Shown here: piece after piece, positions 1 through 58,504 of the stretch
How the letters are laid out: every line of letters starts with the position of its first letter
How positions within the stretch are numbered: position 1 is the stretch's first letter
NCBI GenBank assembly: GCA_029862975.1
Contig: JAOTWP010000008.1
Location: 1-58,504, forward strand
Direction: 5' to 3'
From: Acidobacteriota bacterium
Lineage (GTDB): Bacteria > Acidobacteriota > Thermoanaerobaculia > Multivoradales > JAHEKO01
Length of the DNA stretch: 58,504 nucleotides
The notes under the pieces: model-generated
The model's input: the letters and a program-made list of their open reading frames with translations, nothing else
Databases searched by the model: none
Told to the model about the DNA's origin: nothing
Program-made: the position numbers and the translations under genes

Positions 1-1
1 C

Positions 2-334
2 CAGCCGACGCCGCGCAACTGCGACTTCGCCCCCTGGAATCACACGCTCGATCTGCACCTCGCGCAGGCGATCCCCGTCCGCGGCGACGTCAACGTGGCG
101 CTCACGCTCGACGTCCTCAACTTGATGAACTTCTTCGACCGCGATTCGGGCGTCCTGCGCTACGTGAACTTCAACTCCGCGGAGCTCGCCGAGCTCGAGG
201 GCTTCACCGCCGAGGGGACCCCGATCTACACCCTGAATCGTCGCGTGACCGATTTCCCCGAGAACGACATCTTCGACATCCACAACATCAATTCGCGCTG
301 GCGGATGAAGATGGGAGTCCGGCTCAACTTCTAG
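2..334 (+). CDS. TonB-dependent receptor, C-terminal fragment
   Basis: The last 110 codons of a gene that begins before the window, in the frame starting at base 2. The protein end contains alternating hydrophobic strands (WNHTLDLHLAQAIPV, VNVALTLDVLNLMNFFD) and finishes on an aromatic residue (MKMGVRLNF). This is the pattern of the last beta-strands of an outer-membrane barrel recognised by the Bam machinery. The DVLNLMN stretch is typical of large TonB-dependent/OmpA-like receptors of Acidobacteriota-type bacteria that have a carboxypeptidase-regulatory N-terminus. The substrate cannot be told from this piece. A strong terminator follows. Family assignment is by pattern only. Confidence 0.7.
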   Translation, partial: QPTPRNCDFAPWNHTLDLHLAQAIPVRGDVNVALTLDVLNLMNFFDRDSGVLRYVNFNSAELAELEGFTAEGTPIYTLNRRVTDFPENDIFDIHNINSRWRMKMGVRLNF

Positions 335-358
335 CCGCTCGCCTCGGACGTTTCCTCA

Positions 359-384
359 GGGGGGCTCGACGCCCCCCTTTTCTT
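359..384 (+). terminator. Rho-independent terminator
   Basis: A perfect 7-bp G/C stem (GGGGGGC / GCCCCCC) with a 5-nt loop (TCGAC), followed by TTTTCTT. It lies 25 bases after the stop of the first receptor gene and separates it from the next receptor gene. Confidence 0.85.
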
Positions 385-534
385 GTGCCTTTCCGGCGGG
401 GCCGGGGTGGACGCCCCGGATCCCCGGACGAGTCGTCCGAGAGGCTGGCGAGGTCGCTGGAGGCCGTCCCGATGGTGTAGAGTCGGCGCACGCAAATCGC
501 GCAACAAGTTAGCCCGAGCAGAGGAGGAAGGCTC

Positions 535-2610
535 ATGCTTCGAAGGGTGCTGAGTTGGACGACGGCGGTTATCTGCTGCGCCTCGCTGGTGCTGGCGCAG
601 GACTCTCCCGGGGCGGAGGAGGCGGAGCCGGAAGAGCTCGAGCGCGTCGAGGACGTCCTCGTCGTCACGGCCTCGCGCACGGAACAGCGCCTGCAGGATG
701 CGCCTGCCGCGATGACGGTGATCACCGCCGGGCAGCTCGAGGTCGCCACGTCGGACGACTTCGGGGACATCCTGCGCAACGTCCCGGGAATCAACGTGTC
801 GCAGATCAGCGCCCGCGACGTCCAGATCACGGGCCGCGGCGCCACGAACAGCCTGGCCACGAGCCAGCTGGTGCTCGTCGACAGCCGCTCGATCTACCTC
901 GACTTCTTCGGCTTCGTGATCTGGGAGTTCCTGCCCTCGAATCCCTACGAGATCAAGCAGATCGAGATCGTGCGCGGCCCGGGAAGCGCCGTGTGGGGCG
1001 CCAACGCCCAGACGGGGGTGATCAACCTCATCACCAAGACCCCGCGCGAGATGCAGGGCACCTCCGTGACCCTGGGCGGCGGCGAGCTGGGAACCGCTTT
1101 CGGCTCCTTCACCCACGCCGCGGCCGGCGAGCGCTCCGGCTACAAGATCTCCGCCGCCTACTTCGAGCAGGATCCCTACGACCGGCCGGCCGGCACGATT
1201 CCCGGAACCGGCACCCCCTACCCGCCGTTCGAGAACCAGGGCACGAGCCAGCCCAAGGTCGACCTACGCTGGGATCGTGACCTCGACGAGAGCTCGACGT
1301 TCCAGATCTCGGCCGGTTGGGCGGCGACCGACGGCATCATCCACAGCGGCCTCGGCCCCTTCGACATCCAGAGCGACTCGGCGCTGAGCTACCTGCAGTT
1401 CGGCTGGTCGAAGAACGCCAGGCGCCTGGGCTTCTTCGTCAACGACCTCGACGGCGTGGGGGACAACCTGCTGGCGGTCGGCTCCGACGGCCGGCCGCTC
1501 CGGCTCGGCTTCTCGAGCCGGACGTACAACCTCGACTACGGCGACACCAGGATCTTCGGCGACAAGAACGTGGTGACCTGGGGCGCGACGGCGCGGGCCA
1601 ACGACTTCGACCTGTCGATCGCGCCCCTGGGCAGCGATCGCGACGAGTACGGCGGGTTCCTGCAGGACGAGATCCTCATCAACGACAAGGTGCGCTGGCT
1701 CGTTGGCTCGCGGATCGACAACATCGATCCCATCGGCACGGTCGTCTCCCCGCGGACGAGCCTCATGATCTCGCCGACCCCCGACCACACGCTGAGATTC
1801 TCGTTCAACCGCGCCTTCCGCTCGCCGTCGGTGATCAACAACTACCTCGACATCACGATCCTCAACGAGGTGCAGATCCCGGTGGCGCCCGGCGTGGCCA
1901 TCCCCTACGTCTTCCCCAGTGACGCGATCGGCAACGTCGATCTGAAAGAGGAGCGGCTCGATGCCCTGGAGGTCGGCTACGTCGGCAACTTCGGCAGCGA
2001 CCTGGTCCTGACGCTGGCCGTGTACGAGAACAAGACGATCGACTCGATCGACTTCTTCACTCTGAGCACCTACACGGGCTCGAATCCGCCGCTCGGCTTC
2101 CCGCTGCCGCCCTTCGTGCTCGACGTCCCGCCGCCGTTCGGTCTGGCCGGCCTCTTCCCGGAGTCCTTCTCCTACCGCAACATCGGCGAGCAGACCAATC
2201 GCGGCGTAGAGTTCTCGCTCAACGGGGATCCCTCGCCCACGTGGTCCTGGTTCTTCAACTACTCCTGGCAGGACACGCCGGACGTCGTGGGGGTGCCGCT
2301 CGCCGAGGTGAACCTGGCGCCCGAGAACCGGGTCAACCTCGGGCTGGCCTACAGCGGCGACCGCTACTTCTGGAACGCCAACGCCAACTACCAGGACGAG
2401 GCCTTCTGGACGGACGTCCTGGACTCGCGCTACTTCGGCCCCACGGACTCCTTCACCCAGGTGAACCTGGGGATCGGGATCTGGTTCCAGGACGGTCGCA
2501 GCATGTTCAAGATCGACGCCCAGAACATCGCCGACGAGGACGTCCAGCAGCACGTCTTCGGCGACATCATCGGCCGCAAGATCACGGGCCGCGTCGCCGT
2601 GCGCTTCTAG
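535..2610 (+). CDS. TonB-dependent outer-membrane receptor
   Basis: A 691-residue outer-membrane active transporter. Residues 1-21 form a signal peptide ending at LVLAQ. A TonB-box-like stretch, EDVLVVTASRTEQ, lies near residues 38-50. The plug domain follows (about 50-170, including DILRNVPGINVSQ and EIKQIEIVRGPGSAVWGANA), then a long barrel ending in RVAVRF with a terminal Phe. The length suits a siderophore/cobalamin-type receptor of the FepA/BtuB superfamily, but the substrate is unknown. AGGAGGAA a few bases before the ATG is an excellent ribosome-binding site and fixes the start. It is the second TonB-dependent receptor in tandem but has its own leader after a terminator. Confidence 0.92.
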   Translation: MLRRVLSWTTAVICCASLVLAQDSPGAEEAEPEELERVEDVLVVTASRTEQRLQDAPAAMTVITAGQLEVATSDDFGDILRNVPGINVSQISARDVQITGRGATNSLATSQLVLVDSRSIYLDFFGFVIWEFLPSNPYEIKQIEIVRGPGSAVWGANAQTGVINLITKTPREMQGTSVTLGGGELGTAFGSFTHAAAGERSGYKISAAYFEQDPYDRPAGTIPGTGTPYPPFENQGTSQPKVDLRWDRDLDESSTFQISAGWAATDGIIHSGLGPFDIQSDSALSYLQFGWSKNARRLGFFVNDLDGVGDNLLAVGSDGRPLRLGFSSRTYNLDYGDTRIFGDKNVVTWGATARANDFDLSIAPLGSDRDEYGGFLQDEILINDKVRWLVGSRIDNIDPIGTVVSPRTSLMISPTPDHTLRFSFNRAFRSPSVINNYLDITILNEVQIPVAPGVAIPYVFPSDAIGNVDLKEERLDALEVGYVGNFGSDLVLTLAVYENKTIDSIDFFTLSTYTGSNPPLGFPLPPFVLDVPPPFGLAGLFPESFSYRNIGEQTNRGVEFSLNGDPSPTWSWFFNYSWQDTPDVVGVPLAEVNLAPENRVNLGLAYSGDRYFWNANANYQDEAFWTDVLDSRYFGPTDSFTQVNLGIGIWFQDGRSMFKIDAQNIADEDVQQHVFGDIIGRKITGRVAVRF

Positions 2611-2652
2611 CCCGACGCCGGGCGCCGAGGGCGCCGCCCAGGGGAGGACGCG

Positions 2653-4947
2653 CTAGGGGAGGACGTAGGTCGAGCTCCAGAAGCAGTCGCTCGATTGCGA
2701 GCCGTCCAGGCAGCCGGCGGTGGGGTCCATCTTCAGCAGGTAGAAGAGCGAGGGATGGCGCCCGCTTTCGAGGACCGAGGCGAAGCCGGGGAGCACGAGG
2801 CCGTCGAGCTTCCCGCGGGCGAAGCTGTCGAGCTGCTGTGGCGTGAGGTCGACGCGGTAGAAGGACGCTCCGGCGCGGAAGAAGAGGGCGTCCAGGTAGA
2901 TCGACTCGGACAGCGGCATGGAGCGCGTCAGATTGAGGAAGAGATCGTCGGCCAACGGCGGATAGGCGTCGTCGTCGGAGCAGGGGATGCAGGGATCCTC
3001 CTCCGGGGCGGCCGTGAGCTGGTCGGCGACCCACTGGACGAGCCCGGCCACCCGCGGTTCCGGGACCGGGCCGGCGACCGGCGGCGCGACGACGACAAGC
3101 GCGGGATCCGCCTCGTCCCAGCAGCCGCTCTGGACCCCCTGGACGACGCCGCGGAGAACGGCGTCGATCTCGGGGTTGCAGTAGGGATGCTCCTGGGCGC
3201 CCTGCGCGAGGACCATGCAGTCGTTGGCGGCGGACCAGCGCGTCACCCAAGCGCCCCCGGCATAGGGGTCGATCCCGGGCAGCTCGGAGAGCAGCCGGGC
3301 CAAGCCGCCGGTCAGGAAGGCCGTCGCGAGAGACGAGCCTGACGGGAGCGCCGTTCCCGCCGCGCAGAGCCCGTGGCCGGGCAGGATGGCGTCGTACTGG
3401 ACGGGCGATTCCCAGGTGCGATGCAACGCTCCGGAGTTCAGATACCCGCCCACGTCGAGGGCGCCGACGGCCAGCGTCTCCTGGAGAGCAGCGGGAAAGA
3501 GCAGCTCGCGATGGTTGCCGGCGGCGGCCGCGATGGTCACGTCGCGATCCCGGAGGTGGGCGAGCAGGCCGCGGATGTGGCAGCTCAACGTTCCTTGGCA
3601 GGGGCTTCCCGGGATCGGGTCCGTCGGCTGCTGGACGCGCCCCAGGCTCATGCCCAGGGTCGTGAGCGCGGCCGAGCCGCCGTCCACGTCCTCCGCGACC
3701 TGGCAGAGTTTCACGAGGAGATGCTGGTCGCCGATCTCGGTACCGAGCGGGGCGAGCGAGTCATCGTCGAGGTAGTAGCCGATCGCGGGAATCTCGGGGC
3801 CCGACAACGCCTCGGTGACCGCGCCGACGGCGAGACCGTGGGAGTCCTGCCAGTCGATCAGCGCGGCCCAGGTACCGGCTGCCGGCGCCTTGCCGGGCAG
3901 CTTCTCGAGCGCGAGCGGCCGTGGGGTACTGCCTTCCCTCGATGCGCCGATCTCGTAACCCGGGTAGGTGAACGGCTGGCCGGATCCCGAGTCGAAGGGC
4001 AGGCAGTTCGACGAGGCGACCTCGAAGTGGAGCTCGCCGTAGGAGCCGCAAGACGCGGAGAACAGGGAGACGGTATCCGGACACTCCGCAGCGTAGAACT
4101 CCCAGCTCAGGTCCGTGCCGCGCGTGGCCTGGGTGCCGGACCCTTCGACGGCGCGGCCGCCGCCGTCCGCGGGCAGCAGTCGAAGCTCGAAGGAGTGGAG
4201 CTGGAGGTGGTGCGCGAGAGCCAGCTTCTCGAGCTCCGAGCGGGTGATGCTCGCCGGCGCCTCGAGACCTCCGGGCGGCCAGATCAACATGACGAGCTCG
4301 TAAAGGCCGGGCTCCGGGCCCACGAGATCGCCGGCCTCGGCTTCGAGCACCGCCGTGCCGCGCTCGACCCGGATCCGCGCCGCCGCCTCCGGGATCCGAA
4401 CGAGCGTGCCGGACTCCGCGCGGCGATACAGGGCGAACTCGATGCCGGGCGCGGGCGTCGTCGCCGGTCGGGCGACGATCCGGACCCGCGAGCCCGGCAT
4501 GATCTCGTGGGACGCCTCCGGCTCGGAGCCGCGCCGCTCGGCGAGGCCCTGGACGGTGACGGCGTAGGCCGGGATCTCGGCGCCCGAGAGCGCGGTCTCG
4601 CCGCCGCCCGTCCGCAGCGTGTAGAAGAGGCCGGTCATCGCGAGCGCGCCGAGCAGGATCGACGCGGCAAGCCGCAATGCCGGCCGCCGTCGCACGGCCG
4701 GCTTCTCGACGACCCCGGCCAGCCGCTCCATCGCCCGCTCGTCCGCGGCCAGCCTGCGCTCGAAGCGGTGGCGCTCCCCGGCCGGCAGCTCGCCGCGCCG
4801 GTAGCGCTCGATCAGATCGTCGTCGACGGGCGACTCACAAGCCCGCAGGGAGGGCCGCGAGCAAAGGGTCGAGAGCTGCCACAGCAGGTCCTCGGTCTCC
4901 GGGTCCAGGTGTTCGTGGCTGTACGCGAAGCGTCGTGTGAAGATCAT
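2653..4947 (-). CDS. Membrane-anchored subtilisin-like (S8) protease with anti-sigma-like N-terminus
   Basis: 764 residues. The N-terminal ~80 residues (LIERYRRGELPAGERHRFE, then ADERAMERLA) resemble the cytoplasmic helical domain of anti-sigma factors that partner ECF sigma factors, without the usual HxxxCxxC zinc ligands. One membrane helix follows at about 91-110. The large C-terminal part would then be periplasmic. It carries a divergent subtilase core: LID (Asp365), SHGLAVG (His370), AAAAGN (Asn478, oxyanion) and GSSLATAFLTGG (Ser539). The Asp-His distance is only five residues, against about 30 in classical subtilisins. Many cysteines in the C-terminal third suggest disulfides. GGAGGG precedes the ATG, 30 bases after the CHAT gene stop. 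It is the third gene of a sigma-CHAT-protease operon. Its role as anti-sigma factor and protease is inferred from domains and context. Confidence 0.8.
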   Translation of the reverse strand: MIFTRRFAYSHEHLDPETEDLLWQLSTLCSRPSLRACESPVDDDLIERYRRGELPAGERHRFERRLAADERAMERLAGVVEKPAVRRRPALRLAASILLGALAMTGLFYTLRTGGGETALSGAEIPAYAVTVQGLAERRGSEPEASHEIMPGSRVRIVARPATTPAPGIEFALYRRAESGTLVRIPEAAARIRVERGTAVLEAEAGDLVGPEPGLYELVMLIWPPGGLEAPASITRSELEKLALAHHLQLHSFELRLLPADGGGRAVEGSGTQATRGTDLSWEFYAAECPDTVSLFSASCGSYGELHFEVASSNCLPFDSGSGQPFTYPGYEIGASREGSTPRPLALEKLPGKAPAAGTWAALIDWQDSHGLAVGAVTEALSGPEIPAIGYYLDDDSLAPLGTEIGDQHLLVKLCQVAEDVDGGSAALTTLGMSLGRVQQPTDPIPGSPCQGTLSCHIRGLLAHLRDRDVTIAAAAGNHRELLFPAALQETLAVGALDVGGYLNSGALHRTWESPVQYDAILPGHGLCAAGTALPSGSSLATAFLTGGLARLLSELPGIDPYAGGAWVTRWSAANDCMVLAQGAQEHPYCNPEIDAVLRGVVQGVQSGCWDEADPALVVVAPPVAGPVPEPRVAGLVQWVADQLTAAPEEDPCIPCSDDDAYPPLADDLFLNLTRSMPLSESIYLDALFFRAGASFYRVDLTPQQLDSFARGKLDGLVLPGFASVLESGRHPSLFYLLKMDPTAGCLDGSQSSDCFWSSTYVLP

Positions 4948-4977
4948 CGTCTACCCTCCGATTCGGGGCACGTTGCC

Positions 4978-7782
4978 TCATGGGCGGCGAGAGTCCTCTC
5001 TCTCTGTAGACACAGGAGTCGACCGCGGGGCGCTTTGCCCATCTCCCGCGGTCCGATTCGGGGTGCGCGCGCCCGCGACCAGCAGGATGGCCGCCCACTG
5101 GCTGGCCGGCCAGCGCTCGCGCACGGTGCTCATCGCCCCCGCGTAGGCTACGGGCACGGGTTTCCCCTCCCGGAGGGCAGGGTAGAAGACCTCGTTGAAG
5201 TCGGCTGCGAGCTCGTCCGCCACCGCGGTGCTGCTCGCGATCGTCCATGGCACGCCCGCGCGCGCGAGAGCGCCGGCGAGGCCGTAGCGACCGCCGTCGG
5301 CGGTGACAGGCCACACGCCGGTCCAGCAGCTGAGCAGGTTGGCGCCGTCCAGGTTCGTCGAGAGCTCTTCGAGATCCGCCAGCCCGAGCGCGCCATCGGC
5401 CAGGACGAGATGAGACAGCTCCGGAAAGGCCGGATCGTAGGCTCCGTGCGCGTCGACGTGCAGCCAGGACGACGAGCGCAGCGCACGGGTAACGGCTGCG
5501 GTCGTCGCCGCCCCGCCTTCCAGGACATCGTCCTGCGGGAACCAGCGCCGGTAGGCATCGGCGAGGTGTCGCCCGGAGGGCAGGTTCAGCGAGGGGTCGA
5601 CGACGAACGTTCGCCGCCGGTCGCCGCTCGCCGGAGGCGGTCTCTCTCTCGCCGCCGCCGGGTAGAGCACGACGAGCGCAATCTCTCCGAGCCACCTCGT
5701 TGCAGAGCCGGTGCTCGGCAGGGGCAGGGCGGCCAGCGGAACCTCCTGCAGCGACCCGTGAAGCCAGTAACCCCGAACGGAAGTCGGATCCCCTGCGTCC
5801 GCGATCACGGGCGCGAGGGCGGCAGTGAGCGGTGCGGCCACCTCGCGCCACTCGTCGTCATTCGAGCGCCGGACCATGGAGCCAAGCTCGGTCACCCGGG
5901 TCCGCGCGATCGCCGTGCGGCGCACCAGGCGCACCGCGCCGGAGTCCGTGCGCTCGAGGAGCACGATCTCGTCGTCGAGGGGCACGGCGCGCAGGCCGGC
6001 AAGTCGCGGGTCGCCGCCGCCGGCCGGCTCGCCGCATCGGCGACGCCGCACGATCTCTCCAAGCTCCTGGCGCAGCAGCCTCTTGACCGGTTCCATCTGC
6101 CGTTCCCGCTCGACCGAGGCGGGGCGGTCGAGCTCCTCGAGAAGCTCGGCGATCTCGCGCTCGTGGGCGGCGTCGGGGTCCGGTTTCGCCCCGTAGGAGC
6201 AGTCTCGCGAGGCGACGCCGACGCTCAGAGAATCCAGGCGCTCGAGGAGACTCCAGGCCTCGGCAACGCGGTCGCGCTCGATGGCGACGCGCGCGGCGCG
6301 ATAGAAGTCGTCGGCGCGGCGGCCCAGGTCGATGGACAGGTTCTGATCGATACGCGCTGGTATGGCGCTCTCGTGCAGCCGGAGCGTTTGCTCGTAGGCG
6401 CCGGCGGCAACGTGCAATTCGCCGCGTCGGCGATGGGCCTCGGCGACACAACCCGCCGCCCAGGCTGCCAGCCGCGCGGTGACGGCTCCCGCGAGCGCTC
6501 GCCCGCAGCTCTCGAGCGCGGCGTTCGGATTGGTTTGCAGCGCGCCCTCGCCGGCGAGGAGATCCGCCCACCGGGTGAGGTCGCGCACCCGGGTCGAAGA
6601 CTGCGCCGAAGCGAGCAGGAGGGCGCGGGCACCTTCGAGCTCCGCCGCGAACGGCCGATGCTGGCGCAGGTCGAGAGAGGCGCGGTTGAGGAGGCGGTTG
6701 GCTCGCGTGAGCCCGTCGTCGCCGGACCTCGCTGGGTCGAGAAGGTCGTCCAGGATGGCCCGCGCCTCGGCCCAGCCGTTCTCCCCGGCCAGCGGATCGG
6801 TGATGAGGAGCCACGCGAGGTCACCGCGCACCGCGCCGAGAAGGGAATCCGGGCAGGCCGTCTGCGAGCATTCGTCGAGCGCCGAGCGCAGTGTCTCGAT
6901 CGCCCGCCCGATCGACCCCACGCTCGCGAGCATGTTGGCCTGTCGCATGGAGACGACGAGACGACGTGGGTCGGCGGTCGCCAGGAAGAGGCTCGAGGCC
7001 TGCCGCAGGTGCGCCCACATCCGCGACCAGTTGGGGCGGCCGGTCTCGCTCTCGATCCCTTGCAGCTCCTGTTCGACCTGTGCCGCCCACTCGGCTGCCG
7101 CAATCTGCCCGATCCACGGAGGAAGGTCGGTGAGCAGCGCCGCGGCGACGGTGCGCCCTTCGGGACCGCCGCGGGTCCTTGCGAAGTGGGCCGCGATCAG
7201 GCGGGCCCGCAGTGCCAGGAACGGGAAGCCGGCAGCAGTGGAGCGCTCGGAGATCGAATCGAGGGAGGCAAGCAGCGAGGAGAGCGAGTCGTGAGCAGCG
7301 GTGTGCACTGTGTGATTGAGCTCTTGCCGAAAGCTGCCGTACGCCGCGTCGTCTGCCAGGATCTGCACCAGGACGCAGGGCACTGACCAGGCACGTCCGT
7401 CGGAGTCGTCATGCACCTCGGCGCAGATTTCGAGCCGCCGGCCCCGGACATCGGGCGTCAGCTGGCGCTCGAAGCAGACGGTCCCCGCCATCCGCGCCGC
7501 CGCCGCCGCGAGCTCGCCGTGACGGTCGGAGTCCCACCAGATCGTCGCCTTCCAGCGGCTCGTGTCGACCTCCGGTCGCGCCTGGAAACAGAGCCCGAGG
7601 AGGTCCTTCGTGGAGGCGAAAAGGGGAACGAGCTCACCATCGGCCAGCAGCACGGCGTCGTGATGGCCGCGGACGGCGATGGAGGTCCAGGGCGGCGGCG
7701 CGGCGGGCTCGCCGCAGCCGAGAGCTCCGCAGAGAACGAGGGCGAGCTCCGAGCTCGCTCGCCGCGCACCGGTACGAGTCAC
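4978..7782 (-). CDS. TPR-like / CHAT-domain caspase-like protease
   Basis: 934 residues from a GTG whose first bases overlap the stop of the upstream sigma gene (GTGA); an upstream ATG at 7815 is the alternative. The N-terminus has basic residues and a hydrophobic stretch ending ALGCGEP, a possible but non-ideal lipobox (Cys23), so the protein may be exported. The middle (about 150-560) is Ala/Leu-rich helical repeat resembling degenerate TPRs. The C-terminal third is a CHAT domain, with RGYWLHGSLQEVPLAALPLP, then WLHVDAHGAYDP with the candidate catalytic His779, and ANLLSCWTG with Cys819. Both members of the caspase-type His-Cys dyad are present, so the peptidase is predicted to be active. 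It is translationally coupled to the sigma gene and followed by the anti-sigma-like subtilase. The substrate is unknown; the partner protease is the natural candidate. Confidence 0.85.
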   Translation of the reverse strand: MTRTGARRASSELALVLCGALGCGEPAAPPPWTSIAVRGHHDAVLLADGELVPLFASTKDLLGLCFQARPEVDTSRWKATIWWDSDRHGELAAAAARMAGTVCFERQLTPDVRGRRLEICAEVHDDSDGRAWSVPCVLVQILADDAAYGSFRQELNHTVHTAAHDSLSSLLASLDSISERSTAAGFPFLALRARLIAAHFARTRGGPEGRTVAAALLTDLPPWIGQIAAAEWAAQVEQELQGIESETGRPNWSRMWAHLRQASSLFLATADPRRLVVSMRQANMLASVGSIGRAIETLRSALDECSQTACPDSLLGAVRGDLAWLLITDPLAGENGWAEARAILDDLLDPARSGDDGLTRANRLLNRASLDLRQHRPFAAELEGARALLLASAQSSTRVRDLTRWADLLAGEGALQTNPNAALESCGRALAGAVTARLAAWAAGCVAEAHRRRGELHVAAGAYEQTLRLHESAIPARIDQNLSIDLGRRADDFYRAARVAIERDRVAEAWSLLERLDSLSVGVASRDCSYGAKPDPDAAHEREIAELLEELDRPASVERERQMEPVKRLLRQELGEIVRRRRCGEPAGGGDPRLAGLRAVPLDDEIVLLERTDSGAVRLVRRTAIARTRVTELGSMVRRSNDDEWREVAAPLTAALAPVIADAGDPTSVRGYWLHGSLQEVPLAALPLPSTGSATRWLGEIALVVLYPAAARERPPPASGDRRRTFVVDPSLNLPSGRHLADAYRRWFPQDDVLEGGAATTAAVTRALRSSSWLHVDAHGAYDPAFPELSHLVLADGALGLADLEELSTNLDGANLLSCWTGVWPVTADGGRYGLAGALARAGVPWTIASSTAVADELAADFNEVFYPALREGKPVPVAYAGAMSTVRERWPASQWAAILLVAGARTPNRTAGDGQSAPRSTPVSTEREDSRRP

Positions 7783-8366
7783 TTTCGCCGTCGAATCCGC
7801 AGCTCGCTTGAGCATTCTTTCACGGCGATGTCGAGGGCCTGTTTGAGGCGGTACGTGATCTTCATCGACCAGCCCGTCATCGCGGAGATCTCGCGCGGCG
7901 CCCACCCCTGATGGTAGCGCAGCTTGAAGTACAGATAAGTCCGCGATCCCTTCCGTTTGAGGCAGTCGTCGAGGCTACGGAGAGTGTCGATCGCGAGGAT
8001 CTGACGCTCGAGGTCTTCGGCCGTGGGCTCGACGGGTCGGAGCCCGGGGTCGCGCCGCCACCGTATCCGGCGCCGCCGGTTCGTGGCGACGCCGCATGCG
8101 TGGTCCCACAAGTAGCGCTCGAGCTCCTTCTCCAGCTCCGGGTCGTCGCTCGAGGTTCGGGGGAAGCGGGCTAGCAGGGCGGCGTCGTCCCGGAGGTAGC
8201 GCACGAAGGCGTCCTGGAGCAGATCTTCCGCGTCGAGATAGGGATACCGCAGGCGAAGTCGTCTCAGAAGCCGCGGTCCGAAACGCTCATAGAGGACTTG
8301 GACCGCCCGGCGATCTCCGACATCGAGATTCCGAAGGAGGGTCCGTACGTTGAACAGCATTTGCAA
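7779..8366 (-). CDS. ECF-type RNA polymerase sigma factor
   Basis: 195 residues. Region 2 is recognisable in RAVQVLYERFGPRLLRRL and YLDAEDLLQDAFVRYL. Region 4 has LKRKGSRTYLYFKLRYHQG and a helix-turn-helix, APREISAMTGWSMKITYRLK. An unusually basic linker (TNRRRRIRWRRDPG) lies between them. It is the first gene of the minus-strand module with the CHAT protease and anti-sigma-like subtilase, so it is probably the output of that module and may drive its own operon. There is no clear Shine-Dalgarno before the ATG, and a second ATG follows two codons later. Region 2 is more divergent than in typical RpoE/SigR proteins. Confidence 0.85.
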   Translation of the reverse strand: MQMLFNVRTLLRNLDVGDRRAVQVLYERFGPRLLRRLRLRYPYLDAEDLLQDAFVRYLRDDAALLARFPRTSSDDPELEKELERYLWDHACGVATNRRRRIRWRRDPGLRPVEPTAEDLERQILAIDTLRSLDDCLKRKGSRTYLYFKLRYHQGWAPREISAMTGWSMKITYRLKQALDIAVKECSSELRIRRRK

Positions 8367-8556
8367 TATTGTCGCACGTATAGATCCAACTGCAGAGTCG
8401 CCGGGGCGCCGAGGCGAGGGTCATCCTGACCCGCTGGCCCGAGTTTGTGAGGCCGTCCGGGTTGCTCGCCGGGCCGGCGTATGCTGCCGAGGGACTCGGT
8501 GACACGCCACGCCGGCCTCGGCCTGGACCAGCGCGGGCCGGAGGCGGCGTCCCGGG

Positions 8557-8919
8557 CTAACCGCGCCGCCAGGCGGCGAGCGCCAGCCAGGAGAGGCCGG
8601 CGATGAGGCCGAGGCCGCCGAGCGGGGTTACGGCGCCGAGCCAGCGCGGGCCGCCGAGGGCGAGGGCGAAGACGGTGCCCGAGAAGACGGCGCCGCCCAG
8701 CGCCAGGCCGGCGCCGGGGCCGGCGAGAGGCTGCCGCCAGCGGTCGGCCAGGATTCCCGTGGCCAGGAGCGCCAGCCCGGCGTACATCAGGTAGCGGGCC
8801 GCGGTCTCCCACAGCGCCAGGGCCTCGGCCGCGAGCCGGCCCGCGAGAGCGTGGGCGCCGAAGGCGCCGGCGGCCACGGCGAAGGCGCAGTAGAGGGCTC
8901 CGAGGGCGATCCAGCTCAT
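8557..8919 (-). CDS. DUF423 family small membrane protein
   Basis: 120 residues with four hydrophobic segments. It matches the YgdD/DUF423 family pattern: an N-terminal GAFGAHAL, then WETAARYLMYAGLALL, FSGTVFALAL and VTPLGGLGLIAGW-like segments. Its biochemical role is not established; it is an inner-membrane protein of normal family length. The start ATG overlaps the stop of the upstream zinc-ribbon gene (ATGA), so the two are co-translated. Confidence 0.85.
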   Translation of the reverse strand: MSWIALGALYCAFAVAAGAFGAHALAGRLAAEALALWETAARYLMYAGLALLATGILADRWRQPLAGPGAGLALGGAVFSGTVFALALGGPRWLGAVTPLGGLGLIAGLSWLALAAWRRG

Positions 8920-10004
8920 CCGGCGAGGACCAGGAAGGTGACGAGGACGATGGCGGCGGCGAGCGCCAGCAGCAGGATCTTCCACCCGCTCTTCGGGTAG
9001 CGGCCGGCGATCTTTCCGGTGTAACCGTTGGCGACGAGCTGGAAGCTGCGGCCGCGGTAGTCGTACGTCAGCAGCCAGACGGGCACCAGGATGTGCTTGA
9101 AGGTCTCGCCGGAGTAACGCGGATCGATCTCGAGGTTGCGGTGGGTGTCGCCGGGCACCTGCCGCGCGCAGAGCTCGCGCAGCCGCCGCTCCATCGCCTC
9201 CCGGGACTGGCGCGCCGCCTCGATGAGCACGACCCGGTAGTGCTCGACGACGAAGCCGGAGAGATAGGCCGTGTCGTAGGGCACGAGCTCCTGCGTCGGA
9301 AAGGGCTCGACGCGCGCCAGGAGGTCGGGTGCGACGCCGCGGGTGCCGGGGACCGGTTGATCGTCGAAGACGTGCTGCAACCGGCCGGCCGCCGGCCGCC
9401 AGCTGACGTGGCGGACCCGGCGGCTGCGGCGCCGGCCGCCGGAGTCGGTGTACGACTCCGTGGTGTAGTGATAGTGCCCGGACTCGGCCCGCCAGGGGCA
9501 GTCGACGCGCGCGTCGAACGTCCAGTAGGGGATATACGCCCCGTGGACCGTGTCGACGAGCGCCTTCGATCTCAGCCGGCGCGGAGCGAACCAGCGGTCG
9601 GCGAACCAGCGGCGCAGCGAGTCGCGAATCGCGGCCGCCCCGATCTTGAAGGGCAGCAGGCTCTGCGGCCGGATCGGGGCCTTGATCTCCTCGTAGGCGA
9701 CGAGCTCCGGCGAGCCGCAGAACTCGCAGTTCTGGCCGACCCGGCTCGGGTCGAAGACGGACACCGCGTCGCAGCTCCTGCAGCGCACGGTCGTCTTCTC
9801 GGCCTGCCAGCCGCGCAGCTCGTCCGGCATCTCGCGCAGGGTGCGGGCGAGATCGATCTCGCGAACGGCGCCCGAAGCGTCGATCTCGTGGGGCGACTCC
9901 GTGCCGCAGTAGGTGCAGGCGAGCAGCTGCCGGCCGGGGTTCCATTCCGCCTGCGCCCCGCAGGCCGGGCAGGAGTGCTTGACGAGCGCCGCGACCTCGG
10001 CCAT
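8916..10004 (-). CDS. Zinc-ribbon membrane protein (TFIIB-type zinc ribbon), SPFH partner
   Basis: 362 residues. Two CxxC...CxxC zinc ribbons lie at the N-terminus (CPACG...CTYCG and CRSCD...CEFCG, residues 12-100). A central soluble domain has the conserved IPYWTFDARVDCPWRAESG, and one C-terminal membrane helix (WKILLLALAAAIVLVTFLV) follows. Proteins of this architecture are commonly encoded beside SPFH/YdjI-like proteins, as here, where the SPFH gene ends 61 bases upstream. The function is unknown; a membrane-organising or protein quality role is often assumed from the SPFH link. It overlaps the downstream DUF423 gene by four bases. Confidence 0.75.
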   Translation of the reverse strand: MAEVAALVKHSCPACGAQAEWNPGRQLLACTYCGTESPHEIDASGAVREIDLARTLREMPDELRGWQAEKTTVRCRSCDAVSVFDPSRVGQNCEFCGSPELVAYEEIKAPIRPQSLLPFKIGAAAIRDSLRRWFADRWFAPRRLRSKALVDTVHGAYIPYWTFDARVDCPWRAESGHYHYTTESYTDSGGRRRSRRVRHVSWRPAAGRLQHVFDDQPVPGTRGVAPDLLARVEPFPTQELVPYDTAYLSGFVVEHYRVVLIEAARQSREAMERRLRELCARQVPGDTHRNLEIDPRYSGETFKHILVPVWLLTYDYRGRSFQLVANGYTGKIAGRYPKSGWKILLLALAAAIVLVTFLVLAG

Positions 10005-10065
10005 CGGTCAGGGGTCGATGGCGGCGGCGCCGGTGGAGGGAGGACGAGACATCGAGGGTCCCGGG

Positions 10066-11157
10066 TCAGTCGGCCAGGAAGGCCTCCAGGGCCTGGCGCT
10101 TGATGCGGTAGGCGGAGCCGATCTTCTTGGCCGCCAGCTCGCCGCTCTCGATCACGGCGAGGACGTCCTCTTCGCCGACTCCCATGGCCTGGGCCGCCTG
10201 CGCCGGGGTCAGCAGGTCCGCGATCTGGGTCTGGACCTGGGGCGTCACCGGCGGCCGCGGGGTGGCGGGTCCGACGCCCGGAGCCGCGGCCCCGGCGGTG
10301 CCGAGGATGCCGCCCTGCTGCTGCATCATCTGCTGCGCCACGGCGAAGCCCACGGCCAGCTCGGTGGCGGTGCCGCCGGCGCCGCCGCCGCCCTGGGCCA
10401 TGCCCTGGGCCATCTGGAACTTGACGTACTCGTTGAGGTCGCCGACCGCCGCCATGCTGGAGCGCTTGTCGATCGCCTCCTCGACCTCCTTGGGCACCGA
10501 GACGTTCTCGACGACGAAGGTCGCGATCTCGATCCCGTACTTGCCGGTCATCACGGGGTTGATCAGCGGCGAGAGCGCTTCACCCAGCTCGCCGTAGCGC
10601 GTCGCCGCGTCGAGCACCGGCACGTTCGAGCTCGCCAGCGCGTCCGAGAAGACGCTCACGATGCGCGACCGCATGGTGTCCGCGAACTCATCGACGCGGA
10701 AGTTGTGGTCGGATCCGGCGACTTCCTTGAGGAAGAGCCGCGGCTCCACGATCCGGAAGTCGTAGGTCCCGAAGGCGCGGGCACGCACGATTCCGAAGTC
10801 CTCGTCGCGCATCATGATGGGATTGGCTGTGCCCCACTTGTTGCCGGTGAAGAGGCGGGTGTTGAGGAAGTAGACGTCGGCCTTGAACGGCGACTCGAGG
10901 CCGAACTTCCAGGACCTGAGCCGGGTGAGGACGGGGATGTTGTCGGTGACGAGCTCGTGCCTGCCCGGAGGGAAGGTGTCCCCGAACTCGCCGAGATAGA
11001 CGAACTGGGCGACCTGGGACTCCCGGACGATGAGCTGCGCGCCGCGCTTGATCGCCTTGTCGTCGTCCGGAAAGCGGAAGGAGAGGGTGTCTCGCGAGTC
11101 GTCCGTCCACTCGATGATCTCGAGCAGCTCGCCGGTGATGAAGTCGAGAATTCCCAT
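10066..11157 (-). CDS. SPFH-domain protein, YdjI type, with C-terminal helix-turn-helix
   Basis: 363 residues. The N-terminal two thirds form a prohibitin-like SPFH domain (starting MGILDFITGELLEIIEW and containing RVDEFADTMRSRIVSVFSDAL and VENVSVPKEVEEAIDKRSSM). A Gly/Ala/Gln-rich linker (about 240-300) follows. The C-terminal 55 residues are a MerR/excisionase-like fold, LLTPAQAAQAMGVGEEDVLAVI...AYRIKRQALEAFLAD. Family members are oligomeric membrane-associated scaffolds; the C-terminal module is often found in YdjI-like proteins and need not bind DNA. It heads a minus-strand operon with the zinc-ribbon and DUF423 genes. Confidence 0.85.
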   Translation of the reverse strand: MGILDFITGELLEIIEWTDDSRDTLSFRFPDDDKAIKRGAQLIVRESQVAQFVYLGEFGDTFPPGRHELVTDNIPVLTRLRSWKFGLESPFKADVYFLNTRLFTGNKWGTANPIMMRDEDFGIVRARAFGTYDFRIVEPRLFLKEVAGSDHNFRVDEFADTMRSRIVSVFSDALASSNVPVLDAATRYGELGEALSPLINPVMTGKYGIEIATFVVENVSVPKEVEEAIDKRSSMAAVGDLNEYVKFQMAQGMAQGGGGAGGTATELAVGFAVAQQMMQQQGGILGTAGAAAPGVGPATPRPPVTPQVQTQIADLLTPAQAAQAMGVGEEDVLAVIESGELAAKKIGSAYRIKRQALEAFLAD

Positions 11158-11265
11158 GTCGGATCTCCGTTGGATGTTCGTGGCGCCGCGCGGCTCTCCG
11201 CGGCCGGCCGGTCGGTGGCCGCCCGGCCTACGCCGATCCCTGCCGCGCGGTTCGCAGGCGCGGCG

Positions 11266-11742
11266 TCAAGGCGTGAGCTCCGCGGCCCGTTGGAAGTCGT
11301 AGCGGCCGCTGCGGTCGAAGCCGATCTTGCGCCGCCCCAGCGAGCGGTCGAGAAAGAACTTCCCCGTGAGCCGGTAGTCGACGGCGCCGCGATCGATGAT
11401 CTGCCGGATCCGCGTCGCCAGGGCCAGGTTGTTGACGTGGATCTCCACCTCGGCGGTGGCCGAGGCCAGGCGCGGTACTTCGAGCTGGGCGTTCGAGAGC
11501 GCCTTGCCGACCTTCATTCCGTCGAGGTAGAGGTTGTAGACGCCGCCGTCCACGAGGATCGGGTCGTCGTTCTCGTTGGCGATCCGCACAGTGAGGACGC
11601 CGGAGCTCTCGAAGAGCGTCAGGTCCTCGAACCTGACGTCGACGAGCGTGACCTCCGGCGGGCTGAACGTACCGAGAGAAGCGCATCCGGACGCCACGAG
11701 GGCGAGTGCGAAGCACGACAGCGAAGGGCGCAGGGCGAGCAT
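11266..11742 (-). CDS. LEA type 2 (LEA14-like) lipoprotein
   Basis: 158 residues from the ATG that follows GGGAGG; a longer upstream start would add an unlikely N-terminus. A signal peptide ends LALVASGCAS, a usable lipobox, so this is a predicted lipoprotein. The rest is one water-stress/LEA2 beta-sandwich (PPEVTLVDVRFEDLTLFES, LTVRIANENDDPILVDG, NLYLDGMKVGKA, VPRLASATAEVEIHV). The function of bacterial members is not settled; they are envelope proteins with an Ig-like fold. It is transcribed divergently from the CoA-binding gene. Confidence 0.85.
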   Translation of the reverse strand: MLALRPSLSCFALALVASGCASLGTFSPPEVTLVDVRFEDLTLFESSGVLTVRIANENDDPILVDGGVYNLYLDGMKVGKALSNAQLEVPRLASATAEVEIHVNNLALATRIRQIIDRGAVDYRLTGKFFLDRSLGRRKIGFDRSGRYDFQRAAELTP

Positions 11743-11810
11743 CGAGAACCTCCCGGCGGAGTGTATCGTGGGGCGCGGGCGAGCGGGCACCGCGGCCGGG
11801 AGGCGCAGGG

Positions 11811-12239
11811 ATGAGCGACGAGACGGACATCGAAGCGACGGTGCGGCGGATCCTCGCCGCGGCCGAGGTCGTCGCCGTGCTCGGCGCCCACGTCGAGCCG
11901 CGCCGGCCGGCCTTCTACGTGCCGGAGTATCTCTTCACCCGCGGCTACCGGATCCTGCCGGTGAACCCGGCCTTCGCGGGGCGGCGGCAGTGGGGCGAGA
12001 CGTTCGCCGGCCGCTTGAGCGAGCTGCGCGAGCGCGTGGACGTCGTCGACGTCTTCAGGCGCAGCTCCCTGCTGCCGGAGCATCTCGAGGACCTTCTGGC
12101 CATGGACCCGGCGCCGCGCTGGGTCTGGTTCCAGCTCGGCGTGCGCCACGACGGCGTCGCCACGGCGCTGCGGAAAAAGGGCATCGTCGTCGTCCAGGAC
12201 CGCTGCCTGCTGGCGGACCACCGCCGCTTCCGCTCCTGA
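11811..12239 (+). CDS. CoA-binding domain protein (YccU family)
   Basis: 142 residues, one Rossmann-like CoA_binding domain (VVAVLGAHVEPRRPAFYVPEYLFTRGYRILPVNPAF, then VDVVDVFRRSSLLPEHLEDLL and WFQLGVRHDGVATALRKKGIVVVQDRCL). The YccU family typically begins VAVVGAS; here GAS has become GAH, a small variation in the dinucleotide loop. It binds CoA by family knowledge; no enzymatic activity is known. The start was chosen at the ATG of MSDETD because the upstream frame has no conserved content. Confidence 0.85.
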   Translation: MSDETDIEATVRRILAAAEVVAVLGAHVEPRRPAFYVPEYLFTRGYRILPVNPAFAGRRQWGETFAGRLSELRERVDVVDVFRRSSLLPEHLEDLLAMDPAPRWVWFQLGVRHDGVATALRKKGIVVVQDRCLLADHRRFRS

Positions 12240-12344
12240 GCCTCGGCGCGGACGTCACCAAACTAGCGGGCGTTTGGAGTGATATGTTCGCATACGAGGA
12301 GAAGTCGGGCGATAACCTGTAGGGACGGGAATCGGAGTCAGGGA

Positions 12345-13694
12345 ATGCGAGTTCTGGTAGTGGACGACGATCTGTCCATATGCCGCTTGCTCGAGGCTCA
12401 GCTGGCGGCCGAGGGGTTTGCCGTCGCGAGCTGCTGCGAAGGTCGCCAGGCGCTCGAGATGGCTGCCAACACCAACTTTGACGTCGTTCTCCTCGATCTC
12501 GTCATGCCGGGCATGTCGGGCCTCGAGATGCTGCCCGAGCTGCGGGCGATGGCGGTGCCGCCGGAGGTCGTGATGATCACGGGCCAGCCCGACGTCGAGA
12601 CCGCGATCGAGGCGATGAAGCTCGATGCCTACGACTACGTCGTGAAGCCGGTCGACCCGCCGAAGCTCAGACAGGTCGTCCGCAAGGCCGGCGAGCGCCG
12701 CAGGCTGGAGCGCGAGAACCAGGCTCTCCGCCACGTCGTCTCCAAGGTCGACCGAGTGAGCACGATCATCGGCGTCAGCCCGCAGATGCGCCGGGTGCTC
12801 GAAATCGTCGATCGGGTGGCGGCGTCGGCGGCCCCGGTGCTCATCACCGGCGAGACGGGAACCGGCAAGGGCCTCATCGCCAAGACGATCCATCGGCGCA
12901 GTGACCGCGCCGGCATCCCCCTGATGCCGATCAACTGCGCCGGCATTCAAGAGGCTCTGCTCGAAAGCGAGCTCTTCGGGCACGAGAAGGGCGCTTTCAC
13001 CGGCGCTCAGACGGTCAAGCCGGGACTCTTCGAGGTCGTCGATGGCGGGACGGTGTTCTTGGACGAGATCGGCGAGATGAGCGCCACGATGCAGGCGAAG
13101 CTGCTGCAGGTCCTGGACGAAGGGCATCTGCGCCGCGTGGGCGGCACGAAGCTCCGGCAGGTCGATGTGCGGATCCTGGCCGCGACCAACCGCGACCTCA
13201 AGAAGGAGGTCCTGAACGGCAGGTTCCGGCAGGATCTCTTCTACAGGCTCAACGTGGTACGAGTCGAGCTGCCGCCCCTGCGGGAGCGGCGCGACGACAT
13301 CCCCGGACTGATCGATCTCTACCTCAAGCGCTTCGCCCCTCAGAGCGAGCCGCCGAAGAACCTGTCGCCGCGGGCGCTGCAGTACCTGAAGGACCACTCA
13401 TGGCCCGGCAACGTCCGCGAGGTGTCGAACGTCATCGAGGGCGTCGTCCTCATGTCGCGCGGCTCCACGATCCAGCTTGACGACCTCCCGCCGAGCCTCA
13501 GGCCGTCGGCTGACCTCCTGCCCGACGGCGGCGGCGAGGAGTCCGAGCCGCGGCCGCTCGCCGAGATCCAGCGTCTGCACATCCTCCGCACGCTGAGCTG
13601 GACCCAGGGCCAGAAAGCGCGGGCCGCCCGCCTGCTCGGGATCAACGTCAAGACCCTCAACAACAAGATCAAGGCCTATGGCATCGAGTCCTGA
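12345..13694 (+). CDS. Sigma-54-dependent response regulator, NtrC family
   Basis: 449 residues. A receiver domain comes first (VLVVDDDLSICRLLE, phospho-acceptor Asp51 in VVLLDLVMPG, Lys in DYVVKPVD). The AAA+ domain has Walker A GETGTGKG, GHEKGAFTGAQ (the GAFTGA loop that contacts sigma54), Walker B GGTVFLDEIGEM and the R-finger region FRQDLFYRLNV. The Fis-type helix-turn-helix is at the C-terminus (RLLGINVKTLNNKIKAYGI). All hallmarks are intact, so it should activate sigma54 promoters when phosphorylated. No sensor kinase gene is adjacent, so it is an orphan regulator. The ATG follows GGAGTCAGGGA. Confidence 0.93.
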   Translation: MRVLVVDDDLSICRLLEAQLAAEGFAVASCCEGRQALEMAANTNFDVVLLDLVMPGMSGLEMLPELRAMAVPPEVVMITGQPDVETAIEAMKLDAYDYVVKPVDPPKLRQVVRKAGERRRLERENQALRHVVSKVDRVSTIIGVSPQMRRVLEIVDRVAASAAPVLITGETGTGKGLIAKTIHRRSDRAGIPLMPINCAGIQEALLESELFGHEKGAFTGAQTVKPGLFEVVDGGTVFLDEIGEMSATMQAKLLQVLDEGHLRRVGGTKLRQVDVRILAATNRDLKKEVLNGRFRQDLFYRLNVVRVELPPLRERRDDIPGLIDLYLKRFAPQSEPPKNLSPRALQYLKDHSWPGNVREVSNVIEGVVLMSRGSTIQLDDLPPSLRPSADLLPDGGGEESEPRPLAEIQRLHILRTLSWTQGQKARAARLLGINVKTLNNKIKAYGIES

Positions 13695-13957
13695 CGAGGC
13701 GTCGCAGGGCGGCCTCGCGGGGAGACAGAAGCCGGCAAAGATGGGATACTAGCCGCCGCTTTGTGTGACATTCTCCGCGGATCGGGGTCTCACCCGACCT
13801 GTCGCCCGCGCGGTCGCGGATCGAATCCGGGGGGGTTCGGGATAGACTGATGAGGTTCGCCATGCCGAATTCCGATGCTACTGGCCCCGGGTGGGGCCCT
13901 GTTGTGCAGCCCTCCCGAGTCCGCTCCGTCGCCTATCAGCCGTCGAGGTCGATCACC

Positions 13958-16900
13958 ATGAAACGAATCCCGTTTTCTGTCTGTGCAGCGCTGCTCGTCG
14001 CAGCGCTCCTCCTGGCGGCGCCGGCCGGCGCCGACATCTCCGGCACGGTCTTCCGTGACGTCGACGGTGACGGCGTCAATGACGGCGGCATCGAGGCGGG
14101 CGTTGGAGGAATCGGCGTCCAGGCCTTCAATGCGGCCGGCAACACCCCGGTGGCCAGCACCACGACGGCCGCCAATGGCACCTACAACCTCGTCCTGGTC
14201 GCTGGGAGCTACCGCGTGGAGTTCGTCATCCCGGCGGCCCTGAACCACTTCCAGCCCTCGGTCGTCCTCAGCGGCTCCGGCAACACCTCGGTCGTCTTCG
14301 CCGCCAGCCCTGCCACCAACGTCAACTTCGGCGTCATCAACCCCGGCCAGTTCTGCCAGGCCGACCCCGTGGTCGGGGTCAACTGCTACCTCAGCGGCCC
14401 GCAGCCCGGCTTCAACAGCCCGGGTCAAGACGTGCTGGTCTCGTTCCCCTACACCGCGGGCTGCCCCGACGAGAACCAGAACGGCGTCTGCGACGTCGGC
14501 AGCGCCGACGCCCCGGCGCCGACCGAGCTGGCCCTCGGCTCGGAGCTCGGCAGCACCTGGGGGCTGGCCTATCAGCGCTCCACCGATACCCTCTTCGCGG
14601 CGGCCTTCCAGAAGCGCCACAGCGGCTTCCGGACCTACGGCGACACGGGCGTCATCTACCGCGTCGACGACGCCTCGCTGGGCCTCGGCGCCACCATCTC
14701 CCCCTACGTCGACTTCGACGCTCTGGGGATCCCCACGGCGAACGCGGCGCTCTTCCCGCCGTTCGGCGATCCCCACCCGGCGCCCACGGCGACCTGCACC
14801 TCCGCCCTGGGCGTCGCCGATCCCGGCGCCACCAACCGCAATTGCTGGCTCCACGACGCGAGCTCCTACGGCCAGGTGGGCCGCATGTCGTTCGGCGATC
14901 TCGACATCTCCGACGACGAGTCGACCCTGTGGACGGTCAACCTCTTCAACAAGACCCTCTACTCGGTTCCGGTGAAGACGACGCCCGTCACGCTGGGCGA
15001 GATCGGCGCCCACCCCCTGCCGACGCCGGCCTGCAACGGCCAGCGCCAGCCCTTCGCGGTGGGTTTCGAGGACGGCCTCGTCTACGTCGGCCTCGTCTGC
15101 GACGGGTCGACGGGGACGGCGGCGGACCTGCGGGCCTACGTCTATTCCCTCGACCCGGACAACATCCCCGGCGGCTTCACGCAGCGCCTGAACCAGCCGC
15201 TCAACTACGGCCGCGGTTTCACCGTGAACTCCGGTGCCGCCAATATTCCGGCAGCCTGGCTGCCCTGGAACGACACCTTCACCAATCCCCCCTCGGCCCC
15301 CGGCCCGCCTCTCGGCCCGGTCTTCGGCACCGAGGTCGGCTATCCGCAGCCGTGGCTGACCGACATCGAGTTCGACGACGACGACCTCGTGCTCGGAATT
15401 CGTGACCGCTTCGCGGACCAGGCGGGCTTCGACCTCGGCTCTCCGGCCAACACGTCGTCTACCGTGTGGCGGGGTGACGGCGCCGGAGACACTCTGCGCG
15501 CCTGTCCCAGCGGCTCCAACTGGACCTTCGAGTCCAACGCCAGCTGCGGCGGCGTCACGACCGGCGGCGCCGGCAACGGGCAGGGTCCGGGCGGCGGGGA
15601 GTACTACTACGAGGAGCGCCTCACCGAGCCAACCCCACCGCCTCCGACGATCCACGACGAGACCTCCCTGGGCGGCCTTTTCCAGGTCCCGATCAACACC
15701 GAGGTGCTGTCGACGGTCTACGACCCGCTGAACTCCTCCGCCGGGTCGCAGGTCTTCAGCGGCGGCATCCACTGGTGGCGGCGCGCGGACGGCCAGGTCG
15801 ACAACCTCTATCGCGTCTTCCTGCGCACCGACCCCAACACCTTCGGCAAGGCCGGCGGGCTGGGCGACCTCGAGGCGCTGTGCGACCCGGCACCGCTCCA
15901 GATCGGCAACCGGGTGTGGCTCGACGCCGACGTCGACGGCCTCCAGGATCCGGGGGAAGCGGGCTTGAGCGGCCTGACGGTCGCGATCTACAGCAACGCG
16001 GACGGGGTCTGCGACGGGACCGGCGAGGTGCTGCTCGGAAGCGTCGTCACGGCGGCGAACGGCACCTACCTCTTCACCGACGCGAACGTCACCGGCGGGC
16101 TCCAGTACGGCACCAAGTACTGCCTGCGGATCGTCGTCCCGGGCGGCTTCGGCGCGACCGTGCGCGACGCGACTCCGGTCGGCGACGGCCGGGACGACGT
16201 CCGTGACTCGGACGGCGACCCGGCGCCCTTCCCCGGCTCGGTCGTGACGAGCTTCACCACCGGCGGGCCGGGCAACAACCGCCACGTCTACGACTTCGGC
16301 TTCCGCGCCCTCGAGTTCGACTACGGCGATCTGCCGGACCCGCCCTACGCGACGCTGGCGGCGTCGAACGGCCCCAACCACGAGATCACCACTCCGGGCA
16401 ACTGCTACCTCGGCGGCCCGCCGGACTCGGAGCTCGACGGCCAGCCGAACGCGCCGGCCCTCGGTGACGACAACGACTTGAACGGCGACGACGAGGACGG
16501 CGTGCTCTTCCTGACGCCGCTCATCCCGGGGCGGGTCGCCGACATCCAGGTCGCCTCTTCCGGCGCCTGCGTCCTCAACGCCTGGATCGACTTCAACTCC
16601 AACGGCAACTTCGCGGATCCCGGTGAGCTGATCGCCTCCAACCTCGCCCTCGTGGCCGGCAACAACCTGCTCGACAACGTCCCGGTGCCCGCCGGCGCCA
16701 CGGGGGTCATGGCGGCGCGGTTCCGGGTGACCAACCTGGCTGGCCAGGGCGGCGCCAGTCCGACCGGGCCGGCGACGACGGGCGAGGTCGAGGACTACGT
16801 TCTGGCCGCGCTCGGCGACTTCGTGTGGAACGACTCGGTCGTCGGTCAGGGCATCCAGCTCGGCGGCGACACGCCGGTGCCGGGGCTGGTCGTGCACCTG

Positions 16901-19723
16901 CTGGCCAACGACGGCGTGACGCCGATCCTGGACGGCGCCGGCGTGGCGATCACCGCGACGACGGACGCCAACGGCAACTACGAGTTCCCGGGGCTGCCGA
17001 CGCTGACCAACTCCGGTCTGCCCAACCCCGGCGACTACCGCGTCCGCTTCGAGCTGCCGCCGCCGTTCGTCGACTTCTCGCCGCGCGACAACACTACGGA
17101 CGATCTCGACAGCGACGCGGACCAGGTCGCGCAGCCGATTGCGGGGCTGACGCAGATCGTGAGCCTGACCTCGGGCGTCGACGACGTCGACCTCGACGCC
17201 GGCCTGCGGGCGCCGACCGTGGCGCTCGTCACCTCGGCGGCGGCCTACGTCGATGGCGGCGCGGTCGTGTTCGAGTTCTCGACCGGCTACGAGGCGCTCT
17301 CGGCAGGCTTCGAGGTGTTGCGCCACGAGCCGGAGACCGACGAGTACGTGGCGGTCAGCGAGCGCCTGATCCCGGCTCTCCTGGGCTCGCCCCAGGGCGG
17401 CGTCTACCGGGTGGTCGACGAGGGCGCGCCGTTCCGCGAAACGCTGCGCTACGTGATCGTCGAGCACCAGGGTGACGGCCGCACTCAGGTCTACGGCCCC
17501 TACCCGGTCCAGGTGACGGACCGCGGCAGCCGAGCCCCGCTGGACGCGAGCTTCGCGGCCCTGCCCCACGTCTCGCCCCGCTTCGGCGACAGGATGGCGC
17601 AGGCGCGCGGCGAGACCGCGGAGCGCGGCCGGCGCGATCGATCGGCAGCCACCAGACTCTCCTCGCGCTCCTGGACGCTCCAGGTCGGCGTGCGCGACTC
17701 GGGCCTCTACCGCGTCTCGGTGGCGGCCATGGCTGCCGCGCTGGGCGTGCCCGAGTCGAGGGTGCGCTTTCTGATCGACCACAGCCTGGTCGAGATGGAG
17801 AACCGGGGACAGCCGGTCGCGTGGTGGACGCCGAACGGCTCGGACGGCGATCTCTTCTTCTACGGCGAGGCGATCGACAGCCTCTACACCCTCGAGAACA
17901 CCTACTGGCTGCGTCTCTACCGGCCCGGCCAGCGCATGGACCGCTCCGGCGGACCGCTGCCGCCCGCGGCCCCCGGCGGCGTCTTCGTCTCGACGGAGCG
18001 CTTCGAGGAGGACGTCATCCCCGCGATCACCGGCGTGCGCGAGACGGAGGTCGACCACTGGTTCTGGGGCGGCATCAACGCCCAGAACCCGAACACGATC
18101 CTCGCGTTCGATGTCGCCGTTCCCGACGCCGCCGCCGGAGCCGCCAGCATGACGGTGCGCTTCGCCGGCGCCACGGACGGCGTCGCGCTGCGAGATCATC
18201 ACGCGATCGTGAGGGTCAACGGAACGGAGGTCGGCACCGCGGCATGGGGCGGGATCGAGTTCTTCGAATCCACGTTCGCCTTCGACGGCGCCTTGCTGAC
18301 GCCCCTGACCTCGGTCGAGATCGAGGGCGTTCTGGCGGAAGGCTCGACGGCGTCGATCTTCTTCGTCGACGGCTTCGACGTCGATTACCCGCGCTTCTAC
18401 CGCGCCCTCGACGACCGCCTGCTCGTCCGGGGCGACGGCAACCCGATCGTCACCGTCGAAGGCTTCACGAGCCCAGACGTCGCGGTGTTCGATCTGACGG
18501 ATCCCGAGGCTCCGGTGCGGGTCACCAACGTTCTCGTCGAAGTGGTAGGCAGCGGCGTGCAGGCGAGCTTCTTCCCGACGACGGCCGCGACGCCCTACCT
18601 CGTGACGACCGAGACGTCGGCGCTGCCGACGACGGATCCGCGCTTTGTCGCCCCGGCGATCGACCTGCGGGCGACCTACCACGCCTACGAGCACGTGGTG
18701 ATCGCTCCCGAGGCGTGGCGCCTCGAGGCCGAGGACCTCGCGGCGTACCGCAGCGGCATGGGGCTGAGCTCGCTCGCCGTCAGCATCGAAGAGGTCTACG
18801 ACGCCTTCAGCGACGGCATCGTGACCCCGTGGGCGGTACGCGACTTCCTGTCCTACGCCCGCGAGAACTGGTCCCAGGGACCGGACTACGCGGTGCTGGC
18901 GGGCCGGGGGACGTTCGATCCGCGCGATCTCCTTGGTGGCGGCGACAACTTCATCCCGGTGGTCCTCGTCGGCACGCCGTACGGTCTGGTGGCGACGGAC
19001 AACGTCCTCGCCGACCTCGAGGCCGGAGACTCGGTTCCGGAGGTGGCACTGGGCCGCCTGCCGATCGTCAGCGCCGCGGAGCTCGCGACCTACGTCGACA
19101 AGCTCGAGGCCTACGACGGGTCGCAGGGCCCCTGGCGCGGCCGCGCACTCCTGCTGGCCGACAACCCGGACACGGCGGGCGACTTCCCGCTGCAGAGCGA
19201 CGTGGTTGCGAGCCTGCTCACGGCCTACGATCAGAAGCTCGTCTACCTCTCGGAGATGGGCATCGACGACGCGCGCGCCGCGCTGCAGGAGTCCTGGAAC
19301 GCCGGCGTCCAGCTCATCAACTACGTCGGGCACGGCGGAGTGACCCAGGCGGCCGCGGAAGGCCTCGTCCGGGCCACGGACGTCGGTCTGCTGGCCAACG
19401 GCGATCGGCTGCCGGTCGTCTCGGCGCTGACCTGCATCGTGGGCCGCTCCGACGTCCCGAACCTCGAGTCTCTCGCCGAGGCCCTGGTGCTGGATGCCGA
19501 CGGCGGCGCGATCGCGGTCTGGGCGCCGACGGGCATCTCGTTCGGCGGCGCGGCGCACACCCTCAACGTGCTCTATGCCGAGGCGATCGCGGCGGCGGCG
19601 CCGGATACGCCCCTGGGCGAGATCGTCCTGCAGACGCTCGCCGGCTTCGAGGCCCTCGGCGGCTCGCCCGAGATGCTCGACGCCTACGCGATCGCGGGCG
19701 ACCCGGCGGTGGCCCTGCCCTAG
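13958..19723 (+). CDS. Giant secreted SdrD-like / GEVED / C25 (gingipain-type) cysteine protease
   Basis: 1921 residues from the ATG before MKRIPFSVCAALLVAALLL, a clear signal peptide. An upstream in-frame ATG at 13850 would bury it. SdrD B-like domains lie near residues 27-130 (ISGTVFRDVDGDGVNDGG), 647-775 (GNRVWLDADVDGLQDPGEAG) and 950-1085 (LGDFVWNDSVVGQG), with a GEVEDY motif near 941. The C-terminal ~370 residues are a peptidase C25 domain with NYVGHGG (His1792) and ALTCIVGR (Cys1826), so the His-Cys dyad is intact. The protein stops immediately after the C25 domain (GDPAVALP), with no Ig-like or type IX sorting domain. It is probably a secreted or surface protease. Its own transcript is suggested by the flanking spacer and terminator. 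Confidence 0.88.
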   Translation: MKRIPFSVCAALLVAALLLAAPAGADISGTVFRDVDGDGVNDGGIEAGVGGIGVQAFNAAGNTPVASTTTAANGTYNLVLVAGSYRVEFVIPAALNHFQPSVVLSGSGNTSVVFAASPATNVNFGVINPGQFCQADPVVGVNCYLSGPQPGFNSPGQDVLVSFPYTAGCPDENQNGVCDVGSADAPAPTELALGSELGSTWGLAYQRSTDTLFAAAFQKRHSGFRTYGDTGVIYRVDDASLGLGATISPYVDFDALGIPTANAALFPPFGDPHPAPTATCTSALGVADPGATNRNCWLHDASSYGQVGRMSFGDLDISDDESTLWTVNLFNKTLYSVPVKTTPVTLGEIGAHPLPTPACNGQRQPFAVGFEDGLVYVGLVCDGSTGTAADLRAYVYSLDPDNIPGGFTQRLNQPLNYGRGFTVNSGAANIPAAWLPWNDTFTNPPSAPGPPLGPVFGTEVGYPQPWLTDIEFDDDDLVLGIRDRFADQAGFDLGSPANTSSTVWRGDGAGDTLRACPSGSNWTFESNASCGGVTTGGAGNGQGPGGGEYYYEERLTEPTPPPPTIHDETSLGGLFQVPINTEVLSTVYDPLNSSAGSQVFSGGIHWWRRADGQVDNLYRVFLRTDPNTFGKAGGLGDLEALCDPAPLQIGNRVWLDADVDGLQDPGEAGLSGLTVAIYSNADGVCDGTGEVLLGSVVTAANGTYLFTDANVTGGLQYGTKYCLRIVVPGGFGATVRDATPVGDGRDDVRDSDGDPAPFPGSVVTSFTTGGPGNNRHVYDFGFRALEFDYGDLPDPPYATLAASNGPNHEITTPGNCYLGGPPDSELDGQPNAPALGDDNDLNGDDEDGVLFLTPLIPGRVADIQVASSGACVLNAWIDFNSNGNFADPGELIASNLALVAGNNLLDNVPVPAGATGVMAARFRVTNLAGQGGASPTGPATTGEVEDYVLAALGDFVWNDSVVGQGIQLGGDTPVPGLVVHLLANDGVTPILDGAGVAITATTDANGNYEFPGLPTLTNSGLPNPGDYRVRFELPPPFVDFSPRDNTTDDLDSDADQVAQPIAGLTQIVSLTSGVDDVDLDAGLRAPTVALVTSAAAYVDGGAVVFEFSTGYEALSAGFEVLRHEPETDEYVAVSERLIPALLGSPQGGVYRVVDEGAPFRETLRYVIVEHQGDGRTQVYGPYPVQVTDRGSRAPLDASFAALPHVSPRFGDRMAQARGETAERGRRDRSAATRLSSRSWTLQVGVRDSGLYRVSVAAMAAALGVPESRVRFLIDHSLVEMENRGQPVAWWTPNGSDGDLFFYGEAIDSLYTLENTYWLRLYRPGQRMDRSGGPLPPAAPGGVFVSTERFEEDVIPAITGVRETEVDHWFWGGINAQNPNTILAFDVAVPDAAAGAASMTVRFAGATDGVALRDHHAIVRVNGTEVGTAAWGGIEFFESTFAFDGALLTPLTSVEIEGVLAEGSTASIFFVDGFDVDYPRFYRALDDRLLVRGDGNPIVTVEGFTSPDVAVFDLTDPEAPVRVTNVLVEVVGSGVQASFFPTTAATPYLVTTETSALPTTDPRFVAPAIDLRATYHAYEHVVIAPEAWRLEAEDLAAYRSGMGLSSLAVSIEEVYDAFSDGIVTPWAVRDFLSYARENWSQGPDYAVLAGRGTFDPRDLLGGGDNFIPVVLVGTPYGLVATDNVLADLEAGDSVPEVALGRLPIVSAAELATYVDKLEAYDGSQGPWRGRALLLADNPDTAGDFPLQSDVVASLLTAYDQKLVYLSEMGIDDARAALQESWNAGVQLINYVGHGGVTQAAAEGLVRATDVGLLANGDRLPVVSALTCIVGRSDVPNLESLAEALVLDADGGAIAVWAPTGISFGGAAHTLNVLYAEAIAAAAPDTPLGEIVLQTLAGFEALGGSPEMLDAYAIAGDPAVALP

Positions 19724-19744
19724 GTTCCATTTCCAGCGGTTGCG

Positions 19745-19778
19745 GGAAGGGCGCGCCGTGAAGCGCGCCCTTCCTTTG
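19745..19778 (+). terminator. Rho-independent terminator
   Basis: A perfect 12-bp inverted repeat (GGAAGGGCGCGC / GCGCGCCCTTCC) with a 6-nt loop, then CTTTG. The U-tract is short but the stem is very stable. It sits between the C25 protease stop and the M16 pair. Confidence 0.7.
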
Positions 19779-19801
19779 CCACCGATTCGAGGAGCGCACT
19801 C

Positions 19802-21352
19802 ATGAGGCCATCATCCAGTCCACGATCGGGCCGGCTCGCCCTGGGCATGGCGCTGGCGGTTCTGCTGCCGTGGGCCGCGGCGGCGCAGGATCTCGCCGAC
19901 TTCGAGAGTCGCACCACCCTGCACCGGTTGGACAACGGCTGGACCTTCATCATCGTCGAGCGGCCGGTGGCGCCGGTCTTCTCGTTCGCCACCTTCGTCG
20001 ACGTGGGCTCCGCCCAGGAGGTGCCCGGCATCACGGGTCTGGCCCACATGTTCGAGCACATGGCGTTCAAGGGCACTCCCAACGTGGGAACCCGCGATTA
20101 CGAGGCCGAGAAGGTGGCGCTCGAGGCGATGGAGGCGGCCTACCAGGGCTACGAGGCCGCGCGCCGCGCGCGCGACGCCGACCCCGAGCGGGTGGCGGAG
20201 CTCCTGGCGGCGTTCCGCGGGAAGCAGGAGGCCGCGGCCGAGTTCGTCGTCGCCAACGAGTTCGACGAGATCCTGGCGCGGGCCGGCGGCGTCGGCATCA
20301 ACGCGTTCACGAACACCGATTTCACCGGCTATTTCTACTCGCTGCCGGCCAACAAGATCGAGCTCTTCTGCTACCTCGAGTCCGAGCGCTTCCTCGAGCC
20401 GGTCTTCCGCGAGTTCTACGAGGAGCGCGACGTCGTCCAGGAGGAGCGCCGCCTGCGCACCGAGAGCCAGCCGATCGGCCGCCTGCTGGAGCAGTTCCAG
20501 GCGACGGCCTTCGTGGCCCACCCCTACAAGCAGCCCGTCGTCGGCTACATGAGCGACCTCCAGTCGATCACGATGACCGACGCCAGGGCGTTCTTCGAGA
20601 AGTACTACGTTCCGTCGAACCTGGTCACGGCGGTCGTCGGCGACGTCGACGTCGGGGCTCTCGTGCCGATGATCGAGGCCTACTTCGGGCGCATTCCGGC
20701 CGGGCCCGCCCCGGAGCCGTTGCGGACCGTCGAGCCGCCGCAGATCGGCGAGAAGCAGGTCGTCGTCGAGGATCCGTCGCAGCCGGTCTACATCGAGGGC
20801 TACCACATGGCGGCGCGGGACGACCCGGATCAGCCGGTGTGGGACGCGATCGACGACATTCTCTCGGGCGGCAGGACGTCGCGACTCTATCGCTCCCTCG
20901 TGCGCGACAAGAAGATCGCCGCCAACGCCGGGTCGTTCTCCCGGCTGCTTGGCAGCAAGTACCCCACCCTGTGGATCGCGTGGGCCTTCCCGAGCCCGGA
21001 GAGCTCGAACGAGGAGGTTCGCGACGCGATCCGCGAGGAGATCGAGCGCATGAAGGTCGAGGACGTCACCGACGAGGAGCTCGAGCGCTTCAAGACCCGG
21101 GCGAAGGCGGAGCTCCTGCGCTCGCTGCGCAGCAATTCCGGCCTGGCGTCGAGCCTCGCCGAGTACCAGACGATCTTCGGCGACTGGCGCGAGCTGTTCC
21201 GCTTCGTCGGGCGGATCGAGGCGGTCACCAAGGCGGACATCCGGCGGGTGGCGAGCGCGACCCTGGTGGCCACCAACCGGACGGTAGGGATGATCAGGAC
21301 GGCGGCGCCCGCGGCGCAGGACGCCGGCGCCCGGGAGGCGGACGATGCTTGA
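19802..21352 (+). CDS. M16 zinc metallopeptidase, catalytic subunit
   Basis: 516 residues with a signal peptide (ALGMALAVLLPWAAAAQ). The inverted zinc motif HMFEH (HxxEH) is present, followed by the downstream Glu region EERDVVQEERRLRTES, so it is predicted to be active. An insertion of about 90 residues of charged helix (AAYQGYEAARRARDADPERV) lies between the zinc motif and NAFTNTDFTGYFYSLP. The family cleaves peptides in the periplasm, as in PqqL and YmxG-like pairs. It overlaps the next gene by eight bases, and that gene encodes an inactive M16 partner, so the two proteins probably form a heterodimer of the alpha/beta type. Confidence 0.92.
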   Translation: MRPSSSPRSGRLALGMALAVLLPWAAAAQDLADFESRTTLHRLDNGWTFIIVERPVAPVFSFATFVDVGSAQEVPGITGLAHMFEHMAFKGTPNVGTRDYEAEKVALEAMEAAYQGYEAARRARDADPERVAELLAAFRGKQEAAAEFVVANEFDEILARAGGVGINAFTNTDFTGYFYSLPANKIELFCYLESERFLEPVFREFYEERDVVQEERRLRTESQPIGRLLEQFQATAFVAHPYKQPVVGYMSDLQSITMTDARAFFEKYYVPSNLVTAVVGDVDVGALVPMIEAYFGRIPAGPAPEPLRTVEPPQIGEKQVVVEDPSQPVYIEGYHMAARDDPDQPVWDAIDDILSGGRTSRLYRSLVRDKKIAANAGSFSRLLGSKYPTLWIAWAFPSPESSNEEVRDAIREEIERMKVEDVTDEELERFKTRAKAELLRSLRSNSGLASSLAEYQTIFGDWRELFRFVGRIEAVTKADIRRVASATLVATNRTVGMIRTAAPAAQDAGAREADDA

Positions 21353-23489
21353 GCGCGAGGCGAGGCGCGGTGCCGTGGCGGCGGCGCTCGTGGCCGCGGC
21401 GTTGGTGGCGCCCGCCGCCGCCCGGCCGCAGGTCACGGACGCCGACGAGATCGAGTACCCGCCGCTGCCGCCCTTCGAGGTCCCCGAGCCGACGCGCATC
21501 GCGCTCGACAACGGCATGCTGCTCGTCCTCGTCGAGGATCACGAGCTGCCCCTGATCGAGGCGTTCGCCCGCATCCGCACCGGACAGCGGCTCGATCCCT
21601 CCGGGCTGGCGGGGCTCGCCGCCCTCACCGGCGAGGTGATGCGCACCGGCGGCACCGAGCGTCTGGGGGGCGACGAGATCGACGAGCTCCTCGAGGGCCG
21701 CGCCGCGTTCGTCGAAAGCGCCATCGGCGTGGACTCCGGCCGGGCCGCCATGAGCTGCCTCGCGGAGGACTTCGGCGAGGTCCTGGAGGTCTTCGCCGAC
21801 GTGCTGCGACGACCGGTCTTCGACGAGGACAAGATCGCCGTCGCCAAGAACCAGGCCAGGGCCGCCATCGCGCGCCAGAACGACGATCCGCAGGGGATCC
21901 TCTTCCGCGAGTTCGCCGAGGTGCTCCTCGGGGCGGACTCGCCCTACACCCGGCCCGACACCTACACCAGCATCGCGCGAATCACCCGCGACGACCTGAA
22001 GGCCTTCCACGGGCGCTACTACCACCCCAACAGCGTGATCCTCGGCCTGGTCGGCGACTTCGACACGGCAGCGGCGGTGGAGCAGGTGCGCCGGGTCTTC
22101 GGCGACTGGGCTCCCGGCCCGCCCGGCGGCGCCTTCGAGGGGGGCTACAAGACCGAGCCCACGCCGGGCGTCTTCTACGTCGAGAAGAACGACGTGACCC
22201 AGTCCTCGATCCTCATGGGCCACCTCGGCGTGCGCAAGGACAACCCCGACTACTACGCCATCCAGGTCTTCAACGAGGTGCTGGGCGGCGGCTTCTCCTC
22301 GCGCCTCTTCTCCCGGGTGCGCTCCCGGCTGGGGCTCGCGTATTCGGTGAGCGGCGGCCTCGGCAGCGAATGGGACCGCGAAGGCCGGTTCCAGCTGTAC
22401 ACGACGACCAAGACGGAGACCACGGGGGCGGCCATCGAGGCGCTGATCGCCGAGGCCCGGAAGATCTCCGGCGACGAGCCGCCGACGGCGGCCGAGGTCG
22501 AGCGCGCCAAGCAGGCGATCCTGAGCTCCTTCGTCTTCACCTCCGATTCGTCGAGCAAGATCCTCGGGCACGAGCTCGACTACGAGTACTACGGCTATCC
22601 CCTGGACTGGCTGGAGCGCTATTTTGCCGGGATCCGCGAGGTGACGCTCGAGCAGGTGCGGGCGATCGGGGAGCGCTACGTGAAGGCCGGCGACTTCACG
22701 ATCGTCGTCGTCGGCCCGCGCGGGGGCCGGGACCGGCCGCTCGCGGACTTCGGGCCCGTCACCGAGATCGACGTCTCGATTCCGGAGCTCGAGATCGAGG
22801 CCGCCGCGGCGTCGCCGGAGATGCTCGCCCGCGGCGGCGAGCTCGTGGCCGCGGCCGTCGCGGCGCACGGCGGCCGCGACAGCCTCGCGAGCTTCGAAAG
22901 CGTGCGCCAGCGCGCCACCGCCGTGGCCGCGACGCCGGCCGGCCGGCTGCAGGTGGAGATCGACCAGCTCGTCGTCTACCCGGATCGGCTGCGCCAGGCC
23001 CTCACCCTGCCGCAGGGCACCATGGTGCAGGTCGTGACGCCGGAGAGCGCCTTCCTCGAGACCCCGGCCGGCCGCCAGCCGCTGGAAGGCGACCGTCGGC
23101 GCAGCTTCGCCGCCGGCCTGGGCCGGACCCTGCCGGTCTTCCTGCGGGCGGCCGTCGAGGGCACCGTGGAGGCCGCGGCGGTCGGCTCCGGCGAGGTCGG
23201 CGGCGTGCCCGTCGAGTACGTCCGGCTCACCTCGGGAGGACAGAGCTTCCAGATCGCCGTCGAGGCCGCGAGCGGGCGGATTCTCGAGCTCGCCTTCCGC
23301 GGCACCGATTTCGTGGGCACCCCCGGCGAGGTGCGGCAGGCCTACGCCGACTTCCGGGAGGCGGGAGGGCTCGTCCTGCCGTTCTCCGTCGAAGCGACCT
23401 TCGAAGGCGCTCCCTACATGACCAGCACGATCACCGAGGCGCTCGTCGACGAGCCCGTCGACCCCGCCCTCTTCCTCCCGGCCGAGTGA
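21345..23489 (+). CDS. M16 family partner subunit (non-catalytic) fused to a LolA-like domain
   Basis: 714 residues with an N-terminal hydrophobic export signal. The M16 region (about 45-470) has no HxxEH; the corresponding position reads LAALTGEVMRTGG. The substrate-binding Arg/Tyr segment of partner subunits is kept (GGGFSSRLFSRVRSRLGLAYS). Residues from about 495 to 714 form a separate beta-rich domain (AHGGRDSLASFESVRQRATA, TPAGRLQVEIDQLVVYPDR, FREAGGLVLPFSVEATFEG) like outer-membrane lipoprotein-sorting (LolA-like) domains. Co-translated with the catalytic subunit. The fused domain may hold the complex near hydrophobic substrates or the outer membrane; this is inference. Confidence 0.88.
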   Translation: MLEREARRGAVAAALVAAALVAPAAARPQVTDADEIEYPPLPPFEVPEPTRIALDNGMLLVLVEDHELPLIEAFARIRTGQRLDPSGLAGLAALTGEVMRTGGTERLGGDEIDELLEGRAAFVESAIGVDSGRAAMSCLAEDFGEVLEVFADVLRRPVFDEDKIAVAKNQARAAIARQNDDPQGILFREFAEVLLGADSPYTRPDTYTSIARITRDDLKAFHGRYYHPNSVILGLVGDFDTAAAVEQVRRVFGDWAPGPPGGAFEGGYKTEPTPGVFYVEKNDVTQSSILMGHLGVRKDNPDYYAIQVFNEVLGGGFSSRLFSRVRSRLGLAYSVSGGLGSEWDREGRFQLYTTTKTETTGAAIEALIAEARKISGDEPPTAAEVERAKQAILSSFVFTSDSSSKILGHELDYEYYGYPLDWLERYFAGIREVTLEQVRAIGERYVKAGDFTIVVVGPRGGRDRPLADFGPVTEIDVSIPELEIEAAAASPEMLARGGELVAAAVAAHGGRDSLASFESVRQRATAVAATPAGRLQVEIDQLVVYPDRLRQALTLPQGTMVQVVTPESAFLETPAGRQPLEGDRRRSFAAGLGRTLPVFLRAAVEGTVEAAAVGSGEVGGVPVEYVRLTSGGQSFQIAVEAASGRILELAFRGTDFVGTPGEVRQAYADFREAGGLVLPFSVEATFEGAPYMTSTITEALVDEPVDPALFLPAE

Positions 23490-23514
23490 TTCGCGGGCCG
23501 GCCGCCCGGCGCGG

Positions 23515-23790
23515 TCAAGCCGCGGCCAGCTTGACGCCCAGGCCCACGAGCCCGGCGAGGAGCAGCAGGGGGAGGGCGACGAAGGCGAGAGCCAGCACCA
23601 GGGGCGCGAACGCCAGGGCGAGGCCGACGACGACGACGAGGAAGACGACCTTGAGCACGGCGAAGAGCACGATCAGGGGGATCGCCAGGATCTTGAAGAC
23701 GAGCTTGAGCGCGAAGGCGAGGAGCGCGAAAGCTCCGATCGCGACGGCGGCGAGGGTGACGAGGCCTAGGACGGCGATGAGCTCGAACAT
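23515..23790 (-). CDS. Small, very hydrophobic membrane protein
   Basis: 91 residues, almost entirely hydrophobic, with two to three membrane helices separated by single lysines (LLAFALKLVFKILAIPLIVL, AVLKVVFLVVVVGLALAFAP). Not recognised. It is accepted as real because GGAGGGGG lies just before the ATG and composition and length fit small phage-shock-like or hydrophobic envelope peptides. It follows the pabBC gene closely on the same strand. Confidence 0.6.
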   Translation of the reverse strand: MFELIAVLGLVTLAAVAIGAFALLAFALKLVFKILAIPLIVLFAVLKVVFLVVVVGLALAFAPLVLALAFVALPLLLLAGLVGLGVKLAAA

Positions 23791-23810
23791 GGGTTTCCCC
23801 CTCCTCTCTG

Positions 23811-25604
23811 CTAGTACGCAGGGGACCGGGCGGCTGTTTCATCGGGCGTCCAGGTGGCCAGCACGGCCGGCGTCCAGCCGCGCACGGAGTTGATCAGCCA
23901 CACGCCCTCGCAGCGCGCCAGGTCCGCCACGCGCAGCACCCGTTCCTCGATCTCGCCGCGCTCGAGCAGCCGCCGGCGCAGCGTGCCGGCAAGCAGGCCG
24001 CAGTCGAGGGCGGGGGTCAGCCGCCGGCCGTCGAGGTCGAGCACCAGGTTGGACCACGTGCCTTCGGTGAGCTCGCCGCGCTCGTTCCACAGCAGCACCT
24101 CGTCGGCCTCCGGGCGGCCCCGCCGCGCCCGCTCGTAGGCGGCGCGGTGGGTGGTCTTGTGGAACAGGAAGGCGTCCGCGGAGTCGACCGGCCCGGCCGC
24201 CAGCTCCAGGCGGCAGGGCCGGGGCAGGACGGTGAGCGGCTCCGCGCGGACGGTGGCGGTGCCGTCGCGCGCCACCAGCAGCCGGACCCGCCGCGCCTTG
24301 CCGGCCGCCGGCGCCTGGCGCTCGAGGAGGCCGAGGATGGCTTTGCGGTCGACGGGGACGTCGAAGTAGCACGCCGAGTCGACGAGGCGATCCAGGTGCT
24401 CCGGGAGGAGGCGATAGCCGGCGGCCGGCTCCCAGAGGATGGTCTCGAGCAACGAGAAGGGGGGCGCCGGCGCGGTGAGGACGCGCGCCTTGGCCGCGGA
24501 CTCCGCGAGCTCGTCCCGCGGCTCGGAGTCCCAAACGATGCCGCCTCCCGTGCCGTAGCTGAGAGCGCCGCGCGCCCGATCCACGACGGCGGTGCGGATG
24601 GCGACGCTGAAGCGCGCCCGGCGCCGCGGGGCGATGCAGCCGATGGCCCCGGTGTAGACCCCTCGCGCCTCGGGCTCGAGCTCCGCGATGAGCTCCATGG
24701 CCCGCACCTTGGGCGCGCCGGTGATCGAGGCGCACGGAAAGAGCGCCGCGAGCACGCCGGCGGCGCCGGCGGTCGTGCGGGCGCTCACGGTCGACGTCAG
24801 CTGGAACAGGGTCTCGTAGCGCTCGACCTCGAAGAGGCGGGTCGTCTCGACGCTGCCGGGCGTCGCGATTCGCCCCAGATCGTTGCGGATCATGTCGACG
24901 ATCATGACGTTCTCCGCGCGGTCCTTGGGCGAGGCCGCGAGCGCGGCGGCTCGACGCCGGTCCTCGGCCGTGGTGCGGCCGCGGGCCGCGGTTCCCTTCA
25001 TCGGCCGGCTCCGCACGCGGCCGTCCGCGAGCTCGAAGAAGAGCTCCGGCGACACCGAGCAGAGGGCGTGGCCGCCGGCGTCGATCCAGGCCGCGTGGGG
25101 GGCGCGCTGGTCGCGCCAGAGCCGGCGGAAGAGGCCCCAGGGATCGCCGGCGAACGCGCCGCGCAAGGGATACGTGTAGTTGACCTGGTAGGTGTCGCCG
25201 CGGGCGATCCAGCCGCGGACGCGGCGCACCGCCAGGGCGTGCTCGGCGGCGGTGATCGCCGGCTCGAGGGTGCCGACCTCGAAAGCCCCTCCTGGCGGCA
25301 GCTGCCCCGTGGTCACGGCGAGCGGTGGATCGCACAGCGCGAACCAGGCCGGCGGCAGGGGCCCGGGGGGGTGGGCCGTGAGCGCCCCGTCGAACGCCGC
25401 CGCGGCCTCGTAGCACAGAAAGCCGACCGCCCACAGGCCGTCGTCGGCGGCTTGCTCCGCCCTGGCGAGGACCCCGCCGACGGCGTCGACGCTCGCCGCC
25501 GTCAGGATCTCGCGGGCGGCCGGGAACGCGCGCCAGCCCTCGCCGCGGGGGTGGCGCAAGAGAGCCAGCGGCGGGCTCGCGAGCGGGGTCTTCGGCTTCG
25601 ACAT
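23811..25604 (-). CDS. pabB: Fused aminodeoxychorismate synthase component I / aminodeoxychorismate lyase
   Basis: 597 residues. The N-terminal ~360 form the chorismate-binding PabB domain ([27 protein letters not shown] with the catalytic Lys, [40 protein letters not shown]). The C-terminal ~230 are a class IV aminotransferase-fold PabC ([56 protein letters not shown]). Together these convert chorismate, with a PabA amidotransferase encoded elsewhere, to p-aminobenzoate for folate. The fusion is known in several phyla. It is divergent from the cobalamin adenosyltransferase gene across a 14-bp palindrome. Confidence 0.93.
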
Positions 25605-25610
25605 GGCTGC

Positions 25611-25624
25611 TAGACTGCAGTCTA
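25611..25624. promoter_or_regulatory. Perfect palindrome between divergent genes (operator or bidirectional promoter)
   Basis: TAGACTGCAGTCTA is a perfect 14-bp inverted repeat in the 41-base gap between the pabBC and adenosyltransferase start codons. Each arm, TAGACT, is also a plausible -10 hexamer for transcription away from the centre. It could be an operator or a symmetric bidirectional promoter. No convincing -35 is seen on either side. Confidence 0.4.
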
Positions 25625-25645
25625 CCGGCCGAGGAACCTCCGAGC

Positions 25646-26209
25646 ATGCCCCGCATCACGAAGGTCTACACCCGCACCGGCGACGACGGTACGACGGCCC
25701 TGGGCGGCGGCCAGCGCCTGCCCAAGGACGCACCTCGCATCGAGGCCTACGGGGCGGTCGACGAGCTCAACTCCGCCCTCGGGGCGGCACTCGCGCAAGG
25801 GGTCGCCGACGAGCTCGGCCGGCGCCTGGCCACCGTCCAGAACGGCCTCTTCCACCTCGGCTCCGATCTCTGCATCCTCGAGGAGGACAAGGCGACCCTG
25901 CCGGTGCCGCGGATCGAAGAGCGCCACGTCCGGGAGCTCGAGGAGTGGATCGACGAGCTCGGCGCCGACCTGCCGGCGCTCGAGAACTTCATCCTCCCCG
26001 GCGGCTCGCGCGGCGCCGCGCGGCTGCACGTCGCCCGCACCGTCTGCCGCCGCGCCGAGCGCCGGGTCGTGACCCTGGCCCGCGAGGAGAGGGTCGGCGA
26101 GTGGACGGTCCGCTACCTGAACCGGCTCTCCGACCTGCTGTTCGTGGCGGCCCGCTACGAGAACCACCACCGCGGCGTCGGCGACGTCCTCTGGGACAGC
26201 CGGGCCTGA
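25646..26209 (+). CDS. ATP:cob(I)alamin adenosyltransferase, PduO type
   Basis: 187 residues, the full length of the MMAB/PduO-type family. It has the N-terminal [21 protein letters not shown]-binding strand, the [12 protein letters not shown] helix, [19 protein letters not shown] with the conserved Arg, and the C-terminal [17 protein letters not shown]. It makes adenosylcobalamin from cob(I)alamin, so the organism uses AdoCbl-dependent enzymes or salvages B12. GAGGAA precedes the start. The gene converges on pilB. Confidence 0.95.
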
Positions 26210-26220
26210 CCGCCGGCCGG

Positions 26221-27969
26221 CTAATCGTGGACGGTCTCGCGGACGACCTCTTCGATCGTCGTGATGCCGTCGCGGATCTTCTGCAGCCCGCTCTGGCGTA
26301 GCGAGAGCATCTCGTTGGCCAGGGTCCGCTCGCGGATCTCGTAGGCGCTGGCGCCGGAGAGGATGAGGTCGCGGATGTCGTCGTCCACCTCCATGACCTC
26401 GAAGAGCCCGAGGCGGCCCTTGTAGCCGGTGTTCGAGCAGCGCTCGCAGCCCCGGCCCTTGTAGAGCTGGAGGGTCTGCGCCTCCTGCGGCGAGAAGCCG
26501 AGGTTGACGAGGCTCTGGGCGGGCACCTTGATCGCCTCCTTGCAGGTCGTGCAGATGACCCGCACGAGGCGCTGGGCGACGACGAGATGGACGGAGCTGG
26601 CGACGAGGAACGGCTCGACGCCCATGTTCATGAGCCGGCTCACCGAGGACGGCGCGTCGTTCGTGTGCAGCGTGGAGAGCACGAGGTGGCCGGTCATCGC
26701 GGCCTTGATCGCCACCTCGGCGGTCTCGAAGTCGCGGATCTCGCCAACGAGGATGATGTTCGGGTCCTGGCGCAGGAACGAGCGCATCGAGGCGGCGAAG
26801 TTGAGACCGATCTGCTCCTTGACCTGGACCTGGTTGATGCCGGTGAGGTTGAACTCGACCGGATCCTCGGCCGTCATGATGTTGGTCTCGGGCGAGTTGA
26901 TGCGCGACAGCGCCGAATAGAGCGTGTTCGTCTTGCCCGATCCGGTGGGACCGGTGACGAGCACCATGCCGTAGGGCCGGAAGATGGCCTGCTCGAAGCG
27001 CCGCAACGAGTCGGTCTCGAAGCCGAGCTTCATCATGTCGAGCATCAGCTTGTCTTTGTCGAGCAGGCGCATGACGATCTTCTCGCCGAAGATCGTCGGC
27101 AGGGTCGAGACCCGGAAGTCGAGGTCCTTGACCTTGCCCTTGGCCTTGGTCTTGATCTTGATCCGGCCGTCCTGCGGCAGCCGCTTCTCGGCGATGTCCA
27201 GCCGCGCCATGATCTTCAGCCGGCTCGTGATCGCCTCCTTGAGCTTCATCGGCGGCCGCATCATCTCGTAGAGCACGCCGTCGATGCGGTAGCGGACGCG
27301 ATACTCCTTCTCGTAGGTCTCGATGTGGATGTCCGAGGCGTTGCGCTTGATGGCGTCGGTCAGGATGATGTTGACGAGCCGGACGACCGGCGCTTCCTCG
27401 GACTGCTGCTCGAGAGCCCGGAGGTCGATCTCCTCTTCGTCGTCGAGGACCTCGAGGTCCGCTTCGTCGGAGTCCGCGATGTCCTCCATGACCTTGCGCA
27501 GCTCGATCGCGTGGGTCGAGCCGTGGTACTCGTCGATCGCTTCGCGCAGGGCCGTATCCGAGGCGACGACGGGCTCCACGGTGTAGCCGGTCATGAACTT
27601 GATGTCGTCCATGGCAAAGACGTTCGTGGGGTCCGCCATGGCGATGGTCAGCTTGGCGCCCGTCTTGGCGACCGGCAGGACGGTGTACTTGCGCGACACC
27701 TCGGCCGGCACGAGCTGGATGATCGCTTCGTCGATCTCGAGGCCCGTCAAGTCGACGGCCGGCACCCCGTAGCGATCGGCGAGGAACTCGACGAGCTCGG
27801 GGTCGGTCATGAACCCGAGGCGCACCAGGTGGGTGCCGAGCCGGCCGCCTTCCTGGCGCTGCGCGTCGAGCCCCTCACGCAGCTGATCGCCGGAGATCTT
27901 GCCCGCCTCGACGAGCAGATCGCCCAGGCGATTGCCTCCACGCTCGGAAGTAGTCGAGCCTATTGCCAT
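26221..27969 (-). CDS. pilB: Type IV pilus extension ATPase PilB (GspE family)
   Basis: 582 residues. Tandem MshEN-type repeats at the N-terminus (RLGDLLVEAGKIS, RLGTHLVRLGFMT) are the c-di-GMP-binding signature. The secretion ATPase has Walker A GPTGSGKTNTLY, an Asp box (TAEDPVEFNLTGINQVQV), Walker B ILVGEIRDFETAEVA and a His box, LSTLHTNDAPS. A zinc tetracysteine (CTTC ... CERC) precedes the C-terminus. It powers pilus polymerisation. No other pil gene is adjacent. A TTGACG-N17-TACAAT promoter places the transcription start at or beside the ATG, and there is no Shine-Dalgarno. Confidence 0.95.
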   Translation of the reverse strand: MAIGSTTSERGGNRLGDLLVEAGKISGDQLREGLDAQRQEGGRLGTHLVRLGFMTDPELVEFLADRYGVPAVDLTGLEIDEAIIQLVPAEVSRKYTVLPVAKTGAKLTIAMADPTNVFAMDDIKFMTGYTVEPVVASDTALREAIDEYHGSTHAIELRKVMEDIADSDEADLEVLDDEEEIDLRALEQQSEEAPVVRLVNIILTDAIKRNASDIHIETYEKEYRVRYRIDGVLYEMMRPPMKLKEAITSRLKIMARLDIAEKRLPQDGRIKIKTKAKGKVKDLDFRVSTLPTIFGEKIVMRLLDKDKLMLDMMKLGFETDSLRRFEQAIFRPYGMVLVTGPTGSGKTNTLYSALSRINSPETNIMTAEDPVEFNLTGINQVQVKEQIGLNFAASMRSFLRQDPNIILVGEIRDFETAEVAIKAAMTGHLVLSTLHTNDAPSSVSRLMNMGVEPFLVASSVHLVVAQRLVRVICTTCKEAIKVPAQSLVNLGFSPQEAQTLQLYKGRGCERCSNTGYKGRLGLFEVMEVDDDIRDLILSGASAYEIRERTLANEMLSLRQSGLQKIRDGITTIEEVVRETVHD

Positions 27970-27977
27970 GACCGCCG

Positions 27978-28006
27978 ATTGTATCGACGGACCCGGCCCT
28001 CGTCAA
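27978..28006 (-). promoter_or_regulatory. Sigma70 promoter of pilB, near-leaderless
   Basis: On the minus strand TTGACG (28006-28001), a 17-base spacer and TACAAT (27983-27978) form a near-consensus promoter. Only eight bases separate the -10 from the pilB ATG, so the transcript should begin within a few bases of the start codon. Confidence 0.7.
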
Positions 28007-28046
28007 AACCGGTGACGGTCGAACAAACGACGACCAAAAAAGGCAC

Positions 28047-29066
28047 TTAGCGGCTGTCCACCCGGTCGAGCACGAGCCCGGCGCGGGCGACGAGCTCGCC
28101 GGGCTCGATGGCGAGCAGGCAGGCCTTCGGCGCGTCCAGCCGCTTGTAACAGAAGCTGCACGGCAGGGGATGCGCGACGTTGCTCTCCGGCGCGCCGTAG
28201 GCCCCGTTGCGGGCCGGATCCGTCGGCCCGAGGACGCAGACGACCGGCGTGCCCAGCGCCGCCGCCAGGTGGAGGGGGCCCGTGTCGCCGGCGAGGAGGA
28301 TCCGGGCGCCGCGCAGGTGGGCCGCGAGCCCCTCGAGGGTGAGCGCCGGGACGACGCGGGCGGCGCCGCCCGCGGCACGCCCGACCTCCGCGGCCAGCTC
28401 CTCCTCGCCGGGCCCGGCGAGCACGCCGACCTCGAGACCGCGGGCCGCCGCGAGCTCGCCGGCGACGCGCCCCCAACGCTCCGGCGGGTACTCCTTGTTG
28501 CGCCACCCGGCGCCGGGGTGGATCAGCACCGGGGGCGTGGCCGTCGCGGCCGGTGGCCCGCGGAGGATCGCCGCCGCGCCGAAATCCACGCTGCGGTCCG
28601 AGATTCCGAGGCCGGCAAGCAGGGACATCGCGCGGTCGACCGCGTGCGCCCCCACGAGCGCGACGGGCTCGCTGATCCACAGCGCGCTCGACGGCTCTCG
28701 CCGGTCCCGGCGGGCGGCCCCGATCCGCCGGTCGGCGCCGCTCAAGGCGGCGAGCGCCGCGCTCTTGTGGTTGCCCATGGCGTCGATCACGATCTCCGGC
28801 GCGAACGCGTCGAGCACCCGCCAGAAGGAGGCGACCGCGCGCCGGGTGGCCGTCGCGAAGGGCTCCCGCCGCCAGTCCGCGAGAGCGATCTCGAGAACGT
28901 CGTCGACGGCGGGGTGGCCGCGCAGGAGCGGCGCGAGCCGCCGCTCCACCAGCCAGCCGATCCGCGCGTCGGGCCGGTGACGGCGCAGCGCGCTCGCCAG
29001 CGGCATCGTGTGCACCACGTCGCCCAGGGCGCCGGTGCGAACGACGAGGATCCGGGTGGCGCTCAT
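28047..29066 (-). CDS. Glycosyltransferase family 9 (LPS heptosyltransferase)
   Basis: 339 residues of GT-B fold. The N-terminal ILVVRTGALGDVVHTMPLA is the GT9 signature. The C-terminal half has VLIHPGAGWRNKEYPPERWG and the nucleotide-sugar site ILLAGDTGPLHLAAALGTPVVCVLGPTDP. A C-terminal CSFCYKRLDAPKACL Cys cluster resembles the ending of many WaaC/WaaF relatives. It transfers heptose to the LPS core in the cytoplasm. It lies 14 bases after rfaE2 and two genes after rfaE1, which make its ADP-heptose donor. Whether it is WaaC, F or Q type cannot be decided here. Confidence 0.92.
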   Translation of the reverse strand: MSATRILVVRTGALGDVVHTMPLASALRRHRPDARIGWLVERRLAPLLRGHPAVDDVLEIALADWRREPFATATRRAVASFWRVLDAFAPEIVIDAMGNHKSAALAALSGADRRIGAARRDRREPSSALWISEPVALVGAHAVDRAMSLLAGLGISDRSVDFGAAAILRGPPAATATPPVLIHPGAGWRNKEYPPERWGRVAGELAAARGLEVGVLAGPGEEELAAEVGRAAGGAARVVPALTLEGLAAHLRGARILLAGDTGPLHLAAALGTPVVCVLGPTDPARNGAYGAPESNVAHPLPCSFCYKRLDAPKACLLAIEPGELVARAGLVLDRVDSR

Positions 29067-29079
29067 CGCCGGCCGCGAC

Positions 29080-29562
29080 TCAGCCCCGGCCCGGCCCTCT
29101 CGCGATCGCGATCAGGTCCGACGTCGAGTGCTCCTTGGGGTCGCCCACGAGAACGGTGCGGCCGCCGTAGGCGCGCACCGCCGCGTACTCGGGAACCCGC
29201 TCCGGCGAGCCGTAGTCGGTGCCCTTGCAGTGGACCTCGGGGCGCAGGAGGCCGATGAGCGGGGCGGGGCTGTCGCCCTCGAAGATCGTCACGTAATCGA
29301 CGGCGGCGAGCGCCGCCAGCAGCTCGGCCCGCTCCGCCGCGGGCACGATCGGGCGTCCCGGCCCCTTGAGCCGCCGCACCGAGGCGTCGTCGTTGATGGC
29401 GACGACGAGGACGTCGGCCTGCGCCGCGGCCGCCGTGAGGTAGCGGACGTGGCCCACGTGGAGCAGGTCGAAGTGGCCGTTGGCCAGCGCCACGCTCGAG
29501 CCGGCAGCCCGCCGGCCCTCGAGCTCGGCCGCGAGCGCCGCGGGGCTCACGACGCGGCCCAC
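29080..29562 (-). CDS. rfaE2: D-glycero-beta-D-manno-heptose 1-phosphate adenylyltransferase
   Basis: 160 residues, a nucleotidyltransferase domain with [18 protein letters not shown] (HxGH type) and the C-terminal STSDLIAIA-like STSxxI signature. It corresponds to the C-terminal half of the bifunctional E. coli HldE. It forms ADP-heptose from heptose 1-phosphate. Its start overlaps the end of the kinase gene by 16 bases, so the two halves are split but coupled. Confidence 0.95.
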
Positions 29563-30587
29563 GAGACCCTCGCGAGCAGGCCGGAGCCGGCGGTCACCGC
29601 CGCCGCGAGCTCCGCGCGGTCAAGCGTCGCCGTCCCCATCTTCATGACGACGACCCCGCCCGCGTAGTTGGCCAGAAGCGCCGCTTCGAGCGGCGTCGCT
29701 CCGGCGGCCGTGGCGAGGGCGAAGGTGCCGATCACCGTGTCGCCGGCGCCGGTGACGTCCGCCACCTGGGTCGTGCCGTGGACCGGCAGGTGGATGGTGG
29801 CGGTGCCGGTGAACAGGCTCATGCCGGAGCTGCCACGGGTGACGAGCAGCGTCGGGCAGGCGAGCCTCCGCCGCAGCTCGCGGCCGCTGCCGTCGAGGTC
29901 GTCGTCGAGGCTTCGGCCCAGCAGGCTCTCGGCCTCCTCGGCGTTCGGCGTGGCGGCGTCGACGCCGGCGAAGTCGGCCAGGCGGTGGCGGCTGTCGCAG
30001 AGCACGCGGCCACCGGCCGCCATGGCGGTGCGCAGCGGCTCGACCATCGCCGGCTGGACGATCCCGTAGCCGTAGTCCGACAGCACCCCCACGCGTGCCT
30101 CGTTCTTCCAGGCCGACAGCGCGCGCTGGAACGTCGTGAGCTCCGCGGCGCCGGGCTCGATCGAGTCCTCGACGTCGTAGCGCACGATCTGCTGCTTGAT
30201 GGCATGGCGCCCGCCGCCGAGGATGCGGACCTTGGTCGGGGTGCGGTAGCCGGCGTTGACGGCGATGCCGCTCGTGGCGATGCCGCGCTCCTCGAAGCAC
30301 GCCACGAGCTCGCGGCCGCTCGCGTCGTCGCCGACCACTCCGAGCGGCAGGGGACGGCCGCCCAGCGCCGCGACGTTGGCCACGGCGTTGGCGCCGCCGC
30401 CCGGAACGAGGACCTCGCTCTCGTGGCGCAGGATGAGGACCGGCGCCTCCCGGCTGATGCGTTTGGGCGTCCCGGTGACGAAGCGGTCCGCGACCATGTC
30501 GGCGAGCATGATCACCGGCCGCCCGGCCATGGCATCGACCAGGCCGAGCAAACGGGAGGTGGATGGAAGTCCTTCTTCTTGAGGCAT
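29547..30587 (-). CDS. rfaE1: D-beta-D-heptose 7-phosphate kinase (PfkB family)
   Basis: 346 residues from the ATG at 30587. An alternative ATG at 30614 adds nine residues. It matches the N-terminal half of Hld[47 protein letters not shown] and the PfkB signature [18 protein letters not shown] with the catalytic Asp. It phosphorylates heptose 7-phosphate for LPS core synthesis. Neither start has a Shine-Dalgarno. The 30587 start lies nine bases after a perfect TATAAT, which favours it as a leaderless start. It heads the rfaE1-rfaE2-heptosyltransferase operon. Confidence 0.9.
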
Positions 30588-30596
30588 TTGCGTGGG

Positions 30597-30604
30597 ATTA
30601 TACA
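30597..30604. promoter_or_regulatory. Overlapping divergent -10 elements (candidate bidirectional promoter)
   Basis: The minus strand reads TATAAT (30602-30597) nine bases before the rfaE1 ATG. The plus strand reads TATACA (30599-30604) eight bases before the midA ATG. The two -10 elements overlap, and both genes lack a Shine-Dalgarno. A -35-like TTGAGG (30579-30584) exists for the plus direction but with a short 14-base spacer. No good -35 is seen for the minus direction. Confidence 0.5.
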
Positions 30605-30612
30605 CTTCGCTC

Positions 30613-31710
30613 ATGAGCACGCCGTCGGCACGACTGCTGCGCCGCATCGAGCGGGACGGGCCTCTGCCGTTCGCCGAGTTTATGGACGAAGCCCTCTACG
30701 GAGAAGGGGGCTACTACGCGACGCCGAGACCGCGCATCGGTCCGGCGGGCGATTACGTGACGGGCGCCTCGATCTCGCCGCTCTTCGGGGCGTCGACCGC
30801 GCGGCTCCTCGAGCGGCTCGGCGAGCGTCTGGGCGGTGACGCCGACCTGCTGGAGGCCGGCTACGGCGACGGCAGCCACCTGGAGGCCGTGGTCGCGGCG
30901 CTCGCCCCCGGGCATCGCGGCCGGCTTCTGGGCTGGGAGCGGGTGACGCGCCCGCTCCCCGCGCCCGTCGTCGATCTGCCCGCGCTCGAGGCGGTCGCCG
31001 CCTCGCGGGTCCGCGGCCTCGTCTTCTCCTACGAGCTCTTCGACGCGCTGCCGTTTCACCGCTTCCGGCGGGCCGGCGACGGCTGGGAGGAGCTGCGGGT
31101 GGAGGCGCGCGACGGCGGCTTCGCCTGGCGGCGGGCTCCGCTCTCGCGGCCCGAGCTGTCGCCCCTCGTAGAGCCCTACGCCGAGCTGGCTCAGGACGGA
31201 CAGATCGTCGACCTCGCGCCGGCGTGGACGTCGCTCTATGCACGGCTCGCCGCGGCTCTCGACGCGGGCCTCCTCGTCACCTGCGACTACGGCTTCGAGC
31301 GCCACCGGCTCCTCGATCCGCGGATCCGGCGCCACGGCACCCTCGCCTGCTACCGCCGGCACAGAGTGCACCGCAACCCGTTCGTCGACGTGGGCCGGCA
31401 GGACATCACGGCCCACGTGGACTTCTCGGCCTTGATCGCGGAGGGCGAGCGCGCCGGTCTCGGGACCCTCGGCCTCGTGTCCCAGGCCGAGTGGCTGGGC
31501 GCCTGCGGCGTCTTCGACGGCCTGGACCGCGCCGCCCCGGGGACCCGCCTGGAAGCGGCTCGGCTGCTCGATCCGGCGGCGATGGGAACCGAGATCCGGG
31601 TGCTCGTGCAGGCGCGGGAGGTGGACGCCGGCGGGCTCTTCGATCTGCCTCTCAGGGCTCCGAGATCGGCTCCCGCCCCCGCCCGCCGGGGCGCTCGCGC
31701 GCTTTCTTGA
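30613..31710 (+). CDS. MidA/NDUFAF7-type SAM-dependent methyltransferase
   Basis: 365 residues. It has the family N-terminus [21 protein letters not shown] (the FMxxALY...GYY signature), the motif-I region [30 protein letters not shown], and the C-terminal [19 protein letters not shown], a MidA hallmark. The eukaryotic homologue NDUFAF7 dimethylates a conserved Arg of the 49-kDa subunit (NuoD) during complex I assembly. The gene sits directly upstream of nuoA with the nuo promoter overlapping its stop codon, so the same role is a strong inference. A GTG at 30592 is an alternative start. The canonical GxGxG is GYGDG here. Confidence 0.88.
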
Positions 31711-31734
31711 CACCCCCCGAGCCTCCGGTAGAAT
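31707..31734 (+). promoter_or_regulatory. Sigma70 promoter of the nuo operon
   Basis: TTGACA (31707-31712), a 16-base spacer, then TAGAAT (31729-31734). The -35 is perfect and overlaps the midA stop codon. The predicted start of transcription is near 31741, giving a leader of about 53 bases. That leader contains a 6-bp hairpin (GAAGAA tccc TTCTTC, 31768-31783) and no ordinary Shine-Dalgarno next to the nuoA ATG. Confidence 0.75.
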
Positions 31735-31793
31735 GGCCGCGCTCGCCAGGTCGCGCTTCGCTCGAGAGAAGAATCCCTTCTTCGGTATCGCTG

Positions 31794-32168
31794 ATGGAGA
31801 ACTATCTTCCGATCCTGGTCTTCGCCCTGTTCTCCATCGTCTTCCTGGTGGTGACCCTGGTCGCGGCACGCCTGTTCCGGCCCGGCGGAGCCCTCTTCAA
31901 GGGCGCCTCGGCGACGATCAACGACGACCCCTACGAGTGCGGCAACCCGGCCGAGACCTTCGCCCACGACCATCGCTTCTCCATCCGTTACTACCTGATC
32001 GCCGTGCTCTTCGTCGTCTTCGACGTCGAGACGATCTTCCTCTTCCCGTGGGCCGTGCAGTTCGATCGCCTCGGCATCTTCGGCTTCGTCGAGATGATCG
32101 TCTTCCTCGTCATCCTGATCGTCGGCTACGTCTACGCGTGGCAGCGAGGGGCGCTCAATTGGGCTTGA
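31794..32168 (+). CDS. nuoA: NADH-quinone oxidoreductase subunit A
   Basis: 124 residues, three membrane helices, with the conserved PYECGNP loop ([13 protein letters not shown]) and [12 protein letters not shown] (the membrane Glu of the quinone-site arm). First gene of the complex I operon. The stop overlaps the nuoB start (TGATG). Confidence 0.97.
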
Positions 32169-32644
32169 TGGACAACGTCGAGGCCAATGTCCTCACGACC
32201 ACGTACGACAAGATCTTCAACTGGGCGCGGCGCTCGGCCATCTGGCCGATGCAGTTCGGCCTGGCGTGCTGCGCGATCGAGATGATGGCGGTGCTCGACC
32301 CCCGGCACGACATGTCGCGCTTCGGGGCCGAGGTCTTCCGGGCCAGTCCGCGGCAGAGCGATCTGATGATCGTCGCCGGCACCGTGACGGAGAAGATGGC
32401 GCCCATCGTGCGCCGCTTGTGGGACCAGATGCCCGACCCGAAGTGGGCGATCGCCATGGGCGCGTGCGCCACCTGCGGCGGGCCGTACCGCACCTATGCC
32501 GTGACCCAGGGCGTGGACCGCGTCATCCCCGTCGACGTCTACGTGCCGGGCTGCCCGCCGCGCCCCGAGGCCCTGCTCTGGGGGCTGCTGCATCTCCAGC
32601 GCAAGATCGACCGCATGACGGTGACCCGGAAGAAGGCTTCCTGA
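32168..32644 (+). CDS. nuoB: NADH-quinone oxidoreductase subunit B
   Basis: 158 residues. It carries the ligands of the terminal cluster N2: [11 protein letters not shown] (the tandem Cys), GACATCGG and [23 protein letters not shown] and the C-terminal LQRKI are also conserved. It passes electrons from the peripheral arm to quinone next to NuoD. Start overlaps the nuoA stop. Confidence 0.97.
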
Positions 32645-32656
32645 CGGGCGGACCCG

Positions 32657-33412
32657 ATGGGCGACGAAGAGCGCAAGGGGCCGGAAGAGGCAGACGGGGC
32701 GGCGGCGCAAGCCGCGGCTGAGGCGGCCGCCAAGGCGAGGGCGGAGGCCGCGGCCAAGGCCAAGGCGGCCAAGGAGGCCGCCGAGGCGGCCAAGCCGGCC
32801 TGGGAGAGAGAGCCGAAGATCCCGGAGTGGGAGGAGGCCGGCGGCGACCCGATCGCGGCGGCGCTGGCCGAGCGCCACGGCGCGAGCCTGCTCTCGGCGC
32901 GGACGCTGGCCGGCGACCTCGTGCTCGCCGTCGAGCGCGACGCGATCCGCGAGGTCGCGCGCTCGCTGCACGACGAGCACGGGTTCACGATGCTGATCGA
33001 CATCTGCGGCGCGGACTACCCGGACCGGGAAGGCCCCCGCTTCGAGGTCGTCTACCATCTGATGAACCTGGACAGCTGCCGGCGGGTCCGGCTTCGCGTG
33101 TCCACGGACGAGGACTCGCCCGTGCCGAGCCTCGTGCCGCTGTGGCGCGGCGCCAACTGGCCGGAGCGCGAGGCGTTCGACATGTACGGGATCGGCTTTG
33201 CCGACCATCCGGACATGACGCGCATCCTCATGTGGGAGGGTTTCGAGGGTCATCCGCTGCGCAAGGACTTCCCCGTAGAAGGGATCGAGACCGGAGCGGC
33301 GATCTACCCCGAGTACTACGAAGAGGCGGCGGGACCGGTGACCGGCACGGGCACGGGGTGGAAGCCGCCGCGCGACGAAGAGGGCGCGGCCGGCGCCGCG
33401 GAGGACGCCTGA
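32657..33412 (+). CDS. nuoC: NADH-quinone oxidoreductase subunit C
   Basis: 251 residues. The core (about 60-215) is the 30-kDa subunit fold: DICGADYPDREGPRFEVVYHL, then WPEREAFDMYGIGFADHPD and GHPLRKDFP. The first ~50 residues are a highly charged Ala/Lys/Glu helix (AEAAAKARAEAAAKAKAAKE) absent from most NuoC proteins, and the C-terminus has a Gly/Thr-rich tail. It is a structural subunit of the peripheral arm. It is encoded separately from nuoD. Confidence 0.95.
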   Translation: MGDEERKGPEEADGAAAQAAAEAAAKARAEAAAKAKAAKEAAEAAKPAWEREPKIPEWEEAGGDPIAAALAERHGASLLSARTLAGDLVLAVERDAIREVARSLHDEHGFTMLIDICGADYPDREGPRFEVVYHLMNLDSCRRVRLRVSTDEDSPVPSLVPLWRGANWPEREAFDMYGIGFADHPDMTRILMWEGFEGHPLRKDFPVEGIETGAAIYPEYYEEAAGPVTGTGTGWKPPRDEEGAAGAAEDA

Positions 33413-33416
33413 CCCG

Positions 33417-34553
33417 ATGGCCGCTCCGGACACCGTGGGGACCCGGGATTCGCTCTTCGAGGTCGAGGAGATGGAGCTGGCCTTCGGGCCGCAACATCCC
33501 TCCACCCACGGCGTGCTGCGTCTCGACCTCAAGGTGGACGGCGAGCGGATCGTCGGCTGCTATCCGATCATCGGCTACCTCCATCGCGGCACGGAGAAGC
33601 TCTTCGAGCTGCACCCCTTCTTCCAGAACGTCCCGCACACCGATCGCATGGACTACGTCGCGGCGGCGACCAACAACCTGGCCTACGTGGGCGCCGTGGA
33701 GAAGCTCACCGGCCTGACCGTGCCGCCGCGCGCGGCCTACATCCGCACGATCCTCTGCGAGCTGCAGCGCATCTCGAGCCACCTGCTCTGGCTGGCGACC
33801 CACGCCATCGACATCGGCGCGATGACGCCTTTCTTCTACACCTTCCGCGAGCGCGAGGAGGTGCTCGATCTCTTCGAGGAGTACTGCGGCGCGCGGCTGA
33901 CGCTCAACTGCATGCGCCCCGGCGGGCTGCCGTTCGATCTCCCCGTGGGCTGGACGGACCGCTGCGGCGCGTTCGTCGACAAGTTTCCGGCGAAGGTCGA
34001 CGAGTACGAGGGCCTGCTCACCCACAACCGGATCTGGAAGAAGCGCACGGTGGGAATCGGGGTGATGTCGAAGGAGCAGGCCCTGCAGTACGGCGTCACG
34101 GGTCCGATGCTGCGGGCCAGCGGCGTCGGCTTCGATCTGCGCAAGGCGACCCCGTACGAGGCCTACGGGGAGGTCGACTTCGACGTGCCGGTCTTCCATG
34201 GGGGCGATACCTACGACCGCTATCTCGTGCGCATGGAGGAGATGCGGCAATCGACCCGCATCGTGCGGCAGTGTCTCGACAAGCTCCCCGACGGTCCGGT
34301 CATGGCCAAGAAGCCGCGCGTGCTCAAGGCCGCCAAGGACACCGAGGCCTACTACGCGATCGAGGGTCCCAAGGGCGAGATCGGCTTCTACATCGTGGGC
34401 AACGGCACCCCCAACCCGCAGCGCTGCCGCGTCCGGCCGCCGTCGTTCTACAACCTCCAGATCGTCCCCGAGCTGACCCAGGACCGACTGCTGTCGGACC
34501 TCGTGGCGATCGTCGGGACGACGGACATCGTTCTCGGGGAGGTCGATCGCTAG
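33417..34553 (+). CDS. nuoD: NADH-quinone oxidoreductase subunit D
   Basis: 378 residues, the 49-kDa subunit forming the quinone pocket with NuoB. It has FGPQHPSTHGVLRL, the conserved IGYLHRGTEKLFE (the Arg in HRG corresponds by position to the one methylated by NDUFAF7 in mitochondria), MTPFFYTFREREEVLDLF, and the C-terminal GTTDIVLGEVDR. In NADH-linked operons nuoE, F and G normally follow; here the next gene is nuoH. Confidence 0.97.
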   Translation: MAAPDTVGTRDSLFEVEEMELAFGPQHPSTHGVLRLDLKVDGERIVGCYPIIGYLHRGTEKLFELHPFFQNVPHTDRMDYVAAATNNLAYVGAVEKLTGLTVPPRAAYIRTILCELQRISSHLLWLATHAIDIGAMTPFFYTFREREEVLDLFEEYCGARLTLNCMRPGGLPFDLPVGWTDRCGAFVDKFPAKVDEYEGLLTHNRIWKKRTVGIGVMSKEQALQYGVTGPMLRASGVGFDLRKATPYEAYGEVDFDVPVFHGGDTYDRYLVRMEEMRQSTRIVRQCLDKLPDGPVMAKKPRVLKAAKDTEAYYAIEGPKGEIGFYIVGNGTPNPQRCRVRPPSFYNLQIVPELTQDRLLSDLVAIVGTTDIVLGEVDR

Positions 34554-35662
34554 TGGCGATGCTCGAGTCCCTGCGCGACCTCGTCGGGCCGGCCGTCTTC
34601 GACCACGCGGTCTCGCCGCTGATCAAGATCGCGGTGCTGATCTTCGTCGGCATCCTGCCGCTCATCAGCTATCTCGTGCTCGCCGAGCGCAAGATCCTCG
34701 GCTTCATGCAGGTGCGTCTCGGTCCGAACCGGGTGGGGCCGTGGGGGCTGCTGCAGCCGGTCGCCGACATCGCCAAGCTCCTGGTGAAGCAGGACATCAT
34801 TCCCTCGACGGCGATCCGCTGGGCCTTCATCGTGGCGCCCTGCCTGGTGGTGGCGCCGGCGTTCGTCATCTTCTCGGTCATCCCCTTCGGGCCGGCTGCG
34901 AGCCAGACGGGCGGCAGCCTCGACTACTTCGTCACGGACGTCAACGTAGCCTTGCTCTTCGTCGTCGCCATGGCCACCGTCGGGGTGTACGGCATCATCC
35001 TGGGCGGCTGGGCCTCGAACTCGAAGTTCTCGCTGCTCGGCGGGCTGCGGGCGGCCGCGCAGATGGTCTCCTACGAGATCCCGCAGGGCTTCTCGCTGGT
35101 CATCCCGCTGCTCATGGCCGGCACCATGTCGCTGCAGGGGATCGTGCAGGCCCAGTTCGAGCAGCAGCGCTGGTTCATCTTCCAGGGCTGGGGGCTGGGG
35201 CTCGTCGCCTTCTTCATCTACTTCGTGGCCGGCGTCGCCGAGACGAACCGCAACCCCTTCGATCTTCCCGAGGCCGAATCAGAGCTCGTGGCGGGCTTCC
35301 ACACCGAGTACACGGGCATGCGCTTCGCCCTGTTCTTCCTCGGCGAGTACGCCAACATGATCGTCATCTCCGCCGTCGCGGTGACTCTCTTCCTCGGCGG
35401 CTGGCACCAGCCGTTCCCCAACGCCGGGTGGGCCGGCTTCCTGGATCTGCAGTGGATTCCCGTGCTGACCCCGCCGCTCGGCCTCGTGGGGATCCTCTGG
35501 TTCTCGACGAAGCTCGCCGCCTTCCTCTTCGTCTACATCTGGTTCCGCGGCACCTTTCCGCGCTACCGGTTCGACCAGCTCATGGAACTGGGCTGGAAAT
35601 GGCTCATTCCGCTGGTGCTCCTGACCATCTTCGGCACCGGCGTCTGGAAGATCCTGCAATGA
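34553..35662 (+). CDS. nuoH: NADH-quinone oxidoreductase subunit H
   Basis: 369 residues, about eight membrane helices, with RLGPNRVGPWGLLQPVADI, the quinone-site loop AETNRNPFDLPEAESELVAG and FFLGEYANM. It links the peripheral and membrane arms. The GTG start overlaps the nuoD stop (TAGTG) and sits well placed after GGGGAGG; an ATG two codons later is possible. Confidence 0.96.
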   Translation: MAMLESLRDLVGPAVFDHAVSPLIKIAVLIFVGILPLISYLVLAERKILGFMQVRLGPNRVGPWGLLQPVADIAKLLVKQDIIPSTAIRWAFIVAPCLVVAPAFVIFSVIPFGPAASQTGGSLDYFVTDVNVALLFVVAMATVGVYGIILGGWASNSKFSLLGGLRAAAQMVSYEIPQGFSLVIPLLMAGTMSLQGIVQAQFEQQRWFIFQGWGLGLVAFFIYFVAGVAETNRNPFDLPEAESELVAGFHTEYTGMRFALFFLGEYANMIVISAVAVTLFLGGWHQPFPNAGWAGFLDLQWIPVLTPPLGLVGILWFSTKLAAFLFVYIWFRGTFPRYRFDQLMELGWKWLIPLVLLTIFGTGVWKILQ

Positions 35663-36150
35663 GTGCTGCAACGAGTGCCGTGCGCTCCTTTTTCGACCGC
35701 GTGATGCTGCTCGACCTCTTCGCGGGGCTCGGGATCACCTTCAAGCACCTCTTCAAGAAGAAGGAGACGGTGCAGTACCCCGAGGAGCGGCGCGAGCCGG
35801 CTCACCGTTTCCGGGGGATGTTCCGGCTCGACGAGGACCGCTGCATCAAGTGCACCCTGTGCGCCCGGGACTGCCCGATCGACATCATCTACATCGACTG
35901 GCACCAGGAGCTCAACCCGGTCACCGAGAAGAAGGAGAAGGTCCTCGACCGGTTCGACATCGACGTGCAGCGCTGCATGTTCTGCGGCCTGTGCGAGGAG
36001 GCCTGCCCCACGGAGCCGAAGTCGATCTGGCTCACCTCGAAGACCTACGAGCTGGCAAGCTACGACCGCTGGGAGAATCTGTACGTCGACATCGACGAGC
36101 TGCAGGATTGGAAGATCAGGCCCGCCTATACCGATCGAGAGGTGCGCTAG
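35659..36150 (+). CDS. nuoI: NADH-quinone oxidoreductase subunit I
   Basis: 163 residues, two 4Fe-4S motifs (CIKCTLCARDCP and CMFCGLCEEACP) holding clusters N6a/N6b, preceded by an amphipathic N-terminal helix. The start overlaps the nuoH stop (ATGA). Its stop codon lies at the left edge of an inverted-repeat spacer that breaks the otherwise tight operon. Confidence 0.97.
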   Translation: MSAATSAVRSFFDRVMLLDLFAGLGITFKHLFKKKETVQYPEERREPAHRFRGMFRLDEDRCIKCTLCARDCPIDIIYIDWHQELNPVTEKKEKVLDRFDIDVQRCMFCGLCEEACPTEPKSIWLTSKTYELASYDRWENLYVDIDELQDWKIRPAYTDREVR

Positions 36151-36266
36151 TGGGCGCGTGCTCCGCCAGCGGACCGGCTCGCCGCGTGCTCGCCGCGCGC
36201 GACCTGCGACGTACACCCACGTACGCCTCGGCCGCGCGTAGCTGCGGTGCGACGATCCGGCCCACT
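36149..36266. repeat. Long imperfect inverted-repeat element in the nuoI-nuoJ spacer
   Basis: The 169-base spacer contains a perfect 7-bp closing pair, AGTGGGC (36149-36155) and GCCCACT (36260-36266). Inside are further complementary segments (a CGCGCG pair and CGTAC / GTACG around the loop ACCCAC). The whole reads as a long GC-rich imperfect hairpin, like a REP- or MITE-type palindromic element. Its left arm begins within the nuoI stop codon. No second copy was noticed in this window. Confidence 0.5.
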
Positions 36267-36319
36267 GGCGAAGCACGAGCTGGTCGCGGCTGGTTGTTCG
36301 TGCGGAAGGGGGATCGTCG

Positions 36320-36853
36320 TTGGAGTTCCTGACGGTTCACGGGGCCGATCTGATGTTCTTCGTGTTCGGGGCGCTGGCCCTGGCGGCGGCCGTCGGCGTC
36401 GTGACGCTGCGCAATCCGATGTACTGCGCGGTGGCGCTGCTGGTCAGCTTCCTGTCGATCGCCGTTCTCTTCCTGCTCAGGGGCGCCGAGTTCCTGGCCG
36501 TCGTCCAGGTTTTCGTCTACGGCGGCGGCATCATGGTGCTGTTTCTCTTCGTCATCATGCTGATCAACCAGCATCAGCTCCGGGAGACGCGCAAGTACGG
36601 CCCGCACTGGTGGCTGGGCCTCGTCGCGGCGCTGGTGCTCGGGCTCGTGTTCGTCCGCGCCTTCTACCCGGCGGTCTTCTCCGATCCCGCTTCCTCGCCG
36701 CCCGCGTTCACCCACGTCGAGGGCCTGGCGCTGGGCAACTCCCAGGCCGTGGCCTGGGTCCTCTACCGGCAGTACCTGCTGCCGTTCGAGATCGTCTCGG
36801 TCTTTCTCCTCGTGGCGATGGTCGGGGCGGTGCTCCTGGGGCGGAGGCAGTAG
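36320..36853 (+). CDS. nuoJ: NADH-quinone oxidoreductase subunit J
   Basis: 177 residues, five membrane helices. It has RNPMYCAVALLVSFLSIAVLFLL and the conserved AEFLAVVQVFVYGGGIMVLFLFVIM, containing the pi-bulge helix Tyr region. The start is TTG (MEFLTVHGADL), placed after AAGGGGG. No closer ATG fits the family length. Confidence 0.95.
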   Translation: MEFLTVHGADLMFFVFGALALAAAVGVVTLRNPMYCAVALLVSFLSIAVLFLLRGAEFLAVVQVFVYGGGIMVLFLFVIMLINQHQLRETRKYGPHWWLGLVAALVLGLVFVRAFYPAVFSDPASSPPAFTHVEGLALGNSQAVAWVLYRQYLLPFEIVSVFLLVAMVGAVLLGRRQ

Positions 36854-36855
36854 CG

Positions 36856-37173
36856 ATGGGCGCCATCCTCGAGGTGGGAACGCTGCACTACGTGGTGCTC
36901 AGCTTCCTGCTCTTCCTCGTCGGAGTGGTCGGCATCATCGTGCGCCGCAACATGATCGTCGTGCTGATGTCGCTCGAGCTGGTGCTCAACTCGGTGAACC
37001 TGAACCTGGTCGCGTTCTCCTACGCCAACGGCGACCTGACGGGGCAGGTCTTCGCCGTCTTCTCGATCGCGGTGGCGGCCGGCGAGGCCGCGGTCGGTCT
37101 CGGCATCCTCGTCGCGCTCTTCCGCCTGCGGCAGACGACGGAGCTCGACAAGGCGACGGAGCTCTCGGGATGA
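36856..37173 (+). CDS. nuoK: NADH-quinone oxidoreductase subunit K
   Basis: 105 residues, three membrane helices, with the two conserved membrane Glu residues (VVLMSLELVLNSVNLNLV and VAAGEAAVGLGILVALFR). It is a proton-path subunit. It ends overlapping the nuoL start by four bases (ATGA). Confidence 0.97.
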   Translation: MGAILEVGTLHYVVLSFLLFLVGVVGIIVRRNMIVVLMSLELVLNSVNLNLVAFSYANGDLTGQVFAVFSIAVAAGEAAVGLGILVALFRLRQTTELDKATELSG

Positions 37174-39236
37174 GGCTGCTCTGGCTCATCCCCCTGCTGC
37201 CGTTTTTCGGCGCCTTCGCCAACGGCGTCCTCCTGCGCGGCCGCCTGAGCAAGAAGGGCGTCTGGATGGTCGCCTGCGGCTCCGTCCTGGCGTCGCTGCT
37301 GGTGGCCGTGCTGGCGATCAGCGGCTATCTGGGAAGCGAGCACTACGCCGCCGGGGAGCCCTTCGAGCAGCAGGTCTACGAGTGGATCCCGTCGGGCTTT
37401 CTCGGGATCGACGACGGCACGTTCGCCGACCTGTCGATCGAGATGGGCTTCCTGCTCGACCCTCTCTCCTGCGTGATGATCTTCGTCGTCACCTTCGTCG
37501 GCTTCTGGATCCACTGGTTCTCGGTCGGCTACATGGACCACGAGCCCGGCTTCCAGCGCTACTTCACCTACCTGAATCTCTTCATGGGCATGATGTTGAT
37601 GCTCGTGCTGGGCAACAACTTCCTGGTCACCTTCGTGGGCTGGGAGGGCGTGGGCCTGTGCTCCTACCTGCTCATCGGCTTCTACTACGACCAGGACTTC
37701 CCGCCCTTCGCCGGCCGCAAGGCCTTCATCGTCAACCGGATCGGGGATTTCTTCTTCCTGGCGGCGATGTTCGCGCTCGTCCAACGCTTCGGCAGCCTCA
37801 ACTACGAGCGGGTGCTGGGGGCGATCGAGCACTCCCCGGCGGCCGTCCAGGGGACCTACGTCCTCGGCCTGAGCTTCGCGGCCTTCGTGGCCCTGGCGAT
37901 CTTCGGCGGCGCCACGGGCAAGAGCGCCCAGATCCCGCTGCACGTCTGGCTGCCCGACGCCATGGCCGGTCCGACGCCGGTCTCGGCCCTGATCCACGCG
38001 GCGACGATGGTGACGGCGGGCGTCTACATGGTGGCCCGCGCCAACGTCCTCTTCCAGCTGGCGCCGGGCATCTCCGAGGTCGTCGCGGTCGTCGGGGCTC
38101 TCACCGCGATCTTCGCCGCGACGATCGGTCTGGCCCAGACCGACATCAAGAAGGTCCTGGCCTACTCGACGGTGTCGCAGCTGGGCTACATGTTCCTGGC
38201 CTGCGGCGTCGGAGCCTACGGCGCGGCCATCTTCCATCTGATGACGCACGCCTTCTTCAAGGGCCTCATGTTCCTGGGCTCCGGCTCGGTCATCCACGCC
38301 ATGGGCGGCGAGCAGGACATGCGCGAGATGGGCGGCCTCCGAGCGCACATGCCGTGGACCTACCGGACGTTTCTCGTCGGCACGCTGGCGATCGCCGGGG
38401 TTCCGGGGCTCGCCGGCTTCTTCAGCAAGGACCAGATCCTGGCATCGACCTGGGCGAGCAGCAAGCTGCTGTGGATCGTGGGCCTCGTGACCGCGGGCCT
38501 GACGGCCTGCTACATGTTCCGGCTCCTGTTCATGACCTTCCACGGCGAGTTCCGGGGGACCCCGGAGCAGCGAGATCACCTCCACGAGTCGCCGCCCTCG
38601 ATGACCGTGCCCCTCATCGTCCTGGCGGCGGGCGCGGCGGTCTCCGGCTACGTCGGCATCCCGAGGCTGGGACGCTTCGACGTCAACGTCTTCGACCACT
38701 TCGTCGGGCGGGTCGTCGCCCACGTCGGCGCCGGTCACGAGCACCATGCGAGCGTCGCCCTGGAGCTGGGCTTGATGGCGCTGTCCGTGGCGATGGCCGC
38801 GGCCGGCATCTGGCTGGCCTGGCACTATTACGGCGGCGACAGGGGGCTGGCCGAGGGCGAGCGCTGGGCCGCGAGGCTGCCGCGGCTGCACCGGCTGCTG
38901 GCGAACAAGTACTGGGTCGACGAGGCCTACGACAAGACCGTCGTGCGCGGCACGTGGGCCAGCGCGCGGGCGCTCTTTAGGTTCGACAGCGGGTTCATCG
39001 ACGGGTTCCTCGTCAACGGCTCGCGCAACGTCACGGTGGCCACTTCGGTGCTCTCCGGCTTCTTCGACAAGTACTTCGTCGACGGCGCCGTCAACCTGGT
39101 CGGTTGGCTCTCGCAGGCCGGCTCCCGCTTCTTCCGAGGCCTGCAGACGGGTCTCGTCTCACAGTACGCCCTGGTCGTGGCCATCGGCACCGCCGTTCTC
39201 GTCTGGTTCTACATCGTCGTCCGGCTGGGGGGCTGA
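37170..39236 (+). CDS. nuoL: NADH-quinone oxidoreductase subunit L
   Basis: 688 residues, an antiporter-like subunit with about 16 helices and the C-terminal lateral helix. Conserved WEGVGLCSYLLIGF, the Lys region GKSAQIPLHVWLPDAMAGPTPVSALIHAATMVTAGVY, and QTDIKKVLAYSTVSQLGYMF. It pumps protons at the distal end of the membrane arm. Overlaps nuoK. Confidence 0.97.
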   Translation: MRLLWLIPLLPFFGAFANGVLLRGRLSKKGVWMVACGSVLASLLVAVLAISGYLGSEHYAAGEPFEQQVYEWIPSGFLGIDDGTFADLSIEMGFLLDPLSCVMIFVVTFVGFWIHWFSVGYMDHEPGFQRYFTYLNLFMGMMLMLVLGNNFLVTFVGWEGVGLCSYLLIGFYYDQDFPPFAGRKAFIVNRIGDFFFLAAMFALVQRFGSLNYERVLGAIEHSPAAVQGTYVLGLSFAAFVALAIFGGATGKSAQIPLHVWLPDAMAGPTPVSALIHAATMVTAGVYMVARANVLFQLAPGISEVVAVVGALTAIFAATIGLAQTDIKKVLAYSTVSQLGYMFLACGVGAYGAAIFHLMTHAFFKGLMFLGSGSVIHAMGGEQDMREMGGLRAHMPWTYRTFLVGTLAIAGVPGLAGFFSKDQILASTWASSKLLWIVGLVTAGLTACYMFRLLFMTFHGEFRGTPEQRDHLHESPPSMTVPLIVLAAGAAVSGYVGIPRLGRFDVNVFDHFVGRVVAHVGAGHEHHASVALELGLMALSVAMAAAGIWLAWHYYGGDRGLAEGERWAARLPRLHRLLANKYWVDEAYDKTVVRGTWASARALFRFDSGFIDGFLVNGSRNVTVATSVLSGFFDKYFVDGAVNLVGWLSQAGSRFFRGLQTGLVSQYALVVAIGTAVLVWFYIVVRLGG

Positions 39237-39266
39237 GGCAGCTCTAGAGAGAGTCGAGGGAACGTC

Positions 39267-40853
39267 ATGTTCGAGTGGATACATCAAGTCCCGATTCTGA
39301 GCGTGATCACGTACGTGCCGCTGGCCGGCGCACTCGTGGTCATCTTCGGAATGAAGAGCGAGAACTCGGGCGGCATCCGGCGTTTCGCCACGGGCGTGGC
39401 GTTGCTGGATTTTCTGATCTCGGTGCCGCTGTGGTTCGAGTTCGAACCCGCGGGGGAGCTGTTCCAGTTCCGCGAGAGCGCCTCGTGGATCCCGTCGATC
39501 GGCGTGCGCTACGAGTTCGGCATCGACGGCATCGCTCTGCTGCTGGTTCTCCTGACGACCCTGCTCGGCGTCATCTCCTTCCTCTCCTCCTGGTCGGCCA
39601 TCAAGGAGCGCGAGAAGGAGTACTACGTCTTCATGCTGCTGCTCCAGACGGGGATGCTCGGCGTCTTCATGGCGCTGGACTTCTTCCTCTTCTACGTCTT
39701 CTGGGAGGTCATGCTGGTGCCGATGTACTTCCTCATCGGCATCTGGGGCGGTTCGCGCAAGCTCTACGCGGCGATCAAGTTCTTCCTCTACACGCTCGTG
39801 GGCTCGGTCCTCATGCTCCTGGGCATCCTGGCGCTCTACTTCTACAACGCCGGCGGCCTCCTGGGGTACGAGGGGCTCGGCAATCCGCGGACCTTCTCGA
39901 TCCTCCAGTTCCACGAGATCGGTTCCCAGATCCCCGGCGAGCTGCAGTGGTGGATCTTCCTGGCGTTCTTCGTGGGGTTCGCCATCAAGGTGCCGATGTT
40001 CCCGTTTCACACCTGGCTGCCGGACGCCCACGTCGAGGCCCCGACCGCCGGCTCGGTGATTCTCGCCGGCGTCCTCTTGAAGATGGGCACCTACGGGTTC
40101 GTCAGGTTCTCGCTCCCCATCCTGCCGCAGGGGACCTGGGAGCTGCTCCCCTGGATGGTGGCGCTGTCGCTCATCGGCATCATCTACGGCGCGCTGGTCG
40201 CCATGGCGCAGAAGGACATGAAGAAGCTGGTGGCCTATTCGTCGGTCAGCCACCTGGGATTCGTGATGCTGGGCATCTTCGCCCTGAACACGGCCGGACT
40301 CAACGGCGGCATCCTGCAGATGATCAACCACGGGCTGTCGACGGGCGCGCTCTTCCTCCTCGTCGGGGTGATCTACGAGCGCCGGCACACGCGGATGATC
40401 TCCGAGTACGGCGGAATCTCGAGCAAGATGCCGCTCTACGCGACCGTCTTTCTCGTCATCACGATGGCGTCGATCGGCCTGCCGACCCTGAACGGCTTCG
40501 TCGGGGAGTTCACGATCCTGGTCGGCGCCTTCAACCGGACCTGGTGGTGGGCGCTGGTGGGCGCCGTGGGCATCGTGCTGGGCGCGGCCTACATGCTGTG
40601 GATGTTCCAGCGGGTGTTCTTCGGGCCCTTGACGAATCCCGAGAACGAGAATCTCGAGGATCTCGACCGGCGCGAGCTCCTCTATCTGATGCCGCTGGTG
40701 ATCCTGTGCTTCTGGATCGGCCTCTATCCGAAGCCGTTCTTCGCGGTCCTCGAGAAGCCGGTGGACTACATCGTGCGCAAGGTCGACGCGGACTATGCCG
40801 CGGCCGTCGCCACGCTGCCGGCGGCGGGGGCCGAGACCGAAGAGGCCCGCTGA
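39267..40853 (+). CDS. nuoM: NADH-quinone oxidoreductase subunit M
   Basis: 528 residues, an antiporter-like subunit, with FWEVMLVPMYFLIGIWGG, the Lys-bearing KVPMFPFHTWLPDAHVEAPTAGSVILAG, QKDMKKLVAYSSVSHLGF and NGFVGEF. It is 30 bases after nuoL. Confidence 0.97.
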   Translation: MFEWIHQVPILSVITYVPLAGALVVIFGMKSENSGGIRRFATGVALLDFLISVPLWFEFEPAGELFQFRESASWIPSIGVRYEFGIDGIALLLVLLTTLLGVISFLSSWSAIKEREKEYYVFMLLLQTGMLGVFMALDFFLFYVFWEVMLVPMYFLIGIWGGSRKLYAAIKFFLYTLVGSVLMLLGILALYFYNAGGLLGYEGLGNPRTFSILQFHEIGSQIPGELQWWIFLAFFVGFAIKVPMFPFHTWLPDAHVEAPTAGSVILAGVLLKMGTYGFVRFSLPILPQGTWELLPWMVALSLIGIIYGALVAMAQKDMKKLVAYSSVSHLGFVMLGIFALNTAGLNGGILQMINHGLSTGALFLLVGVIYERRHTRMISEYGGISSKMPLYATVFLVITMASIGLPTLNGFVGEFTILVGAFNRTWWWALVGAVGIVLGAAYMLWMFQRVFFGPLTNPENENLEDLDRRELLYLMPLVILCFWIGLYPKPFFAVLEKPVDYIVRKVDADYAAAVATLPAAGAETEEAR

Positions 40854-40856
40854 CGC

Positions 40857-42314
40857 ATGCCGCAGATTCCCCTACGGGACTTCCTCTACCTGCTGCCGGA
40901 GATCTTCCTCCTGACGGCCGGTCTCCTCCTGTTGCTGAGCTCCTCGGTGGGGCGCGGTCTCGGCAGCCGGGCCGCGACGCTCTTTTCCCTGGCGACCCTC
41001 GCCGCGACCGCCGTGATGGTCGTGTGGGTGGCGCAGGACGCGCCGCCCGGCCTCCTGCTGGCGGGCATGTACGTGCTCGACGACTACGCGCTGTACTGGA
41101 AGCTCCTCCTGCTGCTCGCCACCGGTCTCACGGTCGTCTTGTCGTGCCGGTTCGTCGAGGAGAGCGGCTACCGCGCCGGCGAGTTCTTCTCCCTCCTCCT
41201 CACGGCGGCCACCGGCATGCTGTTGATGGCGGGCGGCGCCAACCTGCTCTCGATCTGGCTCTCCCTCGAGCTCATGGCGCTGTCGAGCTACGTCCTGGCC
41301 GGCTATTTCAAGCACGAGACCCGGTCCAACGAAGCGGCGCTCAAGTACTTCATCCTCGGCGCGCTGTCGAGCGGCGTGATGCTCTACGGAATGTCGCTCT
41401 TGTACGGCGCGGCCGGGAGCCTGGGGCTTGCGGAGATCGCGGCCGCGCTGCCGGCGGCGGCACGGACCATGCCGCTCGTGATCGGCCTAGGATGGCTGAT
41501 GCTGGCCATCGGACTCTTCTTCAAGGTGGCGGCGGTTCCCTTTCACGTCTGGACGCCCGACGTCTACGTGGGAGCCCCGACTCCGGTCACGGCGTTTCTG
41601 GCCGCCGGCTCGAAGGCCGCCTCTTTCGCCATCCTCGTGCGCATCTTCTACACCGCCCTGCCGGGGCTCGCCCTCGACTGGCAGATCATCACGGCGGCGG
41701 TCGCGGCGGTGACGATGATCTGGGGCAACCTCGCCGCGCTGACCCAGACCAACGTCAAGCGCATGCTCGCCTACAGCTCCATCGCGCACGCCGGCTACGT
41801 CCTGATGGGCGTTCTGGCGATGAGCGACGATGGGCAGTGGGCCGTGCTCTTCTACCTGCTGGCCTACGTCCTCATCACCCTCGGCGCCTTCGGCACGGTC
41901 ATCCTCCTCGAGCGCCGGGAGTACGCCGGCGAGACCTATGAGGACTACGCCGGCCTCGCCAGGCGCGCCCCGTTGCTCGCCGCCATGATGCTGCTCTTCA
42001 TGCTGGCCTTGACCGGGATCCCGCCGACCGGAGGCTTCTTCGGGAAGATCTACCTCTTCGCGGCGGCCGTGGAGGCCGGTTGGACCTGGGTGGCGGTCAT
42101 CGGCGTCTTGACGAGCGCCCTGTCGCTCTACTACTACCTGGGCATCGTGGTGCAGATGTACCTCAAGGACTCCGACGACGTGACCCCCAGGCCGCTCGAA
42201 GCGCGCGGCCTGGTCGCGGCGATCGGCTTCTGCGCCCTGGCGACCCTGCTCCTGGGCCTGGTGCCCGGACCGCTCGTCGAGCTCGCGAAGGCGAGCGTGC
42301 TGCCGCTGCCCTGA
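40857..42314 (+). CDS. nuoN: NADH-quinone oxidoreductase subunit N
   Basis: 485 residues, the third antiporter-like subunit, with SIWLSLELMALSSYVLAGY, KVAAVPFHVWTPDVYVGAPTPVTAFLAAGSKAA, QTNVKRMLAYSSIAHAGYVLMG and GIPPTGGFFGK. It ends the nuo operon, which encodes exactly the 11 subunits of the minimal complex I (A, B, C, D, H-N). A gap of 192 bases with no gene follows before the sigma factor. Confidence 0.97.
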   Translation: MPQIPLRDFLYLLPEIFLLTAGLLLLLSSSVGRGLGSRAATLFSLATLAATAVMVVWVAQDAPPGLLLAGMYVLDDYALYWKLLLLLATGLTVVLSCRFVEESGYRAGEFFSLLLTAATGMLLMAGGANLLSIWLSLELMALSSYVLAGYFKHETRSNEAALKYFILGALSSGVMLYGMSLLYGAAGSLGLAEIAAALPAAARTMPLVIGLGWLMLAIGLFFKVAAVPFHVWTPDVYVGAPTPVTAFLAAGSKAASFAILVRIFYTALPGLALDWQIITAAVAAVTMIWGNLAALTQTNVKRMLAYSSIAHAGYVLMGVLAMSDDGQWAVLFYLLAYVLITLGAFGTVILLERREYAGETYEDYAGLARRAPLLAAMMLLFMLALTGIPPTGGFFGKIYLFAAAVEAGWTWVAVIGVLTSALSLYYYLGIVVQMYLKDSDDVTPRPLEARGLVAAIGFCALATLLLGLVPGPLVELAKASVLPLP

Positions 42315-42455
42315 TCGGTGCCGCCGAGGTCGCGGCGCGGCGGCTCGGCCGCGCCCTCGACGACGGACGACCCTCGTCACCCAGCAGGGACGGAGCCCTG
42401 CGCGCGCTCGCCGCGCCGGAGCGGCTGCCTGCCTGCCGGCCGGCGCCGCGGGCGG

Positions 42456-42471
42456 TGGCACGGTCCATGCG
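42456..42471 (+). promoter_or_regulatory. Candidate sigma54 (-24/-12) promoter
   Basis: TGGCACGGTCCATGCG matches the sigma54 consensus TGGCACGRNNNTTGCW with invariant GG (42457-42458) and GC (42469-42470) exactly ten bases apart. It differs only in the first T of TTGC and the final W. Transcription would start near 42482, 25 bases before the sigma-factor ATG. Confidence 0.5.
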
Positions 42472-42506
42472 TAACAGGGCTGCGGGTCGAGACCGGAGGT
42501 CTGATC

Positions 42507-43121
42507 ATGAGGGTGCAGGCAAACCACGACAGGGGGTGGGACTTCGAGGCGGCGGCCATGCCCTTCCTCGACGGCCTGTACAACACGGCCTACCGCATGG
42601 CGCGCAACGCCGAGGACGCCGAGGACCTCGTCCAGGAGACCTACCTCAAGGCCTACAAGTACTACGACCGGTTCCAGGAAGGCACGAACTTCAAGGCGTG
42701 GCTCTTCAAGATCTTGAAGAACACGTTTATCAACGCGTACCGCAAGCAGCAGAAGACGCCGCGCCTGGGCGATTTCGCCGAGATCGAGGACGCCTTCGAG
42801 ATCCAGCTGAGCGACGAGGTGCGCGGCCGCGACAAGACGCCCGAGGACCTGGCATTCGAGGGAGTGCTCGACGCGGACGTCTCCAGCGCGATCCGGGATC
42901 TGCCGCCGGACTACCGGATGGCCGTCCTGCTGGCCGACCTGGAGGATCTCACCTACAAGGAGATCGCCACCGTCCTCGACGTCCCCGTCGGCACGGTGAT
43001 GAGCCGCCTCTATCGCGGCCGCAAGCTGCTCGAGGCCTCGCTGCTCAAGTACGCCCGCGAGCGCGGCTACCTGCGCAACGGCGAGCCGGCCAAGATGCGC
43101 AGCCGGCCCAAGACGGCCTGA
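42507..43121 (+). CDS. ECF sigma factor, SigR/SigH-like
   Basis: 204 residues from the ATG after GGAGGT. Region 2 ([37 protein letters not shown], with [22 protein letters not shown]) closely resembles Streptomyces SigR and relatives that control thiol-oxidative stress. Region 4 has [24 protein letters not shown] and [17 protein letters not shown]. The next gene is a small Cys-rich zinc anti-sigma factor, giving the classical SigR-RsrA pairing. A basic C-terminal tail ([15 protein letters not shown]) extends past region 4. A putative sigma54 promoter lies upstream. Confidence 0.93.
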
Positions 43122-43151
43122 GCCCCCTCCCATCTCCGCCCCGCCGGCCCG

Positions 43152-43183
43152 GGAATTCACCGGGCCTCGCATGCCGTTAGAAT
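43152..43183 (+). promoter_or_regulatory. Candidate SigR-type promoter (GGAAT-N19-GTT), overlapping a sigma70-like one
   Basis: GGAAT (43152-43156) and GTT (43176-43178) are 19 bases apart, which fits the known SigR consensus GGAAT-N18/19-GTT. The same place also reads TTCACC-N16-TAGAAT (43156-43183), a moderate sigma70 promoter. It precedes the anti-sigma gene and could provide feedback control. Confidence 0.45.
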
Positions 43184-43233
43184 AGGCGAGCTGACGCTCG
43201 CGGGCTCGAGCTCTCGCGCGTCCGAGACTGACG

Positions 43234-43464
43234 ATGAACTGCACAGAAGCCCAAACCGCCCTGGTCAGCGGCTGCGTGCCCTCCGGCTCGGAGAATCCCT
43301 GGGGCGCCTTCGAGGCCCACCTCGAAGTCTGCGCCGATTGCGGCCGCAAGCTCCGGGAGACCGAGCCGATTCGCGAGCTCGTGCGGGATTGCTGCGCGCG
43401 CCTGGGGGCTCCGTGGTCCTTGCGCCTGCGCATCGTCGGCGCCCTGCCGCACCGCGCCGCCTGA
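43234..43464 (+). CDS. Zinc-binding anti-sigma factor, RsrA-like
   Basis: 76 residues. Cys3, His29, Cys33 and Cys36 reproduce the zinc-ligand spacing recalled for RsrA (C11, H37, C41, C44), and CysCys at 53-54 corresponds to RsrA C61-C62. This matches the ZAS redox-switch family: oxidation of the zinc cysteines releases the sigma factor. It is shorter than RsrA (about 105 residues). It follows the SigR-like gene and is 9 bases before a thioredoxin-fold gene. Redox sensing is inferred from the Cys pattern. Confidence 0.82.
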   Translation: MNCTEAQTALVSGCVPSGSENPWGAFEAHLEVCADCGRKLRETEPIRELVRDCCARLGAPWSLRLRIVGALPHRAA

Positions 43465-43473
43465 GGAGAGGAC

Positions 43474-43938
43474 ATGCAGATGAAACAGGTTGTCCCGCTG
43501 TTCGCGGCGCTGGCCGCGCTGATCGCCGGAGCGGCCGTGGCGCAGGGTCAGGAGCTGCGGCTGCCGGGGCTCGACCGCGGCGAGCTCACCGAAGGGGAGC
43601 TTTCGCAGGGCACCCAGATCGTCGTCTTCTGGACCTCCTGGGCGCCCCGTGGCCGCGACATCGTGGACCGGGTCAACGCGCTGGTCGATCGCTGGGGCGA
43701 CCGGGCGCGCGTCGTCACCATCAACTTCCAGGAGGACGGAGGCGCCGTCAGGTCGTTCCTCGCGGGCAAGCCCCCTTTGAAGGCGCCCGTCTTCCTCGAT
43801 CGGGACGGTGAGCTGTCCAAGCGCAATCACGTCAACAGCGCGCCCTGGCTGCTCATCCTCAAGGACGGCCGCGTCTCGTTCAGCGAGAAGCTGCCGCAGG
43901 ACCCCGACGCGGTCGTCGCCCAGGTGCTGGGCTCCTAG
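43474..43938 (+). CDS. Exported thioredoxin-fold protein without the catalytic cysteines
   Basis: 154 residues. The signal peptide is MKQVVPLFAALAALIAGAAVAQ. The thioredoxin/TlpA core is clear (QIVVFWTSWAPRGRDIVDRV, VVTINFQEDGG, APVFLDRDGELSKRNHV, APWLLILKDGRVSF with the cis-Pro position). The usual WCxxC has become WAPRG, and no cysteine is present anywhere in the protein, so it cannot be an oxidoreductase. It may be a structural or chaperone-like partner. Immediately downstream of the RsrA-like gene; GAGGAG precedes the start. A second in-frame ATG two codons later is possible. Confidence 0.82.
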   Translation: MQMKQVVPLFAALAALIAGAAVAQGQELRLPGLDRGELTEGELSQGTQIVVFWTSWAPRGRDIVDRVNALVDRWGDRARVVTINFQEDGGAVRSFLAGKPPLKAPVFLDRDGELSKRNHVNSAPWLLILKDGRVSFSEKLPQDPDAVVAQVLGS

Positions 43939-44145
43939 GCCGCCGCCGGGAGCCGCGGCCCCCGCCAGGGGATCCCCAGTTCTCCCTTGTGTTCCTGGGA
44001 CTTGGGGTTCCTCGAGCGGAGGCTTCGTCGTGGTAGGATCCGGCCCGGCAAGGACGAGACCGGAGTACCAAGGGCAGCAGCTCGGGGACGGGGTGTGACG
44101 CGTCGGAGGTGGAGCCAGCGAGTGGGCTATGCGCCCGGGAACCAG

Positions 44146-45489
44146 ATGTCGGCCCGGCGCGGCCGGTGGCGCCTGGCCCTGCCGCTCGGCCTGGCCGGCG
44201 TGGCGCTGGCGCTCGGCGCGATCACCGACCGGCTGGAGGCCAGGATCGAGTCGCCGTTTCCGGTGGCGGCCAGCGCCGCCTACCACCCGCTGCTCGCCGC
44301 GATGAGACCCGTCTCCGCCCGGACCGCGGTCCTGGACGGGATCCCGCTCGAAATGGCCTTCCAGCCGGGCCAGACCGTCAGCGACGTCCTCTCCGGTTTC
44401 GACCTCGAGCCGCCGCAGCTGCAGCGCGTGATCGACGAGCTCGCCAAGCACGCCGATCTGCGGCGCATCCGGCCTCAGGACAGCTACGCGGTGGACTACG
44501 ACCCGGACTCCGGCTTGCGGTCGTTCGTGCTCACCGTCGACGGCAAGGGCAAGGCCGCCGTTCGGCGCGAGGACGGGACCTGGCAAGGCTCCTGGCGCGA
44601 GTTCTCGCGCCTGGCGGTCGTCGAGCGGGTGAGCGGCCGGCTCGAGGACTCGCTGGAGCAGGCGATTCGGGCCGCCGGGGGCGAGGCCGCGCTGACCTAC
44701 CTGATGGCGGACGTCCTGCAGTGGGATCTCGACTTCACCCGCGATCTGAGGACCGGAGACACCTTCGACATCCTCTACGAGAGGGTCTTTTTCGACGGTG
44801 CGTACCATTCCCTCGGCGGCATCGTCGCGCTGTCCTACGACAACCGCGGCCGCCGGCTCGAGGCGTACCGGCACGGCACCGGGGCCGAGCGCGGCTACTA
44901 CGACGCCGAGGGGCGCCCGTTGCGCAAGATGTTCCTGCGCTCCCCGATGCGGTACTCGCGCGTGACCTCGCGGTTCAGCGGCCGCCGCTTCCATCCGGTG
45001 CTCAAGCGTTACAGTCCGCACTACGGAGTGGACTACGGGGCGCCCACGGGCACCCCCGTCCGGGTCACGGCCAACGGCGTCGTCCTCGCCGCCGGCTGGA
45101 AGGGCGGCGGCGGTCGCACCGTCCAGGTCCGGCATCCCAACGGCTACGTCACCGCCTACCTGCATCTCTCGAAGTTCGCGAGCGGCATCCGCTCCGGCCG
45201 TCGCGTGCAGCAGGGCGAGGTGATCGGGTACGTCGGCAGCAGCGGCCTCGCGACCGGACCTCACCTGGACTACCGCGTCCAGCGCGACGGGCGTTGGATC
45301 GACCCGCTGTCGCTCGCGAGCATGCCGGCCGATCCCGTGGCGCGGGAGGACATGCCGGCCTTCCTCGCGGAGCGCGACCGCTTGCGCCGCTCGTTGTGGG
45401 AGCAAGCACCCTACGAGCCGGCTCCGCCGCCGGTCGCGGCGGAGATCACCCTCGCCGCCGCCGTTCCGTCATCGACGGAAGCGGGCTGA
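44146..45489 (+). CDS. M23 family metallopeptidase (LytM/DD-endopeptidase type)
   Basis: 447 residues from ATG 44146; an upstream GTG at 44095 would add 17 residues. An N-terminal membrane anchor (LALPLGLAGVALALGAI) is followed by an OapA/LysM-like region (LEMAFQPGQTVSDVLSGFDL) and the M23 domain. The zinc ligands are present: RRFHPVLKRYSPHYGVDYGAP (His...Asp), HLHLSK-type (AYLHLSKFASGIRSG) and GPHLDYRV. It resembles YebA/MepM-type cell-wall endopeptidases. It is followed after two bases by a GHMP kinase gene. Confidence 0.9.
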   Translation: MSARRGRWRLALPLGLAGVALALGAITDRLEARIESPFPVAASAAYHPLLAAMRPVSARTAVLDGIPLEMAFQPGQTVSDVLSGFDLEPPQLQRVIDELAKHADLRRIRPQDSYAVDYDPDSGLRSFVLTVDGKGKAAVRREDGTWQGSWREFSRLAVVERVSGRLEDSLEQAIRAAGGEAALTYLMADVLQWDLDFTRDLRTGDTFDILYERVFFDGAYHSLGGIVALSYDNRGRRLEAYRHGTGAERGYYDAEGRPLRKMFLRSPMRYSRVTSRFSGRRFHPVLKRYSPHYGVDYGAPTGTPVRVTANGVVLAAGWKGGGGRTVQVRHPNGYVTAYLHLSKFASGIRSGRRVQQGEVIGYVGSSGLATGPHLDYRVQRDGRWIDPLSLASMPADPVAREDMPAFLAERDRLRRSLWEQAPYEPAPPPVAAEITLAAAVPSSTEAG

Positions 45490-45491
45490 GG

Positions 45492-46481
45492 GTGGGGGTC
45501 AGCGCCCGCGGCTGGTGCCGGGTCGACCTCGCCGGCGGCACTCTCGACATCTGGCCGCTCGGTCTGCTCCACGACGGCGCCCGGACGGTCAACGTGGCGA
45601 TCGATCTGCCGGTGACGGTGGAGCTGACGCCGGCGGTCCGGGGATACACCGTCGAGCAGGACGGGACGCTTTTCGCGGCGCAGACCGCGGACGAGCTGGC
45701 GGCGAACGGCGCGACGGACCTGATCGGCGAAATCCTTCGCGAGCTCGAGGCGCCGCCGCTCGGGATCCGGGTCGCGAGCGGCTCGCCGCGAGGTGGCGGG
45801 CTGGGAGCGAGCTCGGCTCTGGCGGTGACGCTGATCGCCGCGGTCGAGGCGATCGTGGGCCGCGCCGCGCCGACGCCCGGTCGCGCGTCGGCGCTGGCTC
45901 GCGACCTCGAGGCGCGCCTGATGCGCCTGCCGACGGGTCGCCAGGACCACTATCCGGCGCTTCTCGGCGGGGCGCTCGAGCTGCGCCACGCGGCGGGCGG
46001 CGAGGTGGTTCGCCGCCTGGAGGCGGACCTTGCCGCCCTGACCGCGAGCCTCGTCGTCGTCTACACCGGGCGCAGCCATTTCTCGGCCGGCAAGAACTGG
46101 GAGGTCGTGCGGCGGCGGCTCGACGGGGATCCGGAGAGCATCGAGCTCTTCGCGGGCATCAGCGCGGCGGCGACCGACCTCGTGGCCGCCCTCGAAGCAT
46201 CCGATCTCGAGGAGGTCGGCCGCCAGATGAACCGGGAGTGGTCGTTCCGCCGCCGCCTCGCCGCCGGGGTCACGACGCCCGAGATCGAGCGCCTGCTGGC
46301 GGCGGGGCTCGACGCGGGAGCCTGGGGCGGCAAGGCGACGGGCGCCGGCGGCGGCGGCTGCGTCGCCCTGCTCGTCCCCCCCGGGCGGCGGACGGACGTG
46401 GCCGCCGCCCTCGAGGCCCACGGGGGGCGGATCCTCGACGCGCGGCCGACGGCGGAGGGCCTCGCGTTGGAACGGCGCTGA
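45492..46481 (+). CDS. GHMP-family sugar kinase (HddA-like)
   Basis: 329 residues from a GTG two bases after the upstream stop. It has the N-terminal RVDLAGGTLDIWPLGLL, the ATP motif PRGGGLGASSALAVTLIAAV and C-terminal GKATGAGGGGCVALLV. LPTGRQDHYPALLGG is typical of D-glycero-alpha-D-manno-heptose 7-phosphate kinase and fucokinase-like GHMP kinases. The exact substrate is uncertain. It may serve a GDP-heptose or glycan route distinct from the rfaE1 pathway in this window. Confidence 0.85.
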   Translation: MGVSARGWCRVDLAGGTLDIWPLGLLHDGARTVNVAIDLPVTVELTPAVRGYTVEQDGTLFAAQTADELAANGATDLIGEILRELEAPPLGIRVASGSPRGGGLGASSALAVTLIAAVEAIVGRAAPTPGRASALARDLEARLMRLPTGRQDHYPALLGGALELRHAAGGEVVRRLEADLAALTASLVVVYTGRSHFSAGKNWEVVRRRLDGDPESIELFAGISAAATDLVAALEASDLEEVGRQMNREWSFRRRLAAGVTTPEIERLLAAGLDAGAWGGKATGAGGGGCVALLVPPGRRTDVAAALEAHGGRILDARPTAEGLALERR

Positions 46482-46514
46482 GCGCGCAGGCCGGCCTTGC
46501 TAGACTCGCCCGCG

Positions 46515-47468
46515 ATGGAGGATCCCTATCGCGCCCTGGGCGTCAGCCCGGACGCGGACGCCCTGACGATCCGGCGGGCCTACCAGAAGCTCGCGCGACG
46601 GTTTCACCCCGCGCTGCGGGCGGCGGACCGCGAGGCGGAGGCGCGGTTCCGGATGGCGGCCGAAGCGTACGCGCTGCTCTCGGATCCGGCTCGGCGCCGC
46701 CACTGGGATCGAGAGGAGACGCCGGCTCCCCGCGGCCGTCACGGCGTGCGGTCGCTGCGGCGCGCGACGCTCTCGACGCCGGATCTGGCCTATCGCTTCG
46801 AGGAACTGGTCGTCGAGCTCCTGCCCGAGGATGCGCCGCTGGCGCCGGAGCCGGCGGGCGGCGGGCCGTCCGCGGACATCCTCTCCGAGGTGGAGCTCGA
46901 CTTCGCGGAAGCCGTCCGCGGCATCGTCGTGTCGCTCTCCGTGCAGCGCGAATCGGCATGCGCGGCCTGCGGCGGCAACGCCGGCGCCTGCGAGCGCTGC
47001 GAGGGCCGGGGGATCGAAGTGGGGCTCGAGCGCGTGAGGGTGAGGATCCCCCCCGGAGTCGGCAGCGGCAGCCGGGTGCGGGTCCGCGGGCAGGGGAATG
47101 CCGTGCCGGAGGGGCGCGGCGACCTCTACGTCACGATTCGGGTGCGCCCGCACGCACATTTCACCCAGCGCGGCGCCGACGTCCACAGCGAGATCCCCAT
47201 CACCGTCGCCGAAGCGTCGCTCGGCGCCGCCCTCGAGATCCCGACGGTGGACGGGCCCGTGACGGTCCAGCTGCCGCAGGGCACGCGCAGCGGGCAGCGC
47301 TTCCGGCTCTCGGGCCGGGGGATCGTGCGCCCCGACGGCCGGCGGGGCGATCACTACTATCGCGTCGAGATCGTGCCTCCGGACCCGGCGGCGGGCGACA
47401 ATCGCCGCCTGCTGTCGGAGCTCGAGCAAGGCGATCCCCGCCGCGACCTTCCTTTCGAGGGAATCTAG
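46515..47468 (+). CDS. DnaJ-like protein with degenerate HPD motif
   Basis: 317 residues. It has a J-domain-like N-terminus (DPYRALGVSPDADALTIRRAYQKLARRFHPALR) and the two C-terminal substrate-binding beta domains of class A/B J-proteins (VRIPPGVGSGSRVRVRGQGN, GDLYVTIRVRPHAHFTQRGADV, GTRSGQRFRLSGRG). The HPD tripeptide needed to stimulate DnaK is HPA here (Asp to Ala, residue 33). The zinc region is cut to one CxxC-x6-CxxC unit (CAACGG ... CERCEG). So it looks like a holdase without DnaK coupling. There is no Shine-Dalgarno; TAGACT lies eight bases before the ATG. Confidence 0.88.
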   Translation: MEDPYRALGVSPDADALTIRRAYQKLARRFHPALRAADREAEARFRMAAEAYALLSDPARRRHWDREETPAPRGRHGVRSLRRATLSTPDLAYRFEELVVELLPEDAPLAPEPAGGGPSADILSEVELDFAEAVRGIVVSLSVQRESACAACGGNAGACERCEGRGIEVGLERVRVRIPPGVGSGSRVRVRGQGNAVPEGRGDLYVTIRVRPHAHFTQRGADVHSEIPITVAEASLGAALEIPTVDGPVTVQLPQGTRSGQRFRLSGRGIVRPDGRRGDHYYRVEIVPPDPAAGDNRRLLSELEQGDPRRDLPFEGI

Positions 47469-47689
47469 TCGGGCCGGCTCTGGAGAGTGCGGTGGGAAGA
47501 ACCGGGAGAGAAGGAGCGTGGCGGCGTGACGCGGGCGCTGACCGGCTCCGGGGACGGCCGTCCGAGCTGGAGGACGGTCGCCCGGCCAAGACCGGCGGCG
47601 CGATTGCTGCCGGGTGGCCCGAGGGGTTGGCGCGCTGCTTGCAACGAATGGACGTGCGCGACCCGCCGTCGCGAGGGAAGGAGTCGATC

Positions 47690-48805
47690 ATGAGCAACAA
47701 CCACCGTCATCTCGGAACCGGCCTCGCCAAGGTCATGGCGCTCTTCCTGGCCTTCGCATGGGTTGCCGCGGACGCCGCCGTGGCCGACCAGTCTCGCGCC
47801 GGGTCGACGCGCAGCGGCACCGGGTCGAGCTCGAGCAGCTCAAGCGGCTCGGTGAGCTCCGGGTCCGGTAGCTCCGGATCGCGAGCTCCCGCGGTGCACA
47901 GCTCGTCGAGCTCGGCGCAGCGCACGGCGGTCCCGCGCTCGGGCTCGCGCGGCGGCAGCGGTGCGGCCCGCACCCGGCCCCACTCCGGCGGCTCGGTGCG
48001 CCCCGGCGGCGGCTCCCACTACGGCGGCTACCACCACGGCGGCTCGCACTTCTACGGGCGCGTGGGCTTCGGTTGGGGCTACCCGGGCTACTGGAGCCCC
48101 TTCTGGGGCTTCTGGGGTCCCAGCTGGGGCTTCGGATGGGGTCCGGGATGGGGCTACCCCGCGCCGGTCGTCTACTCGAGCCACCGGGGCTGGGGAATGG
48201 GTGCTCTCGATCTCAAGGTGAGGCCCAAGGACACGGAGGTCTACGTCGATGGCCAGTACGTCGGCCTCGCCAGGCAGTACGACGGATTCCCCGGACACCT
48301 CTGGCTCGAAAGGGGCGTGTACGAGATCGGTTTCTACAGGCCCGGATTCGAGACGCAGCTGCGCACGGTCAAGATCCTCCCCGACCTCATCCTCGACATC
48401 GACGTCCAGATGTACGACGGAGTGGCGGTCAAGCCGGAGATGCGCTTCGCGCCGGCCGGCCGCGAGGACCGTGGCAACGAGATAGGAGAGGAGTACGGTG
48501 AGGAGCGCGGGGACGAGTACGCCCGCCGGGCGCCGCAGCGCGAGAGGCCGGCCGTCGTCGCCCAGGCGCGGATGCACCTCGCCGTCGAGCCGGGCAGCGC
48601 CGCCGTCTACCTGGACGGCCACCTGCTGGGCACCGGCGACGAGCTGGCCGGCCTCCACGCCGGCCTCATCCTGAGCGCCGGCCCGCACACCCTGGAGATC
48701 TCCCAGGAGGGATTCGAGACCCTCGAGGAGCGCATCGTCGTCGACGCCGGCGAGGAGGTGGACCTCACGTTCGCCTTGCGGCGCCTCGGCCGCGCCGGGC
48801 TCTAG
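47690..48805 (+). CDS. Secreted PEGA-domain protein with low-complexity N-terminus
   Basis: 371 residues. A signal peptide (VMALFLAFAWVAADAAVA) is followed by about 65 residues of Ser/Gly/Thr repeats, then a Gly/Tyr/Trp/His-rich stretch (YWSPFWGFWGPSWGFGWG). Two PEGA repeats follow: about residues 175-245 (VYVDGQYVGLARQYDG, LWLERGVYEIGFYRPGFE) and about 298-367 (VYLDGHLLGTGDELAGLHAG, GPHTLEISQEGFETLEERI). PEGA domains are found in surface and periplasmic proteins; their ligands are unknown. AAGGAG precedes the ATG. The 221 bases upstream hold no gene that I can support. Confidence 0.85.
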   Translation: MSNNHRHLGTGLAKVMALFLAFAWVAADAAVADQSRAGSTRSGTGSSSSSSSGSVSSGSGSSGSRAPAVHSSSSSAQRTAVPRSGSRGGSGAARTRPHSGGSVRPGGGSHYGGYHHGGSHFYGRVGFGWGYPGYWSPFWGFWGPSWGFGWGPGWGYPAPVVYSSHRGWGMGALDLKVRPKDTEVYVDGQYVGLARQYDGFPGHLWLERGVYEIGFYRPGFETQLRTVKILPDLILDIDVQMYDGVAVKPEMRFAPAGREDRGNEIGEEYGEERGDEYARRAPQRERPAVVAQARMHLAVEPGSAAVYLDGHLLGTGDELAGLHAGLILSAGPHTLEISQEGFETLEERIVVDAGEEVDLTFALRRLGRAGL

Positions 48806-48826
48806 CCGGCAAGCCAGCCTGTTCGC

Positions 48827-49381
48827 CTACGAGGGGCCGCCGGCGAGCACGCGGCGCTCCATCTTGAGGAGCCACTCCTTCTTCGCGGGCGACGCGACGT
48901 AGCTGCCGGCCCCGGCTCGGCTCGGCACGACCCGGTGGCAGGGCACGAGCAGCGGCAGCGGGTTCTGGACGAGAGTCGAGAGGACCTGACGGTAGGCGCC
49001 CGGCCGGCCGATCGCGGTCGCTACCTGCTGGTGGGTCCGCGTGCGCCCGTAGGGGATCTTCGCCGTCTCGCGCAGGACCCGGGCCGTAAACTCGTCGGCG
49101 CCCGCCAGGGCCAGGTCATAGGCGATGTCGAGGCGCCGGCGGGCGCCGGCGAGGTACTCGGACAGCCTGCCGATCACCTCGTCGAGCTCGTCCGATCGCT
49201 GCTGGCTCTTGAGGCTCCCGAACGGCGTATAGAGCTTGCGACGCGCGCCGATCGGCACGATCTCGAGCCGGATCGCGATGCCGGCGACGAACTGCAGTCC
49301 CAGGACACCGATCGGCGAAGGAGTCAGGACGGCGAGGCGCTCGCCCGCCATTGCAGGATCGCTCGCGGCGGGATTCTGCAT
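48827..49381 (-). CDS. ogt: Methylated-DNA-protein cysteine methyltransferase
   Basis: 184 residues. It repairs O6-alkylguanine by transferring the alkyl group to the Cys in LLVPCHRVVPS. KIPYGRTRTHQQVATAIGRPGAYRQV (helix-turn-helix with the Arg finger) and the C-terminal KEWLLKMERRVL are conserved. The N-terminal domain is short, as in Ogt. A second possible start is the ATG at 49351. Converges on the PEGA gene. Confidence 0.93.
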   Translation of the reverse strand: MQNPAASDPAMAGERLAVLTPSPIGVLGLQFVAGIAIRLEIVPIGARRKLYTPFGSLKSQQRSDELDEVIGRLSEYLAGARRRLDIAYDLALAGADEFTARVLRETAKIPYGRTRTHQQVATAIGRPGAYRQVLSTLVQNPLPLLVPCHRVVPSRAGAGSYVASPAKKEWLLKMERRVLAGGPS

Positions 49382-49435
49382 TGCCCGACGTTACCACGGG
49401 CCGAAAGCGGCGCTCGCGGCGGGCGGGGAAGGTAT

Positions 49436-50185
49436 TCAGGAGGGGGATTCGGGCTCCGTCCCGGGCACGCCGGGGGGGACGACGCGGAAGATCAGGCGCC
49501 GCCAGCGGCAGGCGGCGAGAGCGGTCGCCACCGCGGCGTCGGAGCGGTACTCGCCGGACGGCAGATCGCGGCAGGGGACGGAGAAGCGAGTCGCTCCGGC
49601 GAGCGGAAACGGCGACAGCTCGAGCCCGTCCTCGCGCAGCCGGCAGCGCAGCCCCCGGCGCTCGAAGGGCTCGCGCCAGTCCGCGCAGACGACGAGGGAA
49701 CAGAGATCTGCCGTGTGCAGCCAGCGGTAGTCGGACGCGAGCTCCGCCGGAGCGAGCCCGGCCGCCGCCGCGAGCTCGCCGCGCCGGGACTCGAGCTCGT
49801 CGAGAAACTCGTCCCAGGCGGGCACTCCCCGGCGGCCGCGATGCAGGTAGCGGGCGTGCTCGAGAACGAGGGCGGCGACGTAGGGCCGGTCGTCGCGATA
49901 GCGCTCGATGCCGCGCCGCCAGATCGCGAGCCGCTCGGCGAGCGGGTGCGACACGAAATCGTGGGGCCGGCCTTCCTCGACGTGGAGGCGGGGCGCGGCG
50001 TCGGCCTCGCGCCAACCGTTGTCGTGCTCGAGCACGGCTTCGAGCAGGGCCTCGCGCCGGGGGTGATCGGGAAGGCCGTCGCGCCGCCACAGCGCCAGCA
50101 GCTCGCGGCCGAGGCGGGCGTGGTCGGGCTGGGTGATGCAGCGCCAGCCGTGCTCCGAGGCCGTGACGATCATCGGCGGCGCCAT
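49436..50185 (-). CDS. DUF3891 family protein
   Basis: 249 residues from the ATG after GGGAGAGA. It fits the DUF3891 family, with ITQPDHARLGRELLALW near the N-terminus, EAVLEHDNGWREADAAPRL and YVAALVLEHARYL, all helical. His and Asp residues in DHARLG and EHDNGW could bind metal. The function is unknown. It is divergent from the CsgG-family gene. Confidence 0.82.
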   Translation of the reverse strand: MAPPMIVTASEHGWRCITQPDHARLGRELLALWRRDGLPDHPRREALLEAVLEHDNGWREADAAPRLHVEEGRPHDFVSHPLAERLAIWRRGIERYRDDRPYVAALVLEHARYLHRGRRGVPAWDEFLDELESRRGELAAAAGLAPAELASDYRWLHTADLCSLVVCADWREPFERRGLRCRLREDGLELSPFPLAGATRFSVPCRDLPSGEYRSDAAVATALAACRWRRLIFRVVPPGVPGTEPESPS

Positions 50186-50363
50186 TCTCTCCCAATCGGC
50201 CGCGCTGCGGCGATCGGCCGCTGACGCGCGGACGCGCGGCGGGGTGGCAGCGCCCGAGGCTCGGGAGAATGTAGAATCGGCCCAGCGGCCAGGGCGATAC
50301 CGCCCGGCAGCGCCGGCGGCGCGGCCGTCCGATCGAACAGCGGAAAGAGAGGGAACGCAGGTG

Positions 50364-51074
50364 ATGGACAAGAGGATCCTCGTGGCATTGAGCGTTCTGG
50401 CGGCGATGGCCGTCCCGGTGGCCACCCAGGCCGCCGGACCGGTCATGGCGGTCAACGACTTCGAGAACAACGTGACGGGAGTCTACTGGTGGTCGGGCGG
50501 CGTGGGCCGCGACCTGGCGGGCATGCTCACCAACGAGCTGGCGGCGACCGGGGCCTTCCAGATGGTCGAGCGCGCCCGCCTCGACGCCATTCTCGACGAG
50601 CAGGACCTGGGCGCGAGCGGCAGGGTTGACCCGGCTACGGCCGCCAAGATCGGCCAGATGGTCGGCGCCCAGTACCTCGTCACCGGCACGGTGACGGCCT
50701 TCGAGGAGAGCGGCCGTGAAGGTGGCGGGATCGGTTTCCGCGGGATCCGGGTCGGCGGCAAGAAGAAGGAGACCTATCTCGCGGTGGACATCCGGGTCGT
50801 CGACGCGACGACCGGGGTCGTGGCCTTTACCCGCACCGTGGAGGCGCGCTCCGAGGCGAAGGGATTCGACGTCGGCGTCTACCGGGGAGGCTTCGGCGGC
50901 AACCTGGCCAAGGAGAAGGAAACGCCGGCCGGCAAGGCCATCCGCGCGATGGTCATCGAAGCTTCGGACTATCTCGAGTGCGCCATGGTGACCCAGGGCT
51001 CGTGCATGGCCGAGTTCGACGCCAAGGAGCGGCGCCGTCGCGACGGAGCGAAGGACGCGGTCAAGCTCGACTGA
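50364..51074 (+). CDS. CsgG/HfaB family protein
   Basis: 236 residues. Signal peptide ILVALSVLAAMAVPVATQAA without a lipobox Cys, unlike curli CsgG. The CsgG core follows: MAVNDFENN, GRDLAGMLTNELAATGAFQMVERARLDAILDEQDLG, GQMVGAQYLVTGTVTAFEE, YLAVDIRVVDATTGVVAFTRTVEA. CsgG oligomerises as an outer-membrane secretion channel; more distant members are outer-membrane assembly lipoproteins. AGAGAGGGAA is upstream; GTG 50361 is also possible. Followed after 22 bases by a second CsgG-like gene. Confidence 0.85.
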   Translation: MDKRILVALSVLAAMAVPVATQAAGPVMAVNDFENNVTGVYWWSGGVGRDLAGMLTNELAATGAFQMVERARLDAILDEQDLGASGRVDPATAAKIGQMVGAQYLVTGTVTAFEESGREGGGIGFRGIRVGGKKKETYLAVDIRVVDATTGVVAFTRTVEARSEAKGFDVGVYRGGFGGNLAKEKETPAGKAIRAMVIEASDYLECAMVTQGSCMAEFDAKERRRRDGAKDAVKLD

Positions 51075-51096
51075 CGGTCGCAGAGGCGCCAGCGGA

Positions 51097-51744
51097 GTGA
51101 AGTCGCCCAAGAGCGCGGCCGCGGCGCGGGCTGCGGCCGTGACCGTGACCCTGGTTCAGGCCTGGAGCTACGCGGCGTCGCCGGGCGCAGCGGCGGCGGA
51201 GCCGCCGGGCCTCGCGGTGGTGCGCTTCGCCGCCGAGCCGGCCAGCGAGTGGTGGGCCTTCCAGGGGGTGGACGCGGCGCGCGACCTCTTTGCCGGCGAG
51301 CTGCGCGCCAGCGGCAAGTACCGCGTCCTCGACCGCAGCGAGCTCGACGCCCGGTTGTTGGAGCACAAGCTCACGGGGCTTGCCGGGGAAATCAGCCCGG
51401 CGGCGGCGGTGAAGGCCGGCCGCCTGCTCGGGGTTCGCTATCTCGTGACGGCGACGTTGACCGAGTTCGGCGGCGGCGGCCGCCGGCTCCTGGGCCTGCG
51501 CGCCGGCAGGAGCTTCGCGGCGGCGCTCGACGCTCGCCTGGTCGACGCCGAGTCGGGGGACCTCCTGTGGGCCGACGGCGGTCGCACGGAGGCGACGATC
51601 GAGCGGCCCGCGAAGCGGGACGAGATCGACGAGCCCGCCTACCAGGCGCGGATGTACGAGCGGCTGCTCGCGCCCATCATCCGAGAGCTCGCTCGCGGTC
51701 TCGTCGCCGCCCAGCCCCAGGCTGCCGCGGCCGTCCCGGAATAG
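51097..51744 (+). CDS. Second CsgG-family protein
   Basis: 215 residues from a GTG. The N-terminus is weakly hydrophobic (AAAVTVTLVQAWSYAASPGAAAA), probably a signal peptide. The CsgG-like fold is present: LAVVRFAAEPASEWW, ARDLFAGELRASGKYRVLDRSELDARLLEHKL, AGRLLGVRYLVTATLTEFGG, AALDARLVDAESGDLLWADGG. A paralogue-like partner of the preceding gene. It converges on the pseudokinase-TonB gene. Confidence 0.78.
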   Translation: MKSPKSAAAARAAAVTVTLVQAWSYAASPGAAAAEPPGLAVVRFAAEPASEWWAFQGVDAARDLFAGELRASGKYRVLDRSELDARLLEHKLTGLAGEISPAAAVKAGRLLGVRYLVTATLTEFGGGGRRLLGLRAGRSFAAALDARLVDAESGDLLWADGGRTEATIERPAKRDEIDEPAYQARMYERLLAPIIRELARGLVAAQPQAAAAVPE

Positions 51745-51754
51745 GGCCCGGCGC

Positions 51755-53896
51755 TCAGGGTCGGAACGAGATCTTGAGATCGACCCACATCTTGACCCGC
51801 ACCCCGAGCTTCGTGGCGGGGACCCACCGCGTGCCGCGGGCCGCCGCCGCGGCCGCCTCGTCGAATCCGAAGCCGACCTTCTCGCCGACCGGCTCGATCC
51901 GGGCGACGCTGCCGTTCTCGTCGATCAGCAGGCGCAGCTGGACGTCGGCCTGCTTGTTGAGACGGCTGGCGGCCGGAGGATAGCGCGGCTGCGGGCGGCC
52001 GACCATCCGCGGCCGCTCGACCCCGGGGCCCATCTCGACGAGATCGCCCACGGCGGGCGGGGGCGCCGGGCTCGGCGGCACCGTCTCCGCTTGCTCCGCC
52101 GCTTCGGAAGGGGCCGTCTGGACGCGCTCGGCGCTGGCGGCGGCGCCTTGTTGCTCTGCCACCGGAGGGCTCGCCGCGACCGGCGAATCGGTCCTGGCGG
52201 CCGCGTCGCCGGCGGGCTGGTCGTCCGCCGGTGCGGCCGTTGCCGGCGGCTCGCCGGTCCGCGCCGGCGGGGACGAGGCGGCGAGTGGCCTCGCGTCTCC
52301 CGCCGCCGGCGCCTCGGCCTGAGCCGCGGCCTGCTGGGCGAGGCGGGCCTCTTCCAGCTGCTGCCGCAGCGCTGCCAGCTCTTCCTCGTACCTCGCTTCG
52401 AGTCTGTTCGTCCGGTCGTCCACGAGCTGCTCGATCTGCGCCTCGACCTGCTCGGGGGTGGGGGGCACGCTCACTCCCGAGGTGTCGACCGAGTCGGGGG
52501 GCAGGGCAGCCTCGTCTTCGCGACCGCCTGCGACCTCGAGTCCGAGCGACGGGGTGCCGTCGACGGCCGGCTCGAGGGCACCGGCGGGAGCGTCGCCTCC
52601 GAGATCGCCGCCTTCGAGATCGCCAGCTCCGAGATCGTCGGCGAGCGGGTCCGCCTCTTCCCGCATCTCGGTGTCCGCCAGCAGGAGGTCCGTCGCCGGC
52701 GCACTCGTGGTTCGCCAGTAGTACGCCGCGGCGAGGCCGGCGCCGAGGGCGACCGCGATCAGGGGAGCCAGCACCTTCCAGTTGGCGCCCTTGCCCCGGG
52801 CGCCGCCGTATTGGGCGCTCGCGTATCCGGTGCCGGCGCTCGCTGCGGCTCCCGTCCGCGGGCGATCGTCGGCCGCCTTGCCGGGGGGGATGAGCACGGT
52901 ATCCGACGGCCCGGGAGTCGGCTCGTCGACGCGGGCGAGCGCCGCGACGTCGACCTGGGTCGCTTTCTCGCGCGCGATGTCCAGCGTCTCCTGCTCGATC
53001 TCACCGCCGAACAGGGTGTGCATGAAGAACGCGAGATTGAACGTCGTGGGGCTGTAGTGGGCCTCGGCGATGAACCGGCCGAAAGCCTGCTGCCACTGCT
53101 GCACGTCGCCGATGCGCTGCGCTCGGGGGGCCAGGCTGCTCTTCAGGAGCGCCCGCAGCTGCGGCGGCAGCGGCTTTTCCTCGGCGGCGAGGACCGCGTC
53201 GTCGATCGCCGAGTCGAAGTTGCCGTCCGGCGGGTGGCTCAGCCGATTGCCGGTGAGCAGCTCGTAGAGCAGCGAGCCGAGCGAGAAGACGTCGTCCGTC
53301 GGGCTGGGCTCGGTCCCGGGAACGATCTCCGGCGCCAGGTACGGGCCGAAGGCTTCGCGGATCGGGGCGGCCTTGAGAAACTCGCGCAGGCCCGGCGCCG
53401 ACTCGAAGCCGACCAGGCGGACCTCGCCTTCGTTGGAGAGCAGCGCCTGCTCGGGCACGAGAAAACCGTGCTGCACGCGCTGGTCCCGATGCCGCGTGGA
53501 GAAGGCGGCGCTGAGCCCGAACGTGATTCTCTCCAGGATGAACAGCGCGTGCTCGGTGGGGATCTGGAACCCGCGCGCACGGGCCTGGTTGAGCAGCTCG
53601 GCGAGGTTCTTTCCCGACACGTACTCGTAAGCGACGTACGGAGTTGAGCCGACGCGGCCGACGTCCGCTCCGTCGCCGATGTGGGGGTTCTGCAGGATCC
53701 GGTGCAGCCCCATGCTGTCGGCGATCGTGCGCCAGAGGCTCTCGGGCTCGATGCCCGTGCCGTTGAACAGACGCAGCAAGACGACGCGCTCGATGCCCTG
53801 GCTGCCGATTCTGCCGGCCCGGAAGGTCTCGCCGAGGCCGTCGCTCGACAGGCGCCGGAACAGGAGGTACTCACCGAATTGCTGTGGGGTCGTCAT
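51755..53896 (-). CDS. Membrane pseudokinase with C-terminal TonB domain
   Basis: 713 residues from the ATG after GGAGAG. Residues 8-275 form a protein-kinase fold (FGEYLLFRRLSSDGLGETFRAG; PYLAPE; DDVFSLGSLLYELLTGNRL). Every catalytic motif is lost: VAIK is VLLR (Arg42), HRD is HGF (143-145), DFG is GFE (163-165). One membrane helix lies at about 373-393. A long Ala/Pro/Glu-rich periplasmic linker includes a coiled coil (RLEARYEEELAALRQQLEEARLA). The last ~85 residues are a TonB C-terminal domain (GRPQPRYPPAASRLNKQADVQLRLLIDENGSVARIEPV). It would couple a cytoplasmic sensor domain to outer-membrane partners. This fusion is not one I know well. Confidence 0.85.
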   Translation of the reverse strand: MTTPQQFGEYLLFRRLSSDGLGETFRAGRIGSQGIERVVLLRLFNGTGIEPESLWRTIADSMGLHRILQNPHIGDGADVGRVGSTPYVAYEYVSGKNLAELLNQARARGFQIPTEHALFILERITFGLSAAFSTRHRDQRVQHGFLVPEQALLSNEGEVRLVGFESAPGLREFLKAAPIREAFGPYLAPEIVPGTEPSPTDDVFSLGSLLYELLTGNRLSHPPDGNFDSAIDDAVLAAEEKPLPPQLRALLKSSLAPRAQRIGDVQQWQQAFGRFIAEAHYSPTTFNLAFFMHTLFGGEIEQETLDIAREKATQVDVAALARVDEPTPGPSDTVLIPPGKAADDRPRTGAAASAGTGYASAQYGGARGKGANWKVLAPLIAVALGAGLAAAYYWRTTSAPATDLLLADTEMREEADPLADDLGAGDLEGGDLGGDAPAGALEPAVDGTPSLGLEVAGGREDEAALPPDSVDTSGVSVPPTPEQVEAQIEQLVDDRTNRLEARYEEELAALRQQLEEARLAQQAAAQAEAPAAGDARPLAASSPPARTGEPPATAAPADDQPAGDAAARTDSPVAASPPVAEQQGAAASAERVQTAPSEAAEQAETVPPSPAPPPAVGDLVEMGPGVERPRMVGRPQPRYPPAASRLNKQADVQLRLLIDENGSVARIEPVGEKVGFGFDEAAAAAARGTRWVPATKLGVRVKMWVDLKISFRP

Positions 53897-54070
53897 GGCA
53901 TGGCTCTCCGGGCACTGGAGTACGTCATCGCACCCGCCAACGAACCTCCCCCCCAGCACACCAGGTTTTCGACGGGCAATCTAGCATATCGACGCACCGC
54001 CAAAGGGGGGATCCGCGTGAGCGTCCCCCGGCGGCGATTCTGACCCGTATCGCCCCGACGGTCCAGCCTG

Positions 54071-55102
54071 CTAGCCCGAGTCCTCCTCCCGCTTCTCCCG
54101 CCAGTACCGGCGCTGCCATCGCTCCACGTTCTGATTGTGCTCGCGCAGGGTCTCGGCGAAGACGTGGCTGCCGTCGTTGCGGCTCACGAAATAGAGGTAC
54201 GGCACGTCGGCGGGCGCCGCGGCGGCAAGGAGGCTGGCCAGGCCGGGCGAGCAGATCGGGCCCGGCGGCAGACCCGGGTGGCGGTAGGTGTTGTAGGGCG
54301 AGTCCAGCTCCAGGTCGCGGCGCCGGATGTCGCCGTCCCAGGTCCCCAGCTGCTTGAGGGCGAAGATCACGGTGGGGTCCGCGTAGAGGCCGATCCCGCG
54401 GTCGAGGCGGTTGCGATAGACGCCGGCGATGACCGGCCGCTCGGCGTCGAGCCGCGCCTCCTTCTCGACGATGGAGGCGAGCGTCACGAGCTCGCGCAGC
54501 GGCGCGGGGCCGCGAGCGGCGAGGTTCTCGTCCATCCGCCGCCGGAAGTTGGCGACCAGAGTCCGGACGATCCGGTCCTCCGGCGTCGCCCGGGGAAAGC
54601 TGTAGGTGTCGGGGAACAGGTAGCCCTCGAGGGTCGTGGCCTCGGGATCCAGGTCCGCGATGGCGGCCGGCGAGCGCATTGCCGCGAGGAAGCGCGCCTC
54701 GCCACCGAAGCCCGCGGCGGCCAGGTGGGCCGCCGTCTCTTCGAGGGTCAGACCCTCGACGAGGGTCACCGGGTGCAGCACGACGTCGCCGCGAACGAGG
54801 AGGTCGAGGATCTCCGCCGTGGTGGCCGGGCCCTCGATCCGGTATTCGCCCGAGCGCAGCGGCGGATCGCCGAGCACGTACACGAGATAGAGGCGGGCGA
54901 GCGTGGCGTCCGGCACGAAGCCCAGCGCGGCGAGCTCGGACAGGATGCGGCCGGCGCTCGAGCCGGGGACCACGTCGAGCTCGGTGGCCCCCGGCGGGCC
55001 GTAGGGGGTGTGGAGGACGTGCCACGCCCAGGCCGCCAGCCCGCCGGCGAGGGCGATCGCGGCGGCCGCCACGAGAGCGAGGGCGGCGAGCCAGCGTCTC
55101 AC
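54071..55102 (-). CDS. mltG: Endolytic murein transglycosylase MltG
   Basis: 343 residues from a GTG that overlaps the ruvX stop (GTGA). An N-terminal membrane helix (WLAALALVAAAAIALAGGLAAWAW), a LysM-like subdomain and the YceG/MltG catalytic domain (TLASIVEKEARLDAERPVIAGVYRNRL with the catalytic Glu, LYADPTVIFAL, SPYNTYRHPGLPPGPICSPGLASLLAA). It cleaves nascent glycan strands and sets their length. The pairing with ruvX is common in bacteria. Confidence 0.95.
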   Translation of the reverse strand: MRRWLAALALVAAAAIALAGGLAAWAWHVLHTPYGPPGATELDVVPGSSAGRILSELAALGFVPDATLARLYLVYVLGDPPLRSGEYRIEGPATTAEILDLLVRGDVVLHPVTLVEGLTLEETAAHLAAAGFGGEARFLAAMRSPAAIADLDPEATTLEGYLFPDTYSFPRATPEDRIVRTLVANFRRRMDENLAARGPAPLRELVTLASIVEKEARLDAERPVIAGVYRNRLDRGIGLYADPTVIFALKQLGTWDGDIRRRDLELDSPYNTYRHPGLPPGPICSPGLASLLAAAAPADVPYLYFVSRNDGSHVFAETLREHNQNVERWQRRYWREKREEDSG

Positions 55103-55518
55103 CGGCCGCCCCGGCGCCGCTCGAGGGCCTCCGCGAGGAGAATCTGGGCCGCCACCGCGTCGACCCGCTCGGGATGGCGCCGGGGATCGACCCCGGCGGC
55201 ACGCAGCCGGGCCTCGGCCGCGACCGAGGTGAGCGCCTCGTCCACGAGCTCGCAGGGCAATCCGCTGGCCCGCTCGAGCTTGCGCGCGAAGCTCGCGGCC
55301 CGTTCGGCGGCCTCGCCGCGGCTGCCGTCGAGCCGCCTGGGCTCGCCGACGATGAAGGCCTCGACCTGCTCGCTGCGGGCGAGCTCGATCAGCTCCTCGA
55401 CGGCGGCCCGATCGCTGCGCCGGGAGAGGGTCGCAAGCGGCGTCGCGAGGCTCTCGGCGGGGTCCGAAATAGCCACTCCGATGCGGCGCTCGCCGAAGTC
55501 GATCCCGAGAATTCGCAT
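55099..55518 (-). CDS. ruvX: Holliday junction resolvase-like protein RuvX (YqgF)
   Basis: 139 residues, RNase H fold: ILGIDFGERRIGVAISD, VEAFIVGEPRRLDGSRGEAAERAASFARKL, and LVDEALTSVAAEARLRAAG with the C-terminal VDAVAAQILLAEAL. It acts in rRNA (16S precursor) processing or junction cleavage by family knowledge. Coupled to mltG. Divergent from the thiolase gene. Confidence 0.95.
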   Translation of the reverse strand: MRILGIDFGERRIGVAISDPAESLATPLATLSRRSDRAAVEELIELARSEQVEAFIVGEPRRLDGSRGEAAERAASFARKLERASGLPCELVDEALTSVAAEARLRAAGVDPRRHPERVDAVAAQILLAEALERRRGGR

Positions 55519-55610
55519 GCGATCCCTGTGCTAGCATCCGGGCGGCTCGGGCGGTCGTGCGACCCCCTCGCCGCGGCTGCCGGAACCATAGCAAAAGGGC
55601 CTCCTCGGTC

Positions 55611-56795
55611 ATGAAAGACGTCTACATCCTGAGCGCCGTGAGGACGCCGATCGGAGCGTTCCAGGGTGCCTTGAGCGGTCTCTCTGCCGTCGAGCTGGGC
55701 GCTCGCGCTCTGGCCGGCGCCTGCGAGCGCGCCGCGGTCCCGCCGGCAGCCATCGAGCAGGTCTACATGGGCGCGGTCCTGACGGCCGGCCAGGGGCAGG
55801 CGCCGGCCCGGCAGGCGGCGCTCGGCGCCGGCTGTCCGGTGTCGACGGGCGCCGTGACGGTGGGCAAGGTCTGCGGCTCGGCGATGCGGGCGCTCATGAC
55901 GGCCGCCAACGACCTGCGCTGCGGCGACTTCTCGCTCGTGGCGGCCGGCGGGATGGAGAGCATGAGCCGGGCTCCGTATCTGGCGGCGGGCGCTCGCGAC
56001 GGGCTGCGTCTGGGGCACGGGCAGCTTCTCGACTCGATGATTCACGACGGCCTCTGGGACCCCTACAACGACACCCACATGGGCACCTGCGCCGAGCAGT
56101 GCGCCGACGAGTTCTCCTTCGACCGCGAGGCCCAGGACGGGTTCGCGCGGGAGAGCTACGAGCGCGCCCGGCGGGCCGCCGAGACGGGCGCCACGGCCGA
56201 GGAGATCGTGCCCGTGGCCGTCCCCCGGCGCAAGGGCGACGCCGAGGTGATCGACCGCGACGAGGAGCCGCAGCGCGCCGACTTCGAGAAGATGGCCAGG
56301 CTGCGGCCCGCCTTCCGCGAGGGCGGCACGGTCACCGCCGCGAACGCGAGCAAGATCAACGACGGCGCGGCGGCGCTGGTGCTGGCGACCGGCGAGGCCG
56401 CCGCCGAGCACGGGGTGAAGCCGCTCGCGCGGCTCGTCGCGCAGGCTTCTCTCGCGCAGGCTCCGGAGTGGTTCACGACCGCTCCGGCGCTGGCCGTGCG
56501 GAAGGTCCTCGAACGGGCCGGGCTCGCGGTCGCCGACATCGATCTCTGGGAGGTCAACGAGGCGTTCGCGGTCGTGGGGATGGCGTTCCTGCGCGAGCTC
56601 GGCCTGTCGCACGACGTCGTCAACGTGCGGGGCGGCGCGGTCGCCCTCGGGCATCCGATCGGCTGCTCCGGGGCGCGGATCGTCGTCACGCTGCTGCACG
56701 CCATGCGCGAGCGGGGCGCGAAGCGCGGCTGCGCGGCGATCTGCATCGGCGGCGGCGAGGCGACGGCGGTCGTCGTCGAGAGGGCCGGCGCTTGA
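55611..56795 (+). CDS. Acetyl-CoA acetyltransferase (thiolase)
   Basis: 394 residues from the ATG of MKDVYILSAVRTPIGAFQGAL. Catalytic Cys in VGKVCGSAMRALMTAA, the conserved NEAFAV, GHPIGCSGARIVVTLL (His) and CIGGGEATAVVVE (second Cys). It is the full length of the AtoB/PhaA/FadA group. It interconverts acetoacetyl-CoA and acetyl-CoA. Its stop overlaps the proposed lptD start. Confidence 0.95.
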   Translation: MKDVYILSAVRTPIGAFQGALSGLSAVELGARALAGACERAAVPPAAIEQVYMGAVLTAGQGQAPARQAALGAGCPVSTGAVTVGKVCGSAMRALMTAANDLRCGDFSLVAAGGMESMSRAPYLAAGARDGLRLGHGQLLDSMIHDGLWDPYNDTHMGTCAEQCADEFSFDREAQDGFARESYERARRAAETGATAEEIVPVAVPRRKGDAEVIDRDEEPQRADFEKMARLRPAFREGGTVTAANASKINDGAAALVLATGEAAAEHGVKPLARLVAQASLAQAPEWFTTAPALAVRKVLERAGLAVADIDLWEVNEAFAVVGMAFLRELGLSHDVVNVRGGAVALGHPIGCSGARIVVTLLHAMRERGAKRGCAAICIGGGEATAVVVERAGA

Positions 56796-58504
56796 GCGGA
56801 ACGCTCCTCGCGCTGGTGCTGACCGCGCAGTTCTACTCCGGCATGGACGACTTCCAGCGGCTGAGCTTCAGCCTGCCGATCGCCGACGGCGCGGGGACCG
56901 CGATCGGGCTCGCCGGGCGCATGGAGTACCTGCGCCCGGACTACGTCGTCGCGACCGGCGGGGTCGACGTGCGCTACGGGAGCCGGCGGATCCAGGCGCG
57001 GCGCCTCGAGATGGATCTCGCCGGGCGGGCGGTCCTGGCCGAGGGCGACGTCATCCTCGACGAGGGGCCGCAGCGGGTGGCCGGCCAGCGCATGGAGTAC
57101 GACCTGGCCAGCGGGACCGGCACGGTCTACGACGGGAGGGCCTCGTTCGGCCAGGATCTCTACTTCTACGGCGCCGAGATGAGCGTGGTGGGGCCCGACA
57201 CCTACGAGGTCGTCGACGGGGTCCTCACCGCGTGCGAGAGCGAGGATCCGGCCTGGAGCTTCAAGGTGGCGCGGGCGCGAATCGTGATGGAGGGCTTCGC
57301 GAGGATCCACCACGCCACGATGCGGGTCAAGAGACTGCCCTTCCTCTACGCGCCCTACATGGTCGTGCCGGCCAAGAGCGAGAGGGCCTCGGGCTTCCTC
57401 ATGCCGAGCGTCGGCTTCTCGCAGCGCCGCGGCACCATCTTCAGCCTGGCCTGGTTCCAGACGTTCGGCGACAGCTACGACGCGACGATCTCCGGGGAGC
57501 ACTATTCCGAGGGGATCACGGCCGCCGGGCTCGAGTTCCGCTACACCCCGGTGATCGGCACGTACGGCAACTTCGAAGGCTACGCCGTACAGGATTCGAA
57601 CGAGATCTTCGGCGCGCCCGGCACGGGCGACGAGGTGCGCTGGCGGATCCGCTGGCAGCACCAGAGCCGCGGCCTCCCCCTCGGGTTGAGCGCGGCGGTC
57701 AACATCACGGATTTCTCGGACTTCAACTTCTTCCGGGACTTTTCTCGCAATTTCAACACGATCACCCTGCGCAACATCCAGTCGACGGGCTTTCTGCAGG
57801 GATCGTGGGGGAAGCAGTCCGCCACCTTGCTGGTCGAGAATCAGGAACAGTTCATCACCACCGGCGTCGTGCGCTCGCGCCGGCAGCTGCCCGAGCTCGA
57901 GTACAGCCTGCGCTCGGCCCAGATCGGTGACCTGCCGATCTACGTCTCGACGGGCGCCGGCCTCCACGCCATCGAGGTCGAGACCACCGGGGCCTCCAAG
58001 ATCGCCTTCGAGCGCGCCTACGTGGCGCCGCGCATCTCCGTGCCCGTCGGTACGACCTGGCTGTCGGCCACGCTGAACGCCGCCGGCAAGGCGGTGTACT
58101 ACACCGACAGCCTGAGCGAGCCGGAGCCGGGGGTGCCGCAGGCCTTCACCGGCGAGTCGATCTCCCAGACCTCGAACGCCTTCTCGACGAACATCGTGGG
58201 GCCGTCGTTCTCGCGCGTCTTCCACAAGGGACTCGGTGAGTGGGCGAAGTTCAAGCACGTGATCGAGCCGCGCTGGGACTACAGCGTCTCCAGCGAGGTG
58301 GACAACGACCAGCTGATTCCGCGCTTCGACCAGATCGACAGCGCGGGCCTGGCGACGGAGCGCCTCACGTTCAGCTTCATCAACCGCCTGCTCGCCAAGC
58401 CCGAGGACGACACGTTGTTCGGCGCCCGCGAGATCATGTCGCTCGAGATCTCGCAGTCGTTCAGCTTCAAGGACGAGCAGCCGCTGACCCGGTTCATCCT
58501 CCCG
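56792..58504 (+). CDS. lptD: LPS-assembly protein LptD, N-terminal part (runs off window)
   Basis: 571 open codons from a TTG at 56792 to the window end with no stop. The N-terminal ~130 residues are the OstA/LptA-like jellyroll (LAGRMEYLRPDYVVATGGVD, ARRLEMDLAGRAVLAEGDV, TYEVVDGVLTACESEDPAWS). The LptD barrel follows, recognised from ATMRVKRLPFLYAPYMVVPA and SGFLMPSVGFSQRRG, RRQLPELEYSLRS and YYTDSL. It inserts LPS into the outer leaflet. TTG overlaps the thiolase stop; the export signal after it (LLALVLTAQF) is weak, so the true start may differ. Confidence 0.85.
   Translation, partial: MSGTLLALVLTAQFYSGMDDFQRLSFSLPIADGAGTAIGLAGRMEYLRPDYVVATGGVDVRYGSRRIQARRLEMDLAGRAVLAEGDVILDEGPQRVAGQRMEYDLASGTGTVYDGRASFGQDLYFYGAEMSVVGPDTYEVVDGVLTACESEDPAWSFKVARARIVMEGFARIHHATMRVKRLPFLYAPYMVVPAKSERASGFLMPSVGFSQRRGTIFSLAWFQTFGDSYDATISGEHYSEGITAAGLEFRYTPVIGTYGNFEGYAVQDSNEIFGAPGTGDEVRWRIRWQHQSRGLPLGLSAAVNITDFSDFNFFRDFSRNFNTITLRNIQSTGFLQGSWGKQSATLLVENQEQFITTGVVRSRRQLPELEYSLRSAQIGDLPIYVSTGAGLHAIEVETTGASKIAFERAYVAPRISVPVGTTWLSATLNAAGKAVYYTDSLSEPEPGVPQAFTGESISQTSNAFSTNIVGPSFSRVFHKGLGEWAKFKHVIEPRWDYSVSSEVDNDQLIPRFDQIDSAGLATERLTFSFINRLLAKPEDDTLFGAREIMSLEISQSFSFKDEQPLTRFILP

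Follow-up and report, generated by a model that had tools for sequence, protein, structure and literature searches.

A conserved four-gene operon for an ECF sigma factor, a putatively exported CHAT protease, an anti-sigma-like protein and a subtilase in Acidobacteriota

A gene for an ECF sigma factor that overlaps the gene of a CHAT protease and is followed by a gene for a membrane-bound subtilase raises the question of whether these genes form one regulatory module, and of how the two proteases may be connected with the sigma factor. Such genes are found near one end of the window, by which we mean the whole stretch of 58,504 nucleotides analysed here (contig JAOTWP010000008.1 of an Acidobacteriota bacterium). 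A sequence-only reading had placed three consecutive genes at positions 2653-8366, and all of them were found there, on the minus strand, as are all features of this locus described below.

Gene layout and gene fusion in the window

The first gene (7779-8360, with an ATG at 8360) encodes a protein of 193 aa. Its earlier assignment as an ECF sigma factor stands, with a match to TIGR02937 (E 3.1e-8, below the curated cut-off) and to the profile of its family, members of which have Pfam matches for region 2 and region 4. The second gene (4978-7782) encodes a TPR-CHAT protease of 934 aa that is predicted to be a lipoprotein. The sigma stop codon and the CHAT start codon share the bases GTGA at 7779-7782, from which translational coupling had been proposed. 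The overlap is real, but an ATG at 7815, located 33 bases 5' of the GTGA start, is an equally possible CHAT start, since an ATG occurs there in many relatives; starts at -4 and at -34, the latter corresponding to ATG 7815, both recur among the relatives.

The third gene (2653-4947) encodes a protein of 764 aa, consisting of an anti-sigma-like domain, one membrane helix, an Ig-like domain and an S8 subtilase domain. It is a fusion of two genes, one anti-sigma-like and the other for the S8 protease, that are adjacent but separate in relatives wherever both can be read, a circumstance that the sequence-only reading had missed. The usual gene order in relatives is sigma, CHAT, anti-sigma and S8; the module is a quartet rather than the self-contained triplet described earlier, and the window holds the only fusion seen. 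An origin of the fusion in the assembly was considered and judged unlikely, because a lost stop codon would leave the signal peptide of the split S8 genes in place, yet none is present at the junction. As judged from gene order and sequence in relatives, the window quartet is one lineage's form of a conserved four-gene operon, condensed by gene fusion.

Several other genes of the window were recorded. A gene for a TonB-dependent receptor (535-2610, plus strand) is convergent with the fusion gene. Further away are a gene for a 1957-residue protein with a gingipain-type C25 peptidase domain, another caspase-like-clan protease, and SdrD B-like repeats (13850-19723, plus strand), and a gene encoding a fusion of a protein kinase domain with a TonB C-terminal domain (51755-53959, minus strand).

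Domains, catalytic residues and predicted location of the proteins

The CHAT domain (5080-5760) is recognised by PF12770 (E 1.8e-22) and by the family alignment, and His779 (5446-5448) and Cys819 (5326-5328) are present, in agreement with the intact dyad reported before. The window protein on its own gives a weak TPR match (TPR_14, E 0.0085), but the TPRs are clear in the family profile. A single-sequence search of genome contigs with the CHAT protein gave no match, and the alignment-based scan did find matches. In the family alignment the His/Cys dyad is intact in all 31 operon copies. Both solitary family members, which stand without sigma, anti-sigma and S8 genes, have lost both residues; these are lipoprotein CHAT relatives located among unrelated genes (L099, 6066-8600, and L100, 6753-9335).

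The CHAT protein also carries an export signal that had gone unnoticed. It begins with VTRTGARRASSELALVLCGALGC, a lipoprotein-type signal with the lipobox ALGC at residues 20-23, which is not the strongest form of a lipobox; the signal covers 7714-7782 (VTRTGARRASSELALVLCGALG followed by Cys) and is supported by the N-termini of the family. Among the 32 complete CHAT N-termini, counted by eye and with export read from sequence, 27 have a lipobox-like Cys after a hydrophobic stretch and the other 5 an N-terminal membrane anchor. The sigma proteins, put to the same test, have no such N-terminal hydrophobic segment. These signals indicate that the CHAT protein should be exported and act outside the membrane.

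The fusion protein had been described as a single-pass membrane protein with an anti-sigma-like N-terminus, and both parts of this description are borne out. The helical domain at about residues 16-80 (4708-4902) aligned with zf-HC2 anti-sigma domains, using reference domains drawn from the same phylum, at an hhalign probability of 94.7; the family N-terminal profile scored 36.5, against at most 11.0 in 200 column-shuffled controls. Among the weak Pfam matches of the family, zf-HC2 also comes up most often (3 of 17 members, best E 0.001). The zinc-binding His/Cys residues of zf-HC2 are absent in the family alignment. The N-terminus, going by this homology, is related to zf-HC2 anti-sigma domains but zinc-less. 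A structural model of the anti-sigma part contains five short helices, a single membrane helix (residues 91-113, 4609-4677) and an Ig-like beta domain (residues 128-257, 4177-4566) that is predicted to be extracytoplasmic, and a hydrophobic segment for the membrane helix is present in the relatives that are complete in this region. The Ig-like domain was modelled with pLDDT mostly above 90, and its top Foldseek matches are Ig folds; since this domain dominates the Foldseek results of the anti-sigma model, they are uninformative on the helical domain. A joint alignment of both fusion halves (A5) was poor and was left out of modelling.

The compact S8 domain (3283-3873) matches PF00082 (E 2.4e-7) and contains the residues named before, namely Asp365 (3853-3855), His370 (3838-3840), Asn478 (3514-3516) and Ser539 (3331-3333). 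Asp and His are only five residues apart, which is an unusual spacing. In the model (pLDDT 85.3) the Asp ends a strand, the His starts the next helix and the Ser starts another helix; the subtilisin order of elements is kept, and the best Foldseek matches are subtilisins (E 7e-8). The domain is thus predicted to have a subtilisin fold with an Asp/His/Ser triad and the Asn, the features that define peptidase family S8. The four residues are intact in 24 of 27 copies. In three loci (L053, L054 and L056) His, Asn and Ser have been lost, with RS in place of HG, and the S8 proteins are probable pseudoproteases. Of these loci, L054 and L056 have a readable CHAT gene, and in both the CHAT dyad is intact. 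Judging from the losses of the dyad and of the triad, which are few, the module seems to depend more on CHAT catalysis than on S8 catalysis.

Unfused S8 genes mostly start with a Sec-type signal peptide. Together with the CHAT export signals, this suggests that both proteases are probably located outside the cytoplasm, with the anti-sigma domain inside.

Conservation of the operon and the wider sigma-CHAT pattern

Co-conservation of the genes, proposed earlier as a check, was found in relatives, where sigma, CHAT, anti-sigma and S8 form a strictly conserved unit. In the 72 genomes of the order, the sigma profile detected 25 loci, spread over 14 genomes; every one of them scored E ≤ 6.1e-72, and no further match appeared down to 1e-12. 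The CHAT and S8 profiles match the same 14 genomes, with one genome more for CHAT. A CHAT gene lies directly downstream of 24 of the 25 family sigma genes, followed by anti-sigma and S8 genes wherever the contig allows. The exception is the family operon on contig G037:C43 (L067, 5313-7489), where a second ECF-like sigma gene is located between the sigma and anti-sigma genes in place of CHAT, and a CHAT relative is found 45 kb away.

Beyond the order, four full quartets and one lone sigma gene are found in the complete genome of Acidobacteria bacterium Mor1, and the module is also carried by two further genomes, G186 and G234, in the latter only up to the contig end. The carriers found by the alignment scan are Acidobacteriota, including Thermoanaerobaculia; the large-set searches score the best few candidates per genome, so absences in them are not exact. 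Across 21 loci the distances of the four proteins are correlated (r 0.52-0.69, a level reached in none of 1000 permutations), and paralogous quartet copies within one genome pair off consistently for most genes. Among neighbouring genes no partner outside the quartet recurs in more than 6 loci. A shared bipartite or ECF-type promoter upstream of 28 sigma genes was no better than in shuffled controls.

The association of CHAT proteases with sigma factors extends beyond the quartet. Four related genomes contain 21-45 CHAT genes each. In Mor1 about 15 of the 21 CHAT genes lie within 4 kb of an ECF sigma gene of the same strand, or 16 if the second of a tandem pair is counted, and the expectation by chance is about 1.4 (99 sigma matches in 6 Mb); by this measure the pattern is broad. 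The usual layout comprises a sigma gene, a gene for a zf-HC2 protein and a gene for an exported TPR-CHAT protein, and a hydrophobic export-type segment near a plausible start was present in all 19 CHAT proteins examined, one of them of the quartet type. This pattern was drawn from Mor1, from a single locus in the genome to which the window belongs and from four loci in two other genomes, these four having been picked for the closeness of their zf-HC2 and CHAT matches. Within this sample, and going by predicted export segments, the quartet is one of many sigma-linked exported CHAT systems in the phylum.

Some individual loci deserve description. In Mor1 a second type of operon (L096, 11420-15588), divergent from a quartet, encodes an ECF sigma factor, a zf-HC2-like protein with Cys and an exported TPR-CHAT protein. 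In the window's own genome, a gene for a lipoprotein TPR-CHAT protein and an ECF-like sigma gene are divergently oriented (L059, 6341-10277, on contig G000:C3). Another sigma-linked exported TPR-CHAT protein of Mor1 (L140, 2830-6249) has an N-terminal PDZ domain (PF17820, E 3e-7), recalling DegS.

Possible mechanism and relation to known systems

For membrane anti-sigma factors, RIP involving periplasmic site-1 proteases is an established mechanism (PMC7593790). The best reading of the conserved unit, as far as its sequences can tell, is a similar logic of sigma factor, anti-sigma factor and protease. We propose an outside-in, protease-gated ECF sigma pathway with the exported CHAT lipoprotein as first-cut protease, and hold this form of the proposal at slightly less than an even chance. 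The cytoplasmic zinc-less zf-HC2-type domain of the membrane protein would hold the sigma factor, and the Ig-like domain, in the window together with the S8 domain, would be located outside the cytoplasm. The CHAT protein would act as a signal-dependent site-1 protease, its target being either the extracytoplasmic part of the anti-sigma protein or the S8 partner. Release of the sigma factor for its putative regulon would then fall to a general site-2 protease and to proteases of the cytoplasm, as in the RseA/DegS/RseP system. In favour of this pathway are the conserved operon and the correlated divergence of its proteins, the anti-sigma homology and single-pass topology of the membrane protein, the export signals, the mostly intact S8 triad, and the CHAT dyad that operon copies keep and solitary copies have lost. 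The genome encodes a site-2-protease homologue (PF02163, E 7e-66), as is nearly universal. The fusion ties S8 to the extracytoplasmic domain without an S8 signal peptide, which fits a shared compartment, and the sigma-linked CHAT protein of Mor1 with a signal sequence and a PDZ domain resembles DegS in these features. Points against the outside-in pathway are the lack of a shared promoter, the sequence-predicted nature of lipoprotein export with a lipobox in the window that is not of the strongest form, the sigma gene without CHAT on G037:C43 and the lone sigma gene of Mor1. The earlier proposal that the substrate of CHAT is itself a protease depends on the fusion, which is seen only in the window lineage.

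The proteases could instead be effectors, the sigma/anti-sigma pair controlling the synthesis of a CHAT lipoprotein for export and of a secreted subtilase, both directed against outside targets such as peptides or competitors. We consider this unlikely, if still a serious contender. Both proteases look exported, most unfused S8 proteins having their own signal peptide, and 21-45 CHAT genes per genome, many of them sigma-linked, are what an expanded effector repertoire would lead one to expect. The fusion, however, ties S8 to the anti-sigma protein, and no conserved promoter for a positive feedback loop was found. The sigma gene comes first and overlaps the CHAT start, so that all quartet proteins are probably produced from one unit, which also argues against effectors.

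A further alternative, which appears rather improbable, is that S8 makes the first cut in the anti-sigma protein and CHAT acts as a sensor, or as an activator that processes S8. The subtilisin fold, the triad intact in 24 of 27 copies and the fusion to the anti-sigma protein in the window are in line with such a role; against it, S8 catalysis seems dispensable in L053, L054 and L056, given that His, Asn and Ser are lost there and the CHAT dyad is retained where readable. A Craspase-like course, in which a cytoplasmic CHAT protease would cut the cytoplasmic anti-sigma domain directly and free the sigma factor, has the same part list as Csx29, Csx30 and CASP-sigma (PMC10028731) but is very improbable, since all 32 complete CHAT N-termini carry a lipobox-like Cys or a membrane anchor, the sigma proteins carry no such segment in the same test, and no sequence match to Csx29 was found.

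The outside-in pathway with CHAT as first-cut protease can be compared with several known systems. Type III-E CASP/Craspase, named earlier as a precedent, likewise encodes a TPR-CHAT protease, a sigma inhibitor and an ECF sigma factor together (PMC10028731), and as a list of parts the precedent holds; it fails as to location, in view of the export signals, and as to sequence. When PDB sequences were searched with the CHAT profile, no chains other than TPR and helical designed ones came up at E ≤ 0.1, and Csx29 was not among them. An RNA-guided effector activates Csx29, whereas the quartet CHAT carries an export signal. The quartet further differs in having a membrane protein as its presumed inhibitor and an additional S8 protease, and CRISPR components were not noticed beside its genes.

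ECF54, with a model sigma factor from Geodermatophilus, has a carboxypeptidase, a subtilase and a CHAT protein in its context and no anti-sigma factor, and control by proteolysis has been proposed for it (review PMC8999054, section 3.3). It shares with the quartet the presence of subtilase and CHAT genes near an ECF sigma gene. Compared by description, the ECF54 context has a carboxypeptidase and no anti-sigma factor is described, while the quartet has a dedicated anti-sigma-like protein where readable, a fixed gene order and an exported CHAT protein, and occurs in the phylum Acidobacteriota.

RseA/DegS/RseP and related RIP pathways (PMC7593790, PMC8103513) combine a single-pass anti-sigma factor that has an extracytoplasmic domain with a first-cut protease outside the cytoplasm, as proposed here. 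The quartet differs in that the presumed first cut would be made by a caspase-like CHAT lipoprotein from within the operon itself, with a subtilase in addition. With zf-HC2 anti-sigma factors (PF13490) the membrane protein shares a homologous helical N-terminal domain, but not the zinc-binding His/Cys residues. HetF of Anabaena is likewise a membrane-anchored CHAT/TPR protein, but acts in cell division and heterocyst development and is not described in a sigma operon (PMC8406250). PADLOC models matched CHAT and subtilase only weakly, which gives no grounds for assigning the quartet to a known defence system.

Neither the four-gene operon nor sigma-linked exported CHAT proteins were found described in the literature searched, an absence that is not proof of novelty. 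The sigma/subtilase/CHAT neighbourhood has already been noted for ECF54; what appears new is the four-gene quartet as a variant of protease-gated ECF signalling, a function that we infer. More tentatively, and with rather less confidence than an even chance would imply, Acidobacteriota may possess a large unstudied class of outside-in systems in which caspase-like TPR-CHAT proteases, either secreted or exported to the envelope as lipoproteins, control ECF sigma factors via anti-sigma factors of the zf-HC2 type, so that the logic of Craspase would operate across the membrane, from its outer face. The quartet with its subtilase would be one specialised branch of this class, fused in the window.

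To our knowledge, the first-cut proteases of anti-sigma factors are few, comprising DegS, PrsW, SipS, Prc and the like. If the proposed pathway is true, a caspase-like protease making the first cut outside the cytoplasm would represent a novel type of sigma input device, the many exported CHAT proteins of Acidobacteriota would gain a testable function, and Craspase would be one branch of a wider partnership between CHAT proteases and sigma factors.

Follow-up and report, generated by a model that had tools for sequence, protein, structure and literature searches.

The closest described systems fall into two groups, TonB-like adaptors and transmembrane pseudokinases, each known already. GltG, from the gliding machine of Myxococcus, carries FHA and TonB C-terminal (TonB_C) domains and has the motor protein AglR as a binding partner (PMC3169522), and both GltG and GltJ of the Agl-Glt system combine a single membrane helix with a periplasmic helical region and TonB_C (PMC3169522, PMC5349195). 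A cytoplasmic domain is generally missing from TonB proteins (PMC8262864). On the kinase side, EssB/YukC and MviN are dead membrane kinases able to act as scaffolds (PMC12599244); EssB comes from Firmicutes and MviN from Actinobacteria, and the text of that review describes no TonB part for them. The same source describes GLW pseudokinases, in which GLW replaces HRD, a poly-Leu stretch (LLLL/W) replaces the beta-3 lysine and a helix follows the kinase domain. It treats seven bacterial pseudokinase families, and its text mentions neither TonB nor Acidobacteria. Our literature searches, with the 2025 kinase atlas outside their scope, returned no report of a pseudokinase and TonB in one chain, nor of an Acidobacteria pseudokinase family. 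The family reported here may sit inside a class of that atlas, with GLW the nearest by description. The part that appears new is the union of the two modules in one chain.

We found this union in a window of 58,504 nucleotides (the whole stretch of DNA analysed) from an Acidobacteriota bacterium of the class Thermoanaerobaculia (Table 1). An earlier note on this DNA, made from the letters alone, had described a kinase fold joined by a membrane helix and a coiled coil to a TonB domain, and Pfam and hydropathy confirmed the two domains and the helix: Pkinase matches residues 58-233 (E 4e-11) and TonB_C residues 635-712 (E 1e-12), both above the cut-off, and hydropathy gives a single hydrophobic helix. 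The linker is first acidic and Ala-rich, with a likely coiled coil near residues 480-527 (judged by eye), and then Pro/Ala-rich. The protein thus shares with GltG and GltJ the single helix, the periplasmic helical region and TonB_C. It differs from GltG in having a pseudokinase head in place of the FHA head (a Pfam scan gave no FHA match at E up to 1), and no gliding genes were noticed at the locus. With TonB and TolA, which are force transducers, it shares the predicted TonB fold, the single helix and the long periplasmic linker; unlike them, it has a large cytoplasmic domain, no histidine in the helix and no linked ExbD. Degraded motifs are common to it, EssB/YukC (also a transmembrane pseudokinase), MviN and the GLW family, and the helix after the kinase domain, a GLW feature, is present in the pseudokinase-TonB family. 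The letters differ from GLW, being HGF and VLLR in the window protein and HGW in a paralogue, in a comparison made with GLW by description only.

Table 1. Features of the pseudokinase-TonB locus and its neighbours, in window positions.
Feature	Position	Strand	Basis
Whole gene, pseudokinase-TM-linker-TonB_C protein, 713 aa	51755..53896	-	ATG-started frame 53896-51755
Pseudokinase domain, residues 1-280	53057..53896	-	Pfam Pkinase; PknA/StkP matches
VLLR replacing VAIK (beta-3 Lys to Arg), residues 39-42	53771..53782	-	Alignment to active relatives
HGF replacing HRD, residues 143-145	53462..53470	-	Alignment to StkP/PknA and intact relatives
GFE replacing DFG, residues 163-165	53402..53410	-	Alignment to StkP/PknA and intact relatives
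Conserved C-terminal extension of pseudokinase, residues 281-337	52886..53056	-	
Transmembrane helix without His, residues 375-393	52718..52774	-	Hydropathy
Predicted periplasmic linker, residues 394-634	51995..52717	-	Sequence
TonB_C domain, residues 635-712	51761..51994	-	Pfam; model pLDDT 85, Foldseek to TonB CTD
MltG (YceG), upstream neighbour kept within class	54071..55138	-	Pfam; synteny
RuvX, upstream of MltG	55099..55518	-	Pfam; synteny
Two CsgG/LpoB-like genes, tandem, converging on pseudokinase gene	50211-51074, 51097-51744	+	Pfam

When the head is aligned with StkP, PknA and intact relatives, the positions of the beta-3 Lys, the HRD Asp and the DFG Asp hold R, F and G, and the letters VLLR, HGF and GFE, which the earlier note had placed at the catalytic positions, are correct. 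The first glycines of the Gly loop are gone as well. Among proteins of solved structure, the head is closest by sequence to two bacterial kinases, StkP and PknA (phmmer, residues 8-248, E ~1e-11), and the pseudokinase family aligns with active relatives at an hhalign probability of 100. It is on sequence that the kinase fold of the head rests, because the AlphaFold model of this domain, built from a three-row alignment, reached a pLDDT of only 40 and was set aside.

The lost motifs are not peculiar to one assembly. Two relatives from public MAGs, one titled Acidobacteria and one Thermoanaerobaculia (L013 and L014; one full, one nearly full), share HGFLVPE, GFES and VVLLR without change, making these invariant in 3/3 proteins. 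Since both relatives keep the letters, and since none of the 62 loci described below has all three catalytic residues, the motif loss is neither chance nor an assembly fault. The window protein is 82 and 80% identical to these relatives in the head, versus 65 and 64% overall, which makes the dead kinase domain the best conserved part of the protein. Each of the 18 genomes in the window's taxonomic family returned at least one match, often to an ordinary kinase, and 11 loci are of the pseudokinase-TonB type (the window and L015-L024, of which L024 is partial, L016 is cut by a contig end and L021 contains unknown bases); the genes L013 and L014 seem to be present in this set again, as L015 and L016.

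For the phylum as a whole, we used a 76-column profile built from residues 243-318 (52943-53170), which covers the end of the C-lobe and part of the C-terminal extension, and ran it on 149 genomes drawn across the phylum. It matched in 51 genomes and in 30 of 98 genera, nearly always once per genome, and we read 52 loci, i.e., every listed match minus the window's own. A helix follows the head in all 52, and a TonB_C profile made here matches in 47, or in 46/51 once L153, a second and weak match in its own genome that proved to be an intact kinase-TonB protein, is set aside. The loci without a TonB_C match are L137, which is cut by a contig end, L147, whose frame stops early, and L148, L150 and L151, which share one genus. 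Catalytic residues were counted in 62 loci, the 51 of the survey plus the 11 from the window's taxonomic family. Among the 61 readable loci, none keeps the HRD Asp and none keeps DFG, and an Asp stands at the first DFG position in 14; the beta-3 Lys survives in 2 of the 59 loci readable there. No locus has all three residues together (0/62), and all 11 intact relatives in the same alignment do. The earlier note had seen a dead kinase coupled to a TonB domain through the membrane in a single gene; that picture is supported, and far more widely.

Of the 89 sequences in a kinase-domain tree, 57 are pseudokinases and group as a single clan (local support 0.996). The accD-type kinases, 21 in number, make up a separate clan (local support 0.976), and eight further kinases encoded in the window's genome also fall outside the pseudokinase clan. 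The tree leaves out L024, L133, L138, L145 and L147, which are partial or badly aligned, and in it the accD-linked kinases from the window's genus, which are degraded, do not join the accD clan. One ancient loss of catalysis in the family is likely but not proven; the reading is weakened because long branches could pull dead domains together.

The dead kinase is one of several heads found in front of TonB_C. In L025-L030, the same C-terminal half, 35-46% identical, stands behind a different N-terminus, and in the three of these that were scanned with Pfam (L027, L029 and L030) that N-terminus is DUF4388. TonB_C is also found behind the intact kinases L032 and L036, one with a receiver domain match in front (Pfam). 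Because intact kinase-TonB and DUF4388-TonB fusions exist beside the pseudokinase type, the head of this TonB_C platform is exchangeable. DUF4388 also occurs alone in the window's genome, beside a canonical TonB (L009:1843-2661), and in one relative a TonB_2/TonB_C protein (L128:2578-3738) lies directly upstream of the pseudokinase-TonB gene.

Intact kinases also lie near accD. A kinase frame is found nearby at 19 of 43 accD loci; the HRD is intact in 16 of these kinases by motif search and TonB_C matches in 10, the G081 one being interrupted. Genes for an intact kinase-TM-TonB_C protein stand near accD in several classes (e.g., L058, L153, L192, L199, L204, L211 and L213). These proteins resemble the pseudokinase family in their homologous kinase fold (hhalign, 308 columns), their helix and, in many, their TonB_C domain; they are unlike it in their mostly intact motifs, a receiver-like N-terminus in some and their separate clan in the tree. 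A dead kinase is thus the rule within the pseudokinase family, and not for kinase-TonB fusions of this phylum as a class, because the separate accD-linked family, often TonB-tailed, is mostly intact. The window's genome has a second pseudokinase directly upstream of accD (L002:12-1910, on contig C249 of genome G000), with the motifs HGWLVP and EFG, a long repetitive N-terminus, a terminal membrane helix and no TonB; in relatives, an intact kinase, often with TonB_C, occupies that position. We considered whether the pseudokinase-TonB protein substitutes for a TonB tail on the accD-linked kinase and rejected this as a general rule: four genomes of the window's taxonomic family (G002, G003, G004 and G011) fit, having an accD-linked kinase without the tail, but G032 and others carry tails on both proteins.

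It is tempting to pair the two families, with the pseudokinase binding and controlling an active TonB-tailed or membrane kinase, such as the accD-linked one, that does the phosphorylating. The families are homologous, the would-be partner is mostly intact and often TonB-tailed, and, G001 excepted, every one of the 19 genomes with a kinase near accD also carries a member of the pseudokinase family (18/19). However, this is co-occurrence only, in genomes mostly picked for holding the pseudokinase, and the genes are not adjacent. All three genomes of the window's genus encode an accD-linked protein that is degraded and without TonB_C, and at 24/43 accD loci there is no kinase frame, some of these being cut by a contig end. 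We consider a kinase pair of this kind rather unlikely.

At the TonB end of the protein, a model of residues 605-713 reached a pLDDT of 85, and its best Foldseek matches are TonB C-terminal domains, namely 1u07 (E 1.8e-4), 6i97 (FoxA-TonB) and 2gsk (BtuB-TonB), with TolA a much weaker match; the TonB fold assumed in the earlier note thus passes in prediction. This fold, together with the presence of ExbD in the genome and of a TonB-dependent receptor ~50 kb away in the window, could point to an energy transducer with a regulatory head, driven by an ExbB/ExbD-type motor and acting on TonB-dependent receptors. In TonB and TolA, however, motor binding is ascribed to a conserved Ser-His motif (PMC12204202), and the membrane helix has no histidine in 60/60 members of the family. 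The two canonical TonBs of the window's genome (L009 and L011) both have the helix histidine; ExbD is encoded on contig C175 and, next to a canonical TonB, on contig C256, and no copy was found on the window contig, C112. For these reasons, we do not class the protein as a TonB: the absent histidine and the lack of ExbD at the locus speak against an ordinary nutrient-uptake TonB, and a motor-driven transducer seems to us an improbable reading. The coupling to TonB-dependent receptors suggested in the earlier note is accordingly unsupported. Of the two such receptors that it placed in the window, one stands (535-2607) and the right-hand barrel, within 56099-58504, is LptD; no second receptor was found among the long frames of the window that were scanned. 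Finally, a kinase fold turned to another activity (nucleotide binding, AMPylation or glutamylation) has precedent in the repurposed pseudokinases SidJ and SelO (PMC12599244) and might draw on the relatives that keep an Asp at the first DFG letter, but the window protein has lost the Gly loop, the beta-3 Lys, the HRD Asp and DFG, and we regard this as very improbable.

The neighbouring genes give a more local clue. The order RuvX-MltG-pseudokinase is kept across the window's family and class, with MltG adjoining the pseudokinase gene in L013, L014, L044-L051, L102, L103, L123, L126, L131, L142 and L143; in L114, of the same class, the sequence starts too near the gene to show MltG. No MltG or RuvX was found near the gene in survey loci outside the class, where the neighbours vary (glutamine synthetase, LpxB, DUF92, a sigma-54 regulator, PEGA, FadL and others), and a universal link to MltG was therefore rejected. 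Clustering of neighbours was confounded by overlapping antisense frames. A CsgG-like neighbour occurs in 7 of 10 loci (L013, L014 and L044-L051), in other orientations too; an operon with the CsgG/LpoB-like genes of the window was rejected because these lie convergent on the opposite strand. Elsewhere, the window holds a frame of 1957 aa (13850-19720) that combines SdrD_B and GEVED domains with a peptidase C25 domain at its C-terminus, and a type II/IV secretion ATPase with an MshEN domain (26224-27969), of pilus-type or secretion machinery.

In all, we favor a phosphorylation-independent, envelope-spanning adaptor, anchored in the inner membrane and working like GltG rather than as a nutrient-uptake TonB, and give this reading a probability of about one half. 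It draws on the lack of any active member, the single clan, the conserved dead head, the TonB fold of the C-terminal domain, the exchangeable heads and the helix without histidine, and GltG, with its FHA and TonB_C domains and its binding to AglR, would offer a working model by analogy. The kinase-fold head would be a docking or scaffold module in the cytoplasm that acts without phosphotransfer, the single helix would anchor the protein in the inner membrane and the linker of ~240 residues would span the periplasm. TonB_C would bind a partner in the outer membrane or periplasm, probably through beta-strand addition, the mode used by TonB. In the protein's own class, and not in the rest of the phylum, the RuvX-MltG-pseudokinase row makes it plausible that one job is to place peptidoglycan cleavage relative to the outer membrane. 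Several points count against an adaptor, among them the restriction of the MltG row to one class, the 5/51 loci without TonB_C and the low-scoring kinase-domain model. Another is the charge pattern around the helix, since only 26/60 family members show an excess of K/R on the side expected to be cytoplasmic; for this reason the proposed orientation rests on homology and, in the window protein, on its own charges as well.

A broader and more tentative idea, which we think unlikely as it stands, is an undescribed trans-envelope signalling system of Acidobacteriota, in which one TonB-tailed platform carries a dead kinase, an intact kinase near accD or DUF4388 as its head. If this were true, the TonB tails would pass binding events at the outer membrane on to the kinase-type heads, and envelope synthesis would be adjusted, fatty acids via accD and, in one class, peptidoglycan via MltG. 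A dead kinase that forms a single clan and occurs in 51 of 149 genomes, beside intact TonB-tailed kinases, provides a ready-made setting in which to compare dead and active heads on a shared platform. The family also offers a way to study how cytoplasm and outer membrane might communicate without phosphotransfer. With relatives across the phylum, it may be an unstudied link from the cell interior to the outer membrane.
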